A stretch of 46,442 nucleotides of DNA from Microcaldota archaeon (GTDB lineage: Archaea; Micrarchaeota; Micrarchaeia; Norongarragalinales; Norongarragalinaceae): NCBI GenBank assembly GCA_013360305.1, contig JABWCK010000002.1:1-46442 (forward strand), in the 5' to 3' direction. The position numbers and the translations under genes are program-made. The notes beneath the pieces are model-generated. The model saw only the letters and a list, made by a program, of their open reading frames with translations, did not search any database and was not told the DNA's origin. Of the stretch, positions 1 to 46,442 are shown one piece after another; positions within the stretch are counted from its first letter, which is position 1; every line of letters starts with the position of its first letter.

Positions 1-57
1 TTGTCTGATGAAGACATGAAGAAGGTTTTGGAAGTTTTGAAAAAGCATGCAAAGTGA
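1..57 (+). CDS. rpoF: RNA polymerase subunit F (Rpo4/RpoF), C-terminal end only
   Basis: Only the last 18 codons and a TGA stop are in the window; the start lies upstream. The visible peptide begins LSDEDMKKVLEVLKKH, a charged amphipathic helix like the C-terminal end of archaeal Rpo4/RpoF, which pairs with Rpo7 to form the RNA polymerase stalk. The assignment rests mostly on context: RpoF, DUF655 and RsmA/KsgA are consecutive in many archaea, and that is the order here. The stop overlaps the GTG start of the next gene by four bases, which implies translational coupling. A short unrelated helical protein is possible but less likely. Confidence 0.6.
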   Translation: MSDEDMKKVLEVLKKHAK

Positions 58-623
58 GTTTAATGAAGAGGGAAGACTACGCTTTAGTGTTAGATTATTT
101 GCCGTACGGAAAATCTGGCGAGGCAGTGAAGGAGCCTCTAGCGATAGTTTTAGGTGACTCTCAGTTTACTTTGCTTGAAGTAGTTTTAAAGCCTGGCTTG
201 AAAGTCGACTTGTTTGAAAAAATCTATATTGGTTCTGATTCTCGCGATAAAGTTGACCACATCAAGCAAAGAATTGAATACTCTCATCTTACTTCTGGCG
301 CGTCTCGCGAGTTGGATGACGCTGTTAAGTTAATAGTCAAGACTAAGGAAGCTGAGTTCGTTAACTTCTTGAACAAGGCTGGGTCCTTAAGCATTCGTTC
401 TCACTCGCTAGAGCAATTGCCTAGTATTGGCAAGAAGCACTTGAGTGCTTTGCTTACTGCTAGAGAAAAAACTCCTTTCACTAGTTTTGAAGACGTTCAA
501 AAAAGAGTTCCTCACTTGATTAATGTAGAGGATATTTTCGTTCAACGAATAGTTTCCGAATTAAAAGGCGGAGAAAAATACTTCTTGTTTACTAAGCCCC
601 CAAGACGCGAAGAGCGTTATTAG
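54..623 (+). CDS. DUF655 protein, OB-like plus helix-hairpin-helix domain
   Basis: A 189-residue protein of the archaeal DUF655 family, a predicted nucleic-acid-binding protein with no established role. Residues 5-85 form the beta-rich N-terminal part; residues about 118-170 carry paired helix-hairpin-helix elements (LPSIGKKHLSALL and a second turn near VPHLINVEDI). The C-terminus is basic and ends PPRREERY. The GTG start at 54 overlaps the upstream stop; an ATG at 63 is an alternative. It lies two bases before rsmA, and its fixed position between rpoF and rsmA in archaea suggests a role in RNA or ribosome metabolism, which is inference. Confidence 0.85.
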   Translation: MSLMKREDYALVLDYLPYGKSGEAVKEPLAIVLGDSQFTLLEVVLKPGLKVDLFEKIYIGSDSRDKVDHIKQRIEYSHLTSGASRELDDAVKLIVKTKEAEFVNFLNKAGSLSIRSHSLEQLPSIGKKHLSALLTAREKTPFTSFEDVQKRVPHLINVEDIFVQRIVSELKGGEKYFLFTKPPRREERY

Positions 624-625
624 AA

Positions 626-1354
626 ATGTTTCAGAAAAGGCTTTTGAGTCAAGTTTTTCTTTGCGATAGAGAAGCTATTCAAAACATTGCTGATTCTGTT
701 GCGTTAAAAGGAAAAACTGTTTTAGAGATTGGTACGGGCGAAGCGTTGTTGACTAGAGAGTTAGCGAAGCGTGCGAAGAAAGTAGTTTCTTTAGAAGTAG
801 ACAAGGAGTTAATGCCTAAGATAAACAAGAATCTTGATGGCTTGAAGAATGTTGAAGTAAACTTTATTGACGCTAGGCAAGCTAGTTTTGATTACGAAAT
901 CGTCTTTGGGAATATTCCTTACCACTTGTCTTCAGAATTATTGTTTAAATTACTAGATAGCAATTTCAAGCAGGCAGTGATCATGGTTCAAAAAGAATTC
1001 GCCGACCGGTTAATCGCTGAACCCGGCGGTGATGATTATGGCCGCCTGTCGGTAACGACTCAAGCTAAGGCTAATGTAAAGAAATTGTTTGATGTTCCAA
1101 AATGGAGTTTCGTGCCTGCGCCTAGGGTTGATTCGACTGTTGTTTTAATAGAAAAATCAGACAACGCGGTTTTGAATGAAGAACTAGTTCGCGCATTGTT
1201 TTCTCACCGCAACCAGAACGTTCGCAAGGCGTTGATTAATTCTCACTTGGTTTCGAAAGAAAAAGCTCAGGAATTAGCTGACTTGGTTGAAAACAAGAGA
1301 GTTAAGGAATTAACGCTCGAAGACGTTGAAGAATTGTCACTGGCGTTTCATTAA
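626..1354 (+). CDS. rsmA: 16S rRNA dimethyladenosine transferase RsmA/KsgA/Dim1
   Basis: SAM-dependent enzyme that dimethylates the two adjacent adenosines in the terminal helix of 16S rRNA late in small-subunit assembly. The SAM-binding motif VLEIGTGEALLT is near residue 33, an acidic residue closing strand 2 follows (SLEVD), and the catalytic NIPYHLSS motif is near residue 91. A VDSTVV segment typical of the family sits near residue 167. At 242 residues it is slightly shorter than bacterial KsgA (about 270), as is usual for compact archaeal versions. It is the last gene of the rpoF-DUF655-rsmA run and its 3' end overlaps the convergent gene by 18 bp. Confidence 0.95.
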   Translation: MFQKRLLSQVFLCDREAIQNIADSVALKGKTVLEIGTGEALLTRELAKRAKKVVSLEVDKELMPKINKNLDGLKNVEVNFIDARQASFDYEIVFGNIPYHLSSELLFKLLDSNFKQAVIMVQKEFADRLIAEPGGDDYGRLSVTTQAKANVKKLFDVPKWSFVPAPRVDSTVVLIEKSDNAVLNEELVRALFSHRNQNVRKALINSHLVSKEKAQELADLVENKRVKELTLEDVEELSLAFH

Positions 1355-2089
1355 AAACGCAGCAGCTCCGCCTAGTATTACGATGACTCCTGCTAATCCG
1401 ATTAAGGTGAAGTCTATTCCTCCTTGCGTAGTGCCTTCGGTGGATTCGCTTGTTGTAGCTGGTCCAGAGTCTAGTTGTCTGGAAATTACTTTAGGCGCGT
1501 CGTAATCGTCGAGTACCTTGTTGTCTAATTCTTTCTCTACAGTGTAAGACCTAGATTCGGTTTCGCCTGGGTCTACGTTATCCATTAGCCAAGTTACTAC
1601 CACAGACCCTTCTTCGAAGCGGAGTGGTTGAATGTTGAAGTCTATTAATTCTTCAGGCAACGTAGCGACTTCGGCGGGTAGTTTTTCTTTTACTAGTATG
1701 TCTTTTACTGGTGTTGAACCAACGTTTTTCACGTTCAAAGTGATAGTAGTGAAAGTCTTCCGTCCTTCGGGAGTGTCTAGTTCGTATGTTCTTAGTTGCC
1801 TCCAGTAAATTAGTTCGCCTTGGTCGCATACTAGTGGCTCGGTTTTTTGAGTGTATTCTTGAACGTTTGAGTAGAGAACATTAGCTCCGGTAGGTATTGT
1901 TTGAGTTGGTTGTATTGCGAATAACGGGTTGAGTAATTCTATGAATAATAATAGCCCCAGCACGAATCCGGTTATTGAAAAGATTGTTTTTACTGGGTGT
2001 TTTTTTCTATCGAGTCCGTAGTATATGGTGGCAAAGCTTGAGGCTAGTAGTAATAATACTCCTAGTAGTTGGCTTATGCTTAAACTCAT
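1337..2089 (-). CDS. Membrane-anchored protein with an extracellular beta domain
   Basis: A 250-residue protein of unknown function. Hydrophobic segments lie at residues 7-25 and 36-55, and a third at about 225-245 ends with the basic stop MKRQ. The region between them (about 60-220) is predicted to be outside and resembles the beta-sandwich segments of archaeal surface proteins, with phrases such as LNVKNVGSTPVKDILVKE that recall conserved-repeat (COG1361-like) domains. It lies 32 bp downstream of the larger surface protein on the same strand and probably shares its transcript. Its end overlaps rsmA by 18 bp in the convergent direction. It may be a partner of the upstream surface protein in the cell envelope. 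Confidence 0.75.
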   Translation of the reverse strand: MSLSISQLLGVLLLLASSFATIYYGLDRKKHPVKTIFSITGFVLGLLLFIELLNPLFAIQPTQTIPTGANVLYSNVQEYTQKTEPLVCDQGELIYWRQLRTYELDTPEGRKTFTTITLNVKNVGSTPVKDILVKEKLPAEVATLPEELIDFNIQPLRFEEGSVVVTWLMDNVDPGETESRSYTVEKELDNKVLDDYDAPKVISRQLDSGPATTSESTEGTTQGGIDFTLIGLAGVIVILGGAAAFLMKRQ

Positions 2090-2121
2090 GACAAAATAAG
2101 GGGGAAGAGGTTTTTAGTGTT

Positions 2122-3726
2122 TTAGTGTCCGTGTTCATCGTGGGTTGCATGAGATTCATGTGTTTCGTGTGTGTCTTCTACTGCGTGTTTTAGTGAAGTA
2201 ATTCTGTCTCTGTATTCGTCTTCAATTGTTTTTCTTCGTCCAAATAATACCATGATGATGACTACTGCGATGATTATTAGTATTCCAATGAAAAAGCTAT
2301 TTTGGCCTAGTGCGGTAAACAAGCCAGTGATTCCGCTTCCTCTTGCTGGTATTTTGTCGACTGGAATGGTTTCAATTGTTCGGCCGTCTGCTTCGATTAT
2401 TAAAACTGGTTCAGCTGCTTCGTCACTGTTTCTGGTTAGTAGTAGTGATACTATTTGACTGGTTTGGCCTGGGATTGTTATCAAGTCGCTTTTTTGCTCC
2501 CAAGAGTTTGGAACTCCTTCTAATCGCATTCTAACGTTTTGTAAATCGCTTAGTCCGTCGTTGTTGATTACTGCAGTGTACTTGTATAAGTCTTGAGAAA
2601 CGTTTGAGGTAGTAACGCTTGTTTCAGTTGAAGGCTTGTTTGTGCATGAAGTTATTTGGAATTGAATGTTTCCTGCAGAAGTTTTTCCTTCAAAGTCTTC
2701 GATTAATTTGATTTGCATTGTGCTTGAACCAATTGGTAACTCGCCTGGGTTTACTAGGAATTGTATTTGAGAAAACTCGCTTGGTCCTAATGATATTCTG
2801 TGAGGGTTTACTGAAACAAAGCTTGGTGCTTCAATAGTGAATGAGTCTTGTCCTGTTCCAGTGTTTTGAATGGTTCCGTAAAAAACAATTGGTTCACAAA
2901 CGTTTCCTTTGACGGTTAATGGAACGTCCAAGTTGGCTTGCCTGTCGTTTTCGACATCAAAACAAAATGATTGGTCGCCTACAACTACTCCTCCTACAGT
3001 TGCTTGAAGAGTCAAAAAGTATCGACCGTCTCTCACTCGTGAAGGGTTGACGTTTATGTAAACGCTGTCGACTTCATTTTTGCTTAAAGACAAGTGGTTT
3101 TGTGAGGGAATAGCGTTTAATTCTTCCTCGTTGCCGACTAGTCTCAAATCAATTGATGTTGAAGCGCCTTGGTTGTAAACGTTTGCTTTAATCTTAGCGT
3201 AAGAATCTGCTTTTACTTGCAAGCAACTGGTTGGTCCAGTTATTCTTACTTGGTAATCAGTTGGATCATAATAAGAATGTTTTTGAACAGTGCTGTATAT
3301 GGTTGAACCGTGTCCGTATTGGTGTGGTCCTTCAAAGTAATCGTAAGCTTGTCCCAAGTCGTACTTGTAAGAACAACTCTTTCTTGCGAGAACGTATACG
3401 CGAATGGTTTTGCTGACTGGAATGCATTCGTTGTTAGTGCAAGCTCTAGCGGTTAGTAATAAGTCGTATGATCCTTCTGCGCAGTCTGGTGCGGTTAAGT
3501 GCAAGTAAGTGCCGCGTGTTTTAGTTAAGTCTACGAATGAGTCTTCAAAAAAACCATTTAATGGTCCTAAATCTGCGTGGAATGATGCTGAGTCGAATCC
3601 TTTAGTGCTGATCCATGCGAAAACTCGTGCTTCAGTGCCTGAAATAGTTATCGAGTTGTCTGACGTTTCTAGAGAGACTGCACTCAATAAAGGCAATAAC
3701 AACAATAATGCAAGCAATTTCTTCAT
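2122..3726 (-). CDS. Secreted surface protein with COG1361/NEW3-like repeats and a His-rich cytoplasmic tail
   Basis: A 534-residue type I membrane protein. It starts with a signal peptide (MKKLLALLLLLPLLSAVS). The body contains tandem beta-sandwich domains of the NEW3/CARDB type seen in archaeal surface proteins; phrases such as GNVCEPIVFYGTIQNTGTG are typical. A transmembrane helix lies at about residues 478-497, followed by a basic RRK stop and a tail of about 35 residues that ends DTHETHESHATHDEHGH, with seven histidines in 17 residues. The tail is predicted to be inside the cell and could bind metal, which is inference. Transcription probably starts from a TATA box at 3765-3774 facing the TrmB-type regulator. 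Confidence 0.8.
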   Translation of the reverse strand: MKKLLALLLLLPLLSAVSLETSDNSITISGTEARVFAWISTKGFDSASFHADLGPLNGFFEDSFVDLTKTRGTYLHLTAPDCAEGSYDLLLTARACTNNECIPVSKTIRVYVLARKSCSYKYDLGQAYDYFEGPHQYGHGSTIYSTVQKHSYYDPTDYQVRITGPTSCLQVKADSYAKIKANVYNQGASTSIDLRLVGNEEELNAIPSQNHLSLSKNEVDSVYINVNPSRVRDGRYFLTLQATVGGVVVGDQSFCFDVENDRQANLDVPLTVKGNVCEPIVFYGTIQNTGTGQDSFTIEAPSFVSVNPHRISLGPSEFSQIQFLVNPGELPIGSSTMQIKLIEDFEGKTSAGNIQFQITSCTNKPSTETSVTTSNVSQDLYKYTAVINNDGLSDLQNVRMRLEGVPNSWEQKSDLITIPGQTSQIVSLLLTRNSDEAAEPVLIIEADGRTIETIPVDKIPARGSGITGLFTALGQNSFFIGILIIIAVVIIMVLFGRRKTIEDEYRDRITSLKHAVEDTHETHESHATHDEHGH

Positions 3727-3764
3727 TTAACCACCATTCTAATGTTACTATTACTGAGTTACAA

Positions 3765-3774
3765 TATTTATAAA
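3765..3774 (-). promoter_or_regulatory. TATA box for the surface-protein operon
   Basis: On the minus strand the sequence reads TTTATAAATA, a strong archaeal TATA box. Its centre is 44 bp upstream of the start codon at 3726, which places transcription start near 3744 and leaves a leader of about 18 nt. A GTTACTAT repeat copy coincides with that start. Confidence 0.6.
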
Positions 3775-3806
3775 CCTTTAGTTTGTTACTATTGGCCAGT
3801 AAAAAC

Positions 3807-3814
3807 TTTATATA
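3807..3814 (+). promoter_or_regulatory. TATA box for the TrmB-type regulator gene
   Basis: TTTATATA preceded by an A-rich BRE-like stretch. Transcription is expected near 3836, giving a leader of about 50 nt. A second AT-rich box near 3864 is too close to the start codon to be the promoter. The third GTTACTAT copy covers the predicted start site, which would suit autoregulation. Confidence 0.6.
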
Positions 3815-3885
3815 CTAGTTGTTTAATATGTTACTATGCGTTAATGACGAATTTAACGCTTAATTTTATATAGGAGCTTTTAGTA

Positions 3886-4617
3886 ATGAACAACGAAATG
3901 CCCGATAGAGATACACTAAACCAATTGCGACAACTAGGTTTAAACGAATATGAGTCTAAGGCTTACTATGCACTAGCCAGCCATGGTATTCACACTGCAG
4001 GCGCTTTAAGCGAAAGAGCTGACCTTCCAAGAGCAAGAATGTATGACGTTTTATCTAAACTTCAAGAAAAAGGATTCGTTTCAATTCAACAAGGCCGTCC
4101 AGTAAAATTTTCAGCTTTGCCTTTAAGCGAGGCTGTTAAAACGCTCCGCAAACAAAAAGAAGCTTCTTTGCAAGACGAGTTAAACTTGATTGAAGGACTA
4201 GGCAAGGACTTGCAATCCAAGCTAAAGCCTTCAAGTGCTTCTTCGACGCCGACTGAAGAAATCGTTTGGTCTTTGAAAGGAAGAGATTCTATTTATTCCA
4301 AGATTGGCTCAATGATTGCTGACGCCAAGAAGCACGTAATTATTTCAAGCGGCGCTGAAGGCGTTGCTAGGAAACTAAAGTTTTTCTCTGCTGATTTAAA
4401 GAAAGCTAAAACGCGGGGAGCTGAAGTTACAGTTGTTTCTCCTGAAAAAATAGATTCAGAACACTCTGTTAAAATAAAATCACTGCCTACTCGACTGGTT
4501 TTAGCTGACGACCAAGCAGTCGTTTTCTTAAACAATGCTCAAGACCCTGAAGACGAGTTAGGCTTATGGTTGAAGAGTCCTCACTTCGTGGAAACAATCA
4601 AGCACGCAGTCAAATAA
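3886..4617 (+). CDS. TrmB-family transcriptional regulator
   Basis: A 243-residue archaeal transcription factor. Residues 12-80 form a winged helix of the TrmB type (LGLNEYESKAYYAL, then LPRARMYDVLSKLQEKGFV). A basic coiled segment follows at about 90-115, and residues 125-243 form the C-terminal sensor-like domain that in TrmB relatives lies in a PLD-like fold (IVWSLKGRDSIYSKI). No sugar-binding extension is obvious, so the ligand is unknown. The gene faces the surface-protein operon across a 159-bp region with three GTTACTAT repeats, suggesting that it controls that operon and itself. It is 2 bp from the convergent small gene downstream. Confidence 0.85.
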   Translation: MNNEMPDRDTLNQLRQLGLNEYESKAYYALASHGIHTAGALSERADLPRARMYDVLSKLQEKGFVSIQQGRPVKFSALPLSEAVKTLRKQKEASLQDELNLIEGLGKDLQSKLKPSSASSTPTEEIVWSLKGRDSIYSKIGSMIADAKKHVIISSGAEGVARKLKFFSADLKKAKTRGAEVTVVSPEKIDSEHSVKIKSLPTRLVLADDQAVVFLNNAQDPEDELGLWLKSPHFVETIKHAVK

Positions 4618-4619
4618 TT

Positions 4620-4928
4620 TTACTCTATTCTCTTTAATTCAAACGCATGCAATGCAAGAAACGCTTTAACGACTTTTTCTAAGTCTTCTTGTTCTTTGTG
4701 AATAAATCTTACTTTTCCACTTCCCCTATATTGCAAGTTAAAGCCTAGTAGCTTTGCTTTATTCATTAATGGAGTGTCTATTGCTGAATGCAGGGCTAGG
4801 AATCCTACTTTTCCTGTTTTGTTTAATTTAACTATTTCCGCTAGTAAATCCGTTGGAATTCTTGCAGATTGAATAGGGTAGTCGGCTAGTTCTAAAGCGT
4901 ATTTTTTGTTGATTTCTTCTTTATTCAT
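4620..4928 (-). CDS. Hypothetical protein, 102 aa
   Basis: I do not recognise this family. The protein is mixed alpha/beta, moderately charged, with no signal peptide or membrane helix. The segment GKVGFLALHSAIDTPLM and the later GSGKVRFIHKEQEDLEKVVKAF look like a compact folded domain. Its ATG overlaps the stop of the upstream gene (ATGA, 4925-4928), so the two are a translationally coupled pair and may act together. It ends 2 bp from the end of the TrmB-type regulator gene. Confidence 0.65.
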   Translation of the reverse strand: MNKEEINKKYALELADYPIQSARIPTDLLAEIVKLNKTGKVGFLALHSAIDTPLMNKAKLLGFNLQYRGSGKVRFIHKEQEDLEKVVKAFLALHAFELKRIE

Positions 4929-5215
4929 GTTGTTCTGTTAAATGGTTCAATATACGCGTGCACGTGCAGTCTATTGTTTTCAATAGAGACAGCTATGCCT
5001 TTTTTCCCATTAGTGCTTAAGTTAAGTCCCTTGTGCGGAAGTAGTTTTTTAGCAATTTTAATTGCTTCACCTACATGTTTCGCTTCTGTAAACTCGAAAA
5101 AAGCATGCTGTTCTTTTTTGATAATTTTAATTATTTTTAATTCGGGCTGCTGTTCAAGTTCTGAGTGCAAGTTGTTAACGAATGACGCAAATTTGGGTTG
5201 GAGTGGATTTGGCAT
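4925..5215 (-). CDS. Hypothetical protein, 96 aa
   Basis: A small alpha/beta protein beginning MPNPLQPKFASFV, function unknown. An in-frame codon at 5341 would add 42 residues, but I prefer the ATG at 5215: it lies about 26 bp downstream of a good TATA box read on the minus strand (centre near 5241), matching a leaderless transcript, and the upstream extension would run through that promoter and into the divergent gene. The C-terminal part (GIAVSIENNRLHVHAYIEPF) looks like a beta-hairpin. The stop overlaps the next gene's start by four bases. Confidence 0.65.
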   Translation of the reverse strand: MPNPLQPKFASFVNNLHSELEQQPELKIIKIIKKEQHAFFEFTEAKHVGEAIKIAKKLLPHKGLNLSTNGKKGIAVSIENNRLHVHAYIEPFNRTT

Positions 5216-5235
5216 TATAACTTTATTTCGAAAAA

Positions 5236-5246
5236 GATTATAAATT
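5236..5246. promoter_or_regulatory. Central AT box shared by two divergent leaderless genes
   Basis: The sequence ATTATAAAT reads as a TATA-like box on both strands. It is centred near 5241, about 26 bp from the start codon at 5215 on the minus strand and from the ATG at 5267 on the plus strand; the gap between the start codons is only 51 bp. The same geometry occurs at 14919-14972 and 27074-27126. Confidence 0.5.
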
Positions 5247-5266
5247 CTTTTTTTCACTTTAACCAC

Positions 5267-5434
5267 ATGGTTTTTTTCGATATTTGGTTTTTTATTGGCG
5301 CATTGTTTGTAGCAGTGTTTTTTGCTAAGATTAAAGAGCAATTCTTGCTAGCATTCAGCGATTTTGCTTCAAACCCTGGATTAGTAATATTGATTTTATT
5401 CTTGGTTGGTGTGGCGTTGTTTGTTGAACCCTAG
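5267..5434 (+). CDS. Small two-helix membrane protein, 55 aa
   Basis: A 55-residue protein with two hydrophobic helices: residues 2-17 (VFFDIWFFIGALFVAVFF), then a short charged link AKIKEQ, then about 36-52 (VILILFLVGVALFV). I chose the ATG at 5267 because it is about 26 bp from the shared AT box; a longer reading frame from 5198 would start inside the promoter. No family is recognised. It precedes the DUF3179 lipoprotein by 33 bp and may be cotranscribed with it. Confidence 0.5.
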   Translation: MVFFDIWFFIGALFVAVFFAKIKEQFLLAFSDFASNPGLVILILFLVGVALFVEP

Positions 5435-5467
5435 ACTTTTTTAATCCCGCAATCATTCCTCTTATTA

Positions 5468-6598
5468 GTGAAAAAATTATTTTTCGTGTTAACCGCTTTA
5501 TTCTTGCTAGGCTGCACTATTCCGCAGGAAGTTGAAGACGCTATTCCTACCGTTATAATAACTCCTTTCCCTACTAGCGCTCCAACTCCTGTTCCTGACA
5601 TTCGCGTAGCAGAAAAACAAGCCATTGAATTCGAAGAACCTTTAATAGTGAAGGAGAAGGACGGCAAGCAATTCATTGTTTCTGACTCTGAGTTGTCTTA
5701 CTCTCAATCTCCTGACTTGATTTCTTCAATTGATTTTCCTGAATTCAATTCTACTCTTGAAAGAAACTTAAAGATTAGTGGTTCGGAAATGGTTGTCGGC
5801 GTTTTTTACAACGGAGAAGCTAAAGCGTATCCTGTTAGAATATTAAACTGGCATGAAGTAGTGAACGATAATTTTAGGGGGGAGAAAATAGTCGTAGTTT
5901 ATTCTCCTTTGACTTTCGCCGCAGCAGCATTCAAGAGAGCGTCACTGGATTTTGGAGTGAGTGGAAAGTTTTACTTGAATACTCCTTTGCTTTATGACCG
6001 CCAAACTCAATCTTTATGGCATTCTTGGACTGGATTCGCAATTCAAGGACAATACTCTGGAGACTCTCTTGAAAGTATTCCCGTATTCGTTGGTTCTTTC
6101 GGGGAATGGAATGCTACTCACCCGGATACTAAAGTATTAGACGCTCCGCGCGGAACTAGAGCCAAGCCTTACAATACGTACCCTTATGGCAACTATAATT
6201 CAAGTGAAAGATTGTTGTTTCCGTCTTTAAGCATTGACCAACGCTTGCGTGCAAAAGAACCAGTATTGGGCGTCGGGTTGAATGGTTATTATAAGGCGTA
6301 CAAGATTTCAACAATGCCTAACGCGTTGAATGATGAACTAGCTGGAACTAACTTAGTTTTATTAAAGAATCCAGTCAATAACGAAACTAGATTGTTTGAT
6401 AGGCGGGATTACTTGTTTTTCGCTAACGAGACGGGGTTGTTTGATTCTCAAACGTTCAGTCAATGGAATTTTGATGGTAGTATTAATTCAACGCGCAGAA
6501 GCAATTTAAGAAGCGCTAAACTCGACGAAGTTCCATCAATTAGGCTGTACTGGTTTGCTTGGAGTCAATTCCACGCTAAAACTGGATTAGAACGCTAA
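5468..6598 (+). CDS. DUF3179 domain lipoprotein
   Basis: A 376-residue exported lipoprotein. The GTG start is followed by a short signal peptide ending in a lipobox (LFLLGC), so Cys16 or so is the predicted lipid anchor. A Pro/Thr-rich linker follows to about residue 50. Residues about 75-330 match DUF3179: AKAYPVRILNWHEVVND, then VVVYSPLTFAAAAF, then FGVSGKFYLNTPLLYDRQT and LWHSWTG. In many family members the PLT segment is preceded or followed by Cys; here it is Ser, so a thiol-dependent role is unlikely. The function of the family is unknown. The gene ends 39 bp from the convergent rps3ae. Confidence 0.85.
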   Translation: MKKLFFVLTALFLLGCTIPQEVEDAIPTVIITPFPTSAPTPVPDIRVAEKQAIEFEEPLIVKEKDGKQFIVSDSELSYSQSPDLISSIDFPEFNSTLERNLKISGSEMVVGVFYNGEAKAYPVRILNWHEVVNDNFRGEKIVVVYSPLTFAAAAFKRASLDFGVSGKFYLNTPLLYDRQTQSLWHSWTGFAIQGQYSGDSLESIPVFVGSFGEWNATHPDTKVLDAPRGTRAKPYNTYPYGNYNSSERLLFPSLSIDQRLRAKEPVLGVGLNGYYKAYKISTMPNALNDELAGTNLVLLKNPVNNETRLFDRRDYLFFANETGLFDSQTFSQWNFDGSINSTRRSNLRSAKLDEVPSIRLYWFAWSQFHAKTGLER

Positions 6599-6637
6599 AG
6601 CTAGTGTTTGTTTTAAAAAATTCAGGGGAAAAAAACT

Positions 6638-7306
6638 TTAATTCGTTGCTGGTTCTTCTGCAGCTTCAACTTTCTTTTCTTCTTTTGCTACAGGAACGTC
6701 CATTGTTTCTTCAACGTCGAATACTTCAGTCAACTCGATCTTGCTTATTTCAATCCTGCGGATTGGAGCAATCTTGTTGATGTCCTTCATTAATGGGGGC
6801 ACGAATTTGTTAAACAACACTGCTCTAACGAATTCAGCGAATTCCATTTCGCTAGATTGCTTGACTATTTGTTCAGTTAAGAATTTTCTCAAAGAATGGT
6901 TTTGTTTCTCACTGCACCTGTTAGCGGTAATAATAACTGCTTTAGCTACGAAGTCGACTCCGTCTTTTGACTTGGTTGGAACAACGATTTCTAATGCATC
7001 GCGTCCTCTTCGTACTAGAGTGCTTAAGTATTCTTTAGCAATTGAGTGGCCGATGAATTTAGTGAAGGCTTTCTTTCCTTGCACTTCAGTTACTCTCAAC
7101 TTAATGCTGGTATAAATGTGATTGATGTCTCGAGTAATTTCTTTTAATGGCAATTTTAATACTCTGTTGGTTAGTGTTTCTTCTTCTCCAGCTGGAACTA
7201 CTGTGTTAGTTGGTACTTCGCCCAAAAACTTTGGAGCAATAATTGTATACCAAGACTTTGTCTTCCAAGTGTCGATGTTTTTCTTTTTGAATTCGCCAGT
7301 AGCCAT
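6638..7306 (-). CDS. rps3ae: Ribosomal protein eS1 (S3Ae)
   Basis: Small-subunit ribosomal protein shared by archaea and eukaryotes. It opens with KKKNIDTWKTKSWYTIIAP, the family signature, and contains TKFIGHSIAKEYLSTLVRRG and LRKFLTEQIVKQSSEMEF, both typical. At 222 residues it is normal in length and has an acidic C-terminal tail. It follows rps15 by 5 bp, the usual archaeal rps15-rps3ae order. The 3' flank reads TTTTTTTCCCC on the transcript strand, a likely termination signal. Confidence 0.95.
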   Translation of the reverse strand: MATGEFKKKNIDTWKTKSWYTIIAPKFLGEVPTNTVVPAGEEETLTNRVLKLPLKEITRDINHIYTSIKLRVTEVQGKKAFTKFIGHSIAKEYLSTLVRRGRDALEIVVPTKSKDGVDFVAKAVIITANRCSEKQNHSLRKFLTEQIVKQSSEMEFAEFVRAVLFNKFVPPLMKDINKIAPIRRIEISKIELTEVFDVEETMDVPVAKEEKKVEAAEEPATN

Positions 7307-7311
7307 TTAAT

Positions 7312-7761
7312 TTATTTCACCAATAATGTTGCTTCTTCAGGGTCGTACTTCCAGTTTTGTGGCAGTTTGTTGCCTCTGTAGTATCGAACTAACCTCTTGA
7401 TTTTTGATTCTACGTGAGTTAGTTTTACTTTGTTTGAAGTGTCAGTCTTGTTTTCTTTCAAGTGCTTTCTAACGCGTACAGCGCGTTTAATCAAGTTTAG
7501 CAAGTCTGAAGGGTATTCTTGAGTTACTTCTTTTTCCTTTAGTACTTGAGTAATTGTTTTTCCAGTGGCGGCCTTTACTGAAGGAACACCTTGCGCCTTT
7601 AATTCTTGGCCTATTGCTTCTGGTTGTTTTCCTTCCTTGGCTAGTTTTTCTACTAGCGAAATTATTTCGTCCTTAGGCATTTTAGTTGATTTTTTGAACT
7701 TCAACACAGCGTGCCTTTTAGAACCGCTCTTTCCTTTTTTTCGTGAATGTAGTCTAGCCAT
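7312..7761 (-). CDS. rps15: Ribosomal protein uS15
   Basis: A 149-residue archaeal uS15 with the long N-terminal extension of the archaeal/eukaryotic form (MARLHSRKKGKSGSKR). The S15 core is at about 70-140 and includes LIKRAVRVRKHLKENK and the rRNA-binding KRLVRYYRGNKLPQNW. It is the first gene of the rps15-rps3ae pair. A TATA box lies at 7853-7862 and a GGTG ribosome-binding site lies shortly before the start. Confidence 0.95.
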   Translation of the reverse strand: MARLHSRKKGKSGSKRHAVLKFKKSTKMPKDEIISLVEKLAKEGKQPEAIGQELKAQGVPSVKAATGKTITQVLKEKEVTQEYPSDLLNLIKRAVRVRKHLKENKTDTSNKVKLTHVESKIKRLVRYYRGNKLPQNWKYDPEEATLLVK

Positions 7762-7852
7762 TTTAAAAAAATTACACCTTTGAATAGAAAATAAAAATCT
7801 CGCTTAAAGAATTTTCAGCTAAAACGAGCAATTAAGTATATGCCGTCTTGGG

Positions 7853-7862
7853 TTTATAAATT
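7853..7862 (-). promoter_or_regulatory. TATA box of the rps15-rps3ae operon
   Basis: AATTTATAAACC on the minus strand, just after the end of valS. Transcription is expected near 7830, leaving a leader of about 65 nt ahead of rps15 that contains AAAGGTG as a ribosome-binding site. This separates the pair from the upstream valS operon. Confidence 0.5.
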
Positions 7863-10192
7863 TACTCGTTCAAGTGAATCGCTGTAGTTAGTTCGCTTCC
7901 CTCGTTGAAAACAATGGTTTTTGCTTTTAATACTCCTTTTAAGTCTTTTTCGACGTCTGCCAAGTTCAAGATGTTTTGTTGGGGTCCGGTTATTTCTACT
8001 CGGCTTATTTCTGTCGCTAGTGAAATGTTGTTCTTGGTCTTGAACTGTCTTACTTGGGATACGATCGAGTGAAAATCGCTTGCTATTTGTATTGCTATTT
8101 CGTCGATTTTTGCTTCTCGTGTTTCGGGCCATTTAGATTCGTGAATGCTTTCGTCGTGTGTTTGTGAATAAATTTCTTCAGTCAAGAACGGCGCGAATGG
8201 TGCTAGTAATTGGAGCGTTTTTTCTAGCACTTCATGCAGTGTAGAAATAGCTTCTTCTTTTTGCGTTCCTTCGTAAATGCGATACTTGACGTCTTCCAAG
8301 TAGTAATCACAATAATCATGCCAGAAGAACGATTGTATTTCCGTCAAGGCGCCGTAATAATCGTATTCGTTTATAGCCTTGCTTACGTTGTTGATTGTTT
8401 GGTTTAGTCTTGAAATAATCCATTTGTCAATCAAGTTTGTTGATTCTTTCTCGATTTTTTCGTTTTGAAGAACGAACTTGCTTGCATTCCATACTTTATT
8501 CATGAATGACTGGGCGTATTGAATGTCTTGCATTCTGAACGCGTTGTCTTTGCCCGTAGAGCCAGATAAAGCCGCCCATTGGCGTAAAGCGTCAGCCCCG
8601 TATTGTTGCAAGACGTCTTTTGCTTCAACGTAATTGCCTAAACTCTTGGACATTTTTTTGCCGTCGCTTCCAGTAACCATTCCGTTTACTAAAATGTCTT
8701 TAAACGGAGTCGAACCGGTTAACTCGTTGCATCTGTAAATAGTGTAAAACGCCCACGTGCGTATAATGTCGCTGCCCTGTGGGCGTAACGCAACGGGATA
8801 GTGTTTTGTTTCATTAGGCCAGTTAGTTATTACTAACGGCGTAATGCTTGAGTCAATCCACCCGTCGCATACGCTGGTTTCGCCTATTATTTTTCCTCCA
8901 CAAGAACAGTTTCCTTCGTATTCTTTTAACGCTGGGTCTATTGGCAGGTCTTTTTCTTTTGGTAGTATTACTTCATCGCATTTCTCGCAATAATAAAACG
9001 GTAGTGGAATGCCAAAGATTCGTTGTCTTGAAATGCACCAATCCCATTCTAGTCCAGTAGTCCAATCGTCGAATGTTTGGTGATAGTAAGAGGGATACCA
9101 ATAAACTTGATTGCCTAGTTTCTTGATTGAGTCTTTGTTTTCTTTTAATCTAATAAACCACTGCTTGCTTTCTAGCAATTCAATCGGCTTCTTGCATCGG
9201 TCGTGAATTTTTACTACTTGCTTGGTTGTTTCTTGTTTTTCCAACAAGCCTTTTTCTTGAAATTCTTCTAAGAGTTTAGCTCTTGCTTCTTTTGCGTATA
9301 ACCCGCCTACTTTTTCGGAATTAATTATTTTACCGTCTTCGCCCATTGCTTGAATTACTGGCAAGTTGTGTCGGTTAATCCATACTACGTCTTGCTTGTC
9401 TCCGAAACTGCATACCATTACTGCACCGCTTCCGAATTCTTTGTCTACGTCTTGGTCTGCAATAATCGGCACTTCTTTACCTAAAGGCGTAGTAGCTTTT
9501 TCTCCTATCAAGTTTTTGAATTTTTCATCAGTTGGGTGTACGACGATTGCTACGCAAGCATGCAAGTATTCCGGTCTAGTAGTTGCAATACTTAAGTTTC
9601 CAGAACTAGTTTTGAACGTAATATAGTTTAGTTTTGTTTCTTGGTTTACTTCTTCAGTTTCTGCTTTAGCTATAGCGCTCCTGCAGTAAGTACACCACAA
9701 TACTGGGCTAGTTCCTCTATAAACTAGTCCTTTCTCGAACATTTTTAGTACTGATAATTGTACTTTTTGCTTGTAGGAATCGTTTATTGTATAGTATTCT
9801 CTATCCCAGTCTATTGATAGTGCTAAGTCTTTCATTTGAGTCTTCATAGACGCGACTACTTCGTGAGTATGTTCCAAGCATTTTTTATAGAATTCGTCTC
9901 GAGGCAGGTTTTTGCCGTATTTTTTTTCTACTTTTACTTCAGTCGGAAAACCGTGACAATCCCATCCTTGAGGAAACAATACGTCGAATCCATTCATTCT
10001 CTTGAATCTAGCAATGAAGTCGATGTAGCACCATCCTAGCACGTGGCCGATGTGAAACTCTCCAGTAGGAAAAGGAGGGGGCGAGTCAATAACGAATTCG
10101 TTTTCGCCGCTGGCTTTGTATGTGTACAGACTTTTCGGCCACTTCTCGACCCACTTGGCTTGTATTGCCTTGAAGTCTAGTTTTGAGCTCAT
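7862..10192 (-). CDS. valS: Valyl-tRNA synthetase
   Basis: Class I aminoacyl-tRNA synthetase, 776 residues, somewhat shorter than typical archaeal ValRS (about 850-880). HIGH is at residues 47-50 (FPTGEFHIGHVLGW) and KMSKSLGN near residue 515. The editing region carries IATTRPEYLHACVAIVVHP and EFGSGAVMVCSFGDKQDV, which match archaeal ValRS rather than IleRS. The metal-site segments CTYC and CEKC are visible, as is the anticodon-domain LAPFAPFLTEEIY. It is the last gene of the rpl7ae-rps28e-rpl24e operon and its ATG overlaps the eL24 stop by four bases, so its synthesis is coupled to ribosomal protein synthesis. Confidence 0.9.
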   Translation of the reverse strand: MSSKLDFKAIQAKWVEKWPKSLYTYKASGENEFVIDSPPPFPTGEFHIGHVLGWCYIDFIARFKRMNGFDVLFPQGWDCHGFPTEVKVEKKYGKNLPRDEFYKKCLEHTHEVVASMKTQMKDLALSIDWDREYYTINDSYKQKVQLSVLKMFEKGLVYRGTSPVLWCTYCRSAIAKAETEEVNQETKLNYITFKTSSGNLSIATTRPEYLHACVAIVVHPTDEKFKNLIGEKATTPLGKEVPIIADQDVDKEFGSGAVMVCSFGDKQDVVWINRHNLPVIQAMGEDGKIINSEKVGGLYAKEARAKLLEEFQEKGLLEKQETTKQVVKIHDRCKKPIELLESKQWFIRLKENKDSIKKLGNQVYWYPSYYHQTFDDWTTGLEWDWCISRQRIFGIPLPFYYCEKCDEVILPKEKDLPIDPALKEYEGNCSCGGKIIGETSVCDGWIDSSITPLVITNWPNETKHYPVALRPQGSDIIRTWAFYTIYRCNELTGSTPFKDILVNGMVTGSDGKKMSKSLGNYVEAKDVLQQYGADALRQWAALSGSTGKDNAFRMQDIQYAQSFMNKVWNASKFVLQNEKIEKESTNLIDKWIISRLNQTINNVSKAINEYDYYGALTEIQSFFWHDYCDYYLEDVKYRIYEGTQKEEAISTLHEVLEKTLQLLAPFAPFLTEEIYSQTHDESIHESKWPETREAKIDEIAIQIASDFHSIVSQVRQFKTKNNISLATEISRVEITGPQQNILNLADVEKDLKGVLKAKTIVFNEGSELTTAIHLNE

Positions 10193-10356
10193 TTAGAAGT
10201 AGTCTTTTTTTTCTTGCTAACCCATAAAGGCTTGCGCTTCATTAAGAAGTTCTTGTAAGACTTTTGGTTCAAGAAATGCAATGGAGTGCCGTCTTTCTTG
10301 TACAAAGTAAACCCGCTGCCTAGTGGGATTTCTTTTCCAGTGTAAGAATCTTTCAT
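10189..10356 (-). CDS. rpl24e: Ribosomal protein eL24, zinc-free form
   Basis: A 55-residue protein in the slot where archaea carry rpl24e, directly after rps28e. Its sequence follows the eL24 pattern (MKDSYTGKEIPLGSGFTLYK, then KDGTPLHFLNQKSYKNFL and KPLWV) but has no cysteine at all; the standard CxxC and CxxxC zinc ligands are replaced by Asp/Ser-Tyr-Thr and Asn/Tyr positions. The tail is a run of lysines. It is an Arg/Lys-rich large-subunit protein near bridge B6 in other archaea. The stop overlaps the valS start. Identification is by pattern and context, and I am fairly confident. Confidence 0.85.
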   Translation of the reverse strand: MKDSYTGKEIPLGSGFTLYKKDGTPLHFLNQKSYKNFLMKRKPLWVSKKKKTTSK

Positions 10357-10365
10357 TTGTTAAAA

Positions 10366-10653
10366 TCACTTCCTCTTAGTCTTCAATGGCTTTGCTTCGC
10401 GTTCGGTTTCGAGCAACATTAAAATGTCGCCTTTCTTTACTGGTCCCTTGACGTTTCTGCGAATCACGCGACCTCTGTCTCGTCCTTCTAGGACTTTGCA
10501 CATTACTTGATTGATTTCTCCGAATACGCCAGTTCTGCCAATCATTTCAACTACTTCGGCAGGAAAACCTAATTCAGTGGATAATCGTTCTTCAACAACG
10601 GGTTTTTCTTCCTTTTTTTCAGGAGTTTTTTTCTCTATTTTTTTTTCAACCAT
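10366..10653 (-). CDS. rps28e: Ribosomal protein eS28
   Basis: Small-subunit protein eS28. Residues about 28-90 match the family: [19 protein letters not shown], then [19 protein letters not shown] and [13 protein letters not shown]. The N-terminal 25 residues are an extra Lys/Glu-rich extension ([17 protein letters not shown]) not found in the usual 70-residue protein. It sits 12 bp after rpl7ae and 9 bp before rpl24e, the conserved archaeal order. Confidence 0.93.
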
Positions 10654-10665
10654 TTAAAACACAAC

Positions 10666-11085
10666 TCACTCTTTCTTTTTCTTAGCTGCAGGCTTCTTTT
10701 CAACTGTTTTTGATTCAGTTACTTTGCCGCCTAGTTTCTCGATTACTTTCTTTAATTCCTCATCAGCAGCTCCGCCAGAGTTGATTGCAATAGCACTTGT
10801 ACCGACTCCTAGCCCGCCAGCCTTGCCTAGCTCGTCTTTAGTGTTTACAAAGCAGTAAGCAATGCCTTTTTCCTTGCATAATACTGGCAAGTGCATTACG
10901 ATTTCTTCAGGGTCAACGTCGCCTGCGACAATAACTAGTTTCGCTTCACCACGCTCGATTGCCTTAGTGGCTTCATTAATTCCTTTCCTAATGCGTCCGC
11001 CACTTTGTCTAGATTTCTCTAAGACTTGCAAAACGCTTGCTTGTACATCAGAAGGAGTCTCGTTGTCTACGTAACTTTTCGCCAT
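10666..11085 (-). CDS. rpl7ae: Ribosomal protein eL8 (L7Ae)
   Basis: A 139-residue L7Ae protein. In archaea this protein binds kink-turns in 23S rRNA, in box C/D and H/ACA guide RNPs and in RNase P. The core is visible at residues 8-120: GGRIRKGINEATKAIERGEA with the RNA-binding NEATKxIERG helix, then LVIVAGDVDPEEIVMHLPVLC and GKAGGLGVGTSAIAI. The C-terminus is a lysine-rich tail. It heads the rpl7ae-rps28e-rpl24e-valS operon. It is relevant here because the tRNA-Trp intron in this window looks like a box C/D guide, which L7Ae would bind. Confidence 0.95.
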   Translation of the reverse strand: MAKSYVDNETPSDVQASVLQVLEKSRQSGGRIRKGINEATKAIERGEAKLVIVAGDVDPEEIVMHLPVLCKEKGIAYCFVNTKDELGKAGGLGVGTSAIAINSGGAADEELKKVIEKLGGKVTESKTVEKKPAAKKKKE

Positions 11086-11232
11086 ATAATTTTCTCACCA
11101 TTTTTTTACCCGAAGCTTTTACAAGCTACTTAATAGGTCATTGAATTCTTCTCTAAAAAAGAAGCAAAATAGTTAATGCTTTGAGCTCTTTAAAAAACTT
11201 TGCAACTCGTTCATTTGCTCCAAACAATATTG

Positions 11233-11242
11233 CTTTATAAAT
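11233..11242 (+). promoter_or_regulatory. TATA box for the small membrane-protein gene
   Basis: CTTTATAAAT in the 11086-11287 gap. Transcription is expected near 11262, giving a leader of about 25 nt with GGAGGG as ribosome-binding site 3 nt before the ATG at 11288. I see nothing else definable in the rest of the gap. Confidence 0.6.
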
Positions 11243-11287
11243 GGTTTGCTTAATGTTTTAAACAATTTTCGTTTTAAACGGAGGGAT

Positions 11288-11536
11288 ATGAATTTGAGAG
11301 GAGAAATATTTACTAAAGTAATGATTTTCACTATTGGTGCTTTCTTGATCGGAACCCAACTAGTAAACCTAGCCAACTTTTTGAATGGAGTTACTCCAAC
11401 AATGAACATTTACGAAATGGCATTGTGGTGGACTGTCTTCTTGATGGGTGCTTTAATGCTTCAATCACCATCAATGGCTAAAGAAATGGCCATGCCTTCA
11501 AGGCCAGCCCGCAAAGCTGCACGAAGACGCAGGTAA
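11288..11536 (+). CDS. Small two-helix membrane protein, 82 aa
   Basis: An 82-residue protein starting MNLRGEIFTKVMIF. The start at 11288 is fixed by a GGAGGG ribosome-binding site; an in-frame codon at 11246 would begin before the predicted leader. Hydrophobic helices lie at residues about 10-28 and 40-60. The C-terminus is strongly basic (RPARKAARRRR) and is predicted to face the cytoplasm, where it could contact nucleic acid or phospholipid head groups; this is inference. The family is not recognised. It is a single-gene unit with its own TATA box and a pyrimidine-tract terminator. Confidence 0.75.
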   Translation: MNLRGEIFTKVMIFTIGAFLIGTQLVNLANFLNGVTPTMNIYEMALWWTVFLMGALMLQSPSMAKEMAMPSRPARKAARRRR

Positions 11537-11561
11537 TTTCTTTTCCTTCCTCTTTTTTTTT
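11537..11561 (+). terminator. Pyrimidine-tract terminator
   Basis: Immediately after the TAA stop there are 25 uninterrupted pyrimidines, C-containing first and ending in a run of nine T. Archaeal RNA polymerase stops on T-runs. The same C/T tract followed by T-run design recurs after several other genes in the window. Confidence 0.6.
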
Positions 11562-13251
11562 AACAACTTATTATGAAACGCATTTTTTGCTTATCGTCTA
11601 GCTTGCAGAAGCCGATTCTTTCGAACTGAATTACTTGTCCTTCTTCTAACTGGAGGCAGTCTTTCTCGCAAAAACCTTGTTTTGTGCGTAGGCTGGCTGG
11701 GTTGAATTTTTCGTCTATGAATAAGTCGCTTAATTCTACTAACTCGCACTTTATTGCTTCTTCTACTGGAACCCATTGGAGTTTCTTGTTTTGTTTCAAG
11801 TCTTTTCCTGAATACTTGAAGACTATAGTGCTTTGAGTTTTTTCAAAGACTATGCAGTTGTACAAGTCTTTCAACCTGACTTCTTCTCCTTGTTTTAATT
11901 CATCAAAGTCTTTTTTTGAAACGTATATTGATTGTTTGGGGTTCAAGAATCGTGTTCCTTTCTCTAAAGAAGGGTGTTTTGCTAAGCGTAGTCCTGTACT
12001 TGATGGGGCGTTCTTGATTAGTGCTTTAACCGGGTTTTCTACTGCAAAGTAGTGTTCGGCTTGTTGTTCTAGTAATTTTCTGTTTTCTGTTAACAAAGCA
12101 TCCCAGCCAGGTTGGCTTTCTACTTTGCTTAAGCCAAAACTCAAAACGAATTTCTTAATTGCTTCTGGTAATATTCCTCTCCTTCTCAATCCAAAAATCG
12201 TCGGCAAACGCGGGTCGTCCCATCCCCATACTTTCTTTTCTTCGATTAGTGGTTTAATATGCCTTTTACTTAAGACTGTTCCTTTAATGTTCAGCCTAGA
12301 AAAATCATACAATACCGGCTTCCTTAAACCAAGCTTGTCTAGAATATAGTTGTATAACTCGTCTCTCAACTCGTATTCCTTGCTGCGAAGCGCGTGAGTG
12401 ACTCCGCTTATTGAATCCATTATTGATGCTTCAAAATCGTAAGTAGGCCAAGCCTTGTATTTAGTTCCTTGCCTGTAGTGGGGGGAGTGAATAATCCTCC
12501 ACAATACTGGATCGCGCATTACTGTATTCAACGCAGTCAAGTCGCCTTTTAACCTAATCGTTGCGTCGCCTGGGTTTAGGGTTGAATTCATTTTCTCCCA
12601 GCCCGCTAGGTTTTCTTCAACGCTTTGACTCCTGCAAGCACAAGCTTTTTTTGCTTCTCTGTTGGCGCGCATTTCTTCTTGTTGGCAAGTGCAAAAATAA
12701 GCGTCGCCTGAAGAAATTAGTTTCTTGCAGTAGTCAATTAGTTTAGGCATTGAATCGGAAGTAAACGACTGCGAGTCAAACTCTGCGCCTAACCAGGCGA
12801 GTGCTTCTTTGATGGAGTCTACGAATTCTTGGCTTTCGGTTTCTGGATTAGTATCATCAAATCTTAAACAAATTTTTCCACTCCAGTCTTTAGCTAGTTG
12901 GTGGTTTAAGAAAAATGCTTTAGCGTGTCCCAAGTGGGCGTACCCGTTAGGTTCAGGCAAGAATCTTGTCACGACTAATCCTTCTTCGCATCCGGGTAGG
13001 GATAGTTTTTTCGTTTCTTCTGGTTTTTTTTCTATGAAAACGAATTCTTGAATTTGTTCTTCCACTTGCTCCTTAGTTAATTCATTTACTTCCGCGATGG
13101 TTTCAGCAATCAATTTCATTGTTTCGCGCATGTCTTTCTTAGCGTCTGGAGATTCAGCGATAACTTTACCGATTACTCCGTTAGGATTAGCTCGACCGTA
13201 ATCCAACGCGTTCTTTAAAGCGTATTTTTTAACTATTTTTTTTAAATCCAT
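11560..13251 (-). CDS. gltX: Glutamyl-tRNA synthetase, archaeal type
   Basis: Class I synthetase of 563 residues from the ATG at 13251; an in-frame GTG at 13263 would add four residues. The HIGH equivalent is HLGH in LPEPNGYAHLGHAKAFF near residue 100, and the KMSKS equivalent is LSKRH near residue 325. A cysteine cluster (CTCQQEEM, then ACACR) near residues 195-220 matches the zinc site of archaeal GluRS. The C-terminal half is the beta-barrel anticodon domain of the GlnRS-like archaeal form, which in archaea normally charges both tRNA-Glu and tRNA-Gln. It follows idi2 and one unknown gene; idi2, prenyl synthase and gltX are often neighbours in archaea. Confidence 0.95.
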   Translation of the reverse strand: MDLKKIVKKYALKNALDYGRANPNGVIGKVIAESPDAKKDMRETMKLIAETIAEVNELTKEQVEEQIQEFVFIEKKPEETKKLSLPGCEEGLVVTRFLPEPNGYAHLGHAKAFFLNHQLAKDWSGKICLRFDDTNPETESQEFVDSIKEALAWLGAEFDSQSFTSDSMPKLIDYCKKLISSGDAYFCTCQQEEMRANREAKKACACRSQSVEENLAGWEKMNSTLNPGDATIRLKGDLTALNTVMRDPVLWRIIHSPHYRQGTKYKAWPTYDFEASIMDSISGVTHALRSKEYELRDELYNYILDKLGLRKPVLYDFSRLNIKGTVLSKRHIKPLIEEKKVWGWDDPRLPTIFGLRRRGILPEAIKKFVLSFGLSKVESQPGWDALLTENRKLLEQQAEHYFAVENPVKALIKNAPSSTGLRLAKHPSLEKGTRFLNPKQSIYVSKKDFDELKQGEEVRLKDLYNCIVFEKTQSTIVFKYSGKDLKQNKKLQWVPVEEAIKCELVELSDLFIDEKFNPASLRTKQGFCEKDCLQLEEGQVIQFERIGFCKLDDKQKMRFIISC

Positions 13252-13279
13252 TGCCTTTAACACTTGAACTTTTTTTTAA

Positions 13280-13915
13280 TTAAAGCTTTTCAGGAAAAGC
13301 CGTATTACCCAACTCCAAAAAACCAGGCTTGGAGTATTTAGTGTTTACTAATTCTCCACCAATTACTTTTCCTCTGAGTAAAGATACTTTAACTCCGTGT
13401 CTAATATTTTTTTCATCAACTAATTCAGCATCGTGTTTTTGTTCTGAATAGTATTCAGTAAAATTAGTTCCTGAAGCTAATAACGTAACGCCTGCTAGTG
13501 CGCGCAGCGCGTTTTTCAAAAAGCGTCGCCTAGTTATTGGTTCTTGGCTTGACAATGCAGCGCTACTGCCTGCTCCGGTTGCTAGTAGCAAGCTAGTCAG
13601 CAATTTTTGGTTAAACCAAGCTTTCCTGCGAGTTTTAGGTATTGATTCTAGCCTGCTTAATTCTTCTGATTTTATTTTTATTATTGGAGTCCCTTTTCTT
13701 TTGTATTGTTCTACCAAGTGCTTAGTAACCGGGTTGTTTTCAGTATTTTCGTGTTCTAATACGAACAACGCGTCTATTTCTGGGAGTTTAGGAGTACTGG
13801 CAGTAGTTGGTTGTGTTCCTAACGCATCAAGCGACTCGTTTTGCATTGCTGGAGTGATTATAGTTATTGTTTTTCCTTGAATTGTTTTGCGTTCAGTAAC
13901 AAAAGTATTAGCCAT
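13280..13915 (-). CDS. Hypothetical protein with an internal twin-arginine-like motif
   Basis: A 211-residue protein that I cannot assign. Residues 1-100 are soluble and include a possible Rossmann-like segment (IDALFVLEHENTENNPVTKH). A hydrophobic stretch follows at 104-122. Then comes TRRRFLKNALRALAGVTLL at 128-146, which has the RRxFLK core and following hydrophobic segment of a Tat signal but sits in the middle of the protein. About 60 residues follow. Its start overlaps the end of idi2 by eight bases and it precedes gltX by 28 bp, so it is probably cotranscribed with both. It may be a membrane protein with two helices rather than a Tat substrate. Confidence 0.65.
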   Translation of the reverse strand: MANTFVTERKTIQGKTITIITPAMQNESLDALGTQPTTASTPKLPEIDALFVLEHENTENNPVTKHLVEQYKRKGTPIIKIKSEELSRLESIPKTRRKAWFNQKLLTSLLLATGAGSSAALSSQEPITRRRFLKNALRALAGVTLLASGTNFTEYYSEQKHDAELVDEKNIRHGVKVSLLRGKVIGGELVNTKYSKPGFLELGNTAFPEKL

Positions 13916-14918
13916 TTTCTAACATCTTGGCTTTCTTTAGTTGCGTTAAGTTCTTGCTTCTAGTCAAAAACATTGCTATCTGTAATCCTTTCTTGAATGA
14001 CTGGATTTCTTCACGAATTGCTTTCACTCCGCCCTTGTTTTGAGCTTGAATGAATGGCTTAGCTACTCCGCAAAGAGAAGCACCGAATCGAATTGCTTTC
14101 GCGCAATCTAAACCATTCCTTAACCCGCCTGACGCGATTAAGGGTAGTGAAGTTGATGCCGAGCATTGTTGTAATGCGGTCAACGTTGGCACTCCAAAGT
14201 CCCAGAACAAGTTTCCTTCCTTTGCGCCTTTCCTGTAAATTTCAATCGCAGTCCAACTAGTTCCTCCTGCTCCGGCTACATCTACGGCGCTAACTCCTGC
14301 TTCTTGAAGCTCTCTTGCGACGAATCCATTAATTCCCGCGCCTACTTCTTTAGCGATAATCGGAAACTTTGCATAATCGCATAGTTTTGAAATTGCTTTT
14401 AAGACTCCAACCCAGTTTCTATCTCCTTCTGGTTGTACGGTTTCTTGCAACGCATTAATGTGAATAAAACAACCGTTGGCTTCAATTTTTTCTACAGCGT
14501 CACAAACTTGCTTTGGAGTGTATTCCAACAATTGAGCCGCGCCGAAGTTTCCATACAAAACTGCTTTTGGAGCGTGTTTTCGCACCATAAACGTTTTTGC
14601 TAATTCCGAATGCTTGAGCATTGGCCTCATGCTACCAAAACCCATTGGTATTCCTTCTGCTTCTGCAGCAATAGCTAGTTCTTGGTTGATTTTTTCTCCT
14701 TCGGCGTAACCGCCGGTCATTGAAGAAATTAATAACGGTGCTTGGAAAGAGTGCTTTAAGAAACTAGTTTTCAAAGAAACTTCATTGAAGTTCATTTCAG
14801 GCAAAGCGTAATACAAGAAGTCAATATCGTTAAAGCCCGTTTTCTTGTTTTTGAAATCAATGTCCTTATTCAAAACAATATCAACGTGTTGCGCCTTACG
14901 ATCAGCAATCTTAGTCAT
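13908..14918 (-). CDS. fni: Isopentenyl-diphosphate isomerase, type 2 (FMN-dependent)
   Basis: A 336-residue flavoenzyme that interconverts IPP and DMAPP, the last step before chain elongation. TIM-barrel landmarks: RKAQHVDIVL at the N-terminus, PLLISSMTGGYAEG near residue 60, the FMN/substrate segments IHINALQETVQPEGDRNW near 150, AKEVGAGI near 190, VDVAGAGGTSW near 210 and IASGGLRNGLDCAKAI near 260. This is the enzyme type used by most archaea and is unrelated to type 1. Start at 14918 is supported by a central AT box about 27 bp upstream. First gene of the idi2-unknown-gltX run. Confidence 0.95.
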   Translation of the reverse strand: MTKIADRKAQHVDIVLNKDIDFKNKKTGFNDIDFLYYALPEMNFNEVSLKTSFLKHSFQAPLLISSMTGGYAEGEKINQELAIAAEAEGIPMGFGSMRPMLKHSELAKTFMVRKHAPKAVLYGNFGAAQLLEYTPKQVCDAVEKIEANGCFIHINALQETVQPEGDRNWVGVLKAISKLCDYAKFPIIAKEVGAGINGFVARELQEAGVSAVDVAGAGGTSWTAIEIYRKGAKEGNLFWDFGVPTLTALQQCSASTSLPLIASGGLRNGLDCAKAIRFGASLCGVAKPFIQAQNKGGVKAIREEIQSFKKGLQIAMFLTRSKNLTQLKKAKMLENG

Positions 14919-14940
14919 TATTATTAATTAAGCAACAAGG

Positions 14941-14950
14941 GATTAAAAAC
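14941..14950. promoter_or_regulatory. Central AT box between divergent idi2 and alkyltransferase
   Basis: GATTAAAAAC on the plus strand and GTTTTTAATC on the minus strand, centred near 14946. The start codons at 14918 (minus) and 14973 (plus) are 54 bp apart and each is about 27 bp from the centre, so both transcripts would be leaderless. Confidence 0.45.
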
Positions 14951-14972
14951 CGCGTTCCTGATTAATTAATTC

Positions 14973-15281
14973 ATGGTGCTTATTGTTGTGAACTTAACTA
15001 GTGCGGAGAAAAAAGAATTCGATTCGTTGACTGAGTTTCAGCAAAAAGTCTTGATTGCGTGCAGTGAAATTCCAAAAGGAGAAACGCGTACTTATTCTCA
15101 AATTGCGGTTAGTATTGGAAAGCCTAAAGCAGTTCGGGCGGTGGGGACTGCTCTTGCAAGAAATCCTTTTGCTCCTAAGATTCCTTGTCATAGAGTTGTT
15201 GCTAAGAATGGCTTGGGCGGTTATTCCGGCAAAGGTGGTCTTGCAACAAAAAAGAGATTGTTGAAGAAAGAAAAAGGCTAG
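14973..15281 (+). CDS. ogt: O6-alkylguanine-DNA alkyltransferase, single-domain
   Basis: A 102-residue protein corresponding to the C-terminal DNA-binding domain of Ogt/MGMT enzymes, which remove alkyl groups from O6-guanine onto their own cysteine. The active-site PCHRVV is at about residue 68 onward, preceded by the helix-turn-helix TRTYSQIAVSIGKPKAVRAVG with the arginine finger and ARNP. GGYSGKGGLATKKRLL follows. The cysteine is present, so this is not an alkyltransferase-like protein (PWHR). It lacks the usual N-terminal domain of about 60-80 residues, leaving a minimal form. It stands divergent to idi2. Confidence 0.88.
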   Translation: MVLIVVNLTSAEKKEFDSLTEFQQKVLIACSEIPKGETRTYSQIAVSIGKPKAVRAVGTALARNPFAPKIPCHRVVAKNGLGGYSGKGGLATKKRLLKKEKG

Positions 15282-15313
15282 TTATTAAATTCCTTGCTTG
15301 TTTTTACTAATTA

Positions 15314-15694
15314 ATGAAGATTATTAGCTTGTCTTTAGATGACGAGTTCTTGAGTGATTTAGACAAAGCCGGAAAGAAATTAGGTTATAATAGTAGGAGC
15401 AAGGTATTGCGTGAGGGCGTAAAATCGTTAATGCAGCAATACGTTTCATTAGACGATTTACCTGCAAACGCGTCTTTAGTTATTACTGTAGTTCACAATC
15501 ATGCTGGTGATGATTTTGTTTCGAAATTATCTCACGAGTTTGAGGACGTTATTGAAACTAAGATTCACAAGTCTTCAAAAAACGGGTGTGTTGAAGTGTT
15601 ATTAGTCGAAGGACCTTCGCATAGGGCTAGTGACTTGGTTAAGAAATTGAAAGCCAGCAAGAAAATCAAGGCTGTTTTTTATTATCCAGTATAG
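15314..15694 (+). CDS. NikR/CopG-family ribbon-helix-helix regulator
   Basis: A 126-residue regulator with a ribbon-helix-helix DNA-binding domain at residues 1-45 (ISLSLDDEFLSDLDKAGKKL, then SRSKVLREGV) and an ACT-like C-terminal domain at 55-126 as in NikR. In NikR the nickel site is formed by three His and one Cys. Here VVHNH supplies one or two His and NGCVEVLLVEG supplies the Cys, but the HxH pair before the Cys is reduced to IHK. The nickel site therefore looks incomplete, and nickel control is doubtful. It lies 32 bp after ogt and overlaps the convergent HAD-like gene by 13 bp. Operon with ogt is possible. Confidence 0.8.
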   Translation: MKIISLSLDDEFLSDLDKAGKKLGYNSRSKVLREGVKSLMQQYVSLDDLPANASLVITVVHNHAGDDFVSKLSHEFEDVIETKIHKSSKNGCVEVLLVEGPSHRASDLVKKLKASKKIKAVFYYPV

Positions 15695-16398
15695 CTTTCG
15701 AGGATTTTTTGCAAGTCCTTTAATCCTTGAATCATGAAGTCTGGCTTTTCAAGAACTAATTGTTCCCTAGTAGAAACTCCAGTAATTGCTCCAATAGTAG
15801 TGCACTTTATTTTTTTACCTGCTTGAACTTCCGCAACTGAATCAGTTACTATGAAACACTCTTCTAGTTTTAGCTTGAATTGCTTAGACGCAAAACCAAA
15901 CGGCTTATCGTTCTTACAAATAATCAAGTTAGTTTGAATCCCGTACTTATCCAGCAAAAACTCGGCGAATTTTTTATCCAAGTTAGTGTAAACGGCTACT
16001 TTGAATTTTTTTTTCTGCAAGAAAACACTCAAGCTGCCAGGTTCTGCTAGCGGCTTAACCATGTGATTCAACTTAACCCATCCAGAATACAATTCCTCAT
16101 ACTTCCTTAAAGCGATAGAAATTGTTTTTTCATCCTTTTCAGTAAACTTGTTGATTTCTAGAATTATTTTCTCGGAATCAACAATCTTGCCAAGCTTGTA
16201 CACTACTAGCAACGCCTTGAAGAAATTTTTCCTACTAGCGAACTCGGGCAACGAATGCAAGTAAAACAAGTCGTTCAAGTTTTGTTTTATAGTAATGCCT
16301 GCTTTGTTAAAGCTTTGAACAATAACGTAAGCTTCCAACTGTTTTACACTAACTAAAACGCCTTCTAACTTCAACAAAGCAGCCTTCAAAACAATCAT
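15682..16398 (-). CDS. HAD-superfamily protein, probably catalytically inactive
   Basis: A 238-residue protein with the HAD phosphatase fold and a helical cap. Motif I, normally DxDGT, reads LKLEGVL at residues about 9-15, so the nucleophile aspartate is Lys and the second aspartate is Glu. Motif II is VYTNLD near 135, with a Thr; motif III is around KPFGFASK; motif IV reads FIVTDSVAEVQAG, with only one of the usual acidic pair. Loss of the nucleophile predicts no phosphatase activity, so it may be a binding or regulatory protein. It sits between the NikR-like gene (convergent) and phosphomevalonate kinase, 42 bp downstream of the latter on the same strand in the other order of transcription. 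Confidence 0.75.
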   Translation of the reverse strand: MIVLKAALLKLEGVLVSVKQLEAYVIVQSFNKAGITIKQNLNDLFYLHSLPEFASRKNFFKALLVVYKLGKIVDSEKIILEINKFTEKDEKTISIALRKYEELYSGWVKLNHMVKPLAEPGSLSVFLQKKKFKVAVYTNLDKKFAEFLLDKYGIQTNLIICKNDKPFGFASKQFKLKLEECFIVTDSVAEVQAGKKIKCTTIGAITGVSTREQLVLEKPDFMIQGLKDLQKILESYTG

Positions 16399-16440
16399 TT
16401 ACAGAAAGAATTAGTTAGTTTAAGTTAAAAAAGAAGGAAA

Positions 16441-17532
16441 TTAGCCTGGGAAATGAGTTTCGATTCTAATCCCTTCATTGCTTATTCCTATTTGCAATGG
16501 TTGGACTTTTTTTATCGCGTTGTGACGCCAAAATTCTTCAAGTCTTTCCTTGTCTGCTTTGCTTAAGCAAATAGCTGCAATACTGTCGCCGCCGCCTGCT
16601 CCCGGAAGCTTGCAAGCAAAAGCCCCGTTAGTTAAGCTTTCTTCTATTAACTCGTTTAATTGTGGCGTTGAGACTGCAGCGCCTATTTTTTCTCCAAATA
16701 ATGCAGTCAATTCCCATCCTTTTTGAAAGTGTTGTTTGAATGATTCGTTATTTCCTTTATGCAATGCGTCTATTGCGCTTGCGTTTTCTTGATTTAGTTC
16801 GGTAAATAATTTTTTGTTTTCTTCAGGGTTAATTTCTTTCCAAGCCTTCCATTTCTTTACTGCTTCACTAGTAGACATGCTTTCGCCAACCACGTTTGCT
16901 ATTGCTGCGTGAAAATCTTTAGGCAAGTTGGCGGGTTGAATTTCATAATCCCAATCAGAATCTAAGAATTGAGGAAAGTTTTCTTTGTTAATCATTGTTG
17001 GTGAATAGCGGACGTATTTAGCTGCTCCAAAAGCGCTTGCTGCAATGTCAAAACCAGATCCAATTTTTCCTTGAGCTTCACTGTGAGCATACTGAGAAAT
17101 CTTATGAATTAAGTCTTTATCCTTTCCCGTAACGTCGTATTCGTGTAGTGCCATTATTGCTGCGGTAGTTGCAGTAGTTACTGCGGCACTGCTTCCTAAG
17201 CCTGCTTTGTCTTCAATTCCAAACGCGGGATCAGAATAAGTAGTTAGAGTAAAGTTTTTGGTTGCTTTTCCTTTAGCTTTCAAGTAATTCAAACAAATTT
17301 CTGCAACTGTGCAAACGAACTTTGCCTTGTCATTCTTGCATTCGATTTTTTCGTTAAACGTAGTAGTAAAATCGTAACCAAATTGTTTTGAAACAAACTT
17401 TAAATCAGAACTTTCTTCTGCTTTAGCGTAAACTCTTTTATCTACGCCTGTAACTAGTGAAACGTGAGGTCGGTCTAAAACAGAGTATCCTCCAATCCAT
17501 AATATTTTTCCTGGAGCAGAACAAATTACCAT
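16441..17532 (-). CDS. Phosphomevalonate kinase (GHMP family)
   Basis: Converts 5-phosphomevalonate to 5-diphosphomevalonate with ATP. At 363 residues it fits the GHMP-type (Erg8/MvaK2-like) enzyme. N-terminal SAPGKILWIGGYSVLDRPHV, ATP-loop KAGLGSSAAVTTATTAAI near residue 112, GKIGSGFDIAASAFG near 155 and the C-terminal LPGAGGGDSIAAICL near 310 are all in place. Most archaea lack this enzyme and use phosphomevalonate dehydratase or decarboxylase instead. It lies one base downstream of diphosphomevalonate decarboxylase and is surely in the same transcript. The 3' flank has a TTTCCTTCTTTTTT tract on the transcript strand. Confidence 0.9.
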   Translation of the reverse strand: MVICSAPGKILWIGGYSVLDRPHVSLVTGVDKRVYAKAEESSDLKFVSKQFGYDFTTTFNEKIECKNDKAKFVCTVAEICLNYLKAKGKATKNFTLTTYSDPAFGIEDKAGLGSSAAVTTATTAAIMALHEYDVTGKDKDLIHKISQYAHSEAQGKIGSGFDIAASAFGAAKYVRYSPTMINKENFPQFLDSDWDYEIQPANLPKDFHAAIANVVGESMSTSEAVKKWKAWKEINPEENKKLFTELNQENASAIDALHKGNNESFKQHFQKGWELTALFGEKIGAAVSTPQLNELIEESLTNGAFACKLPGAGGGDSIAAICLSKADKERLEEFWRHNAIKKVQPLQIGISNEGIRIETHFPG

Positions 17533-17533
17533 T

Positions 17534-18610
17534 TTATTTCACAATGATTTCTTTCTTTATTTCATCAAAGCGAGCTTCCTTAGCGTTGCCGTTAGAATCA
17601 ATCAAGTGTCCTTGGTTTAAGTATTTTGGTCCTTCGCCTACTTTGCAAACCATTGTTTTAGTAACTCCTTCAATTCTGCTTAATAGTTTGACTACTTCTT
17701 CTACTTGGTCTGCGGTAGTATAAACGTGAGCGTTTGGACCAGCGTCAAAAGTATAAGCTGCCTTAATGCTTCCTTTAGATGCGTTGAATTCTTGAACTGC
17801 GTACATTATTTCTTTTGAATAATCATTCAAGTAAGTGATCGAGGGCCAAGTGTCAAGCATTACTGCGTGCATGTTTGACGACTCGCGCATTGTTAACTCT
17901 CCAAATTTAGCGAAATCTTTAGCTAGTACTGCTTTCTTCATTTCTTCAATTAACTTTGGCACGTACTGCAATCTAGCTGGATACAATACGCTAGTGGCAA
18001 TGGTTTGCTTCATTCCTGCTCTTGATGATACTTTCTTTTTTCCAGCATCAACTACTGCAATAACGTTTCTCAATTCTGGCCAGTGTGATGCAGGCGCAAT
18101 TTGAACGGCTATGCTATCGCTTCCATCTGTTTTTGAACCCATTTTCCATTCTACGAAACCACCGTCAACACTTCTACAAGCAGAACCGCTTCCTAGCCTT
18201 GCTAGTATGGATAATTCTGAAGGACTTAAGTTTAATCCAGCAGCTTTTGAAGCAGCGCAAGCTAATGCTGCTAGTCCTGCCGCGCTTGAAGCGAATCCTG
18301 CAGCAGTCGGGAAGCAATTAAGCGAAACGATTTTAGCCTTGGTTGTTATTCCTGCTTTTTTTCTTATGACGTCTATTTGTTGCAATCTTTCAGCAGTTTC
18401 TTTATCGGTTAAATCCATTTTCTTTCCATTCAACCAAAACTCATCTTCTTTAAACGATGAATCAAAAGCAACACTTGTTCGAGTTCTTAGTTGTTCATCC
18501 ATAGTAAAACTCAAGCTCGAATTAGTAGGCAAGATTAGCTTATCGTCTCTTTTTCCCCAATACTTTACTACCGCAATGTTAGCAGTCGCTTCACAAGTAA
18601 CAATATTCAT
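17534..18610 (-). CDS. mvaD: Diphosphomevalonate decarboxylase
   Basis: ATP-dependent decarboxylation of diphosphomevalonate to IPP, 358 residues. The substrate and ATP site ANIAVVKYWGKRDDKLILPT is at residues 10-29, closely resembling eukaryotic and bacterial enzymes. SSAAGLAALACAASKA lies near 115, GSGSACRSVDGGFVEW near 143 and FDAGPNAHVY, with the catalytic aspartate, near 293. All catalytic residues expected for the decarboxylase are present, unlike mevalonate-3-kinases that keep the fold but lose the reaction. It is the first gene of a two-gene operon with phosphomevalonate kinase and diverges from mevalonate kinase across 87 bp. Confidence 0.93.
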   Translation of the reverse strand: MNIVTCEATANIAVVKYWGKRDDKLILPTNSSLSFTMDEQLRTRTSVAFDSSFKEDEFWLNGKKMDLTDKETAERLQQIDVIRKKAGITTKAKIVSLNCFPTAAGFASSAAGLAALACAASKAAGLNLSPSELSILARLGSGSACRSVDGGFVEWKMGSKTDGSDSIAVQIAPASHWPELRNVIAVVDAGKKKVSSRAGMKQTIATSVLYPARLQYVPKLIEEMKKAVLAKDFAKFGELTMRESSNMHAVMLDTWPSITYLNDYSKEIMYAVQEFNASKGSIKAAYTFDAGPNAHVYTTADQVEEVVKLLSRIEGVTKTMVCKVGEGPKYLNQGHLIDSNGNAKEARFDEIKKEIIVK

Positions 18611-18663
18611 TCATTTCACCATTTGAGTATATTATCGTTTTATGTTCCAAAACTAAGTGGAAG

Positions 18664-18672
18664 TTATAATAT
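18664..18672 (+). promoter_or_regulatory. TATA box for mevalonate kinase
   Basis: TTATAATAT, centred about 30 bp before the ATG at 18698, giving a near-leaderless transcript. The 87-bp gap also has to hold the promoter of the divergent mvaD-phosphomevalonate kinase operon; AT-rich sequence at about 18625-18646 is the likely box, but it is less clear. Confidence 0.45.
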
Positions 18673-18697
18673 TAAAACTAAAACATAAATTGTTATT

Positions 18698-19666
18698 ATG
18701 GAAATAACTGCTTCTGCTCCTACTAAAATCATTATTACTGGTGAGCATGCAGTCGTTCATGGTTGTACGGGATTAGCAGTCCCTTTAGATTCTAGAAACA
18801 GCGTTACGATAAAAACTATTTCTTCTCGTAAAGTGGTTTTGCCTCCAAATTCAAAAAAACAATTAAGAGATGCTTTTAACTCAGTTTTTTCTTTAGTTAA
18901 TCCTTCAAGTGGCGTAAAAGTTACTTTGGGTTACAGCGGAATGCCTAAGGGTACGGGTAATAGTGCTAGTATTGGAGCAGCTTTTGCTTTAGCTTTGTAT
19001 CATTTAGATGGACGTACTCCCAGCAAACAAGAACTTTTTGATGCAACACAAGAATTTGAAAAAGTTTTCCATGTAGCTCCTTCGGGAATAGATGCTCGTA
19101 CTGTTTTAGGAAATTCTTCCTTAACAATGAAAAAACAATGGAAGAAAGGCCAAGTTGTTTTTAATTTTAAAGAAAAAAAACTAGTGCTACCACGCTCTAT
19201 AGTGTTACTTATTGTAGAAAGCAAGTTGAAAGAAACTCCATTAACTACAGGAGAATTAGTAACTTTATTCTCCAAAACGTTAGTAGGCAAGCATCCTAAT
19301 GACGTAAATCCTGTTGAGCGAAAGTTTATCGTTGATTTGTTCGAGCCAATAACTAAAGATATTATTGGAGAATTAAAACAAAACGGAAACTCTGCAAAAC
19401 TAGGCAAGTTATTTTTAGAAAATCATTTTCTACTACAAAAAAGTGGAGTAATACCTGATAGTATGGATCAAACAATTCGCGATTTAGTTGCTAGTGGTTG
19501 TTTAGGTGCTAAAGGCACAGGCGCATGTGGCCCCGGTGGCGTAGTGATTGCGTTATCTAAAGAAAAAGAAGTAGAAAAAATAAAGAAAAAATTAGGCTCT
19601 AAATATAATATCAAAGTTGCTTCATTTGCTTCTGAAGGACCAAGAATAGAAAAAGTAGTAAAATAA
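18698..19666 (+). CDS. mvk: Mevalonate kinase (GHMP family)
   Basis: Phosphorylates mevalonate at C5. 322 residues, start ITASAPTKIIITGEHAVVHG, the GHMP motif 1 of mevalonate kinases. Motif 2 reads GMPKGTGNSASIGAAFALAL near residue 80; the usual GLGSSA is GTGNSA. PSGIDARTVLG near 135 supplies the catalytic aspartate. Motif 3 reads GAKGTGACGPGGVVIAL, where the usual TGAGGGG has Cys and Pro inserted into the glycine run. These are divergences from the norm but the fold is clear. The last 13 codons are duplicated at 21792-21835, and the region between the copies looks inserted. Divergent from mvaD. Confidence 0.9.
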   Translation: MEITASAPTKIIITGEHAVVHGCTGLAVPLDSRNSVTIKTISSRKVVLPPNSKKQLRDAFNSVFSLVNPSSGVKVTLGYSGMPKGTGNSASIGAAFALALYHLDGRTPSKQELFDATQEFEKVFHVAPSGIDARTVLGNSSLTMKKQWKKGQVVFNFKEKKLVLPRSIVLLIVESKLKETPLTTGELVTLFSKTLVGKHPNDVNPVERKFIVDLFEPITKDIIGELKQNGNSAKLGKLFLENHFLLQKSGVIPDSMDQTIRDLVASGCLGAKGTGACGPGGVVIALSKEKEVEKIKKKLGSKYNIKVASFASEGPRIEKVVK

Positions 19667-19669
19667 TTA
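19626..19669 (+). repeat. 44-bp direct repeat, copy 1 (3' end of mevalonate kinase)
   Basis: Matches 21792-21835 at 42 of 44 positions: the first 32 bases and the last 10 are identical, with two differences at 19658-19659. It covers the last 13 codons of mevalonate kinase including the TAA stop. Copy 2 keeps the reading frame and stop. Confidence 0.9.
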
Positions 19670-19685
19670 GTGGGCAATGGCGAGA

Positions 19686-20225
19686 TCAGAACTTTTTTCG
19701 ACCACTTTGCCCTTTTAGTTCTGAAATTATTTTCTTAACATCATAATCTGCTTCTTTTTCTAGTTTTTTAAATTGTTTTGAAGCAATCAAGTTTTCCTCA
19801 ACTCTGATCCCAACACTCTTTCCCGTTTCCTTGTCTTTAATTGCGTAAACCGCGAAATTCTCGTCCATAATCATGCTCTTAAAATTAGAGTTATTTATAA
19901 AACCCATTCTAAAGTTGGGTAGTGATAAGTATTTTTCCCATAGTTGAAGTGTTTTTTCTAAAGTTTTTTTATCCATTGTTAAAAGCATTTGTTTAGTTTC
20001 GGGCAAAGACGATAAATAAACTGTTTTTAGTCCTGAAAATATTTTGTTCATTGCTTTGTGAGTATATTTTTTTCTCCATAGTCCTTTTTGTTCTTGAAAA
20101 ATTAACAAAGTAGGTGTTTTTGCTGCTACATAAAATTCATTTGCGTTTGCAACCATTCGAGTCGCAGCTTTGTAGTACACGTCAGGACTAATTTCTTGTT
20201 GTAAATTAGAATAGGTAGTCTTCAT
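19686..20225 (-). CDS. Truncated regulator paralogue, sensor-like domain only
   Basis: A 179-residue protein of unknown role. Its segment SPDVYYKAATRMVANANEFYV, then AAKTPTLLIFQEQKGLWRKK, aligns by eye with SPDDFYLILNQLVLKESTIR, then ASKTPAIILSKETELTPLRK, of the winged-helix regulator two genes upstream. It lacks the N-terminal DNA-binding domain of that protein. It may bind the same ligand or form mixed dimers with the regulator; this is inference. A TATA-like box (TTTGTATAAAA) lies about 25 bp upstream of its start. It is the last of three genes in the inserted segment. Confidence 0.65.
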   Translation of the reverse strand: MKTTYSNLQQEISPDVYYKAATRMVANANEFYVAAKTPTLLIFQEQKGLWRKKYTHKAMNKIFSGLKTVYLSSLPETKQMLLTMDKKTLEKTLQLWEKYLSLPNFRMGFINNSNFKSMIMDENFAVYAIKDKETGKSVGIRVEENLIASKQFKKLEKEADYDVKKIISELKGQSGRKKF

Positions 20226-20280
20226 TATACTTCATATCTTTTTTTATACAAAATGATTTCTGTTTATTTTTAATATTTTT

Positions 20281-20847
20281 TTATTTATTTAAAGTTTTAA
20301 GATAATGCATTAGAATGACTCTGGCAGCAGGCGTAAATTTTTCTTTCTTTAATAATTCGGATATTTCTTGTGTTGAATAATGAGTCGTTCCTTTTGGGTT
20401 TACTTCTTTTTCATTTATTTTAAAACTACCTTCGTATTCGGCAATAAGTGGAAGGTATAGTCTGTGGGGGTTGTCACTGTCAATTTCTCTTGGTATTTTC
20501 CACAAAACTTTTAGTTTTTTAATTGATTGTCTTTCGATTCCTAATTCCTCTATTGCTTCTCTTATTGCAGCACCCTTGATGAATTCTGATACTGCAAAAG
20601 GGCCTTTAGTCGCCTGTAATCCCCCGGACGCACTTGTTGTATAAAAATTAGGATAATCATTTTTACTTGCTGCTCTTTGTTGAAGTAATATTCTACCTTC
20701 TCCGTCTTTTAGAAGGAGCATGACGAATACGTGTGGTTGCTTGGTGGTGTTTGCTTCTTTTCTAGTTATTTTTCTCCCAGTAATGTATGGTCCAAAAAAG
20801 GGTAAATTAATTGTCTTATGATATTTGTTTACTAGTTCCTCCGGCAT
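20281..20847 (-). CDS. Nudix hydrolase
   Basis: A 188-residue Nudix protein. The Nudix box is complete (G-x5-E-x7-REAIEELGI, near residues 83-105), so Mg-dependent hydrolysis of a diphosphate-linked substrate is expected. The stretch ILLQQRAASKNDYPNFYTT resembles the segment before the active site in type 1 IPP isomerases and YfcD-like proteins, but the catalytic Cys of isomerases is absent (TTSASGG), so I do not call it an isomerase. Its position among mevalonate genes, yet inside an inserted segment, makes an isoprenoid diphosphate substrate possible but unproven. It lies 24 bp after the regulator gene. Confidence 0.85.
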   Translation of the reverse strand: MPEELVNKYHKTINLPFFGPYITGRKITRKEANTTKQPHVFVMLLLKDGEGRILLQQRAASKNDYPNFYTTSASGGLQATKGPFAVSEFIKGAAIREAIEELGIERQSIKKLKVLWKIPREIDSDNPHRLYLPLIAEYEGSFKINEKEVNPKGTTHYSTQEISELLKKEKFTPAARVILMHYLKTLNK

Positions 20848-20871
20848 ATATTATAGTTTAATTCTAGTTCT

Positions 20872-21726
20872 TTAAATTCTGTTTGCTGGGTTTAATTCGT
20901 TTTCAATCTCGTCTATGAATTCTTTGCACTCGTTAGCATTTACGAAAATATTATCGTAAATATTTGATATTTCTTTAGTATCTAGACTACTCATATGAAG
21001 AATTCCTACTAAATCCGTGTGGCTCGGTGAAGCAAAACCTATCATACAATCTTTGCTTCCGATAACTAGTGTCGTTACTGTGTGTAACGGTGCGTGTCTT
21101 AATCGCAACCCCGTTATTTTTGAAAGTTTTTTTAGGGTGTTTATTGCTTTCTTATCTTTCTCGGCTAGTATTTTTTTTCTTGTCAAATCGGTAGAAAATA
21201 AATACTTTGCTTTAAGAACACCTTTTGTAGTGAGTTTCAACAGGTTTTCTACATATGTCTTCCGAAGTGGAGTAAGTTCTGTTTCTTTTGACAAGATTAT
21301 TGCAGGCGTTTTACTGGCGAGTCTAATAGTTGATTCTTTGAGAACAAGTTGATTTAATATTAGATAAAAATCATCAGGGCTGGTATAGATTCTTATGTTT
21401 GCTGTCTTCGTATTACGCGTGGTTAGTCCTTTTTTAGTCTCGGAGTAAGCGTTTTTAGTAATTCTTCCAAACCTTTCGATTTCTTTAAGCCAATTTAAGT
21501 TCAATTCGTATTTGTTATTTTTAGTTGTTGAGATTATACTTAAGTCTACTAGTTGTTTTACTACTTTGTGGACGCCTTGATAACTTATATTGTAGTTTAG
21601 ATCGTTCTTAATTTTGTTATAAACCTGTTTTGTAGAAAGAGGCCATTCTGCACTAAGAACAGTTACGACTAATTGTTTACAATCACTTTCCTTTGTTCCA
21701 AACAACGATGGTTTTTTAGAATTCAT
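20872..21726 (-). CDS. Winged-helix transcriptional regulator with a C-terminal sensor-like domain
   Basis: A 284-residue protein. Residues about 15-85 look like a winged helix (LVVTVLSAEWPLSTKQVYNK, then SYQGVHKVVKQLVDLSIIST). Residues about 110-284 form a second domain shared with the 179-residue protein of the same operon; it may be an effector-binding domain of the TrmB/PLD-like class. A TATA box (TTTTTATAACTT) lies about 30 bp upstream of the start, so the transcript is nearly leaderless. It heads the regulator-Nudix-paralogue operon in the inserted segment, next to mevalonate kinase and HMG-CoA reductase, and could regulate them; that is inference. Confidence 0.75.
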   Translation of the reverse strand: MNSKKPSLFGTKESDCKQLVVTVLSAEWPLSTKQVYNKIKNDLNYNISYQGVHKVVKQLVDLSIISTTKNNKYELNLNWLKEIERFGRITKNAYSETKKGLTTRNTKTANIRIYTSPDDFYLILNQLVLKESTIRLASKTPAIILSKETELTPLRKTYVENLLKLTTKGVLKAKYLFSTDLTRKKILAEKDKKAINTLKKLSKITGLRLRHAPLHTVTTLVIGSKDCMIGFASPSHTDLVGILHMSSLDTKEISNIYDNIFVNANECKEFIDEIENELNPANRI

Positions 21727-21791
21727 TTAGGTAACTACTAGCGTTTTAAAGTTATAAAAAATATTTGTTGTGTTGTAAAAACAATTTTTTC

Positions 21792-21835
21792 TTGCTTCTG
21801 AAGGACCAAGAATAGAAAAAGTACAAAAATAATTA
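21792..21835 (+). repeat. 44-bp direct repeat, copy 2 (orphan mvk 3' end)
   Basis: Orphan copy of the mevalonate kinase 3' end. In frame it reads ASEGPRIEKVQK followed by TAA; the true gene end reads ASEGPRIEKVVK followed by TAA. It overlaps the last codon (stop) of the convergent HMG-CoA reductase gene. No start or coding region is attached to it. Confidence 0.9.
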
Positions 21836-23101
21836 TTTCATCAATTCTTTTGCTCGTTCGAGTTTGACGTTTTTTTCTTCGTACATTTTTTCAGCGATTT
21901 TTCTTATTTGTTCTCCTTTTGCTCCAGCCATTACTGCAATATTGTTAGCATGCAAACGCATGTGGCCCCGGTTGATTCCTTCTGTTGACAAAGCACGAAC
22001 TGCAGCAAAGTTTTGAGCTAGTCCAACACAAGCAATTATTTCCGCCAATTCCTTAGCAGTCTTTACTCCTAGTAATTTAAGACTCATTTGTGCGAGGGGG
22101 TGTGTTTTTGTTGCTCCGCCGACTATTCCCAACGCCAAAGGCAACTCAATCTCCCCAACCAAATCCCCATTCTTATTCTTGTAATATTTAGTCAAAGGCT
22201 TGTATCTACCTGTTAGCGAAGCGAAAGCGTGTGCTCCTGCTTCGATAGCGCGAAAATCGTTTCCTGTAGCTATAACTACTGCGTCTATTCCGTTCATTAT
22301 TCCCTTGTTGTGAGTCACCGCTCTATATGGATCGGCTTCAGCGAAAGCATAACAATCCAAAAACCGCTCAATAATTTCTTCTCCAGTAAATTCTCCTTTA
22401 AACGATTTTTCCAAATTGTCCTTAGTCCATACTGCCTTAGCTCTAGCTAACCGCTTTACAGCTAGGTTTGATAGAATGCGTAATCGAGCTTCTCCTCCGG
22501 TTAATTCTTCTAACAAGGGAGCGAGTTTTTCGCACATTGAGTTTACTGTGTTGGCTCCCATTGCGTCTTGAACGTTTACTTCCAAGTAAACGCAAACGCA
22601 TTCGCCGCGAGTGGTTTGAATTATTTTTGCTTCAAAGTTTTTTGCCCCGCCGCCTTGCTTGAAAATAGTCGAAGAAGGATCATTTATAGAGTCAATTAGT
22701 TTTTTTTTACTAGCTTCAATCGCTTTTATTGCTTTCTTAGCGTCTGGAACGTTGACTAGTTGCACTTGCCCAATCATTATTGGTTCATCAGTTGACGCAG
22801 TGAATCCCTGAGGCAGAGTGATTTCGGCTGCTTTGCTTGCGGCTGCAACAACCGATGGTTCTTCTATGACGAAAGGAATCAATCTTTCGATTCCGTTGAT
22901 TTTGAAGTTAGTTGCAATGCCTAGTGGTAACTGAAAGGTTCCAATCGCGTTTTCGATCATGTTGTTAGCGGTTTCGAAGCTCAACGCGTTTTCTAACAAA
23001 GTAAATTCTTCTTTGGTAAGGTGAGTGTTTTTTTTCAAGAAGTCGATTTTTTCTTGCAAGGATTTTTTATGGAATTCGTTCCATTTTATTTGTGAAGTCA
23101 T
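21833..23101 (-). CDS. mvaA: HMG-CoA reductase, class II
   Basis: Reduces HMG-CoA to mevalonate, the committed step. 422 residues. The sequence follows class II (Pseudomonas mevalonii type): NMIENAIGTFQLPLGIATNF, the catalytic Glu in VIEEPSVVAAASKAA near residue 80, HNKGIMNGIDAVVIATGND with the catalytic Lys and Asp near 265-282, and RGHMRLHANNIAVMAG with the catalytic His near 380. There is no N-terminal membrane region. Most archaea use the class I enzyme; class II occurs in a minority such as Archaeoglobus and Thermoplasma. Its start has a TTAATTAA box about 27 bp upstream. It faces HMG-CoA synthase across 134 bp and converges on the inserted segment. Confidence 0.95.
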   Translation of the reverse strand: MTSQIKWNEFHKKSLQEKIDFLKKNTHLTKEEFTLLENALSFETANNMIENAIGTFQLPLGIATNFKINGIERLIPFVIEEPSVVAAASKAAEITLPQGFTASTDEPIMIGQVQLVNVPDAKKAIKAIEASKKKLIDSINDPSSTIFKQGGGAKNFEAKIIQTTRGECVCVYLEVNVQDAMGANTVNSMCEKLAPLLEELTGGEARLRILSNLAVKRLARAKAVWTKDNLEKSFKGEFTGEEIIERFLDCYAFAEADPYRAVTHNKGIMNGIDAVVIATGNDFRAIEAGAHAFASLTGRYKPLTKYYKNKNGDLVGEIELPLALGIVGGATKTHPLAQMSLKLLGVKTAKELAEIIACVGLAQNFAAVRALSTEGINRGHMRLHANNIAVMAGAKGEQIRKIAEKMYEEKNVKLERAKELMK

Positions 23102-23235
23102 TATTCTACTTGACCGCGTTGAATTAATTAACGCTTTCTTTTCGTTGAATAGCGAACTGGGTTAGGCTTTTTAACGATTCTATTGATAGTCTTCTTGTAT
23201 TTTTTTTCCCACTAGATTAGAGTTTGATTGAAAAA

Positions 23236-24279
23236 ATGGCTGGCATTATTGGTTACGGCGTGTTTATTCCTCGCTTTAGGATTAAAGTTGAAGAAATAGC
23301 TAGAGTATGGGGTAAGGACGCTGCTCGTGTTTCAAGCGGTTTAGGCATTAAGGAAAAAGCAGTCGCTGCTTTTGATGAAGACTCGGCGACTATTGCTGTC
23401 GAAGCGTCTAGGAACGCTATAGAGTCGTCTGGAGTTAATCCGGATGACATTGGTGCAGTATTCGTAGGCAGCGAGTCAAAACCGTATGCTGTAAAACCAA
23501 CTGCTACGATTGTTGGCGACGCTGTCGGAGCGAGTCCTGTAATGACTGCTGCTGACTTCGAGTTCGCTTGCAAGGCTGGAACTACGGGTATTCAAACTTG
23601 TATGGGTATGGTTGATTCTGGAATGATTAAAGTCGGTTTAGCTGTAGGTTCCGACACCGCTCAAGGTCGACCGAATGATGCTTTAGAGTTTTCTGCTGGT
23701 AGTGGCGGAGCTGCTTTCTTGATTGGTAATGACAAGCCGATTGCTTTAATTGAAGACACTTATTCTTTCACGACTGATACTCCTGATTTTTGGAGGCGAC
23801 AACACGCTGAATTTCCTCGCCATGCGGGTAGATTTACAGCTGAACCTGCTTATTTTAGGCACGTGTTAAGCGCAGCTGAAGGATTGTTGAAAAAAATAGG
23901 CAAGAAGGCGAATGATTTTGATCACGTTGTTTTTCACCAGCCTAATGGAAAGTTTCCTCAAGCAGCGGCTAAGAAGTTAGGCGTTGATGCTGAAAAAATA
24001 AAGACTGGATTGCTTACTCCAATGATTGGTAATACTTATTCCGGAGCAGCCATGGTTGGTTTGGCTGCAGTATTAGACGTAGCTAAACCAAACGATGAAG
24101 TTTTAGTAGTATCGTATGGTTCTGGTGCAGGCAGTGATGCTTTCTCGATTAAAGTAACTAAGGAAATCGAGAAGAAACGCAGTAAACCAAGCGTTCAAGA
24201 ATTAGTTGCAGAAAAAGAATACATTGATTACGCGTTGTACGTAAAACACAGACAAAAATTGAAGGCTTTGGGCGATTGA
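23236..24279 (+). CDS. mvaS: HMG-CoA synthase, archaeal type
   Basis: Condenses acetyl-CoA and acetoacetyl-CoA into HMG-CoA. 347 residues from ATG 23236 ([20 protein letters not shown]), the normal start for archaeal enzymes; a TTG at 23224 is in frame but less likely. The catalytic cysteine is in [13 protein letters not shown] near residue 112, the His in [16 protein letters not shown] near 233 and the conserved [17 protein letters not shown] near 265. It is the first gene of an operon with thiolase and the DUF35 protein; the thiolase ATG is one base after its stop. Confidence 0.95.
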
Positions 24280-24280
24280 T

Positions 24281-25441
24281 ATGAGAAAAGTTTCTATTAT
24301 TGGCGGCGGATTAACGCATTTCGGAGAACACTGGGAAATTAGTTTCAGGGAAATGGTTGCTGAAGCAGGAGCGAAAGCGTTACACGATTCAAAAATTGAA
24401 GGAAAAGACATTCAAGCTATTTACGGCGGTTGCATGGCGTCAGGCCGATTGCTTGGCCAAGAACACGTTGGTGCTTTAATCGCAGACCAATTAGGATTAA
24501 ATCCTCTTCCATCGACTCGCTGTGAAGCAGCTTGTGCTTCGGGAGGCGTTGCGTTACGTCAAGGAATTCAAGCTATTGCTTCAGGAATGTATGACGTAGT
24601 CGCTGTTGGTGGAGTAGAGAAAATGACTGAAGTCAGCGTTGAAGAAGCTTCACTAGCATTAGGCGGAGCAGGAGACCAGGAGTGGGAATTGTTTAACGGC
24701 GCTACTTTTCCAGCTTTATACGCTTTAATGGCTAAGAGACACATGCTTGAATACGGCACTACCGAAGAACAACTAGCTTTATGCGCTGTCAAGAATCACG
24801 CTAATGCAGTGCATAACGAGTACGCGCAATTTAGGAGTCCTATTACTTTAGAGCAAGCAATGAATGCTTCAGTTATTGCTTCGCCTTTAAAATTATTCGA
24901 TTGCTCTCCAATTAGTGACGGGGCGGCTGTGGTTATTCTAGCTGCTAGCGATGTGGCTAAAAAATTCGTTGACGAACCAGTTGAAGTAATAGCTTCAGCT
25001 CAAGCAAGCGATTCGCTAGCTTTAACGGGTCGCGAGACGCTTACTTCGTTGAAGGCTACTCAAATAGCTGCTAAAGACGCGTTCAAGCAAGCTAAGATTA
25101 CGCCTAAAGACGTTGACTTGGCTGAAGTTCATGATTGTTTTACTATAGCTGAAATACTCGCGATAGAAGACTTAGGCTTTTTCCCTAAAGGAAAAGGCGG
25201 AAAAGCAACTGAGGATGGAGAAACTGCTTTGAATTCAACTGTTTCAGTTAATACTTCAGGCGGTTTGAAAGCATGCGGTCACCCGGTTGGAGCTACTGGC
25301 GTAAAACAAGCAGTAGAATGCTTGTGGCAGCTTCAAGGAAAAGCAGGCCAACGCCAAGTAAAAGACGCTGAATACGCTTTAAGCCACAACGTTGGAGGAA
25401 GCGGAGCTACTGCCGTAGTTCACATTTACAAAAAACTTTGA
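24281..25441 (+). CDS. Acetyl-CoA C-acetyltransferase (archaeal thiolase)
   Basis: Makes acetoacetyl-CoA from two acetyl-CoA. 386 residues. The acyl-carrying Cys is in CEAACASGGVALRQGI near residue 85, DCFTIAEILAIEDLG lies near 287 and the GHPVGATG active-site loop near 337. In methanogens this thiolase forms a complex with HMG-CoA synthase and a DUF35 protein so that acetoacetyl-CoA is passed without release; the same three genes are adjacent here in the same order, which strongly suggests the same complex. Confidence 0.95.
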   Translation: MRKVSIIGGGLTHFGEHWEISFREMVAEAGAKALHDSKIEGKDIQAIYGGCMASGRLLGQEHVGALIADQLGLNPLPSTRCEAACASGGVALRQGIQAIASGMYDVVAVGGVEKMTEVSVEEASLALGGAGDQEWELFNGATFPALYALMAKRHMLEYGTTEEQLALCAVKNHANAVHNEYAQFRSPITLEQAMNASVIASPLKLFDCSPISDGAAVVILAASDVAKKFVDEPVEVIASAQASDSLALTGRETLTSLKATQIAAKDAFKQAKITPKDVDLAEVHDCFTIAEILAIEDLGFFPKGKGGKATEDGETALNSTVSVNTSGGLKACGHPVGATGVKQAVECLWQLQGKAGQRQVKDAEYALSHNVGGSGATAVVHIYKKL

Positions 25442-25462
25442 GAAAACGAACGTGATAAAAAA

Positions 25463-25864
25463 ATGAGAGACGCTTTGCCTTTGATTTGGAGAAAAATTCC
25501 CGAGCGATACACTTTGCTAGGTAGCCATTGTAATAATTGCAAGACTGATTACTTTCCTCAAAGAACTATTTGCCCCCACTGTAGAAGCAAAGGCAAGTTA
25601 GTTGATAAGCAAATGCCTAGGGAGGGAAAGGTTTACTCGTTTACTGAAGTTCACTCTGGCCCTGCGGGTTTTCAGCACGAAACGCCTTACTTCTTGGCAA
25701 TTATTGAATTGCCTAACAAAGTTAAAGTATTAAGCCAATTAGTTGATTCTAGTAAAGATAAAGTGAAAGTAGGCGCTCCAGTAAAAATGGTTTTCCGCAG
25801 GATATTCGCTGACGGAGCTGAAGGCGTCATTGCTTACGGGTTCAAGTTCAAAGTAGTAAACTAA
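25463..25864 (+). CDS. DUF35 OB-fold acyl-CoA-associated scaffold with zinc ribbon
   Basis: A 133-residue protein with an N-terminal rubredoxin-like zinc ribbon (CNNCKTDYFPQRTICPHC, two CxxC pairs at about residues 22-42) and an OB fold at 60-130. Proteins of this family bridge thiolase and HMG-CoA synthase. The zinc ligands are complete. It is third in the operon, 21 bp after the thiolase. Confidence 0.93.
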   Translation: MRDALPLIWRKIPERYTLLGSHCNNCKTDYFPQRTICPHCRSKGKLVDKQMPREGKVYSFTEVHSGPAGFQHETPYFLAIIELPNKVKVLSQLVDSSKDKVKVGAPVKMVFRRIFADGAEGVIAYGFKFKVVN

Positions 25865-25898
25865 TTGTTTTAACTATTTCCTTCTTCTTTGTTTTCAA

Positions 25899-26222
25899 GT
25901 GATTGAACACTCTGTAGACGCTCAAAACTTAAAGTTTTACTTAGACCAACCAGTTTTTTCTGGTTTAGTTTCTAAAGGCTTTAAAGTAATTGATGTTTAT
26001 TCCCACTCGCTCAAGTCGTTGGGTTTAGTGGAGAATTTTTATTCAGTTACTTTAACGTATCCTGATTATTCTTCAAAACAAGAATTAGCAAAATTATTTC
26101 ACGTCTTCACTAAAAGCGAAATCGCTGATTTTCCAATCGACCGGCCTAGACCTAGAGTTGGACAATTAGTAATAAAACTTCCCTTCGAAGGAGTTCAAAT
26201 CAAGTCTTTTTCAGTCAAGTAA
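25899..26222 (+). CDS. Hypothetical protein, 107 aa
   Basis: Starts with GTG. A small alpha/beta protein (FYLDQPVFSGLVSKGFKVID, then LVENFYSVTLTYPDY) without membrane helices or known motifs. It lies 34 bp after the DUF35 gene; a pyrimidine-rich stretch separates the two, so it may be a separate transcript or the end of the operon. Its 3' end overlaps the convergent membrane-protein gene by 28 bp. I do not recognise the family. Confidence 0.6.
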   Translation: MIEHSVDAQNLKFYLDQPVFSGLVSKGFKVIDVYSHSLKSLGLVENFYSVTLTYPDYSSKQELAKLFHVFTKSEIADFPIDRPRPRVGQLVIKLPFEGVQIKSFSVK

Positions 26223-27073
26223 AAGATTTTAGTTAAAGCGAAATTTACTGCAAACATTGAAACAATGCTTCCCGCAGCCCAAATCAACAACGTTATTACG
26301 TTTACGATTGGCAAGTACGCGCTGATTATGTTGAATGGGAATTGAATTACTCCGACAGCGATTTGAATCGTTAAGCTAATTATTAAACTCGATAAAATCG
26401 TTAAAGCCAGCAAGCTTATTGCGCGGTGGTTTGTTTTCAAGTAAGACATTGATGCCGCGGTAGTAATGCTGTTTGTTTTAGTCAAGAAGTAGAATGGAGT
26501 AAGCATTAGTCGAGTTTGTTGGTAGATTATGTTGAGTAAGTAAAAACCTGCGCTGATTACGAAAAAGAATAACGGTATTGTTCCAAGCAACCAGCCGCCT
26601 GAAATAAAACCCAAGTAAGTCAGTATTCCTGTTCCGAACAAGACGAATAATGGTTGCGGCCAGTAAATAGAAAAAATAGCTGCTATTGCTATGTATATGT
26701 TCAGTAAAAAGAATTTCACGAAGTCTATTATTTTTAGTTCGCGAACCTTCAAGTTTTGTTTTTTCAACCCGTCCGAGTAAATCAAAGCGTTTGCTCCAGA
26801 CAACAAGATTGAACCAATGAAAATAAACAACAAGAAGCCAGTCAAACCGATTGAAGCGAGGGCTAGTCCTATTATTGTTGTTTTTATTTCGTTAGCTAGT
26901 TGAGGCACTGCGAATCCAATCAATCCTAGTACTAGCATTATTATTCCCGCAACCAAGAACAATAAACCAATTACTGCGGCTGCGACTGCAGTGTAATAAA
27001 GAGTAGTGAATGGTTGTTTAGTCCATTTTACTGAATGCCTTAATACTTCAGTTAATTGTTTAACGAAATCCAT
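26195..27073 (-). CDS. Multi-pass membrane protein
   Basis: A 292-residue integral membrane protein with about six or seven hydrophobic helices: near residues 28-55, 65-95, 118-135, 140-160, 163-185, 220-240 and 255-280. It resembles membrane proteins of unknown function with large glycine-rich helices found throughout archaea and bacteria (such as DUF975-like), but I cannot assign it to one. It is divergent from polyprenyl synthase across 53 bp and could be related to lipid metabolism by position only. Confidence 0.7.
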   Translation of the reverse strand: MDFVKQLTEVLRHSVKWTKQPFTTLYYTAVAAAVIGLLFLVAGIIMLVLGLIGFAVPQLANEIKTTIIGLALASIGLTGFLLFIFIGSILLSGANALIYSDGLKKQNLKVRELKIIDFVKFFLLNIYIAIAAIFSIYWPQPLFVLFGTGILTYLGFISGGWLLGTIPLFFFVISAGFYLLNIIYQQTRLMLTPFYFLTKTNSITTAASMSYLKTNHRAISLLALTILSSLIISLTIQIAVGVIQFPFNIISAYLPIVNVITLLIWAAGSIVSMFAVNFALTKIFYLTEKDLI

Positions 27074-27083
27074 TGAAATTAGT

Positions 27084-27104
27084 CACTCACTGAGTGTTAA
27101 TAAG
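27084..27104. promoter_or_regulatory. Divergent promoter with palindrome CACTCACTGAGTG
   Basis: A perfect inverted repeat with 6-bp arms and a 1-bp centre lies at 27084-27096, abutting an AT-rich box at about 27095-27104. The start codons at 27073 (minus) and 27127 (plus) are 53 bp apart with the box in the middle. The palindrome is a candidate operator for the prenyl synthase and membrane-protein genes. Confidence 0.45.
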
Positions 27105-27126
27105 TGATTATGTTAAAAATATTTTA

Positions 27127-28173
27127 ATGGATATAAAGGTTGAAATCAAGAAATTTGTTCCTGAAATAGAAGCATCAATGCAGGAATTACTTCCAAAGAA
27201 ATATAATTCATCCAGTATTTCAAAGACTTCTGGAAAAATTAATTACGAACTCGACTTGCAAGCTATTAATGGCTCAATTAATACTCCGTTTTGGGACTTG
27301 CTCGAGAGAGGCGGCAAGCGATGGAGGCCTGCTTTATTGTTAATGACTTGCGAAGCTTTAGGCAAGGATTACAAGAAAGCCTTAAACTTAGCTGCTTTAG
27401 TCGAGTTGACGCATAACGCTACTCTGGTCGCGGATGACGTTGAAGACTCGTCTGATGAAAGAAGGGGAAAACCTTGCTTGCACCACATTTATGGAATAGA
27501 CATTGCTATTAACGCTGGTAATTCCGTGTACTTTATTCCTGCAATGACTATATTGAATTCTCCTTATTCTTCAGAATTAAGAAACGAGTTAATGAATGTA
27601 TTCTTGATTGAAATGGTTAACGTATCTATTGGTCAAGGAATTGACATTTACTGGCACCGCGGATTAAAGGAAGAAGTAAGTGAAGCACAATACTTGCAAA
27701 TGGCTGCTTTCAAGACTGGTTGCTTGAGTAGAATGGCTTGCCGTTTGGCGTCAGTTCATTCCTCCGCAAGCAAAGAGCAAGTTGACGCGTTAGGAGATTT
27801 CGGCGAAAGCATTGGAGTAGCTTTCCAAATTCAAGACGACGTGTTGAACTTAACTGCCGATGAAGAATACGGCAAGGAAATCGGCGGAGATATTTCTGAA
27901 GGAAAACGAACGCTAATGACTATTCACGCAATGCAACACAGTCCAAAAGCAGCTCGCTTAAAGGAAATTTTGAACATGCATACCAAGGATCAAAAATTAA
28001 TAAAGGAAGCTATTGAAATAATCAAGCAAGCAGGATCGATCGATCATGCCGTGGGCATTGCTTCAAGTATTGTTGAAAAGTCTTGGAGTAAAATTGATTC
28101 ATTCTTGCCGGAAAACCAAGGCAAGTTAAAGTTAAAAGCTTTAGCCGAGTATTTGATTACAAGAAAATACTGA
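27127..28173 (+). CDS. Polyprenyl diphosphate synthase
   Basis: Trans-type prenyltransferase that adds IPP units to an allylic diphosphate. 348 residues from ATG 27127; an in-frame GTG at 27094 lies inside the promoter box. The first aspartate-rich motif is DDVEDSSDERRG near residue 110 and the second is FQIQDDVLNLTADEEYG near 235. The residue five before the first motif, which blocks the tunnel in archaeal GGPP synthases (Phe or Tyr), is Ala here (HNATLVADD), as in enzymes that make longer chains. This suggests products longer than C20, or control from another residue. It is followed by a 91-residue gene. Confidence 0.9.
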   Translation: MDIKVEIKKFVPEIEASMQELLPKKYNSSSISKTSGKINYELDLQAINGSINTPFWDLLERGGKRWRPALLLMTCEALGKDYKKALNLAALVELTHNATLVADDVEDSSDERRGKPCLHHIYGIDIAINAGNSVYFIPAMTILNSPYSSELRNELMNVFLIEMVNVSIGQGIDIYWHRGLKEEVSEAQYLQMAAFKTGCLSRMACRLASVHSSASKEQVDALGDFGESIGVAFQIQDDVLNLTADEEYGKEIGGDISEGKRTLMTIHAMQHSPKAARLKEILNMHTKDQKLIKEAIEIIKQAGSIDHAVGIASSIVEKSWSKIDSFLPENQGKLKLKALAEYLITRKY

Positions 28174-28189
28174 GGGAGGGCTTTTTTGT

Positions 28190-28465
28190 ATGCATGGTTT
28201 AGTGGGCTTGAATGTTTTGAAACAAGCTCGCGGCAACGCTGCGAGAACTACGATTCCTTTTTCCTTGTCTGCTTCTTCTTTAGCCGTTAACGGCTCTGAT
28301 TGTACTGTGTTGAATGTTAATTCTCGTTTTGATTGCGTTAAAGACTTAGTATCCAAACTATCTTTGGAACAAGCTAGAGCTTTTGAAAGAAAACACGGAG
28401 CAAGCTTTGACGTTACTGTAGCCTCAAACCACGCTCATTCTAGAATCATAATAAAAGAAAAATAA
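28190..28465 (+). CDS. Hypothetical protein, 91 aa
   Basis: Begins MHGLVGLNVLKQARGNAART. It is a small alpha/beta protein with no transmembrane helix. It starts 16 bp after polyprenyl synthase with GAGGGAGG as ribosome-binding site, so it is cotranscribed. I recognise no family. Its tail VASNHAHSRIIIKEK ends shortly before a hairpin that may terminate the operon. Confidence 0.6.
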   Translation: MHGLVGLNVLKQARGNAARTTIPFSLSASSLAVNGSDCTVLNVNSRFDCVKDLVSKLSLEQARAFERKHGASFDVTVASNHAHSRIIIKEK

Positions 28466-28494
28466 ATTGAAAAAGAATTAGTTTTTGGGACGAG

Positions 28495-28515
28495 AGCCTT
28501 TTTTTCTAAAAGGCT
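28495..28515. terminator. Hairpin between convergent operons
   Basis: AGCCTTTT at 28495-28502 pairs perfectly with AAAAGGCT at 28508-28515 over a 5-nt loop. It lies between the 91-residue gene (plus) and rps2 (minus), and its T-rich arm on each strand can serve both, so a bidirectional terminator is likely. Confidence 0.5.
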
Positions 28516-28518
28516 TTC

Positions 28519-29121
28519 TTATGCTTCGAAGTCTTCTTGTTTTAAGGAGTATTCTTCGTCTGAAGTGATTTTTCCTTGAGCTTTTAATACTTCTCTAGTC
28601 AATACCCAGAATACTAGTCCTAGTGCTTTTCTTCCTTTGTTGTTGGTTGGGATTACTAGGCTTAAGCCGGCAGGGTTGTTGTTTGTATCGCATAATCCAA
28701 TTACGGGTACTCCGAAGGTGCTGGCTTCTTTAATGGCTTGCTTGTCTACGCTTGGGTCGCATACCATGATCATTTCTGGTTCGACGAAGTCGTTTCTAGC
28801 AGGGTTCGTAAAACGACCGGGAGTGAACCTTCCGGTAATTGATTGAAAGCCGGTCATTTCGCAGAATTTTTGGATTGGCTTCTTAGCGTTGTCTTTAGAG
28901 CTAATAATGAATGTCTTTCCTGCGTCTTGTTTTGCTAGCAATTGAGCAGTTTCTAGCAATCGCTCGTCTAGTTTCTTTAAGTCAATAACGTGCAATCCGT
29001 CGTTTCTTGCTTTGTAAATGTATTCTTTCATTCCACCGTGCTTGTTTCTTGTTCCAATGTGTGCTCCTGCTTCCAAGTATTTTTCTTGAGGCAGTAATCC
29101 TGATTGTTGATAGTCACTCAT
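28519..29121 (-). CDS. rps2: Ribosomal protein uS2
   Basis: A 200-residue small-subunit protein. Family signatures: EAGAHIGTRNKHGGMKEYIY near residue 20, HVIDLKKLDERL, then TGRFTPGRFTNPARNDFVEP near 100 and VIGLCDTNNNPAGLSLVIPT near 140. I chose ATG 29121 because a GGTGA ribosome-binding site lies 5 nt upstream; the alternative GTG at 29133 would place the start inside that site's upstream region. A stand-alone gene here. Confidence 0.95.
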   Translation of the reverse strand: MSDYQQSGLLPQEKYLEAGAHIGTRNKHGGMKEYIYKARNDGLHVIDLKKLDERLLETAQLLAKQDAGKTFIISSKDNAKKPIQKFCEMTGFQSITGRFTPGRFTNPARNDFVEPEMIMVCDPSVDKQAIKEASTFGVPVIGLCDTNNNPAGLSLVIPTNNKGRKALGLVFWVLTREVLKAQGKITSDEEYSLKQEDFEA

Positions 29122-29255
29122 TTGTTTCACCAATTTTTTTTACAGCCATACCCTGTTGGGAATAAACGACTGTTCTTAGTCTGAAAACGCGTTTCACTAA
29201 AAAAGCTAGTTTTCAGCTTACTAAATAACGCTAAATCGAGTTTAAAAAAGCTTTC

Positions 29256-29267
29256 CTGCGTACGCAG
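29256..29267. promoter_or_regulatory. Perfect palindrome CTGCGTACGCAG upstream of scpB
   Basis: A 12-bp perfect palindrome, GC-rich within an AT-rich gap, 22 bp before the preferred scpB start. It is a candidate operator. Other parts of the 168-bp gap hold the rps2 leader and no other structure I can define. Confidence 0.4.
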
Positions 29268-29289
29268 TTTTAAATTTTTGACTCTCGTT

Positions 29290-29859
29290 ATGCCTAGTGA
29301 AATGAAAGCCGGCCTTAAGTTGGAGTCTGTTGATGAAGAATTAGTCGAGACTCCTGAGTTCGAGGAAGAAATGCAGGGGATGGAGTTAGTAAAGAAAGCT
29401 CCTGCGTTGCTTCAAGCTAAGCGATTGATTGAAGCTGCTTTGTTTCAAGCTAACCGTGCTTTGAGTTTCAAGGAATTAAGCGAAGTTCTCGGCGGAAAAG
29501 AATACGTTCCGGGATTATTGCATGAATTAAAAAGCGAGCTTGACGCAAGCGATTCGGCTATTACGTTGTCAATGACTGAAGACAAAGCATTCTTGGAAGT
29601 CAAGCCTGACTACTTGGAGAAAGTCGCTTTCCTATCAAAACAAACCGAGTTATCCAGGAAAGCTACTCGAATTCTCGCATTAATTGGAAAAAAAGGACAA
29701 TTATTGCAGTCTGAGTTAAAGAATTATTTTCGTGGAGAAATATACGCTTACATTGCTGAACTAAAAGACTTCGGTTACATTGAAGCAACCAAGCAAGGAG
29801 CTACTCGATTATTAAAGCCGTCGAAAAAGTTTTTTGACACCTTCCAACTTACAGCCTGA
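29290..29859 (+). CDS. scpB: ScpB-like chromosome segregation protein
   Basis: Kleisin-associated winged-helix protein of the SMC-ScpAB condensin. 189 residues from ATG 29290; an in-frame TTG at 29278 would add four residues. An acidic N-terminal segment to about residue 35 precedes the first winged helix (AKRLIEAALFQANRALSFKE, then LSEVLGG) and a second one (LSRKATRILALIGKKGQLLQ, then SELKNYFRG). The partner ScpA and SMC are not in the window. It overlaps the convergent phosphatase gene by 11 bp. Confidence 0.85.
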   Translation: MPSEMKAGLKLESVDEELVETPEFEEEMQGMELVKKAPALLQAKRLIEAALFQANRALSFKELSEVLGGKEYVPGLLHELKSELDASDSAITLSMTEDKAFLEVKPDYLEKVAFLSKQTELSRKATRILALIGKKGQLLQSELKNYFRGEIYAYIAELKDFGYIEATKQGATRLLKPSKKFFDTFQLTA

Positions 29860-30595
29860 AGCCTTTTGGTTTGAATGCTATTAGTGTTTCGTCATCAGTT
29901 TGCTTGCTTTTTTGTTTCCTTAATTCTCGTCTAAGTTTTTCTAAAAATAATTTCATGTTGTTTTGAGTTTTAGGGTGTTTTCGTAGTATTTTCAAAGCGG
30001 TTTCGGCTAGTTGTTTTTGTCCTTCCCCGTTTCCTTTTCTACCTAAACTAGTTTTGGTTTCCGTAATTCCGTCGCTGTAAGCAATCCATATGCCGTTAGT
30101 CGGCAAACTTCCTTTTGGTTGTTCGTATTCTTTTTCTGAAATGCCTAATGGTTCTCTTGTGGAAATTGCAGAGTGATTCTCGTAAAACTCGTGTTTTAAC
30201 TCGCCTTTTTCGTTTCTGTAGATAAATAACGCTGGCAAGTGTCCAGCTGATGCGGAGGTAAGTTTTCCGTTAGCGTAATCAAAACCAATTCCAGTAGCGA
30301 AAGGAGTTAACGTGGTTCGGTTTATTTTTTTGCCTAGTTCTTCTGCTTTAACCGGTAATTCTAAACTAGCTTGATGAAATGCTTTGTGTATTGGCAAGCT
30401 TAGTTTTTTAGTAATTATTGTTGCTGCCAAGTTTGCGAAAGGAATGTTTTTTTCCTCATGACCAAAATAATCTATTAGCCCGAATTTTGTTCCTCTAGAA
30501 AATACGCGGTCGTTTCCTGTCTTTTCTAAAGGGTTAGAGTGATAAGCTATTTCTAATTCAGGGTGTCTTTTTGCAGCAGTAATTTTTCTGTCCAT
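29849..30595 (-). CDS. SpoIIE/RsbU-type PP2C phosphatase
   Basis: A 248-residue stand-alone SpoIIE-family (PPM) serine phosphatase domain. Metal-site motifs: GNDRVF near residue 27, LIDYFGHEEKNIPFANL near 40, ASAGHLPALFIYR near 115, IAYSDGITETK near 172 and TDDETLIAF near 235. The usual acidic ligands are in place, so it is likely active. These enzymes usually act on anti-anti-sigma-type proteins in bacteria; archaea have no sigma factors, so the substrate here is unknown. Third gene of an operon with the Hef helicase and nuclease. Confidence 0.8.
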   Translation of the reverse strand: MDRKITAAKRHPELEIAYHSNPLEKTGNDRVFSRGTKFGLIDYFGHEEKNIPFANLAATIITKKLSLPIHKAFHQASLELPVKAEELGKKINRTTLTPFATGIGFDYANGKLTSASAGHLPALFIYRNEKGELKHEFYENHSAISTREPLGISEKEYEQPKGSLPTNGIWIAYSDGITETKTSLGRKGNGEGQKQLAETALKILRKHPKTQNNMKLFLEKLRRELRKQKSKQTDDETLIAFKPKGFRL

Positions 30596-30619
30596 TATTC
30601 TTCTTTGTTTTTTCTGGTT

Positions 30620-31264
30620 TTATTCTGTTTCGTATGCGGCAGTAAAGACTTTCTTGATTTCTTTCGCGCGAAGTGGTCCGATTCCTTCACAGTCTTGCAA
30701 TTCTTTTTCTGAAGCGGTAAATATTTTTTCAACCGACCCGAAGTGTTTCAAGAGTGCTTTAGCGTTTTTTGGGCCAATCATTGGAATGCTTTCCACGATT
30801 AATTGTTGTTGTTCTGACAATAATTCGGTTTTCTTGCTGAATTGTAGTTTGATTTCTCTTTTTTCTTGAAATTGTTCCTTGAAAGCAGTAGCGTAAAGAA
30901 ATTCCGCCAAGTCTTCCTCAGAGTCAAAAAACAATATTGGTATCTTGTAGTCGATAATTAGCGAAATCATTGCGCCACGAACTGCTTTTTCTTGAACTCT
31001 ATAGTATTCGCTTCCAATGACTGCAATAATTGGCGCTTGGTACGCGGCAGACATTTCTTTAGCTTGGCTGAATAAGCGACCGTCAATTATTGAACTCTCC
31101 AAGTCCTCGCTAGTTTTTCTTTCAACGCAAACACGGTCGCTCAAAATATAGTCTCCAATAATTAATCGTTGTGGTCTTAGTGAAGCGTTTAATTCAAATA
31201 ACTTGCGCGCAGTTTTACTCTTTAATTCTCGGTCGTCTAACGTGATTTCTGGTTTTTCGTCCAT
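30620..31264 (-). CDS. Hef-type ERCC4 nuclease with helix-hairpin-helix domain
   Basis: A 214-residue XPF/Hef-family structure-specific nuclease. ITLDDRE and GDYILSDRVCVERKTSED near residues 8-55 form the active site (GDxxxxxxxxxERK). The tandem HhH domain is at 155-210 (SIPMIGPKNAKALLKHFGSV, then DCEGIGPLRAKEIKK). In many euryarchaea this domain is fused C-terminal to the Hef helicase; here it is a separate gene that starts one base after the helicase stop. They would act together on stalled forks and flap structures. Confidence 0.9.
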   Translation of the reverse strand: MDEKPEITLDDRELKSKTARKLFELNASLRPQRLIIGDYILSDRVCVERKTSEDLESSIIDGRLFSQAKEMSAAYQAPIIAVIGSEYYRVQEKAVRGAMISLIIDYKIPILFFDSEEDLAEFLYATAFKEQFQEKREIKLQFSKKTELLSEQQQLIVESIPMIGPKNAKALLKHFGSVEKIFTASEKELQDCEGIGPLRAKEIKKVFTAAYETE

Positions 31265-31265
31265 T

Positions 31266-32789
31266 TCAGTATTCTCCTAGTTTTTTTTGAGGGGCTTCGC
31301 TAATAATGTTTTGAATCGACTTGAGTGTTTCGTGCATTTTCTTTTCCTTGCGCTTTGAAATCCACATGAATGCTTCGTCTTTAGTGTCTTTAGTTACTAG
31401 AATAATCGCGTTTCCTACGCGCGTACGACCAGCTCGGCCGCGTCGTTGAATTAATCGAATTTCAGAAGGAACGGCCTCGTAAAAAACAACCAAGTCAACA
31501 GCCGGAACGTCTAATCCTTCCTCTCCAACGCTTGTTGAAACCAAGACGTTGAATTCCTTGTTTCTAAAAGAGTCGAGTGCTTCTTTTTGTTTTTTCTGGC
31601 TCATGCCTTCATTGCTTCGCCCGACAATAATCCTAGCATCAACGCCAGGCAGCTTGTTTAATTCCTTCTGCAAAGAATCAACGCTATTCCTGTAGTGAGC
31701 GAATACTATAACGCTTTGTCCTGATTTGGTTGAGTTTGAAATAATTTCTTTAAGTTTTTCTAGTTTGGGGTGTTCAATGTTTTTTTCAAGCATTGTTGAA
31801 GTAATCGTTTGAATTTTTTTTATTCGAAAATCATCAATTAATTGCTGAACTGCTTTAGTTTTAGTCTTCCTATCCTTCAATGATGAAAGAAACTCGTTTA
31901 ACGACTGCAAGCCTTGGCTTTCCAGCAAGTCGATTGCTTGAACCAAGTTTAATGCTTTAGCTAAACTGCTTAAAGCTTGGTAAGCGCGAGGATCGTGCTT
32001 GGTTGCTAGAATTATTTTACCTCTCAAAGCTAATAATTTTCCTTTATGCGTCGTTAAAGCAGCAGAATCAAGAAAACCGTTTTCTTTGAGTATCGAGAGC
32101 GTTTCTTTGAGTATTTCTTCTAGTAGTGTTCTGACTTCTTTGAATTCTTCAGGCAAGTCTACGTACTCGTTGTTAATCGTTACTTTGTTCGAGTACTCGG
32201 CTGCGTCTTTTTCGGTTTTTACTTCCAAGTGGTTGATTCCGAGGTTATTGCATACTTCCATTATTTTCTCGGTTTGAGAAGATGGCGAAGCTGTTAATCC
32301 AATTACTTTGATTTTTTTCGCTAGGGCTTGCTTTGCTATAAATGCGTAAGCGTAATCTCCTACTGTTCGGTGAGCTTCATCGAAAACAATCAAGCTGTAG
32401 TCCGTTAATTTTATTTTTCCGCTTAAAACATCGTGTTCTATAGTTTGGGGTGTGCCGACAATGACCCAAGAATTATTGTATAACTCGATTCGTTTTTCTG
32501 GTTGTATTTCTCCAGTAACTACTTGCACTGCTTCGGGATTAATTTCCAAAACATCCTTCAACCGGTCAGCTTGTTGCATTGCTAACGGCTTAGTCGGCGC
32601 TAGAAACAAGGATTTCTTTTTCTGGTTCAACAAGTGAGCTATTACTAGGATTGCTACGAATGTTTTTCCCATGGCAGTCGGGAAGACTACTAGCGCGTTG
32701 TGCTTCAAGCAATTCTCAGCCGCTATTACTTGATAATCCCGCAATTCTGCCTTGTCTCGCTTTAACAAAGTCAAATCTAAAGAATCCAT
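31266..32789 (-). CDS. hef: Hef/FANCM-like SF2 helicase, helicase part
   Basis: A 507-residue SF2 helicase. Walker A FPTAMGKTFVAILV near residue 38, DEAH box VFDEAHRTVGDYAY near 135, motif III GLTASPSSQ near 165, an inserted helical region at about 210-330 that is typical of Hef/FANCM, and motif VI LIQRRGRAGRTRVG near 455. Its stop is followed after one base by the nuclease ATG, in a different frame. Hef is thus encoded as two polypeptides. It processes stalled replication forks in other archaea. Confidence 0.92.
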   Translation of the reverse strand: MDSLDLTLLKRDKAELRDYQVIAAENCLKHNALVVFPTAMGKTFVAILVIAHLLNQKKKSLFLAPTKPLAMQQADRLKDVLEINPEAVQVVTGEIQPEKRIELYNNSWVIVGTPQTIEHDVLSGKIKLTDYSLIVFDEAHRTVGDYAYAFIAKQALAKKIKVIGLTASPSSQTEKIMEVCNNLGINHLEVKTEKDAAEYSNKVTINNEYVDLPEEFKEVRTLLEEILKETLSILKENGFLDSAALTTHKGKLLALRGKIILATKHDPRAYQALSSLAKALNLVQAIDLLESQGLQSLNEFLSSLKDRKTKTKAVQQLIDDFRIKKIQTITSTMLEKNIEHPKLEKLKEIISNSTKSGQSVIVFAHYRNSVDSLQKELNKLPGVDARIIVGRSNEGMSQKKQKEALDSFRNKEFNVLVSTSVGEEGLDVPAVDLVVFYEAVPSEIRLIQRRGRAGRTRVGNAIILVTKDTKDEAFMWISKRKEKKMHETLKSIQNIISEAPQKKLGEY

Positions 32790-32891
32790 ATTTATTTATT
32801 AGCTCGTAAACGAATTAATTCCTTAACTACGCCTCGATTCCGGTGGTTTACAAATACTGGAAGATAGGTGTTTTTAAAGCAGGATTGAGTT

Positions 32892-32899
32892 GTTTATAA
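32892..32899 (+). promoter_or_regulatory. TATA box for the histone gene
   Basis: GTTTATAA in the 185-bp gap before the histone. It would start transcription near 32922, giving a 50-nt leader with GGGGTGG as ribosome-binding site 14 nt before the ATG. A second AT box at about 32940-32948 would yield a nearly leaderless transcript instead, so the choice is uncertain. Nothing else definable lies in the gap. Confidence 0.4.
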
Positions 32900-32974
32900 T
32901 CCCGTGAAGCCTGGAATTGGGTGTTTTAAGGCACGAGCGGTTTTTATTTAGGAAAGGGGTGGATTTCTAGTAAA

Positions 32975-33175
32975 ATGGCTATTTTACCTTTAGCTCCAGT
33001 AGAGCGATTGATTCGAAAAGCAGGCGCTGACAGAGTGTCGCAAGACGCGGCTGAAGCGTTAGCTGATGTATTGGAAGAAGTTGGCTTGGATATTTCTTCA
33101 AAAGCAGTCAAGCTGGCAAAACACGCTGGAAGAAAAACTGTCACTAAGGAAGACATCAAGCTAGGCTCTAGATGA
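32975..33175 (+). CDS. Archaeal histone
   Basis: A 66-residue histone fold with no tails: [20 protein letters not shown], then [13 protein letters not shown] and [20 protein letters not shown]. The RKTVTxED loop and the arginine at GADRVS contact DNA in characterised archaeal histones. It would package DNA as polymeric rods. It stands 3 bp before a glycosyltransferase gene, so the two probably share a transcript. Confidence 0.97.
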
Positions 33176-33178
33176 GAA

Positions 33179-34144
33179 ATGCTTGTTTCTATTCTTTCCT
33201 CCAAACCTGAGTTGTTGGGGGATTGTCTTTCTGCTTACAGTTCTCTTTCTCCTAAATCCTTGTTTCTAGTTATTAATCCTGAAAAAATTCACTCAGTTAA
33301 TGCTAAAACTATTTCAAAAATTGGTTGCGACTGCATTCACGTCAGTGAAGAATCATTCACGGATTCAGCGTTTCAAGGTTTTGGGGGGTTGAGGAATATT
33401 GCTTTGCTTCATGCAGTTAAAGAAAAAAAAGACTGCGTGTTTTTCGATGATGATACGCTTCCAGCAGCCAATCCTTTAGCTAGGTATGAAGAATTGTTTT
33501 CTCAAGGAAAAGAAATAATTTGCGGAAAATACTTAAAACACTCTGGCGGAAGTACTGCGTTATTGTTGTCTTTAATTGATTCGTTAAAGAAAAATTCAAG
33601 CCAAGCTGAATCCTTTCTAAATGGTATACCTATCGAAGCTAGTGAAGCGTTCGAGTCTTCCGGCTTGGTTGGAGGAAACATGGGTGTTTCTTTGAAAGTG
33701 GCTAGAACGTATTGTTTTTTTCCCACTACTTACAGAGTAGAAGATGGGTCGTTTGGTTTCTTAGCAAAATACTATGGCTTTCAAGTGTTTAACTCGACTA
33801 GAATGCCTCTAGTTATTCACTCCAAGCAGCCAGCGAAAAACGCTTTATTCAACAACTTAGTCAGCGAAGCTCGTGGTTCAGTGGTTTCTTTAAGCATTAG
33901 TGATTACTTGAATGGTTTAACCGTAAACAAGGAAGATAAAGCAAAACTAGTGTTCAAAAACTTTTTACTCCCTTACTTCAAGGAAAAAACAAGCAAGCTA
34001 GATTTAGACGAGTTCGGCAAACAAGTACGCGAACAAGTGCAAAGAATTCGCGCATTAACAGAGAAAGACTTTATCCCAAAAGATTTCGAAAAACAATTCG
34101 ACTTGTTTTTTAAAACGCAAGCAAGCTGGAAAAAAATTGTTTAA
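33179..34144 (+). CDS. GT-A type glycosyltransferase-like protein
   Basis: A 321-residue protein with a nucleotide-diphospho-sugar transferase fold. FGGLRNIALLHAVKEKKDC followed by VFFDDDTLP near residue 90 gives the acidic DxD-type motif that binds metal and sugar nucleotide. GGNMGVSLKVA near 165 and RVEDGSFGFLAKYYG near 190 match the acceptor and catalytic regions of family 2-like enzymes. It has no membrane helix and the C-terminal 80 residues are helical. The sugar is unknown. It precedes two surface proteins, so glycosylation of surface components is plausible. Confidence 0.75.
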   Translation: MLVSILSSKPELLGDCLSAYSSLSPKSLFLVINPEKIHSVNAKTISKIGCDCIHVSEESFTDSAFQGFGGLRNIALLHAVKEKKDCVFFDDDTLPAANPLARYEELFSQGKEIICGKYLKHSGGSTALLLSLIDSLKKNSSQAESFLNGIPIEASEAFESSGLVGGNMGVSLKVARTYCFFPTTYRVEDGSFGFLAKYYGFQVFNSTRMPLVIHSKQPAKNALFNNLVSEARGSVVSLSISDYLNGLTVNKEDKAKLVFKNFLLPYFKEKTSKLDLDEFGKQVREQVQRIRALTEKDFIPKDFEKQFDLFFKTQASWKKIV

Positions 34145-34198
34145 AAATCGTTTTTTTAGTTTTTTTTCTCTCACTTCGGGTTTGTTTTTAATTCTTTT

Positions 34199-35755
34199 TT
34201 GAAGCGTTTTAATAACGTGTGGGTTTTTTTGCTGTTTTTAGTATTGACTTCGGCTGAATTAATCGAACCGTCCAGTTTGCTTCAGCCAAACAATGGTTAC
34301 TCTGAGTTTTTGCTTCAAGTGCCTAGTGAAAAAGGAGAATATTTTTTCAAAGCAGATTTTCACTCGAAGGAAGGAAACTGCGGCGGTCCTGGAAGTTCAT
34401 GTGCTAGTGTTAGGTGCGTCAATCAAAGCGTTTTCGTTAATTCGTTGCAACAAGACAGTTTCTTGACGTGCGAACCAAACCCGGCTAGTTTTTGCGGCAT
34501 TAAAGAAAACTATCACTCTATAAACTTGACTCAATACTCTGGCACTCAAGTAAGCGTTGGAGTCAGTTCAGTTGGCGTTAGCGGATGCCAAAACGGTTGG
34601 GGAGGCTGGCAAAGGTTTTTACAATTAGAATTCATTCCCAAACCAAACGCTATTCCGACAAAACCGGTTTTCAATAATGCTAGTTATGATCGAGTTTACG
34701 GAAACCAATTCTTTCAATGGACTCCTTCAATTGATGAAGACGGTGATGCTTTAGAGTATGAATTTTTTCTAAAAGACTGGGAAGAAGCGAGTTGCTGCAG
34801 TGTTACTAAAAACGTTTCACTGCTTGAAGACGGCGCTCATTCTGTTAAAATTCGTTCCTTTGATGGGTTGAATTACAGCCAAGAAGATTATTTGGAATTA
34901 ATAATAGATTCATCTTTTACTCCAGAGTATTCACTAACTCAACAAAACCAGGAATTCGACAAAATCACTTGGTTGCTTTCCGTTTCAGGTCGAGGCGAAG
35001 GAGTGTGTTCGTTTGTTTTCGTTGGCGAATGGTTTTGCGATTTAAAACAAAAACAAGAAAAACAATTCACTACTTCGCTAGAATTAACAGAGTTCGTTAA
35101 TTATGAATCAAATTTTATTGAGAAGACTCTAGTCGTTAAAAACCCGAGTTTCTTGAATTATTCTTCGCTAGTGTTCAACGCGTGCAGCGATTATTGCTTG
35201 CAGCAAACAATTGACTTGAATGCGTTTCAAGAAAATTTTTTAACCTTCAAATTCGAAAAACCTTCATCTACTTTTGCTTCAACTCCTTCACCAACCGTTT
35301 TAGAAATAAAACAACATAATAACGCATCAATTGAATCAATTAGTGAGCCAGTGGTTGAAGTTGTTGAACCTGTCATCGCCTCAGTAATTCCTTCCTTCAA
35401 GCCAGTAAAACTAGATAGTGAATCTTCAATGATTGTTAACGACTCGCGCAGTGATTCGAGTTTCTTGCTATTGTTTCCAGTAATTGCTTTAGTTGTTGGT
35501 TATTTTTTTACTAGAACACCATTCAAAAAACAAGGCGACGTTTTAGTGTTTAAAGAAAAGCCCGGCAAAAAACTGTATTGTTTGCTTAACCAAGATTGCG
35601 AGCATAATGGTGAAAGCATTGAAACGATTCTTGGCTTGCTGGTTGTTTTTGATTGTAAAGCAATTCTTTACTGCAGTGAAAGTAATGTGAGGGAGTTTTT
35701 TTACTCTGAAAAAAGCTTAAATGAGTTAATCGCGTTAAGAATTAGTCATGCGTAA
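34199..35755 (+). CDS. Secreted membrane-anchored surface protein, Cys-rich
   Basis: Starts with TTG. 518 residues with a signal peptide (VWVFLLFLVLTSAELIEP), a large outside region with many cysteines in pairs (CGGPGSSCASVRC, SCCS), and a transmembrane helix at about 440-458 (LLLFPVIALVVGYFF) followed by a basic stop and a cytoplasmic domain of about 55 residues. A cadherin/Ig-like segment is suggested by FFQWTPSIDEDGDALEYEFFL. Function unknown. Cysteine pairs imply disulfides outside. Overlaps the next gene by 8 bp. Confidence 0.8.
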   Translation: MKRFNNVWVFLLFLVLTSAELIEPSSLLQPNNGYSEFLLQVPSEKGEYFFKADFHSKEGNCGGPGSSCASVRCVNQSVFVNSLQQDSFLTCEPNPASFCGIKENYHSINLTQYSGTQVSVGVSSVGVSGCQNGWGGWQRFLQLEFIPKPNAIPTKPVFNNASYDRVYGNQFFQWTPSIDEDGDALEYEFFLKDWEEASCCSVTKNVSLLEDGAHSVKIRSFDGLNYSQEDYLELIIDSSFTPEYSLTQQNQEFDKITWLLSVSGRGEGVCSFVFVGEWFCDLKQKQEKQFTTSLELTEFVNYESNFIEKTLVVKNPSFLNYSSLVFNACSDYCLQQTIDLNAFQENFLTFKFEKPSSTFASTPSPTVLEIKQHNNASIESISEPVVEVVEPVIASVIPSFKPVKLDSESSMIVNDSRSDSSFLLLFPVIALVVGYFFTRTPFKKQGDVLVFKEKPGKKLYCLLNQDCEHNGESIETILGLLVVFDCKAILYCSESNVREFFYSEKSLNELIALRISHA

Positions 35756-37085
35756 GTTTTTGTTTATCGTACTAGCCTTGTTTTTGCTTGGTTGTACTTC
35801 TCCGAGCCCGACTGTTACTCCGACGAGTAACGCTACTATTGAACCAACTCCTACTGTTGCTTCGTGCGTAGAAGATGGATTGTTTTGTGGCTTGGGTGTA
35901 GCGTGTTGCACTGGTGAATGCAATCCTTCAAGCGGCAAGTGTGAAGCAGTTGCTTCGCCTACTCCTACGATAACGCCTACTCCTGTTGTGACTAGTTCTG
36001 GTATTACTTGCAGTGTTGATTTAGAACCTGACTTTATTGACAACCAGGGTGAAACCGTAGTAGTCGTTTCATTCAATTCAATGCCGTCTAGTCCGTTAAT
36101 AGTGAAATGCAGTGATGGTGATTCTGGGAAAACCGTTTCAATTTCATCGACTACGTTAAAAGGAATAACTAGTTGCAGTTATGCTCCGACTGCTACTACT
36201 ATTTACAAGGTTTCAGCAATTAGCGACGTGTCTTGTTCTAAAACTATTGCGGTAAACGTGGTTGGGTTGTTAATTTCAGACATTATTACTAACTCGAGTC
36301 AGGGGTCAATGACTATTTCTTGGAATACTAACCAACTAGCTGACTCGCGTATTCTTTACGGTTTGAATTCGACTAACTTGAATAATTCAATGAATTTAAC
36401 TCAAGGCGTTACTTACCACTTCGTTACTTTAACAGGCTTGCTTGCGAATACGAATTATTATTATAAGGTAATTTCCTGCACTTCTACAGTATGCGCTAGT
36501 ACTGACGTGATTACTCACTCTACTTCGCAAGATGGAACTCCTCCAGTAGTTACTTTAACTAGTCCTTCAGATTCTGCTTGGGTTGCTTCAAGCAATGTAT
36601 CTTTTTCATTTATTCCTATAGATTCCGCTTTAGCGAATTGCAGCTTGTTCGTCAACACTACTTGGGTTCCTAATGCGACGATTACTTCGTTGTCGAGTAA
36701 TTCAATAAATGCTATTTATTCTCCAATGGGTGCTGGAGTACTTGCTTGGAACGTGCAGTGTTTTGACCAGTCTGGAAATAAAGCGTTCGCGTCAAGCAAT
36801 AACACTGCAAAAATCGATTACATTGCTCCAACCGCGTCAACTGTAAGTGTAGCTAATTCTTCTGATTCATCAATATTCTTGACTTGGACTGCGTCAATTG
36901 ACTCATTGAGTGGAGTAAGTACTTACGCTGTTTACCGCAACGCTACGAATATAGCTAATACAACTAACTTGTTTTACGAAAATACTGGCTTGACTACTGC
37001 TACGGCTTACAATTTTGTCATTAAAACATTTGATGTTGCAGGAAATACTGTTTCAAGCAATTCTTTAGATGTTAGTACTAGCTAG
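35748..37085 (+). CDS. Surface lipoprotein with fibronectin type III domains
   Basis: A 445-residue lipoprotein: signal peptide with lipobox LFLLGC (Cys16) and a Pro/Thr-rich linker. A short Cys-rich knot follows at about 40-68 (CVEDGLFCGLGVACCTGECN), then a second Thr/Pro linker and at least two FN3-like domains (MTISWNTNQLADSRILYG, then SNVSFSFIPIDS and SSIFLTWTASIDSLSGVSTY). Likely an adhesin or structural surface protein. It overlaps the upstream surface protein gene, so they are made together. Its stop overlaps the convergent HPr kinase-like gene in a shared CTAG. Confidence 0.85.
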   Translation: MRKFLFIVLALFLLGCTSPSPTVTPTSNATIEPTPTVASCVEDGLFCGLGVACCTGECNPSSGKCEAVASPTPTITPTPVVTSSGITCSVDLEPDFIDNQGETVVVVSFNSMPSSPLIVKCSDGDSGKTVSISSTTLKGITSCSYAPTATTIYKVSAISDVSCSKTIAVNVVGLLISDIITNSSQGSMTISWNTNQLADSRILYGLNSTNLNNSMNLTQGVTYHFVTLTGLLANTNYYYKVISCTSTVCASTDVITHSTSQDGTPPVVTLTSPSDSAWVASSNVSFSFIPIDSALANCSLFVNTTWVPNATITSLSSNSINAIYSPMGAGVLAWNVQCFDQSGNKAFASSNNTAKIDYIAPTASTVSVANSSDSSIFLTWTASIDSLSGVSTYAVYRNATNIANTTNLFYENTGLTTATAYNFVIKTFDVAGNTVSSNSLDVSTS

Positions 37086-38032
37086 AATTCTTGAAGCAAT
37101 CCTTTTATTTTCAACAAGCTTTCTTGAGGCGTTTCTATAGTATTCAACAAAAATACTGGCACGTCTTTGAATAATTGCTTGAAGAAGCTAGTCCTTTGCT
37201 TTAGCTTAGTCTTGTTTTTTATTAATTGGTGTGGATTGCAGAAATTGTTTTTTTCAAGAAAAACAATAGCTTGTTTTTGTGATAGTTTTTGAAAAACTTG
37301 TTCGCCTTTTTTCCTTTGAAGCAATACGACTGCCTTCAATACTGACGATTCCTTTATGCGTTCTCCGCCTAGTACGCGTTTAATGTCTATTACTCCTCTT
37401 TGCTTGGAGTCTTTTATTGCGCCGTCTACTGCTTTCTTGAATTTCTTCCAATTCTTTGCCAAATCAACTCTAACGTAAGAGTTTTTTTCTGAAGCGTAAG
37501 CGACTACTTCGTTTTTATTCATTTTAACGAAAAACCAGTCGTCCGCTAAGTAATTGTTTTCTTTATCTAGCAACAAACCATAAGTAAGCGTCGTCTTGCC
37601 AGTGCCGCTTGGACCAATTAACGCTATGCCCCTGCCTTCAAAGTCAATGAAGGACCCGTGAATCGAGTATCTTTTATGCTCTGAAGTAAAGTCTTCAAAA
37701 AAATCAGCTACTAAACCAAGAGCCACGCTCTTTACTAATCCGTAGTAATCGCAATTAAAAATCAAAACAGTCTTGGATGTTGGCTCGTAAAGCACTTTAT
37801 TTTTCGCGTGTCCTTTCTTGACGCTGAATATTCTGCAATGTGGGCGAATGTCTTCAAGCATTGGCTTGAAGTTTTCCTCCCACAACTCCTTAAATTCTTT
37901 GTCGTCCGTGAAGAACTTGACGCAAGTGCCGTGAATGTTTGCTTTCAATTCAGACAAGTTATTCTCAACTAACCCGAACATTAATTTGTCTTTAGTCTTG
38001 CGCGAAATCAATTCTACTTTGTAGTCAACCAC
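37082..38032 (-). CDS. HPr kinase-like P-loop ATPase
   Basis: A 316-residue protein with the C-terminal fold of HPr kinase/phosphorylase and PEP carboxykinase. The Walker A loop is GIALIGPSGTGKTTLTYGLL near residue 145, preceded by YSIHGSFIDFEGRG and followed by the acidic YLADDWFFV near 175. No phosphotransferase-system protein is present in the window, and archaea usually lack HPr, so its substrate is unknown. Similar stand-alone HprK-like proteins occur in archaea. It is 29 bp downstream of a 149-residue gene on the same strand. Confidence 0.8.
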   Translation of the reverse strand: MVDYKVELISRKTKDKLMFGLVENNLSELKANIHGTCVKFFTDDKEFKELWEENFKPMLEDIRPHCRIFSVKKGHAKNKVLYEPTSKTVLIFNCDYYGLVKSVALGLVADFFEDFTSEHKRYSIHGSFIDFEGRGIALIGPSGTGKTTLTYGLLLDKENNYLADDWFFVKMNKNEVVAYASEKNSYVRVDLAKNWKKFKKAVDGAIKDSKQRGVIDIKRVLGGERIKESSVLKAVVLLQRKKGEQVFQKLSQKQAIVFLEKNNFCNPHQLIKNKTKLKQRTSFFKQLFKDVPVFLLNTIETPQESLLKIKGLLQEF

Positions 38033-38061
38033 GATATTGATTAGAAGAGAATTAGTTAAAA

Positions 38062-38511
38062 TTACCAGTAGGTTTTCTCGATTGCTTTACTTAACAAGAT
38101 GCGAAGAATCACTGCTTCGTCCTCGCTTAAACTAGTTTGAATAGTCTGCAGCGAAGAATCTTGTTTTTGCCTGGATATTTTGAAAAAATAACCATAATCC
38201 CCTTTACTAATACTAACCGTAGTGTTCTTCACGTCAGTTTCAGTAACATGCTTGCTCTTGGAAATATCATGAAACAAGTCCGCATTCTTCAACCGGTTCT
38301 CAATAACCGCGATTATTTTAGCGCAATCATTCATTGACAGTTTGAAAACAATCTTGTTAGCCCAATCAAAGGATTGTTCTCCGTTTTGAGAAGACGCTTC
38401 AATAAAAACCGCGCCTATTTTCTCGTTAAAATCAAATTGTACTGCAGCCCCGTTTCCTGTCTTGCGAGGCTTGTAAACCGCGAATCTTTTTTTCTCTTCA
38501 GTCATGTACAT
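38062..38511 (-). CDS. Hypothetical protein, 149 aa, possibly whirly-like nucleic-acid binding
   Basis: A beta-rich protein with the pattern KKRFAVYKPRKTGNGAAVQF, then GAVFIEASSQNG and FDWANKIVFKLSMNDCAKI. Two beta-sheet halves followed by helices recall whirly/MRP-type single-stranded nucleic-acid binding proteins, but I cannot confirm this. No signal peptide or membrane segment. It lies between the DHH phosphoesterase (34 bp) and the HPr kinase-like gene, all on the minus strand. Confidence 0.55.
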   Translation of the reverse strand: MYMTEEKKRFAVYKPRKTGNGAAVQFDFNEKIGAVFIEASSQNGEQSFDWANKIVFKLSMNDCAKIIAVIENRLKNADLFHDISKSKHVTETDVKNTTVSISKGDYGYFFKISRQKQDSSLQTIQTSLSEDEAVILRILLSKAIEKTYW

Positions 38512-38545
38512 AACTAGAAAATTAGTTTTTTACTTAAAAACAATT

Positions 38546-39868
38546 CTAGACGTGTGTTCCGGTGATTTTTTTTATTATTTTCTTTGTTTCTTCGAGTGTT
38601 TTTTCTAGTATTAAGTTCTTTAATTCTTCAGGGTAACGCATTGCTGCAGCTTGCTCGTGTCCTCCGCCAGTGGCTTGAGGGTATTCGCTAGTAACTATTT
38701 TGATTACGTCCGTTGCCTTGAAGCCTTTCTTCCATAGCGCAGTCGACACTCGAAATTGAATAGTATCGCTTGAGTAGCTAACCGTAGCAACCAACTCGTT
38801 AGTTTTCTCTCGAGAATTATGTATAGTGTTCAAAACAATTCCTTTCGGAGGATACGCTCGCTTCTTTATCTTGCTTAAGTTAACAGTCAAAAACAAAACG
38901 CTCTCGATTTTTTCTTCTTTTACTTCTGTTTGAGCGACGCTTTTCTCTAGCTTTCTCTTGGATTGGTCGTACAAAGAATTTATTTTCTGTGGAGACTCTA
39001 AAATTTCTTCATATCCTTTCAAAGAATATTCTTCTCGAGATAAATAATCCAAGACTACTGCTTCCTTGAATTCTTTTTCCTTGCGGAAAGAACTTTTATC
39101 GCTTTGCAAAGAAAACCAGACGCGTTCCTTGTTAGCTTTTCCCGCAAGAGCAAGCGCAAAGTGGTAAGCAAGCAATCCTGTAGTATGCGATGACGTCCCG
39201 CCAGTATTCATTGGCGAAATAAAGCGCGTGTGTTGAACAGTTTCCTCACTGTGAGGGTGGTGGTCTAGTATCAATACGTTGAATTTTTTTGATGCTTCGT
39301 TTACTGCAGTACTGCTTTCCTTATTCGCACCCAAATCCAACAAAAACAAGACTGGTTTTTCCTCAAGAAACTTGTCAGAATCCCAAATCAAGTCATTCGC
39401 GTCATAAACCGCTGAATTCAATTGGTCATCCTTCAACTCGATAGGTATTCCTTGTTTGTTAGCGTAATTTAATAACGCATTTTTAACGTATAATCCTGAA
39501 ATAATTCCGTCACAGTCATCATTAAATCGAATTATTACTGGCCTCAGTAGTAGTAATTGTTTTGCAACAAACTCAGCTGCTTCGCGAATTATTGGCTTTA
39601 ACTCGTTCAAGCAATCGTCTTCAACCAAGTTATCGTAATCAAAACTCTTTGCTTTAGCTAGCAATTCTTCTTTTAAGTCGTTTTTTTGTTCAATTATTTT
39701 TTCAGCAAAAAATTCTTTTCCCTTAAAGAACCCTTCTGCTTTAAAACAAGCAAACTCGTTTAAATCCGTCCTGGTTTTTTCTTGAATTACTTTAACAAAG
39801 CCCTTTTCACAATAACAATAATAATCTGGATTATTCGACAAAGTTTTTTTTAACACTAAAAAATTCAT
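38546..39868 (-). CDS. DHH-family phosphoesterase (RecJ-like)
   Basis: A 440-residue DHH/DHHA1 protein. Motif I is FNDDCDGIISG near residue 112, motif II FLLDLGANKESS near 175, the DHH motif VLILDHHPHSEET near 200, and the DHHA1 motif TGGGHEQAAAM near 412. All metal ligands appear present, so nuclease or phosphodiesterase activity is likely. In archaea such proteins pair with the GINS-CMG helicase (GAN/Cdc45) or act in RNA decay; which one it is cannot be told. The N-terminal 100 residues are not recognised. Confidence 0.85.
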   Translation of the reverse strand: MNFLVLKKTLSNNPDYYCYCEKGFVKVIQEKTRTDLNEFACFKAEGFFKGKEFFAEKIIEQKNDLKEELLAKAKSFDYDNLVEDDCLNELKPIIREAAEFVAKQLLLLRPVIIRFNDDCDGIISGLYVKNALLNYANKQGIPIELKDDQLNSAVYDANDLIWDSDKFLEEKPVLFLLDLGANKESSTAVNEASKKFNVLILDHHPHSEETVQHTRFISPMNTGGTSSHTTGLLAYHFALALAGKANKERVWFSLQSDKSSFRKEKEFKEAVVLDYLSREEYSLKGYEEILESPQKINSLYDQSKRKLEKSVAQTEVKEEKIESVLFLTVNLSKIKKRAYPPKGIVLNTIHNSREKTNELVATVSYSSDTIQFRVSTALWKKGFKATDVIKIVTSEYPQATGGGHEQAAAMRYPEELKNLILEKTLEETKKIIKKITGTHV

Positions 39869-40072
39869 TTCTAAAATACTTGCACGAGTAAAATAATAAA
39901 TACTGTTAGAGAGTTTTTACTCTTTTTCGGGTAATCGGCGTTTTGTTTATAAGTAGTTGTTGTATTAATGTTTAAACCCACAGAAAAAAATTTGATAGTT
40001 CAAATTGAAGACTAGCTTTTTTATTTGCTAGAATCAAAATCTCGCTTAATGGCGGGAGGAATAGTTTTTTTC

Positions 40073-40309
40073 ATGTCTAGCGAAGCGTGGGTTTTTAGGA
40101 GGGAGAAGGAAATGGTTAGAGTAGTTTTGAAGAAGTTCGCAGACGACGAAGACGGCGATAAAGTAGAGGAAGGTCTTAATGCAGTAGTCAAGGAGCTAGA
40201 AAAGAATTGTTGCAAGGTAATCGATATTGACGTCAAGTCTATTAGGGCGGAAAACTTGTTCTTGATAAAATACGAACCTGTTTTGGGATATATCACTCAC
40301 AACCCTTGA
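40073..40309 (+). CDS. Hypothetical protein, 78 aa
   Basis: Starts MSSEAWVFRREKEMVRVVLK. The ATG at 40073 is preceded by GGGAGGA at 40054-40060; in-frame codons at 40025 (TTG) and 40049 (ATG) are alternatives that would add up to 16 residues. A compact alpha/beta protein with two adjacent cysteines (KNCCKVIDIDV). A TATA box (TTTATAAG) lies near 39946-39953. I recognise no family. An opposite-strand reading frame covers the same region but has no ribosome-binding site. Confidence 0.5.
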   Translation: MSSEAWVFRREKEMVRVVLKKFADDEDGDKVEEGLNAVVKELEKNCCKVIDIDVKSIRAENLFLIKYEPVLGYITHNP

Positions 40310-40339
40310 GTTTTTCTTCCCTTTCTTCCTTTTTTTTAT
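40310..40339 (+). terminator. Pyrimidine-tract terminator
   Basis: Directly after the TGA stop: a G followed by an almost pure C/T tract ending in eight T. Same design as at 11537-11561. The trm1 gene starts immediately after, so read-through or internal initiation is also possible. Confidence 0.45.
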
Positions 40340-40340
40340 T

Positions 40341-41405
40341 ATGTTAGTTACTGAAGAGTCAATCAAGCTGGATTTGCCTAAAAAAACTGTGGACGACCCG
40401 CATCACGCTTTCGTTTTCTACAATCCCGTAATGCAGTTTTCGAGAAGCATTTCTTCACTAGCCTTAAGTGTGTCTAAAGCGAGTAGGGTATTGGATGGTT
40501 TAAGCGCGTCAGGCGCTAGGGGTTTACGCTATTACAAAGAAAACGACTTAGATAAGGTAGTCTTTGTTGATGCTAATCCTGATGCTGTCAAAACCTGCAA
40601 GAAAAACTTGAAACTCAACAAAGTCAAGGCGAAAGTACTAGGACAAGATTTGAACCAGTTTTTTTTGACTACTGAAGAAAAATTTGATTTCATTGAAATT
40701 GACCCGTTTGGTACTCCTGCTCCTTTTTTGAAGAATGCTTTCGCTTGCGGTGATAAGAAATTCTTTTTATCTGTTACTGCGACTGATTTAGCAAATTTAT
40801 GCGCTAGAAAGGAAGCTTGCTTTAAGTACTACCAGTCGTTGCCTTTGAATATCGACTGCACTCACGAGATTGCTTTGAGAATATTCATTAAAAAAATCGC
40901 CCAAGAAGCAATTCAAAATGAGTATTCTTGCAAGCCGTTGTTTTCTTTCTATAAAGGCCATTACGTCAAGGCGGTTTTATATTGCGAGAAATACGTTTCA
41001 GCTAAAGCGTTAGAAAACATTGGTTACTTGAATTACGATCCTGAGACAATAGAGCGATCTTTTTCGTCTAACCCTGGTGAAAAATTCGGCGGCCCGTTAT
41101 GGATCGGCAAACTGCAAGACTCGGAGTTCTTGAAGAAAATGATTTCCTTAAACAAGAAAAGAAACTATGCTGACAAGGAAAAAATCAATTCGTTCTTGGA
41201 CTTGTTATTGGCTGAAAACGATTTTGATTCACCATTCATTGATTTATCTCAACTAGCCGACCATTATAACAAGTCTATGGATTTCAAAATGAACGAGTTA
41301 GTTTCCAAGTTGAACAAGAAGGGGAAAAAAACTACTCGCGTTCATTACAATCCTTACGGCATAAAAACGACTGCTTCTTTTAAGGAGTTGCGCTCTTCTT
41401 TCTAG
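40341..41405 (+). CDS. trm1: tRNA (guanine26-N2)-dimethyltransferase Trm1
   Basis: A 354-residue SAM-dependent methyltransferase that makes m2,2G at position 26 of tRNA. Signatures: FYNPVMQFSRSISSLAL near residue 26, the SAM loop LDGLSASGARGLRYYKE near 50, FIEIDPFGTPAPFLKNAF near 122 with the catalytic region and ATDLANLCARKEACFKYY near 150. The C-terminal domain (GGPLWIGKLQDSEFLKKM) is also typical. The tRNA-Trp at the end of this window has G26 and could be a substrate. The stop overlaps the convergent gene in a shared CTAG. Confidence 0.95.
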   Translation: MLVTEESIKLDLPKKTVDDPHHAFVFYNPVMQFSRSISSLALSVSKASRVLDGLSASGARGLRYYKENDLDKVVFVDANPDAVKTCKKNLKLNKVKAKVLGQDLNQFFLTTEEKFDFIEIDPFGTPAPFLKNAFACGDKKFFLSVTATDLANLCARKEACFKYYQSLPLNIDCTHEIALRIFIKKIAQEAIQNEYSCKPLFSFYKGHYVKAVLYCEKYVSAKALENIGYLNYDPETIERSFSSNPGEKFGGPLWIGKLQDSEFLKKMISLNKKRNYADKEKINSFLDLLLAENDFDSPFIDLSQLADHYNKSMDFKMNELVSKLNKKGKKTTRVHYNPYGIKTTASFKELRSSF

Positions 41406-41851
41406 TCTTGTAATTCAAATAACGAGACGTAGCCTGTACCGTTGTTTAAGTGGTGCATTACTTCTTTGACTTCTTCGGGTTTGAGTCTTTTTCCTGCATT
41501 CGCTCTTACTTTTGAAGAAGCTGCTCGTATTTCTTCTATGAATTTAGCATTTTTGACTCGTCTAGCTTGTTCGTATGCTTTGTCAAAATGTTCTTTGGAT
41601 TCTAGTGCGTTAGCGTAATTAGCTATTGCTTTTCTAGCGATTTCTTTTTTTGGAAACTTTCGTACAAGCATTTCTCCAATTACTGCGCCGTAAACCTGGG
41701 TTGTTTGATGGATGGTCAAGTTGTGTGTGTTAATTTTAGCTAGGGTTAAGGCTAAGGGTTTTGGTGTTAAGCTAATTTTTCTTAACTTCTTCATTGCTTT
41801 AATAGTTGCTTCGACGTCGTTGTTTGTTATTGCTTTCACTAAGTCGCGCAT
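41402..41851 (-). CDS. Hypothetical helical protein, 149 aa
   Basis: An all-helical, basic protein of unknown function (AMKKLRKISLTPKPLALTLA, then FDKAYEQARRVKNAKFIEEI). No recognised domain. It lies 26 bp downstream of tfb on the same strand, so it may be part of the gar1-tfb operon, but a pyrimidine-rich stretch separates them. Confidence 0.6.
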   Translation of the reverse strand: MRDLVKAITNNDVEATIKAMKKLRKISLTPKPLALTLAKINTHNLTIHQTTQVYGAVIGEMLVRKFPKKEIARKAIANYANALESKEHFDKAYEQARRVKNAKFIEEIRAASSKVRANAGKRLKPEEVKEVMHHLNNGTGYVSLFELQD

Positions 41852-41877
41852 ATTATAAAATAAAGAAAAAGAGGGAA

Positions 41878-42777
41878 TTAAATGCTTACTTTTAACGCTA
41901 GAGATTTCTTTAGCTCGCGGTACCTGTTGCGGATAGTGACTTCAGTTACTCCCGCAACGTCAGCGACTTCTTTTTGCGTTCTTCGTTCGCCTACTAATAC
42001 CGATGCAATATACACGGCAGCAGCCGCGACTCCCATTGGGCCTCTTCCGGATACTAGTCCCTTCTTGATTGCTTGGTCTAGTATTTCTTGAGCTTTCTTT
42101 TGAGTTTCTCCAGACAACTTCAAGGCAGTAACGAACCTAGTAATATAGAATTGAGGGTTCGTTAAAGGAATCTTTAAAGTTAGTTCTTGTGAAATCAATC
42201 TGAAAGTTCGGCCGATTTCTTTCTTTGGAATTTCTGCAATAGCTGAAATTTCGTCTAGAGTGCGTGGTACTCCGTATTGCCTGCATACTGCGTAAATAAC
42301 TGCGCTTACGACTGACTCGATTTGTCTTCCTCGAATCAATCCTTTTTCGACGCATTTTCTGTACAATAAAGCAGCTGACTCGCGGATTACTTCTTGCAAT
42401 CCCAAGTGTGAAGCAACTCGGTTTAATTCAGTTAATGCAATAGCTAGGTTTCTTTCAATGCTGTTTGAAATAGAAGCACGCTTGTGCCACTTGCGCATTC
42501 TGTATAATTGGGCTTGTTGGCTTGGAGCGATTTTTCCACCGCGAACGTCTCGATTGTATTGGTCAATTTCAGTAACTAGTCCTTTATTTGGAGACATGTA
42601 CTTCAAAGGAGCTCCAGTTCTAGCGCGTGAAGCTCGTTGTTCTGCATCGAAAGCTCTCCATTCTGGACCTTCTTGCACAACGTTGTCTTCTAACACTAAA
42701 CCGCAGTCTTTGCAGACTACTTCGCCGCGCTCGGCGTCGCGAGATACTTTGGTACTACCACAATCAGGACACTTCAT
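41878..42777 (-). CDS. tfb: Transcription initiation factor TFB
   Basis: A 299-residue TFIIB homologue that joins TBP-bound promoters to RNA polymerase and contacts the BRE. Zinc ribbon C3-C6-C22-C25 (CPDCG and CKDCG), B-reader/linker to about residue 95 including EWRAFDAEQRASRARTGAPL, and two cyclin-fold repeats at about 105-200 (NRVASHLGLQEVIRESAALL) and 205-295 (GRGPMGVAAAAVYIASVL). The C-terminal helix EVTIRNRYRELKK is the BRE-recognition helix. Its ATG overlaps the gar1 stop by four bases. Confidence 0.97.
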   Translation of the reverse strand: MKCPDCGSTKVSRDAERGEVVCKDCGLVLEDNVVQEGPEWRAFDAEQRASRARTGAPLKYMSPNKGLVTEIDQYNRDVRGGKIAPSQQAQLYRMRKWHKRASISNSIERNLAIALTELNRVASHLGLQEVIRESAALLYRKCVEKGLIRGRQIESVVSAVIYAVCRQYGVPRTLDEISAIAEIPKKEIGRTFRLISQELTLKIPLTNPQFYITRFVTALKLSGETQKKAQEILDQAIKKGLVSGRGPMGVAAAAVYIASVLVGERRTQKEVADVAGVTEVTIRNRYRELKKSLALKVSI

Positions 42778-43001
42778 TTCAAACCGCCTTTTTTATTTTT
42801 ATAATCGGACAAGAACCCGTTCAAGTTTTCTTTAACTGGTTTGGCTAAGTAAAACGGTTTTTCTACAGAGCCAATAGTGTCAAAAATCCTTGCAACCAAA
42901 ACACTGTTCTGAAACAAGTCTTTTCTTTCCAAGCCTTTAGCTTCGTCAGACTCTAAAACCAAGTTACCGGTTTTGCTCTCGAACAATATTTTGAATTCCA
43001 A
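42774..43001 (-). CDS. gar1: Gar1-like H/ACA RNP protein
   Basis: A 75-residue protein with the Gar1 core: VARIFDTIGSVEKPFYLAKP, matching the VFDxxGPVxxPY consensus. It starts with TTG, with a GGTG site about 13 nt before it. Gar1 is a core protein of H/ACA guide RNPs that make pseudouridine, and is commonly next to tfb in archaea. The other core proteins are outside the window except L7Ae. Confidence 0.85.
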   Translation of the reverse strand: MEFKILFESKTGNLVLESDEAKGLERKDLFQNSVLVARIFDTIGSVEKPFYLAKPVKENLNGFLSDYKNKKGGLK

Positions 43002-43033
43002 ATCTATTTTTTACACCAAAAAAAACAAGAACT

Positions 43034-43043
43034 AGTATAAACG
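43034..43043 (-). promoter_or_regulatory. TATA box of the gar1-tfb operon
   Basis: GCGTTTATAC on the minus strand, in the 69-bp gap between rps8e and gar1, with its centre about 38 bp from the gar1 start. Transcription is expected near 43012, giving a leader of about 11 nt. Confidence 0.45.
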
Positions 43044-43070
43044 CAGACAAAGACTTTATAAGCCTTTCTC

Positions 43071-43463
43071 TTACTTTTGGAGTGTTGCGTTTACGATGCC
43101 ACTTTGACCTGGCCTTGACGTTACTCGAGCTTTACCTAGCTCGGTTTCAATCAAGCAGCCGCGAGTAAGCAAGTTTTCCCTAGCAAAGTGCCTGTTGTCT
43201 GGACTTTCGACTACGGTTAAAATCTTTGCTTTCTTGACGGTTTTTCCATCTGAAACATTAGCGAATACTACTGTCCTAGCGTGTACTTTTACGCTTCCTC
43301 CAGTGACTTTGCTTTTCTTCAATGATTTTTCTTGACCTTCTTTAGCGACCTTGCTTCTAGAAAAGAATCCACCATAATGAGCTAGTACTTTGTCTCTAGT
43401 TCTCTTCTTTTTTCCGCCCGAACCAGATTGCTTGCTTTTTGTAGACTTGTGATATTGAACCAT
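43071..43463 (-). CDS. rps8e: Ribosomal protein eS8
   Basis: A 130-residue archaeal eS8. Signatures: KKKRTRDKVLAHYGGFFSRS near residue 18, then GGSVKVHARTVVFANVSDGK and GCLIETELGKARVTSRPGQS near 100. The normal archaeal length is about 125-130. It stands as its own unit upstream of gar1-tfb. Confidence 0.95.
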   Translation of the reverse strand: MVQYHKSTKSKQSGSGGKKKRTRDKVLAHYGGFFSRSKVAKEGQEKSLKKSKVTGGSVKVHARTVVFANVSDGKTVKKAKILTVVESPDNRHFARENLLTRGCLIETELGKARVTSRPGQSGIVNATLQK

Positions 43464-43651
43464 TTATTAAACACCTAAAAAATTTTTTATGCTTTGAAAA
43501 TCAGCATTACAAACTTGCATTCCTCGGTTTAAAAACTTTTCTTGAAGGTGGCGTGTTTGAACTCTTAACTCGTTTTTATCGCGCCATTAACTTTAAAAAG
43601 CATTTTAGGGTAATGATTTAAAAAACCCACGTTTATTGCAGGAGTGATTGA

Positions 43652-44350
43652 ATGGTATTGGAATCAGTTTACAATGAAGTTATAGTTCAACTAGGCTTTG
43701 CGTCGAGAAACTTTTTGTTTGACTTAGGCGGCTTGTTGATGGTTTTAATCGCGTTCGGAATTGGTTGGTTAGTAGCCGGCTGGCTTGTTGACATAATCAA
43801 GCACTTCATGGAGCACGTCAAGTTTGAACAAGGATTGAAAAAGCGCGGAATTCATGACGCTTTGCTTGGTTTCACGTTCACTGACTTCGTTACTAAAGTC
43901 GTGAAATTCACTACGGTAGTAGTATTCTTGAACATTGGCGCTCGCGGAGCAATGCGCTTGGCTGGCCCAGAGTTTTTCTTATACCCCTTCTTGAGGTGGT
44001 TGTTTGAATATACTTTCAATAACTTATTGCAAGGATTATTGATTTTAGTGCTAGCTTTAATCGCTGGAGACTATATTACTGACAGAATCAAACAGTCGAG
44101 CATTCCTTTGAGGAAATTCGTTGCTTGGATAATTGAAGCATTCATTGCTTACTCGGGTATAGTCATTGCATTGCCTTTAATTATTCCACGCGCCAACGTA
44201 TCAATCTTGGAAAACACCTTTACTATTTTGTTAGGTGGAATTGCTTTAGCAATCGGCTTGGGATTCGCAATCGCAATCGGACTAGGCTTGAAAGACTCTG
44301 TTGCTAGAGTCGCTAAAAAGAAAGAACGAGAAATAGACAAGCTATTCTAG
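43652..44350 (+). CDS. Membrane protein with MscS-type conserved TM helix
   Basis: A 232-residue membrane protein with five or six helices: about 22-44, 80-100, 110-140, 150-175 and a pore-like glycine-rich helix at about 190-220 (GGIALAIGLGFAIAIGLGLK), which matches the conserved TM helix shared with MscS channels and CmpX. It lacks the MscS cytoplasmic beta domain. A channel or structural role is possible. The start is set by GGAGTGAT, five nt before the ATG. A pyrimidine-tract terminator follows the stop. Confidence 0.8.
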   Translation: MVLESVYNEVIVQLGFASRNFLFDLGGLLMVLIAFGIGWLVAGWLVDIIKHFMEHVKFEQGLKKRGIHDALLGFTFTDFVTKVVKFTTVVVFLNIGARGAMRLAGPEFFLYPFLRWLFEYTFNNLLQGLLILVLALIAGDYITDRIKQSSIPLRKFVAWIIEAFIAYSGIVIALPLIIPRANVSILENTFTILLGGIALAIGLGFAIAIGLGLKDSVARVAKKKEREIDKLF

Positions 44351-44382
44351 TTTCTTTTCCCCTTCTCCTTTTTTATTTTTCT
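44351..44382 (+). terminator. Pyrimidine-tract terminator
   Basis: After the TAG stop: a C/T tract, then a T6 run, A and T5. Third example of the same 3'-end design on the plus strand (also at 11537 and 40310). Confidence 0.55.
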
Positions 44383-44399
44383 ATTACTAATTAATCATT

Positions 44400-44879
44400 A
44401 TGTCTAGTAAGGGAAAAACGGTTTTCGTTTCTACTCATTCGTTAAAGCCACCTTTTGCTGGAGAAGCCACTCGTCGTTTTTTAGAAAAAAAAGGATTCAT
44501 AATTCATTCTAGCGGAAAAAAAGTAATTCCATTCTCCGACAAACACCCTTTCGTGGAGTGGGAACATTATTTTGCAGTAAGCTTGCCTAAAGAACATGAA
44601 TCTGAACTAAAAGCTTTTTTGAAATCCTACGAGCTTCCTAAATCAACTGCTTTGGACTTGTTTGAGCACTTGGAAAGACACCTTGGGGTTACTAAGAACG
44701 ACTTATCTGAAGAACACTTGCGAGAATTATCTAAATTGTTGTTCCAACACTCTATTGCTCGCCATTTTATGGATCGCGATCCTCAAGATTTATTTAGATT
44801 AACGATTAAAGAGCAAGCAAGACAAGCAGATCCAAAACCAATGCCGCAAAAGCCACGTGGTCCTAAAAACATTGCTTAA
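44400..44879 (+). CDS. Hypothetical protein, 159 aa
   Basis: Begins MSSKGKTVFVSTHSLKPPFA. A soluble protein with an N-terminal alpha/beta part to about residue 75 (WEHYFAVSLPKEHESELKAF) and a helical part after it. The C-terminus is proline- and lysine-rich (PKPMPQKPRGPKNIA). I recognise no family. Its stop overlaps the rnhB stop in a shared TTAA (44876-44879). Confidence 0.6.
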   Translation: MSSKGKTVFVSTHSLKPPFAGEATRRFLEKKGFIIHSSGKKVIPFSDKHPFVEWEHYFAVSLPKEHESELKAFLKSYELPKSTALDLFEHLERHLGVTKNDLSEEHLRELSKLLFQHSIARHFMDRDPQDLFRLTIKEQARQADPKPMPQKPRGPKNIA

Positions 44880-45529
44880 AAGTATTTCTTCAAGTCAACT
44901 TGAGTAGTTTGCAAATTCTTGATCGTAGCCCACTTTGTTCGAATGAATTCTTCTAGCTTAGAGTTTTTGCCGTAATTATTCTTCAAGAAAGCAATCGTTT
45001 TTTCATCAGACGAATAACCCGAACCAAAGTCTCCAATTATTTTCTTTATTCGCACGACTTCCATTTCGCGAGTTTCTTTCGCAATAATCGAAGCAGCTCC
45101 AGCACACAAGTACTTAGAATCAGCCTTGTTTTCCGAAACAATTTTAGCGCTTATTTTCTCGTACTTCTTAATGCGTTTAGTGAATTTTTCAGGAATAGAA
45201 TCAGGCGAGTCAACGAAAACCGTTGTTTTTTCCCCATCTAATTCCTTCAAACACTCGGCAATCTTCATTGCCTCAATATCATTCAAAGAAACCCTCTTAC
45301 CCATTAACTCGTTCAATTCCGTAGCGGAAATAATCTTCAAACAATGCTCGTAACTAACCAACTTGTCGTAAACCTTTTTCCTAGCAACAGGCAACAACAA
45401 CTTAGAATCCTTCACTCCTAATTCTTTCAAAGTAGGCTCTAGCTTTTCATCAATCTTAAAGGCCGCGACGACTAACGGCCCAATAACACAACCACGACCC
45501 GCTTCATCTACTCCAATAATCATTTTCAT
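44876..45529 (-). CDS. rnhB: Ribonuclease HII
   Basis: Cleaves RNA in RNA/DNA hybrids and single ribonucleotides in DNA. 217 residues from ATG 45529; an in-frame start at 45601 would add 24 residues that archaeal RNase HII normally lacks. Active-site segments: IIGVDEAGRGCVIGPLVVA at the start (DE), FVDSPDS near 108 (D) and KADSKYLCAGAASIIAKETR near 135 (D). The typical archaeal C-terminal helix is present. An AT box lies about 26 bp upstream of the chosen start. Confidence 0.95.
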   Translation of the reverse strand: MKMIIGVDEAGRGCVIGPLVVAAFKIDEKLEPTLKELGVKDSKLLLPVARKKVYDKLVSYEHCLKIISATELNELMGKRVSLNDIEAMKIAECLKELDGEKTTVFVDSPDSIPEKFTKRIKKYEKISAKIVSENKADSKYLCAGAASIIAKETREMEVVRIKKIIGDFGSGYSSDEKTIAFLKNNYGKNSKLEEFIRTKWATIKNLQTTQVDLKKYF

Positions 45530-45611
45530 TAATTTTAATGTCTCCACATGGTTTTTAATTAGAGTTTCAACAGAATATTCTTTCTTCAAAACTAATTCCA
45601 AACGTTTTGAT

Positions 45612-45633
45612 CAAACTTTTATCAAAAAGTTTG
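45612..45633. repeat. Inverted repeat abutting the tRNA-Trp gene
   Basis: CAAACTTTT at 45612-45620 pairs perfectly with AAAAGTTTG at 45625-45633 around a 4-nt centre. It ends two bases before the first base of tRNA-Trp. It may be part of the promoter (its centre is TTTTATCA) or a pre-tRNA 5' leader structure. Confidence 0.45.
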
Positions 45634-45635
45634 TT

Positions 45636-45822
45636 GGGGTTGTGGTATAACCTGGCAGCATGTTAGGCTCCAGATAAATTTTTTCCCTCAAAAGAAAAAA
45701 TTTAGTAAAAAACTTAGGTATTTTGACTCTGCAAAGAGAATGATTTGAAAAATGGAGCTCTGATTTCGTGACGAGCGTTTTTGAGATACCTGAAGATCCG
45801 AGTTCGAATCTCGGCGACCCCA
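45636..45822 (+). tRNA. tRNA-Trp (CCA) with a 114-nt intron
   Basis: The two halves form a full cloverleaf. Acceptor GGGGTTG at 45636-45642 pairs with CGACCCC at 45815-45821 (one G-U), discriminator A at 45822, no encoded CCA. Anticodon stem TTAGG 45663-45667 pairs with CCTGA 45789-45793. The loop C-T-CCA-G-A has the anticodon CCA at 45670-45672. T-arm CCGAG, loop TTCGAAT, CTCGG at 45798-45814. The D-arm is weak, with one mismatch. The intron interrupts after position 37 (about 45674-45787; the boundary can slide by one base with the same product), the canonical archaeal site. A three-base bulge on each side of a short helix fits a relaxed BHB motif. Confidence 0.9.
45674..45787 (+). ncRNA. 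Box C/D guide RNA in the tRNA-Trp intron
   Basis: Boxes: C-like ATGATTT at 45740-45746, D' CTGA at 45760-45763, C' GTGACGA at 45768-45774, and a possible D CTGA at 45790-45793, which is in the 3' exon. The 7 bases before D' (TGGAGCT) pair with G30 to A36 of the same tRNA, with the fifth base upstream of D' opposite C34. This gives 2'-O-methylation of C34 by the N+5 rule, as known for the intron of Haloferax pre-tRNA-Trp. The second target is not identified. RNA-level proof is lacking. Confidence 0.65.
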
Positions 45823-45823
45823 T

Positions 45824-45859
45824 GTCCGCATGGGGGACAGTAGTCCCCCTCGCCCGGAC
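45824..45859 (+). ncRNA. GC-rich double-stem structure after tRNA-Trp
   Basis: Outer stem GTCCG (45824-45828) with CGGAC (45855-45859), inner 7-bp stem GGGGGAC (45832-45838) with GTCCCCC (45843-45849) over an AGTA loop. GC content far above its surroundings. It is followed by a short C/T tract and T's (45860-45875). It could be a stable terminator of the tRNA transcript, or a small RNA; it lacks a clear ACA box, so I do not call it H/ACA. Confidence 0.4.
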
Positions 45860-45905
45860 CACGCTTCCCCCTTCTTAAAAAGATTCAACGACTTATCTTT
45901 ACAAA

Positions 45906-46421
45906 ATGGTTTTTGTCTTAATCTTGTTGTTGGCGTTGTATTACTTGCCTTCTGCGCCGTCATTGTTTTCTAGCAGTAAAAAGTTTTTTTCATTCAATTC
46001 GACAACTTTGTTAATGTTGCTAGCTTACGGGAGTTCCTTGTTATTTGTTTACTCTACTTGGGTTGAAGAAATCGACTTGCTAGCATTGAGTTTAGCTAGT
46101 GGTGGAATAATCTTGCACTTTTTCGCGGTTTTTGGCTTGAAGGAAAACTGGAGCGCTGGAATTCGCAAAAGCAATTCTTTGAATACAAAAGGAATTTACT
46201 CGATAGTAAGGCATCCTGCGTATAATGCGGCCTTCTTGTTTTACTCTGGGCTTGCTTTGAATTCCAAAAGCGTGGAAGCTATAATAATAGTAGGAACGTA
46301 CTTGCTGGTTAGAATCACTATTGAAGAAAAAGAACTAAGAAAACACTTCGGTCCTGCTTACATTGAATACTCTAAAAAAGTCCCAGCCACCCTGCTCGGG
46401 TTAGTGTTCAAGCCCCTCTAA
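45906..46421 (+). CDS. ICMT/PEMT-family membrane methyltransferase
   Basis: A 171-residue membrane protein of the isoprenylcysteine carboxyl methyltransferase/phospholipid methyltransferase family. Four hydrophobic segments lie at residues about 2-18, 32-50, 60-80 and 115-140. The SAM-binding signature is NTKGIYSIVRHPAYNAAFL near residue 97, followed by IEEKELRKHFGPAYIEYSKK near 140. The substrate is unknown; methylation of an isoprenoid or lipid is possible. An AT box (CTTAAAAAG) lies about 28 bp before the ATG, so it is nearly leaderless. Confidence 0.85.
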   Translation: MVFVLILLLALYYLPSAPSLFSSSKKFFSFNSTTLLMLLAYGSSLLFVYSTWVEEIDLLALSLASGGIILHFFAVFGLKENWSAGIRKSNSLNTKGIYSIVRHPAYNAAFLFYSGLALNSKSVEAIIIVGTYLLVRITIEEKELRKHFGPAYIEYSKKVPATLLGLVFKPL

Positions 46422-46442
46422 CAAATTCAGCTTTGCATTTTT

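Follow-up and report, generated by a model that had tools for sequence, protein, structure and literature searches.

A tRNA-Trp intron of a Microcaldota archaeon as a probable, circularly permuted dual box C/D guide for C34 and C39

We report that the intron of a tRNA-Trp(CCA) gene in a Microcaldota archaeon (assembly GCA_013360305.1) is, with a probability that we put at roughly 80%, a dual box C/D guide for 2'-O-methylation of C34 and C39 of its own tRNA, homologous to the guide known from Euryarchaeota and circularly permuted. The stretch that was analysed (contig JABWCK010000002.1, 46,442 nucleotides, referred to as the window) is part of an 821-kb assembly that is 89% complete. As a prediction from sequence the dual guide is well supported, and we infer that an RNP assembles on it, that the two positions are methylated, and that the intron circularizes and acts in trans. 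Dual guides in tRNA-Trp introns constitute a known system and what appears to be new is the permuted order of the boxes; a literature search, with the primary Haloferax and Pyrococcus papers outside its scope, turned up no description of such an order in a tRNA-Trp intron.

The tRNA-Trp gene and the guides of its intron

The predicted features are listed in Table 1. The acceptor (7/7), anticodon (5/5) and T (5/5) stems are fully paired, and a class-wide pattern search found a single tRNA-Trp 5' exon in the genome. ARAGORN with default settings did not call this gene, because of its intron. In the Rfam search tRNA was the sole family reported, with no match to a C/D family, and the minimum free energy of the intron alone gave no signal (z -0.27), as expected of a kink-turn RNA.

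Table 1. Predicted features of the tRNA-Trp gene, its intron and a gene for a C/D RNP component in the window
Feature	Position	Strand	Basis
tRNA-Trp(CCA) gene	45636-45822	+	Rfam tRNA match, 33.3 bits (gathering 29)
5' exon, tRNA positions 1-37, anticodon C34-C35-A36	45636-45673	+	Rfam tRNA match; stem pairing
Intron, 114 nt, canonical site 37/38	45674-45787	+	
11-bp hairpin at intron 5' end	45675-45704	+	Fold
Guide 39, TTAGGTAT	45714-45721	+	8/8 pairs; covariation with target in relatives
Box D' (TTGA)	45723-45726	+	Kink-turn search independent of guide; covariance model match
Hairpin CTCT-GCAA-AGAG closing the D'/C' kink-turn	45727-45738	+	Fold z -2.1
Box C' (ATGATTT; consensus RUGAUGA)	45740-45746	+	TGA core nearly invariant in relatives; model match
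Guide 34, TGGAGCT	45753-45759	+	Pairs G30-A36
Box D (CTGA) of the C34 guide	45760-45763	+	Guide geometry; alignment of relatives; covariance model match
Box C (GTGACGA), 3' of box D (permuted position)	45768-45774	+	Kink-turn with box D, closed by loop TTTC
3' exon, tRNA positions 38-73	45788-45822	+	Rfam tRNA match
L7Ae-family gene, kink-turn binding C/D RNP component	10762-11034	-	PF01248, 92.7 bits

An initial annotation of this DNA proposed that the intron carries a box C/D guide which, by the N+5 rule, targets C34 of the tRNA it is spliced from; both geometry and shuffles agree with this prediction. Guide 34 pairs through six Watson-Crick pairs and one G-U pair, lies directly 5' of CTGA, and its N+5 base, the fifth upstream of this box, is opposite C34. 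Among 20,000 dinucleotide shuffles of the intron, a matching C34 guide appeared in 2 when CTGA was demanded and in 20 when any NNGA was accepted. The CTGA had been named a D' box; the box is real, but it corresponds to the canonical D box of the C34 guide.

The second target known from the Haloferax system had been considered absent or changed. We find, however, a complete second guide that faces C39, with C in place of the haloarchaeal U39. This segment is followed by one base and then TTGA, and it pairs with A-2, U-1, A38, C39, C40, U41, G42 and A43 (seven Watson-Crick pairs and one G-U), thus spanning the 3' splice junction and placing its N+5 base opposite C39. A position-39 guide was matched in 1 of the same 20,000 shuffles and both guides together in none. 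Because guide 39 pairs with the last intron bases, its target would be the unspliced precursor, which is also the target stated for Haloferax (PMC2584109).

The window has two kink-turn motifs, C/D and C'/D'. C and C' boxes had also been annotated, and what had been overlooked is the circular permutation of the box order. A CTGA in the 3' exon (45790-45793), earlier taken as the candidate D box, was rejected: these four bases belong to the anticodon stem (C40-A43), and the D' box is the intronic TTGA. Nor would splicing separate a D box from its guide, as had been suggested: both D-type boxes are intronic and each belongs to a kink-turn closed by its own loop.

Some features of this and other tRNA genes were noted in passing. 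A perfect 7-bp, G+C-rich hairpin (GGGGGAC-AGTA-GTCCCCC, 45832-45849) starts 10 nt 3' of the tRNA. At least nine other tRNA genes in the genome have introns (about 21-87 nt), most of which ARAGORN set at sites other than 37/38; these intron-containing tRNAs were checked for C/D boxes and no convincing guide was seen. A second intron in the T loop seems to be present in tRNA-Trp of many relatives (L015, L093, L094, L117, L123, L127, L129 and L131) and is absent from the gene in the window.

Conservation and covariation among relatives

Seventeen related introns, with the window left out, were aligned and trimmed around the motifs (one row, L094, is slightly misaligned). The alignment has two helices, both of them kink-turn stems, with 89.9% of the cells paired and a covariation score of 0.788, as compared with 0.188 +/- 0.045 for shuffled and at most 0.144 for slid versions. 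Specifically, the D'/C' closing stem is 98% paired and covaries, as does the non-canonical stem of the box C kink-turn. A covariance-model search of the intron had been suggested in the initial annotation, and the model built from these 17 relatives matches the intron: among the window and the loci it gave a match at 45713-45776 (56 bits, E 4e-13), which was also its only match across the genome (E 5e-12). The model did not match a Natrinema copy of the gene, a scan of viral contigs gave one match, which was unrelated, and a search of a Poseidoniales genome found no tRNA-Trp.

The boxes are short and degenerate, and box searches alone are known to give many false hits, which is what would speak for the view that this AT-rich intron looks like a C/D guide by chance. 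This is contradicted by the shuffles, by the match of a model built without the window and by the covariation, and we reject chance as having next to no probability.

For guide 39 the pairing itself covaries. When the guide-39 segments were chosen by the kink-turn only, 7 of 28 (window included) paired at seven or more of eight positions with their own 3' splice junction, where 0.11 would be expected. The pairs change between A-T, G-C and T-A at intron base -1, between A-T, T-A and G-T at position 41, and between G-C and A-T at position 39, and the observed guide-target pairing was reached by 0 of 20,000 permutations in a set of 15 sequences (the window, 13 relatives and Natrinema) that were picked as likely dual guides and hence are not an unbiased sample. 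In a fold of the whole precursor a long helix (z -3.0) connects the 3' splice region to the guide-39 segment, and this would suit a role in pre-tRNA structure, in which the segment pairs the splice region in cis and controls splicing while no methylation is guided. Such a role leaves unexplained, however, the box motifs, the precise N+5 spacing of an NNGA from each of the targets and the covarying kink-turn hairpins, and we consider it very unlikely; the dual guide accounts for the intron better.

Guide 34 is present in those families of the order of the window that have readable introns, and among the relatives TGGAGC is followed by NNGA at the same distance in nearly all introns that hold it. 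The initial annotation would have given up the guide if boxes and guide were not conserved in related introns, and on the sequence side they are. Guide 39 is strong in part of the order (the window, L025, L023 and L094) and also in several families elsewhere in the class; in others it is absent or altered. Introns of 38-66 nt with guide 34 and one hairpin-closed kink-turn only (L012, L089, L091, L092, L095 and L096) possibly represent a half-size C/D guide, and still other relatives have guideless introns of 12-48 nt. To judge from these sequences, the gradation from introns with both guides, through those with one, to those with none looks like stepwise loss. Separately, in two families (f10 and f14; L028, L036, L044, L047 and L143) the C34 guide reads AUCUGGA and its pairing takes in G37 together with intron bases 1 and 2, which means that the target must be unspliced; in these five introns guide 39 is unrecognisable.

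Box order, splicing and the proposed course

The linear order in the window is guide 39-D'-hairpin-C'-guide 34-D-loop-C, as compared with C-guide 39-D'-C'-guide 34-D in Thermoplasmatota, where the two intron ends pair and close the last kink-turn. Read around a circle the two orders are identical, and the order in the window is therefore a circular permutation, with the predicted splice join falling between box C and guide 39 and not between D and C. The linear C-D'-C'-D order closed by the intron ends, which is typical though perhaps not defining of such guides, is not found in the window, where the order is canonical only in the circle; since box C lies 3' of box D we call this intron a variant.

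We scored the arrangement class-wide, in introns that are related and so do not represent independent events: all 40 introns scored in the class of the window have a C-type box (NRTGA) at most 32 nt 3' of box D, as do 3 of the 38 Thermoplasmatota introns with guide 34 and a D box. The permuted arrangement, defined by such a 3' C-type box combined with either a closing stem of 3 bp or more or a minimum of three pairs in the adjoining non-canonical stem, was found in 26/40 and 0/38, respectively. Conversely, the canonical arrangement was found in 33 of the 38 Thermoplasmatota introns and in 1/40 of the class of the window, and in that one intron (L127) the counted box overlaps its own D' box. 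The haloarchaeal comparison consists of one Natrinema copy (L103), which has both guides in the same registers as the window and lacks a box C 3' of D. Our script recognised no 5' box C in it; inspection by eye shows a degenerate GGGACGA close to the 5' end and an intron-end stem (GGCGC/GCGCC), both of which fit the canonical order. This copy is an unannotated tRNA-Trp gene with a C/D intron on a 987-kb plasmid of Natrinema thermotolerans, and its intron also contains a copy of the anticodon loop (ACTCCAGA), which is complementary to its own guide 34.

Compared with the standard bulge-helix-bulge, which has a 4-bp central helix and two 3-nt bulges, the splice motif in the window is imperfect, with three of four central pairs (C32, U33 and C34 pair with GAG at -3 to -5, while C35 faces U), and to judge from this pairing it is a relaxed form. 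The splicing endonuclease aligns with 4fz2, the epsilon2 enzyme of ARMAN-2, over almost all of its length (434 bits), and by this similarity it is predicted to be of the broad-specificity epsilon2 type; the ARMAN-2 enzyme takes relaxed bulge-helix-bulge substrates (PMC12397907). Together with the small genome, the match makes Micrarchaeia the probable class of the window.

Fibrillarin and Nop5 were not found in the 89% complete assembly. Together with the many families of the class that have short guideless introns, and others that have guide 34 only, this favours a homologue of the known system that is fading, so that C34 and/or C39 are no longer methylated in this species. However, the window retains both guides, fully paired, and both kink-turns, and its guide 39 is stronger than in most relatives. 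Moreover, fibrillarin is present in 9/10 genomes of the same family and both proteins in all 11 other genomes tested, and the two genes adjoin in one genome (G015), so that one assembly gap could hide both. We judge such loss of function to be improbable, though less so than a purely structural role, and prefer an active dual guide.

For the dual guide we envisage that L7Ae would bind the two kink-turns and be joined by Nop5 and fibrillarin, and that the epsilon2-type endonuclease and a ligase would excise and circularize the intron. Circularization would set box C upstream of guide 39 and thereby restore the canonical ring, which could then act in trans on further unspliced pre-tRNA-Trp, because guide 39 also pairs the last two intron bases. 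The tRNA-Trp intron was circular in all archaea reanalysed (PMC12558985). The chances are about even, in our estimation, that the guide is circularly permuted across the whole class, with splicing joining its ends and completing it, and that the circle is the form active for C39 and methylates later precursors in trans.

Some data count against this course, besides the two proteins that were not found and the imperfect splice motif. The two pairings extend over no more than 7 and 8 bp, boxes C' and C deviate from the consensus, and box C and guide 39 would be about 50 nt apart in the circle. The usual spacer is about 12 nt, far below this value. The 5' hairpin of the intron (45675-45704) perhaps shortens the spacer; by-eye comparison of introns of the same order revealed a hairpin with a UCAA/UCAC-type loop at this end in the window and in L023, L052, L053, L021, L042 and L100. 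In P. furiosus C39 is also a predicted target, and its methylation was not detected (PMC7668247).

In 2008 the choice between action of this guide in cis, ahead of splicing, and action in trans was described as an open question (PMC2584109), although results in vitro point to trans. Circles of the tRNA-Trp intron occur widely, and the literature searched assigns no role to them. With a permuted guide the question can be tested, since the tRNA exons keep box C and guide 39 apart in the linear precursor and the two are joined in the circle only; a class-wide permuted order would suggest selection on circularization. The data also add a small-genome, DPANN-like lineage to those that have the guide, and searches for C/D RNA that assume a linear order will miss permuted guides.

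Comparison with known systems

We accept the kinship to the Haloferax system that was proposed in the initial annotation, that is, to the known dual guide for C34 and position 39. In Haloferax volcanii the tRNA-Trp intron is dispensable. There, in Pyrococcus (as sR50) and in other archaea the guide resides in the same tRNA-Trp(CCA), in a 37/38 intron, with guides for 34 and 39, and likewise pairs intron bases, so that its target is unspliced; by 2008 at least 29 archaea were known to have it (PMC2584109). The window differs in that box C lies 3' of D and not at the intron's 5' end, in having C instead of U as target 39, and in its imperfect bulge-helix-bulge. Thermoplasmatota share the C34 guide and the D'-C' unit, and a second guide faces C39 in those introns that were inspected by eye, but their linear order is canonical and the terminal stem is formed by the two intron ends.

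Two permuted RNAs offer further parallels. The permuted C/D box sRNA24 of Nanoarchaeum equitans, for which the circle was detected in cells (PMC3491384), likewise has the correct order only in the circular molecule; it is a single free-standing sRNA beside a split gene, whereas the RNA in the window is a tRNA intron, conserved in its class, for which we propose circularization by splicing. Finally, the permuted SRP RNA of Thermoproteus becomes functional via circularization with the tRNA splicing machinery, according to the account cited in PMC7994747. As we propose for the window, a permuted RNA is there completed by circularization, but the RNA is a different one, and its mature form is the ring itself, which does not arise there as a splicing by-product.
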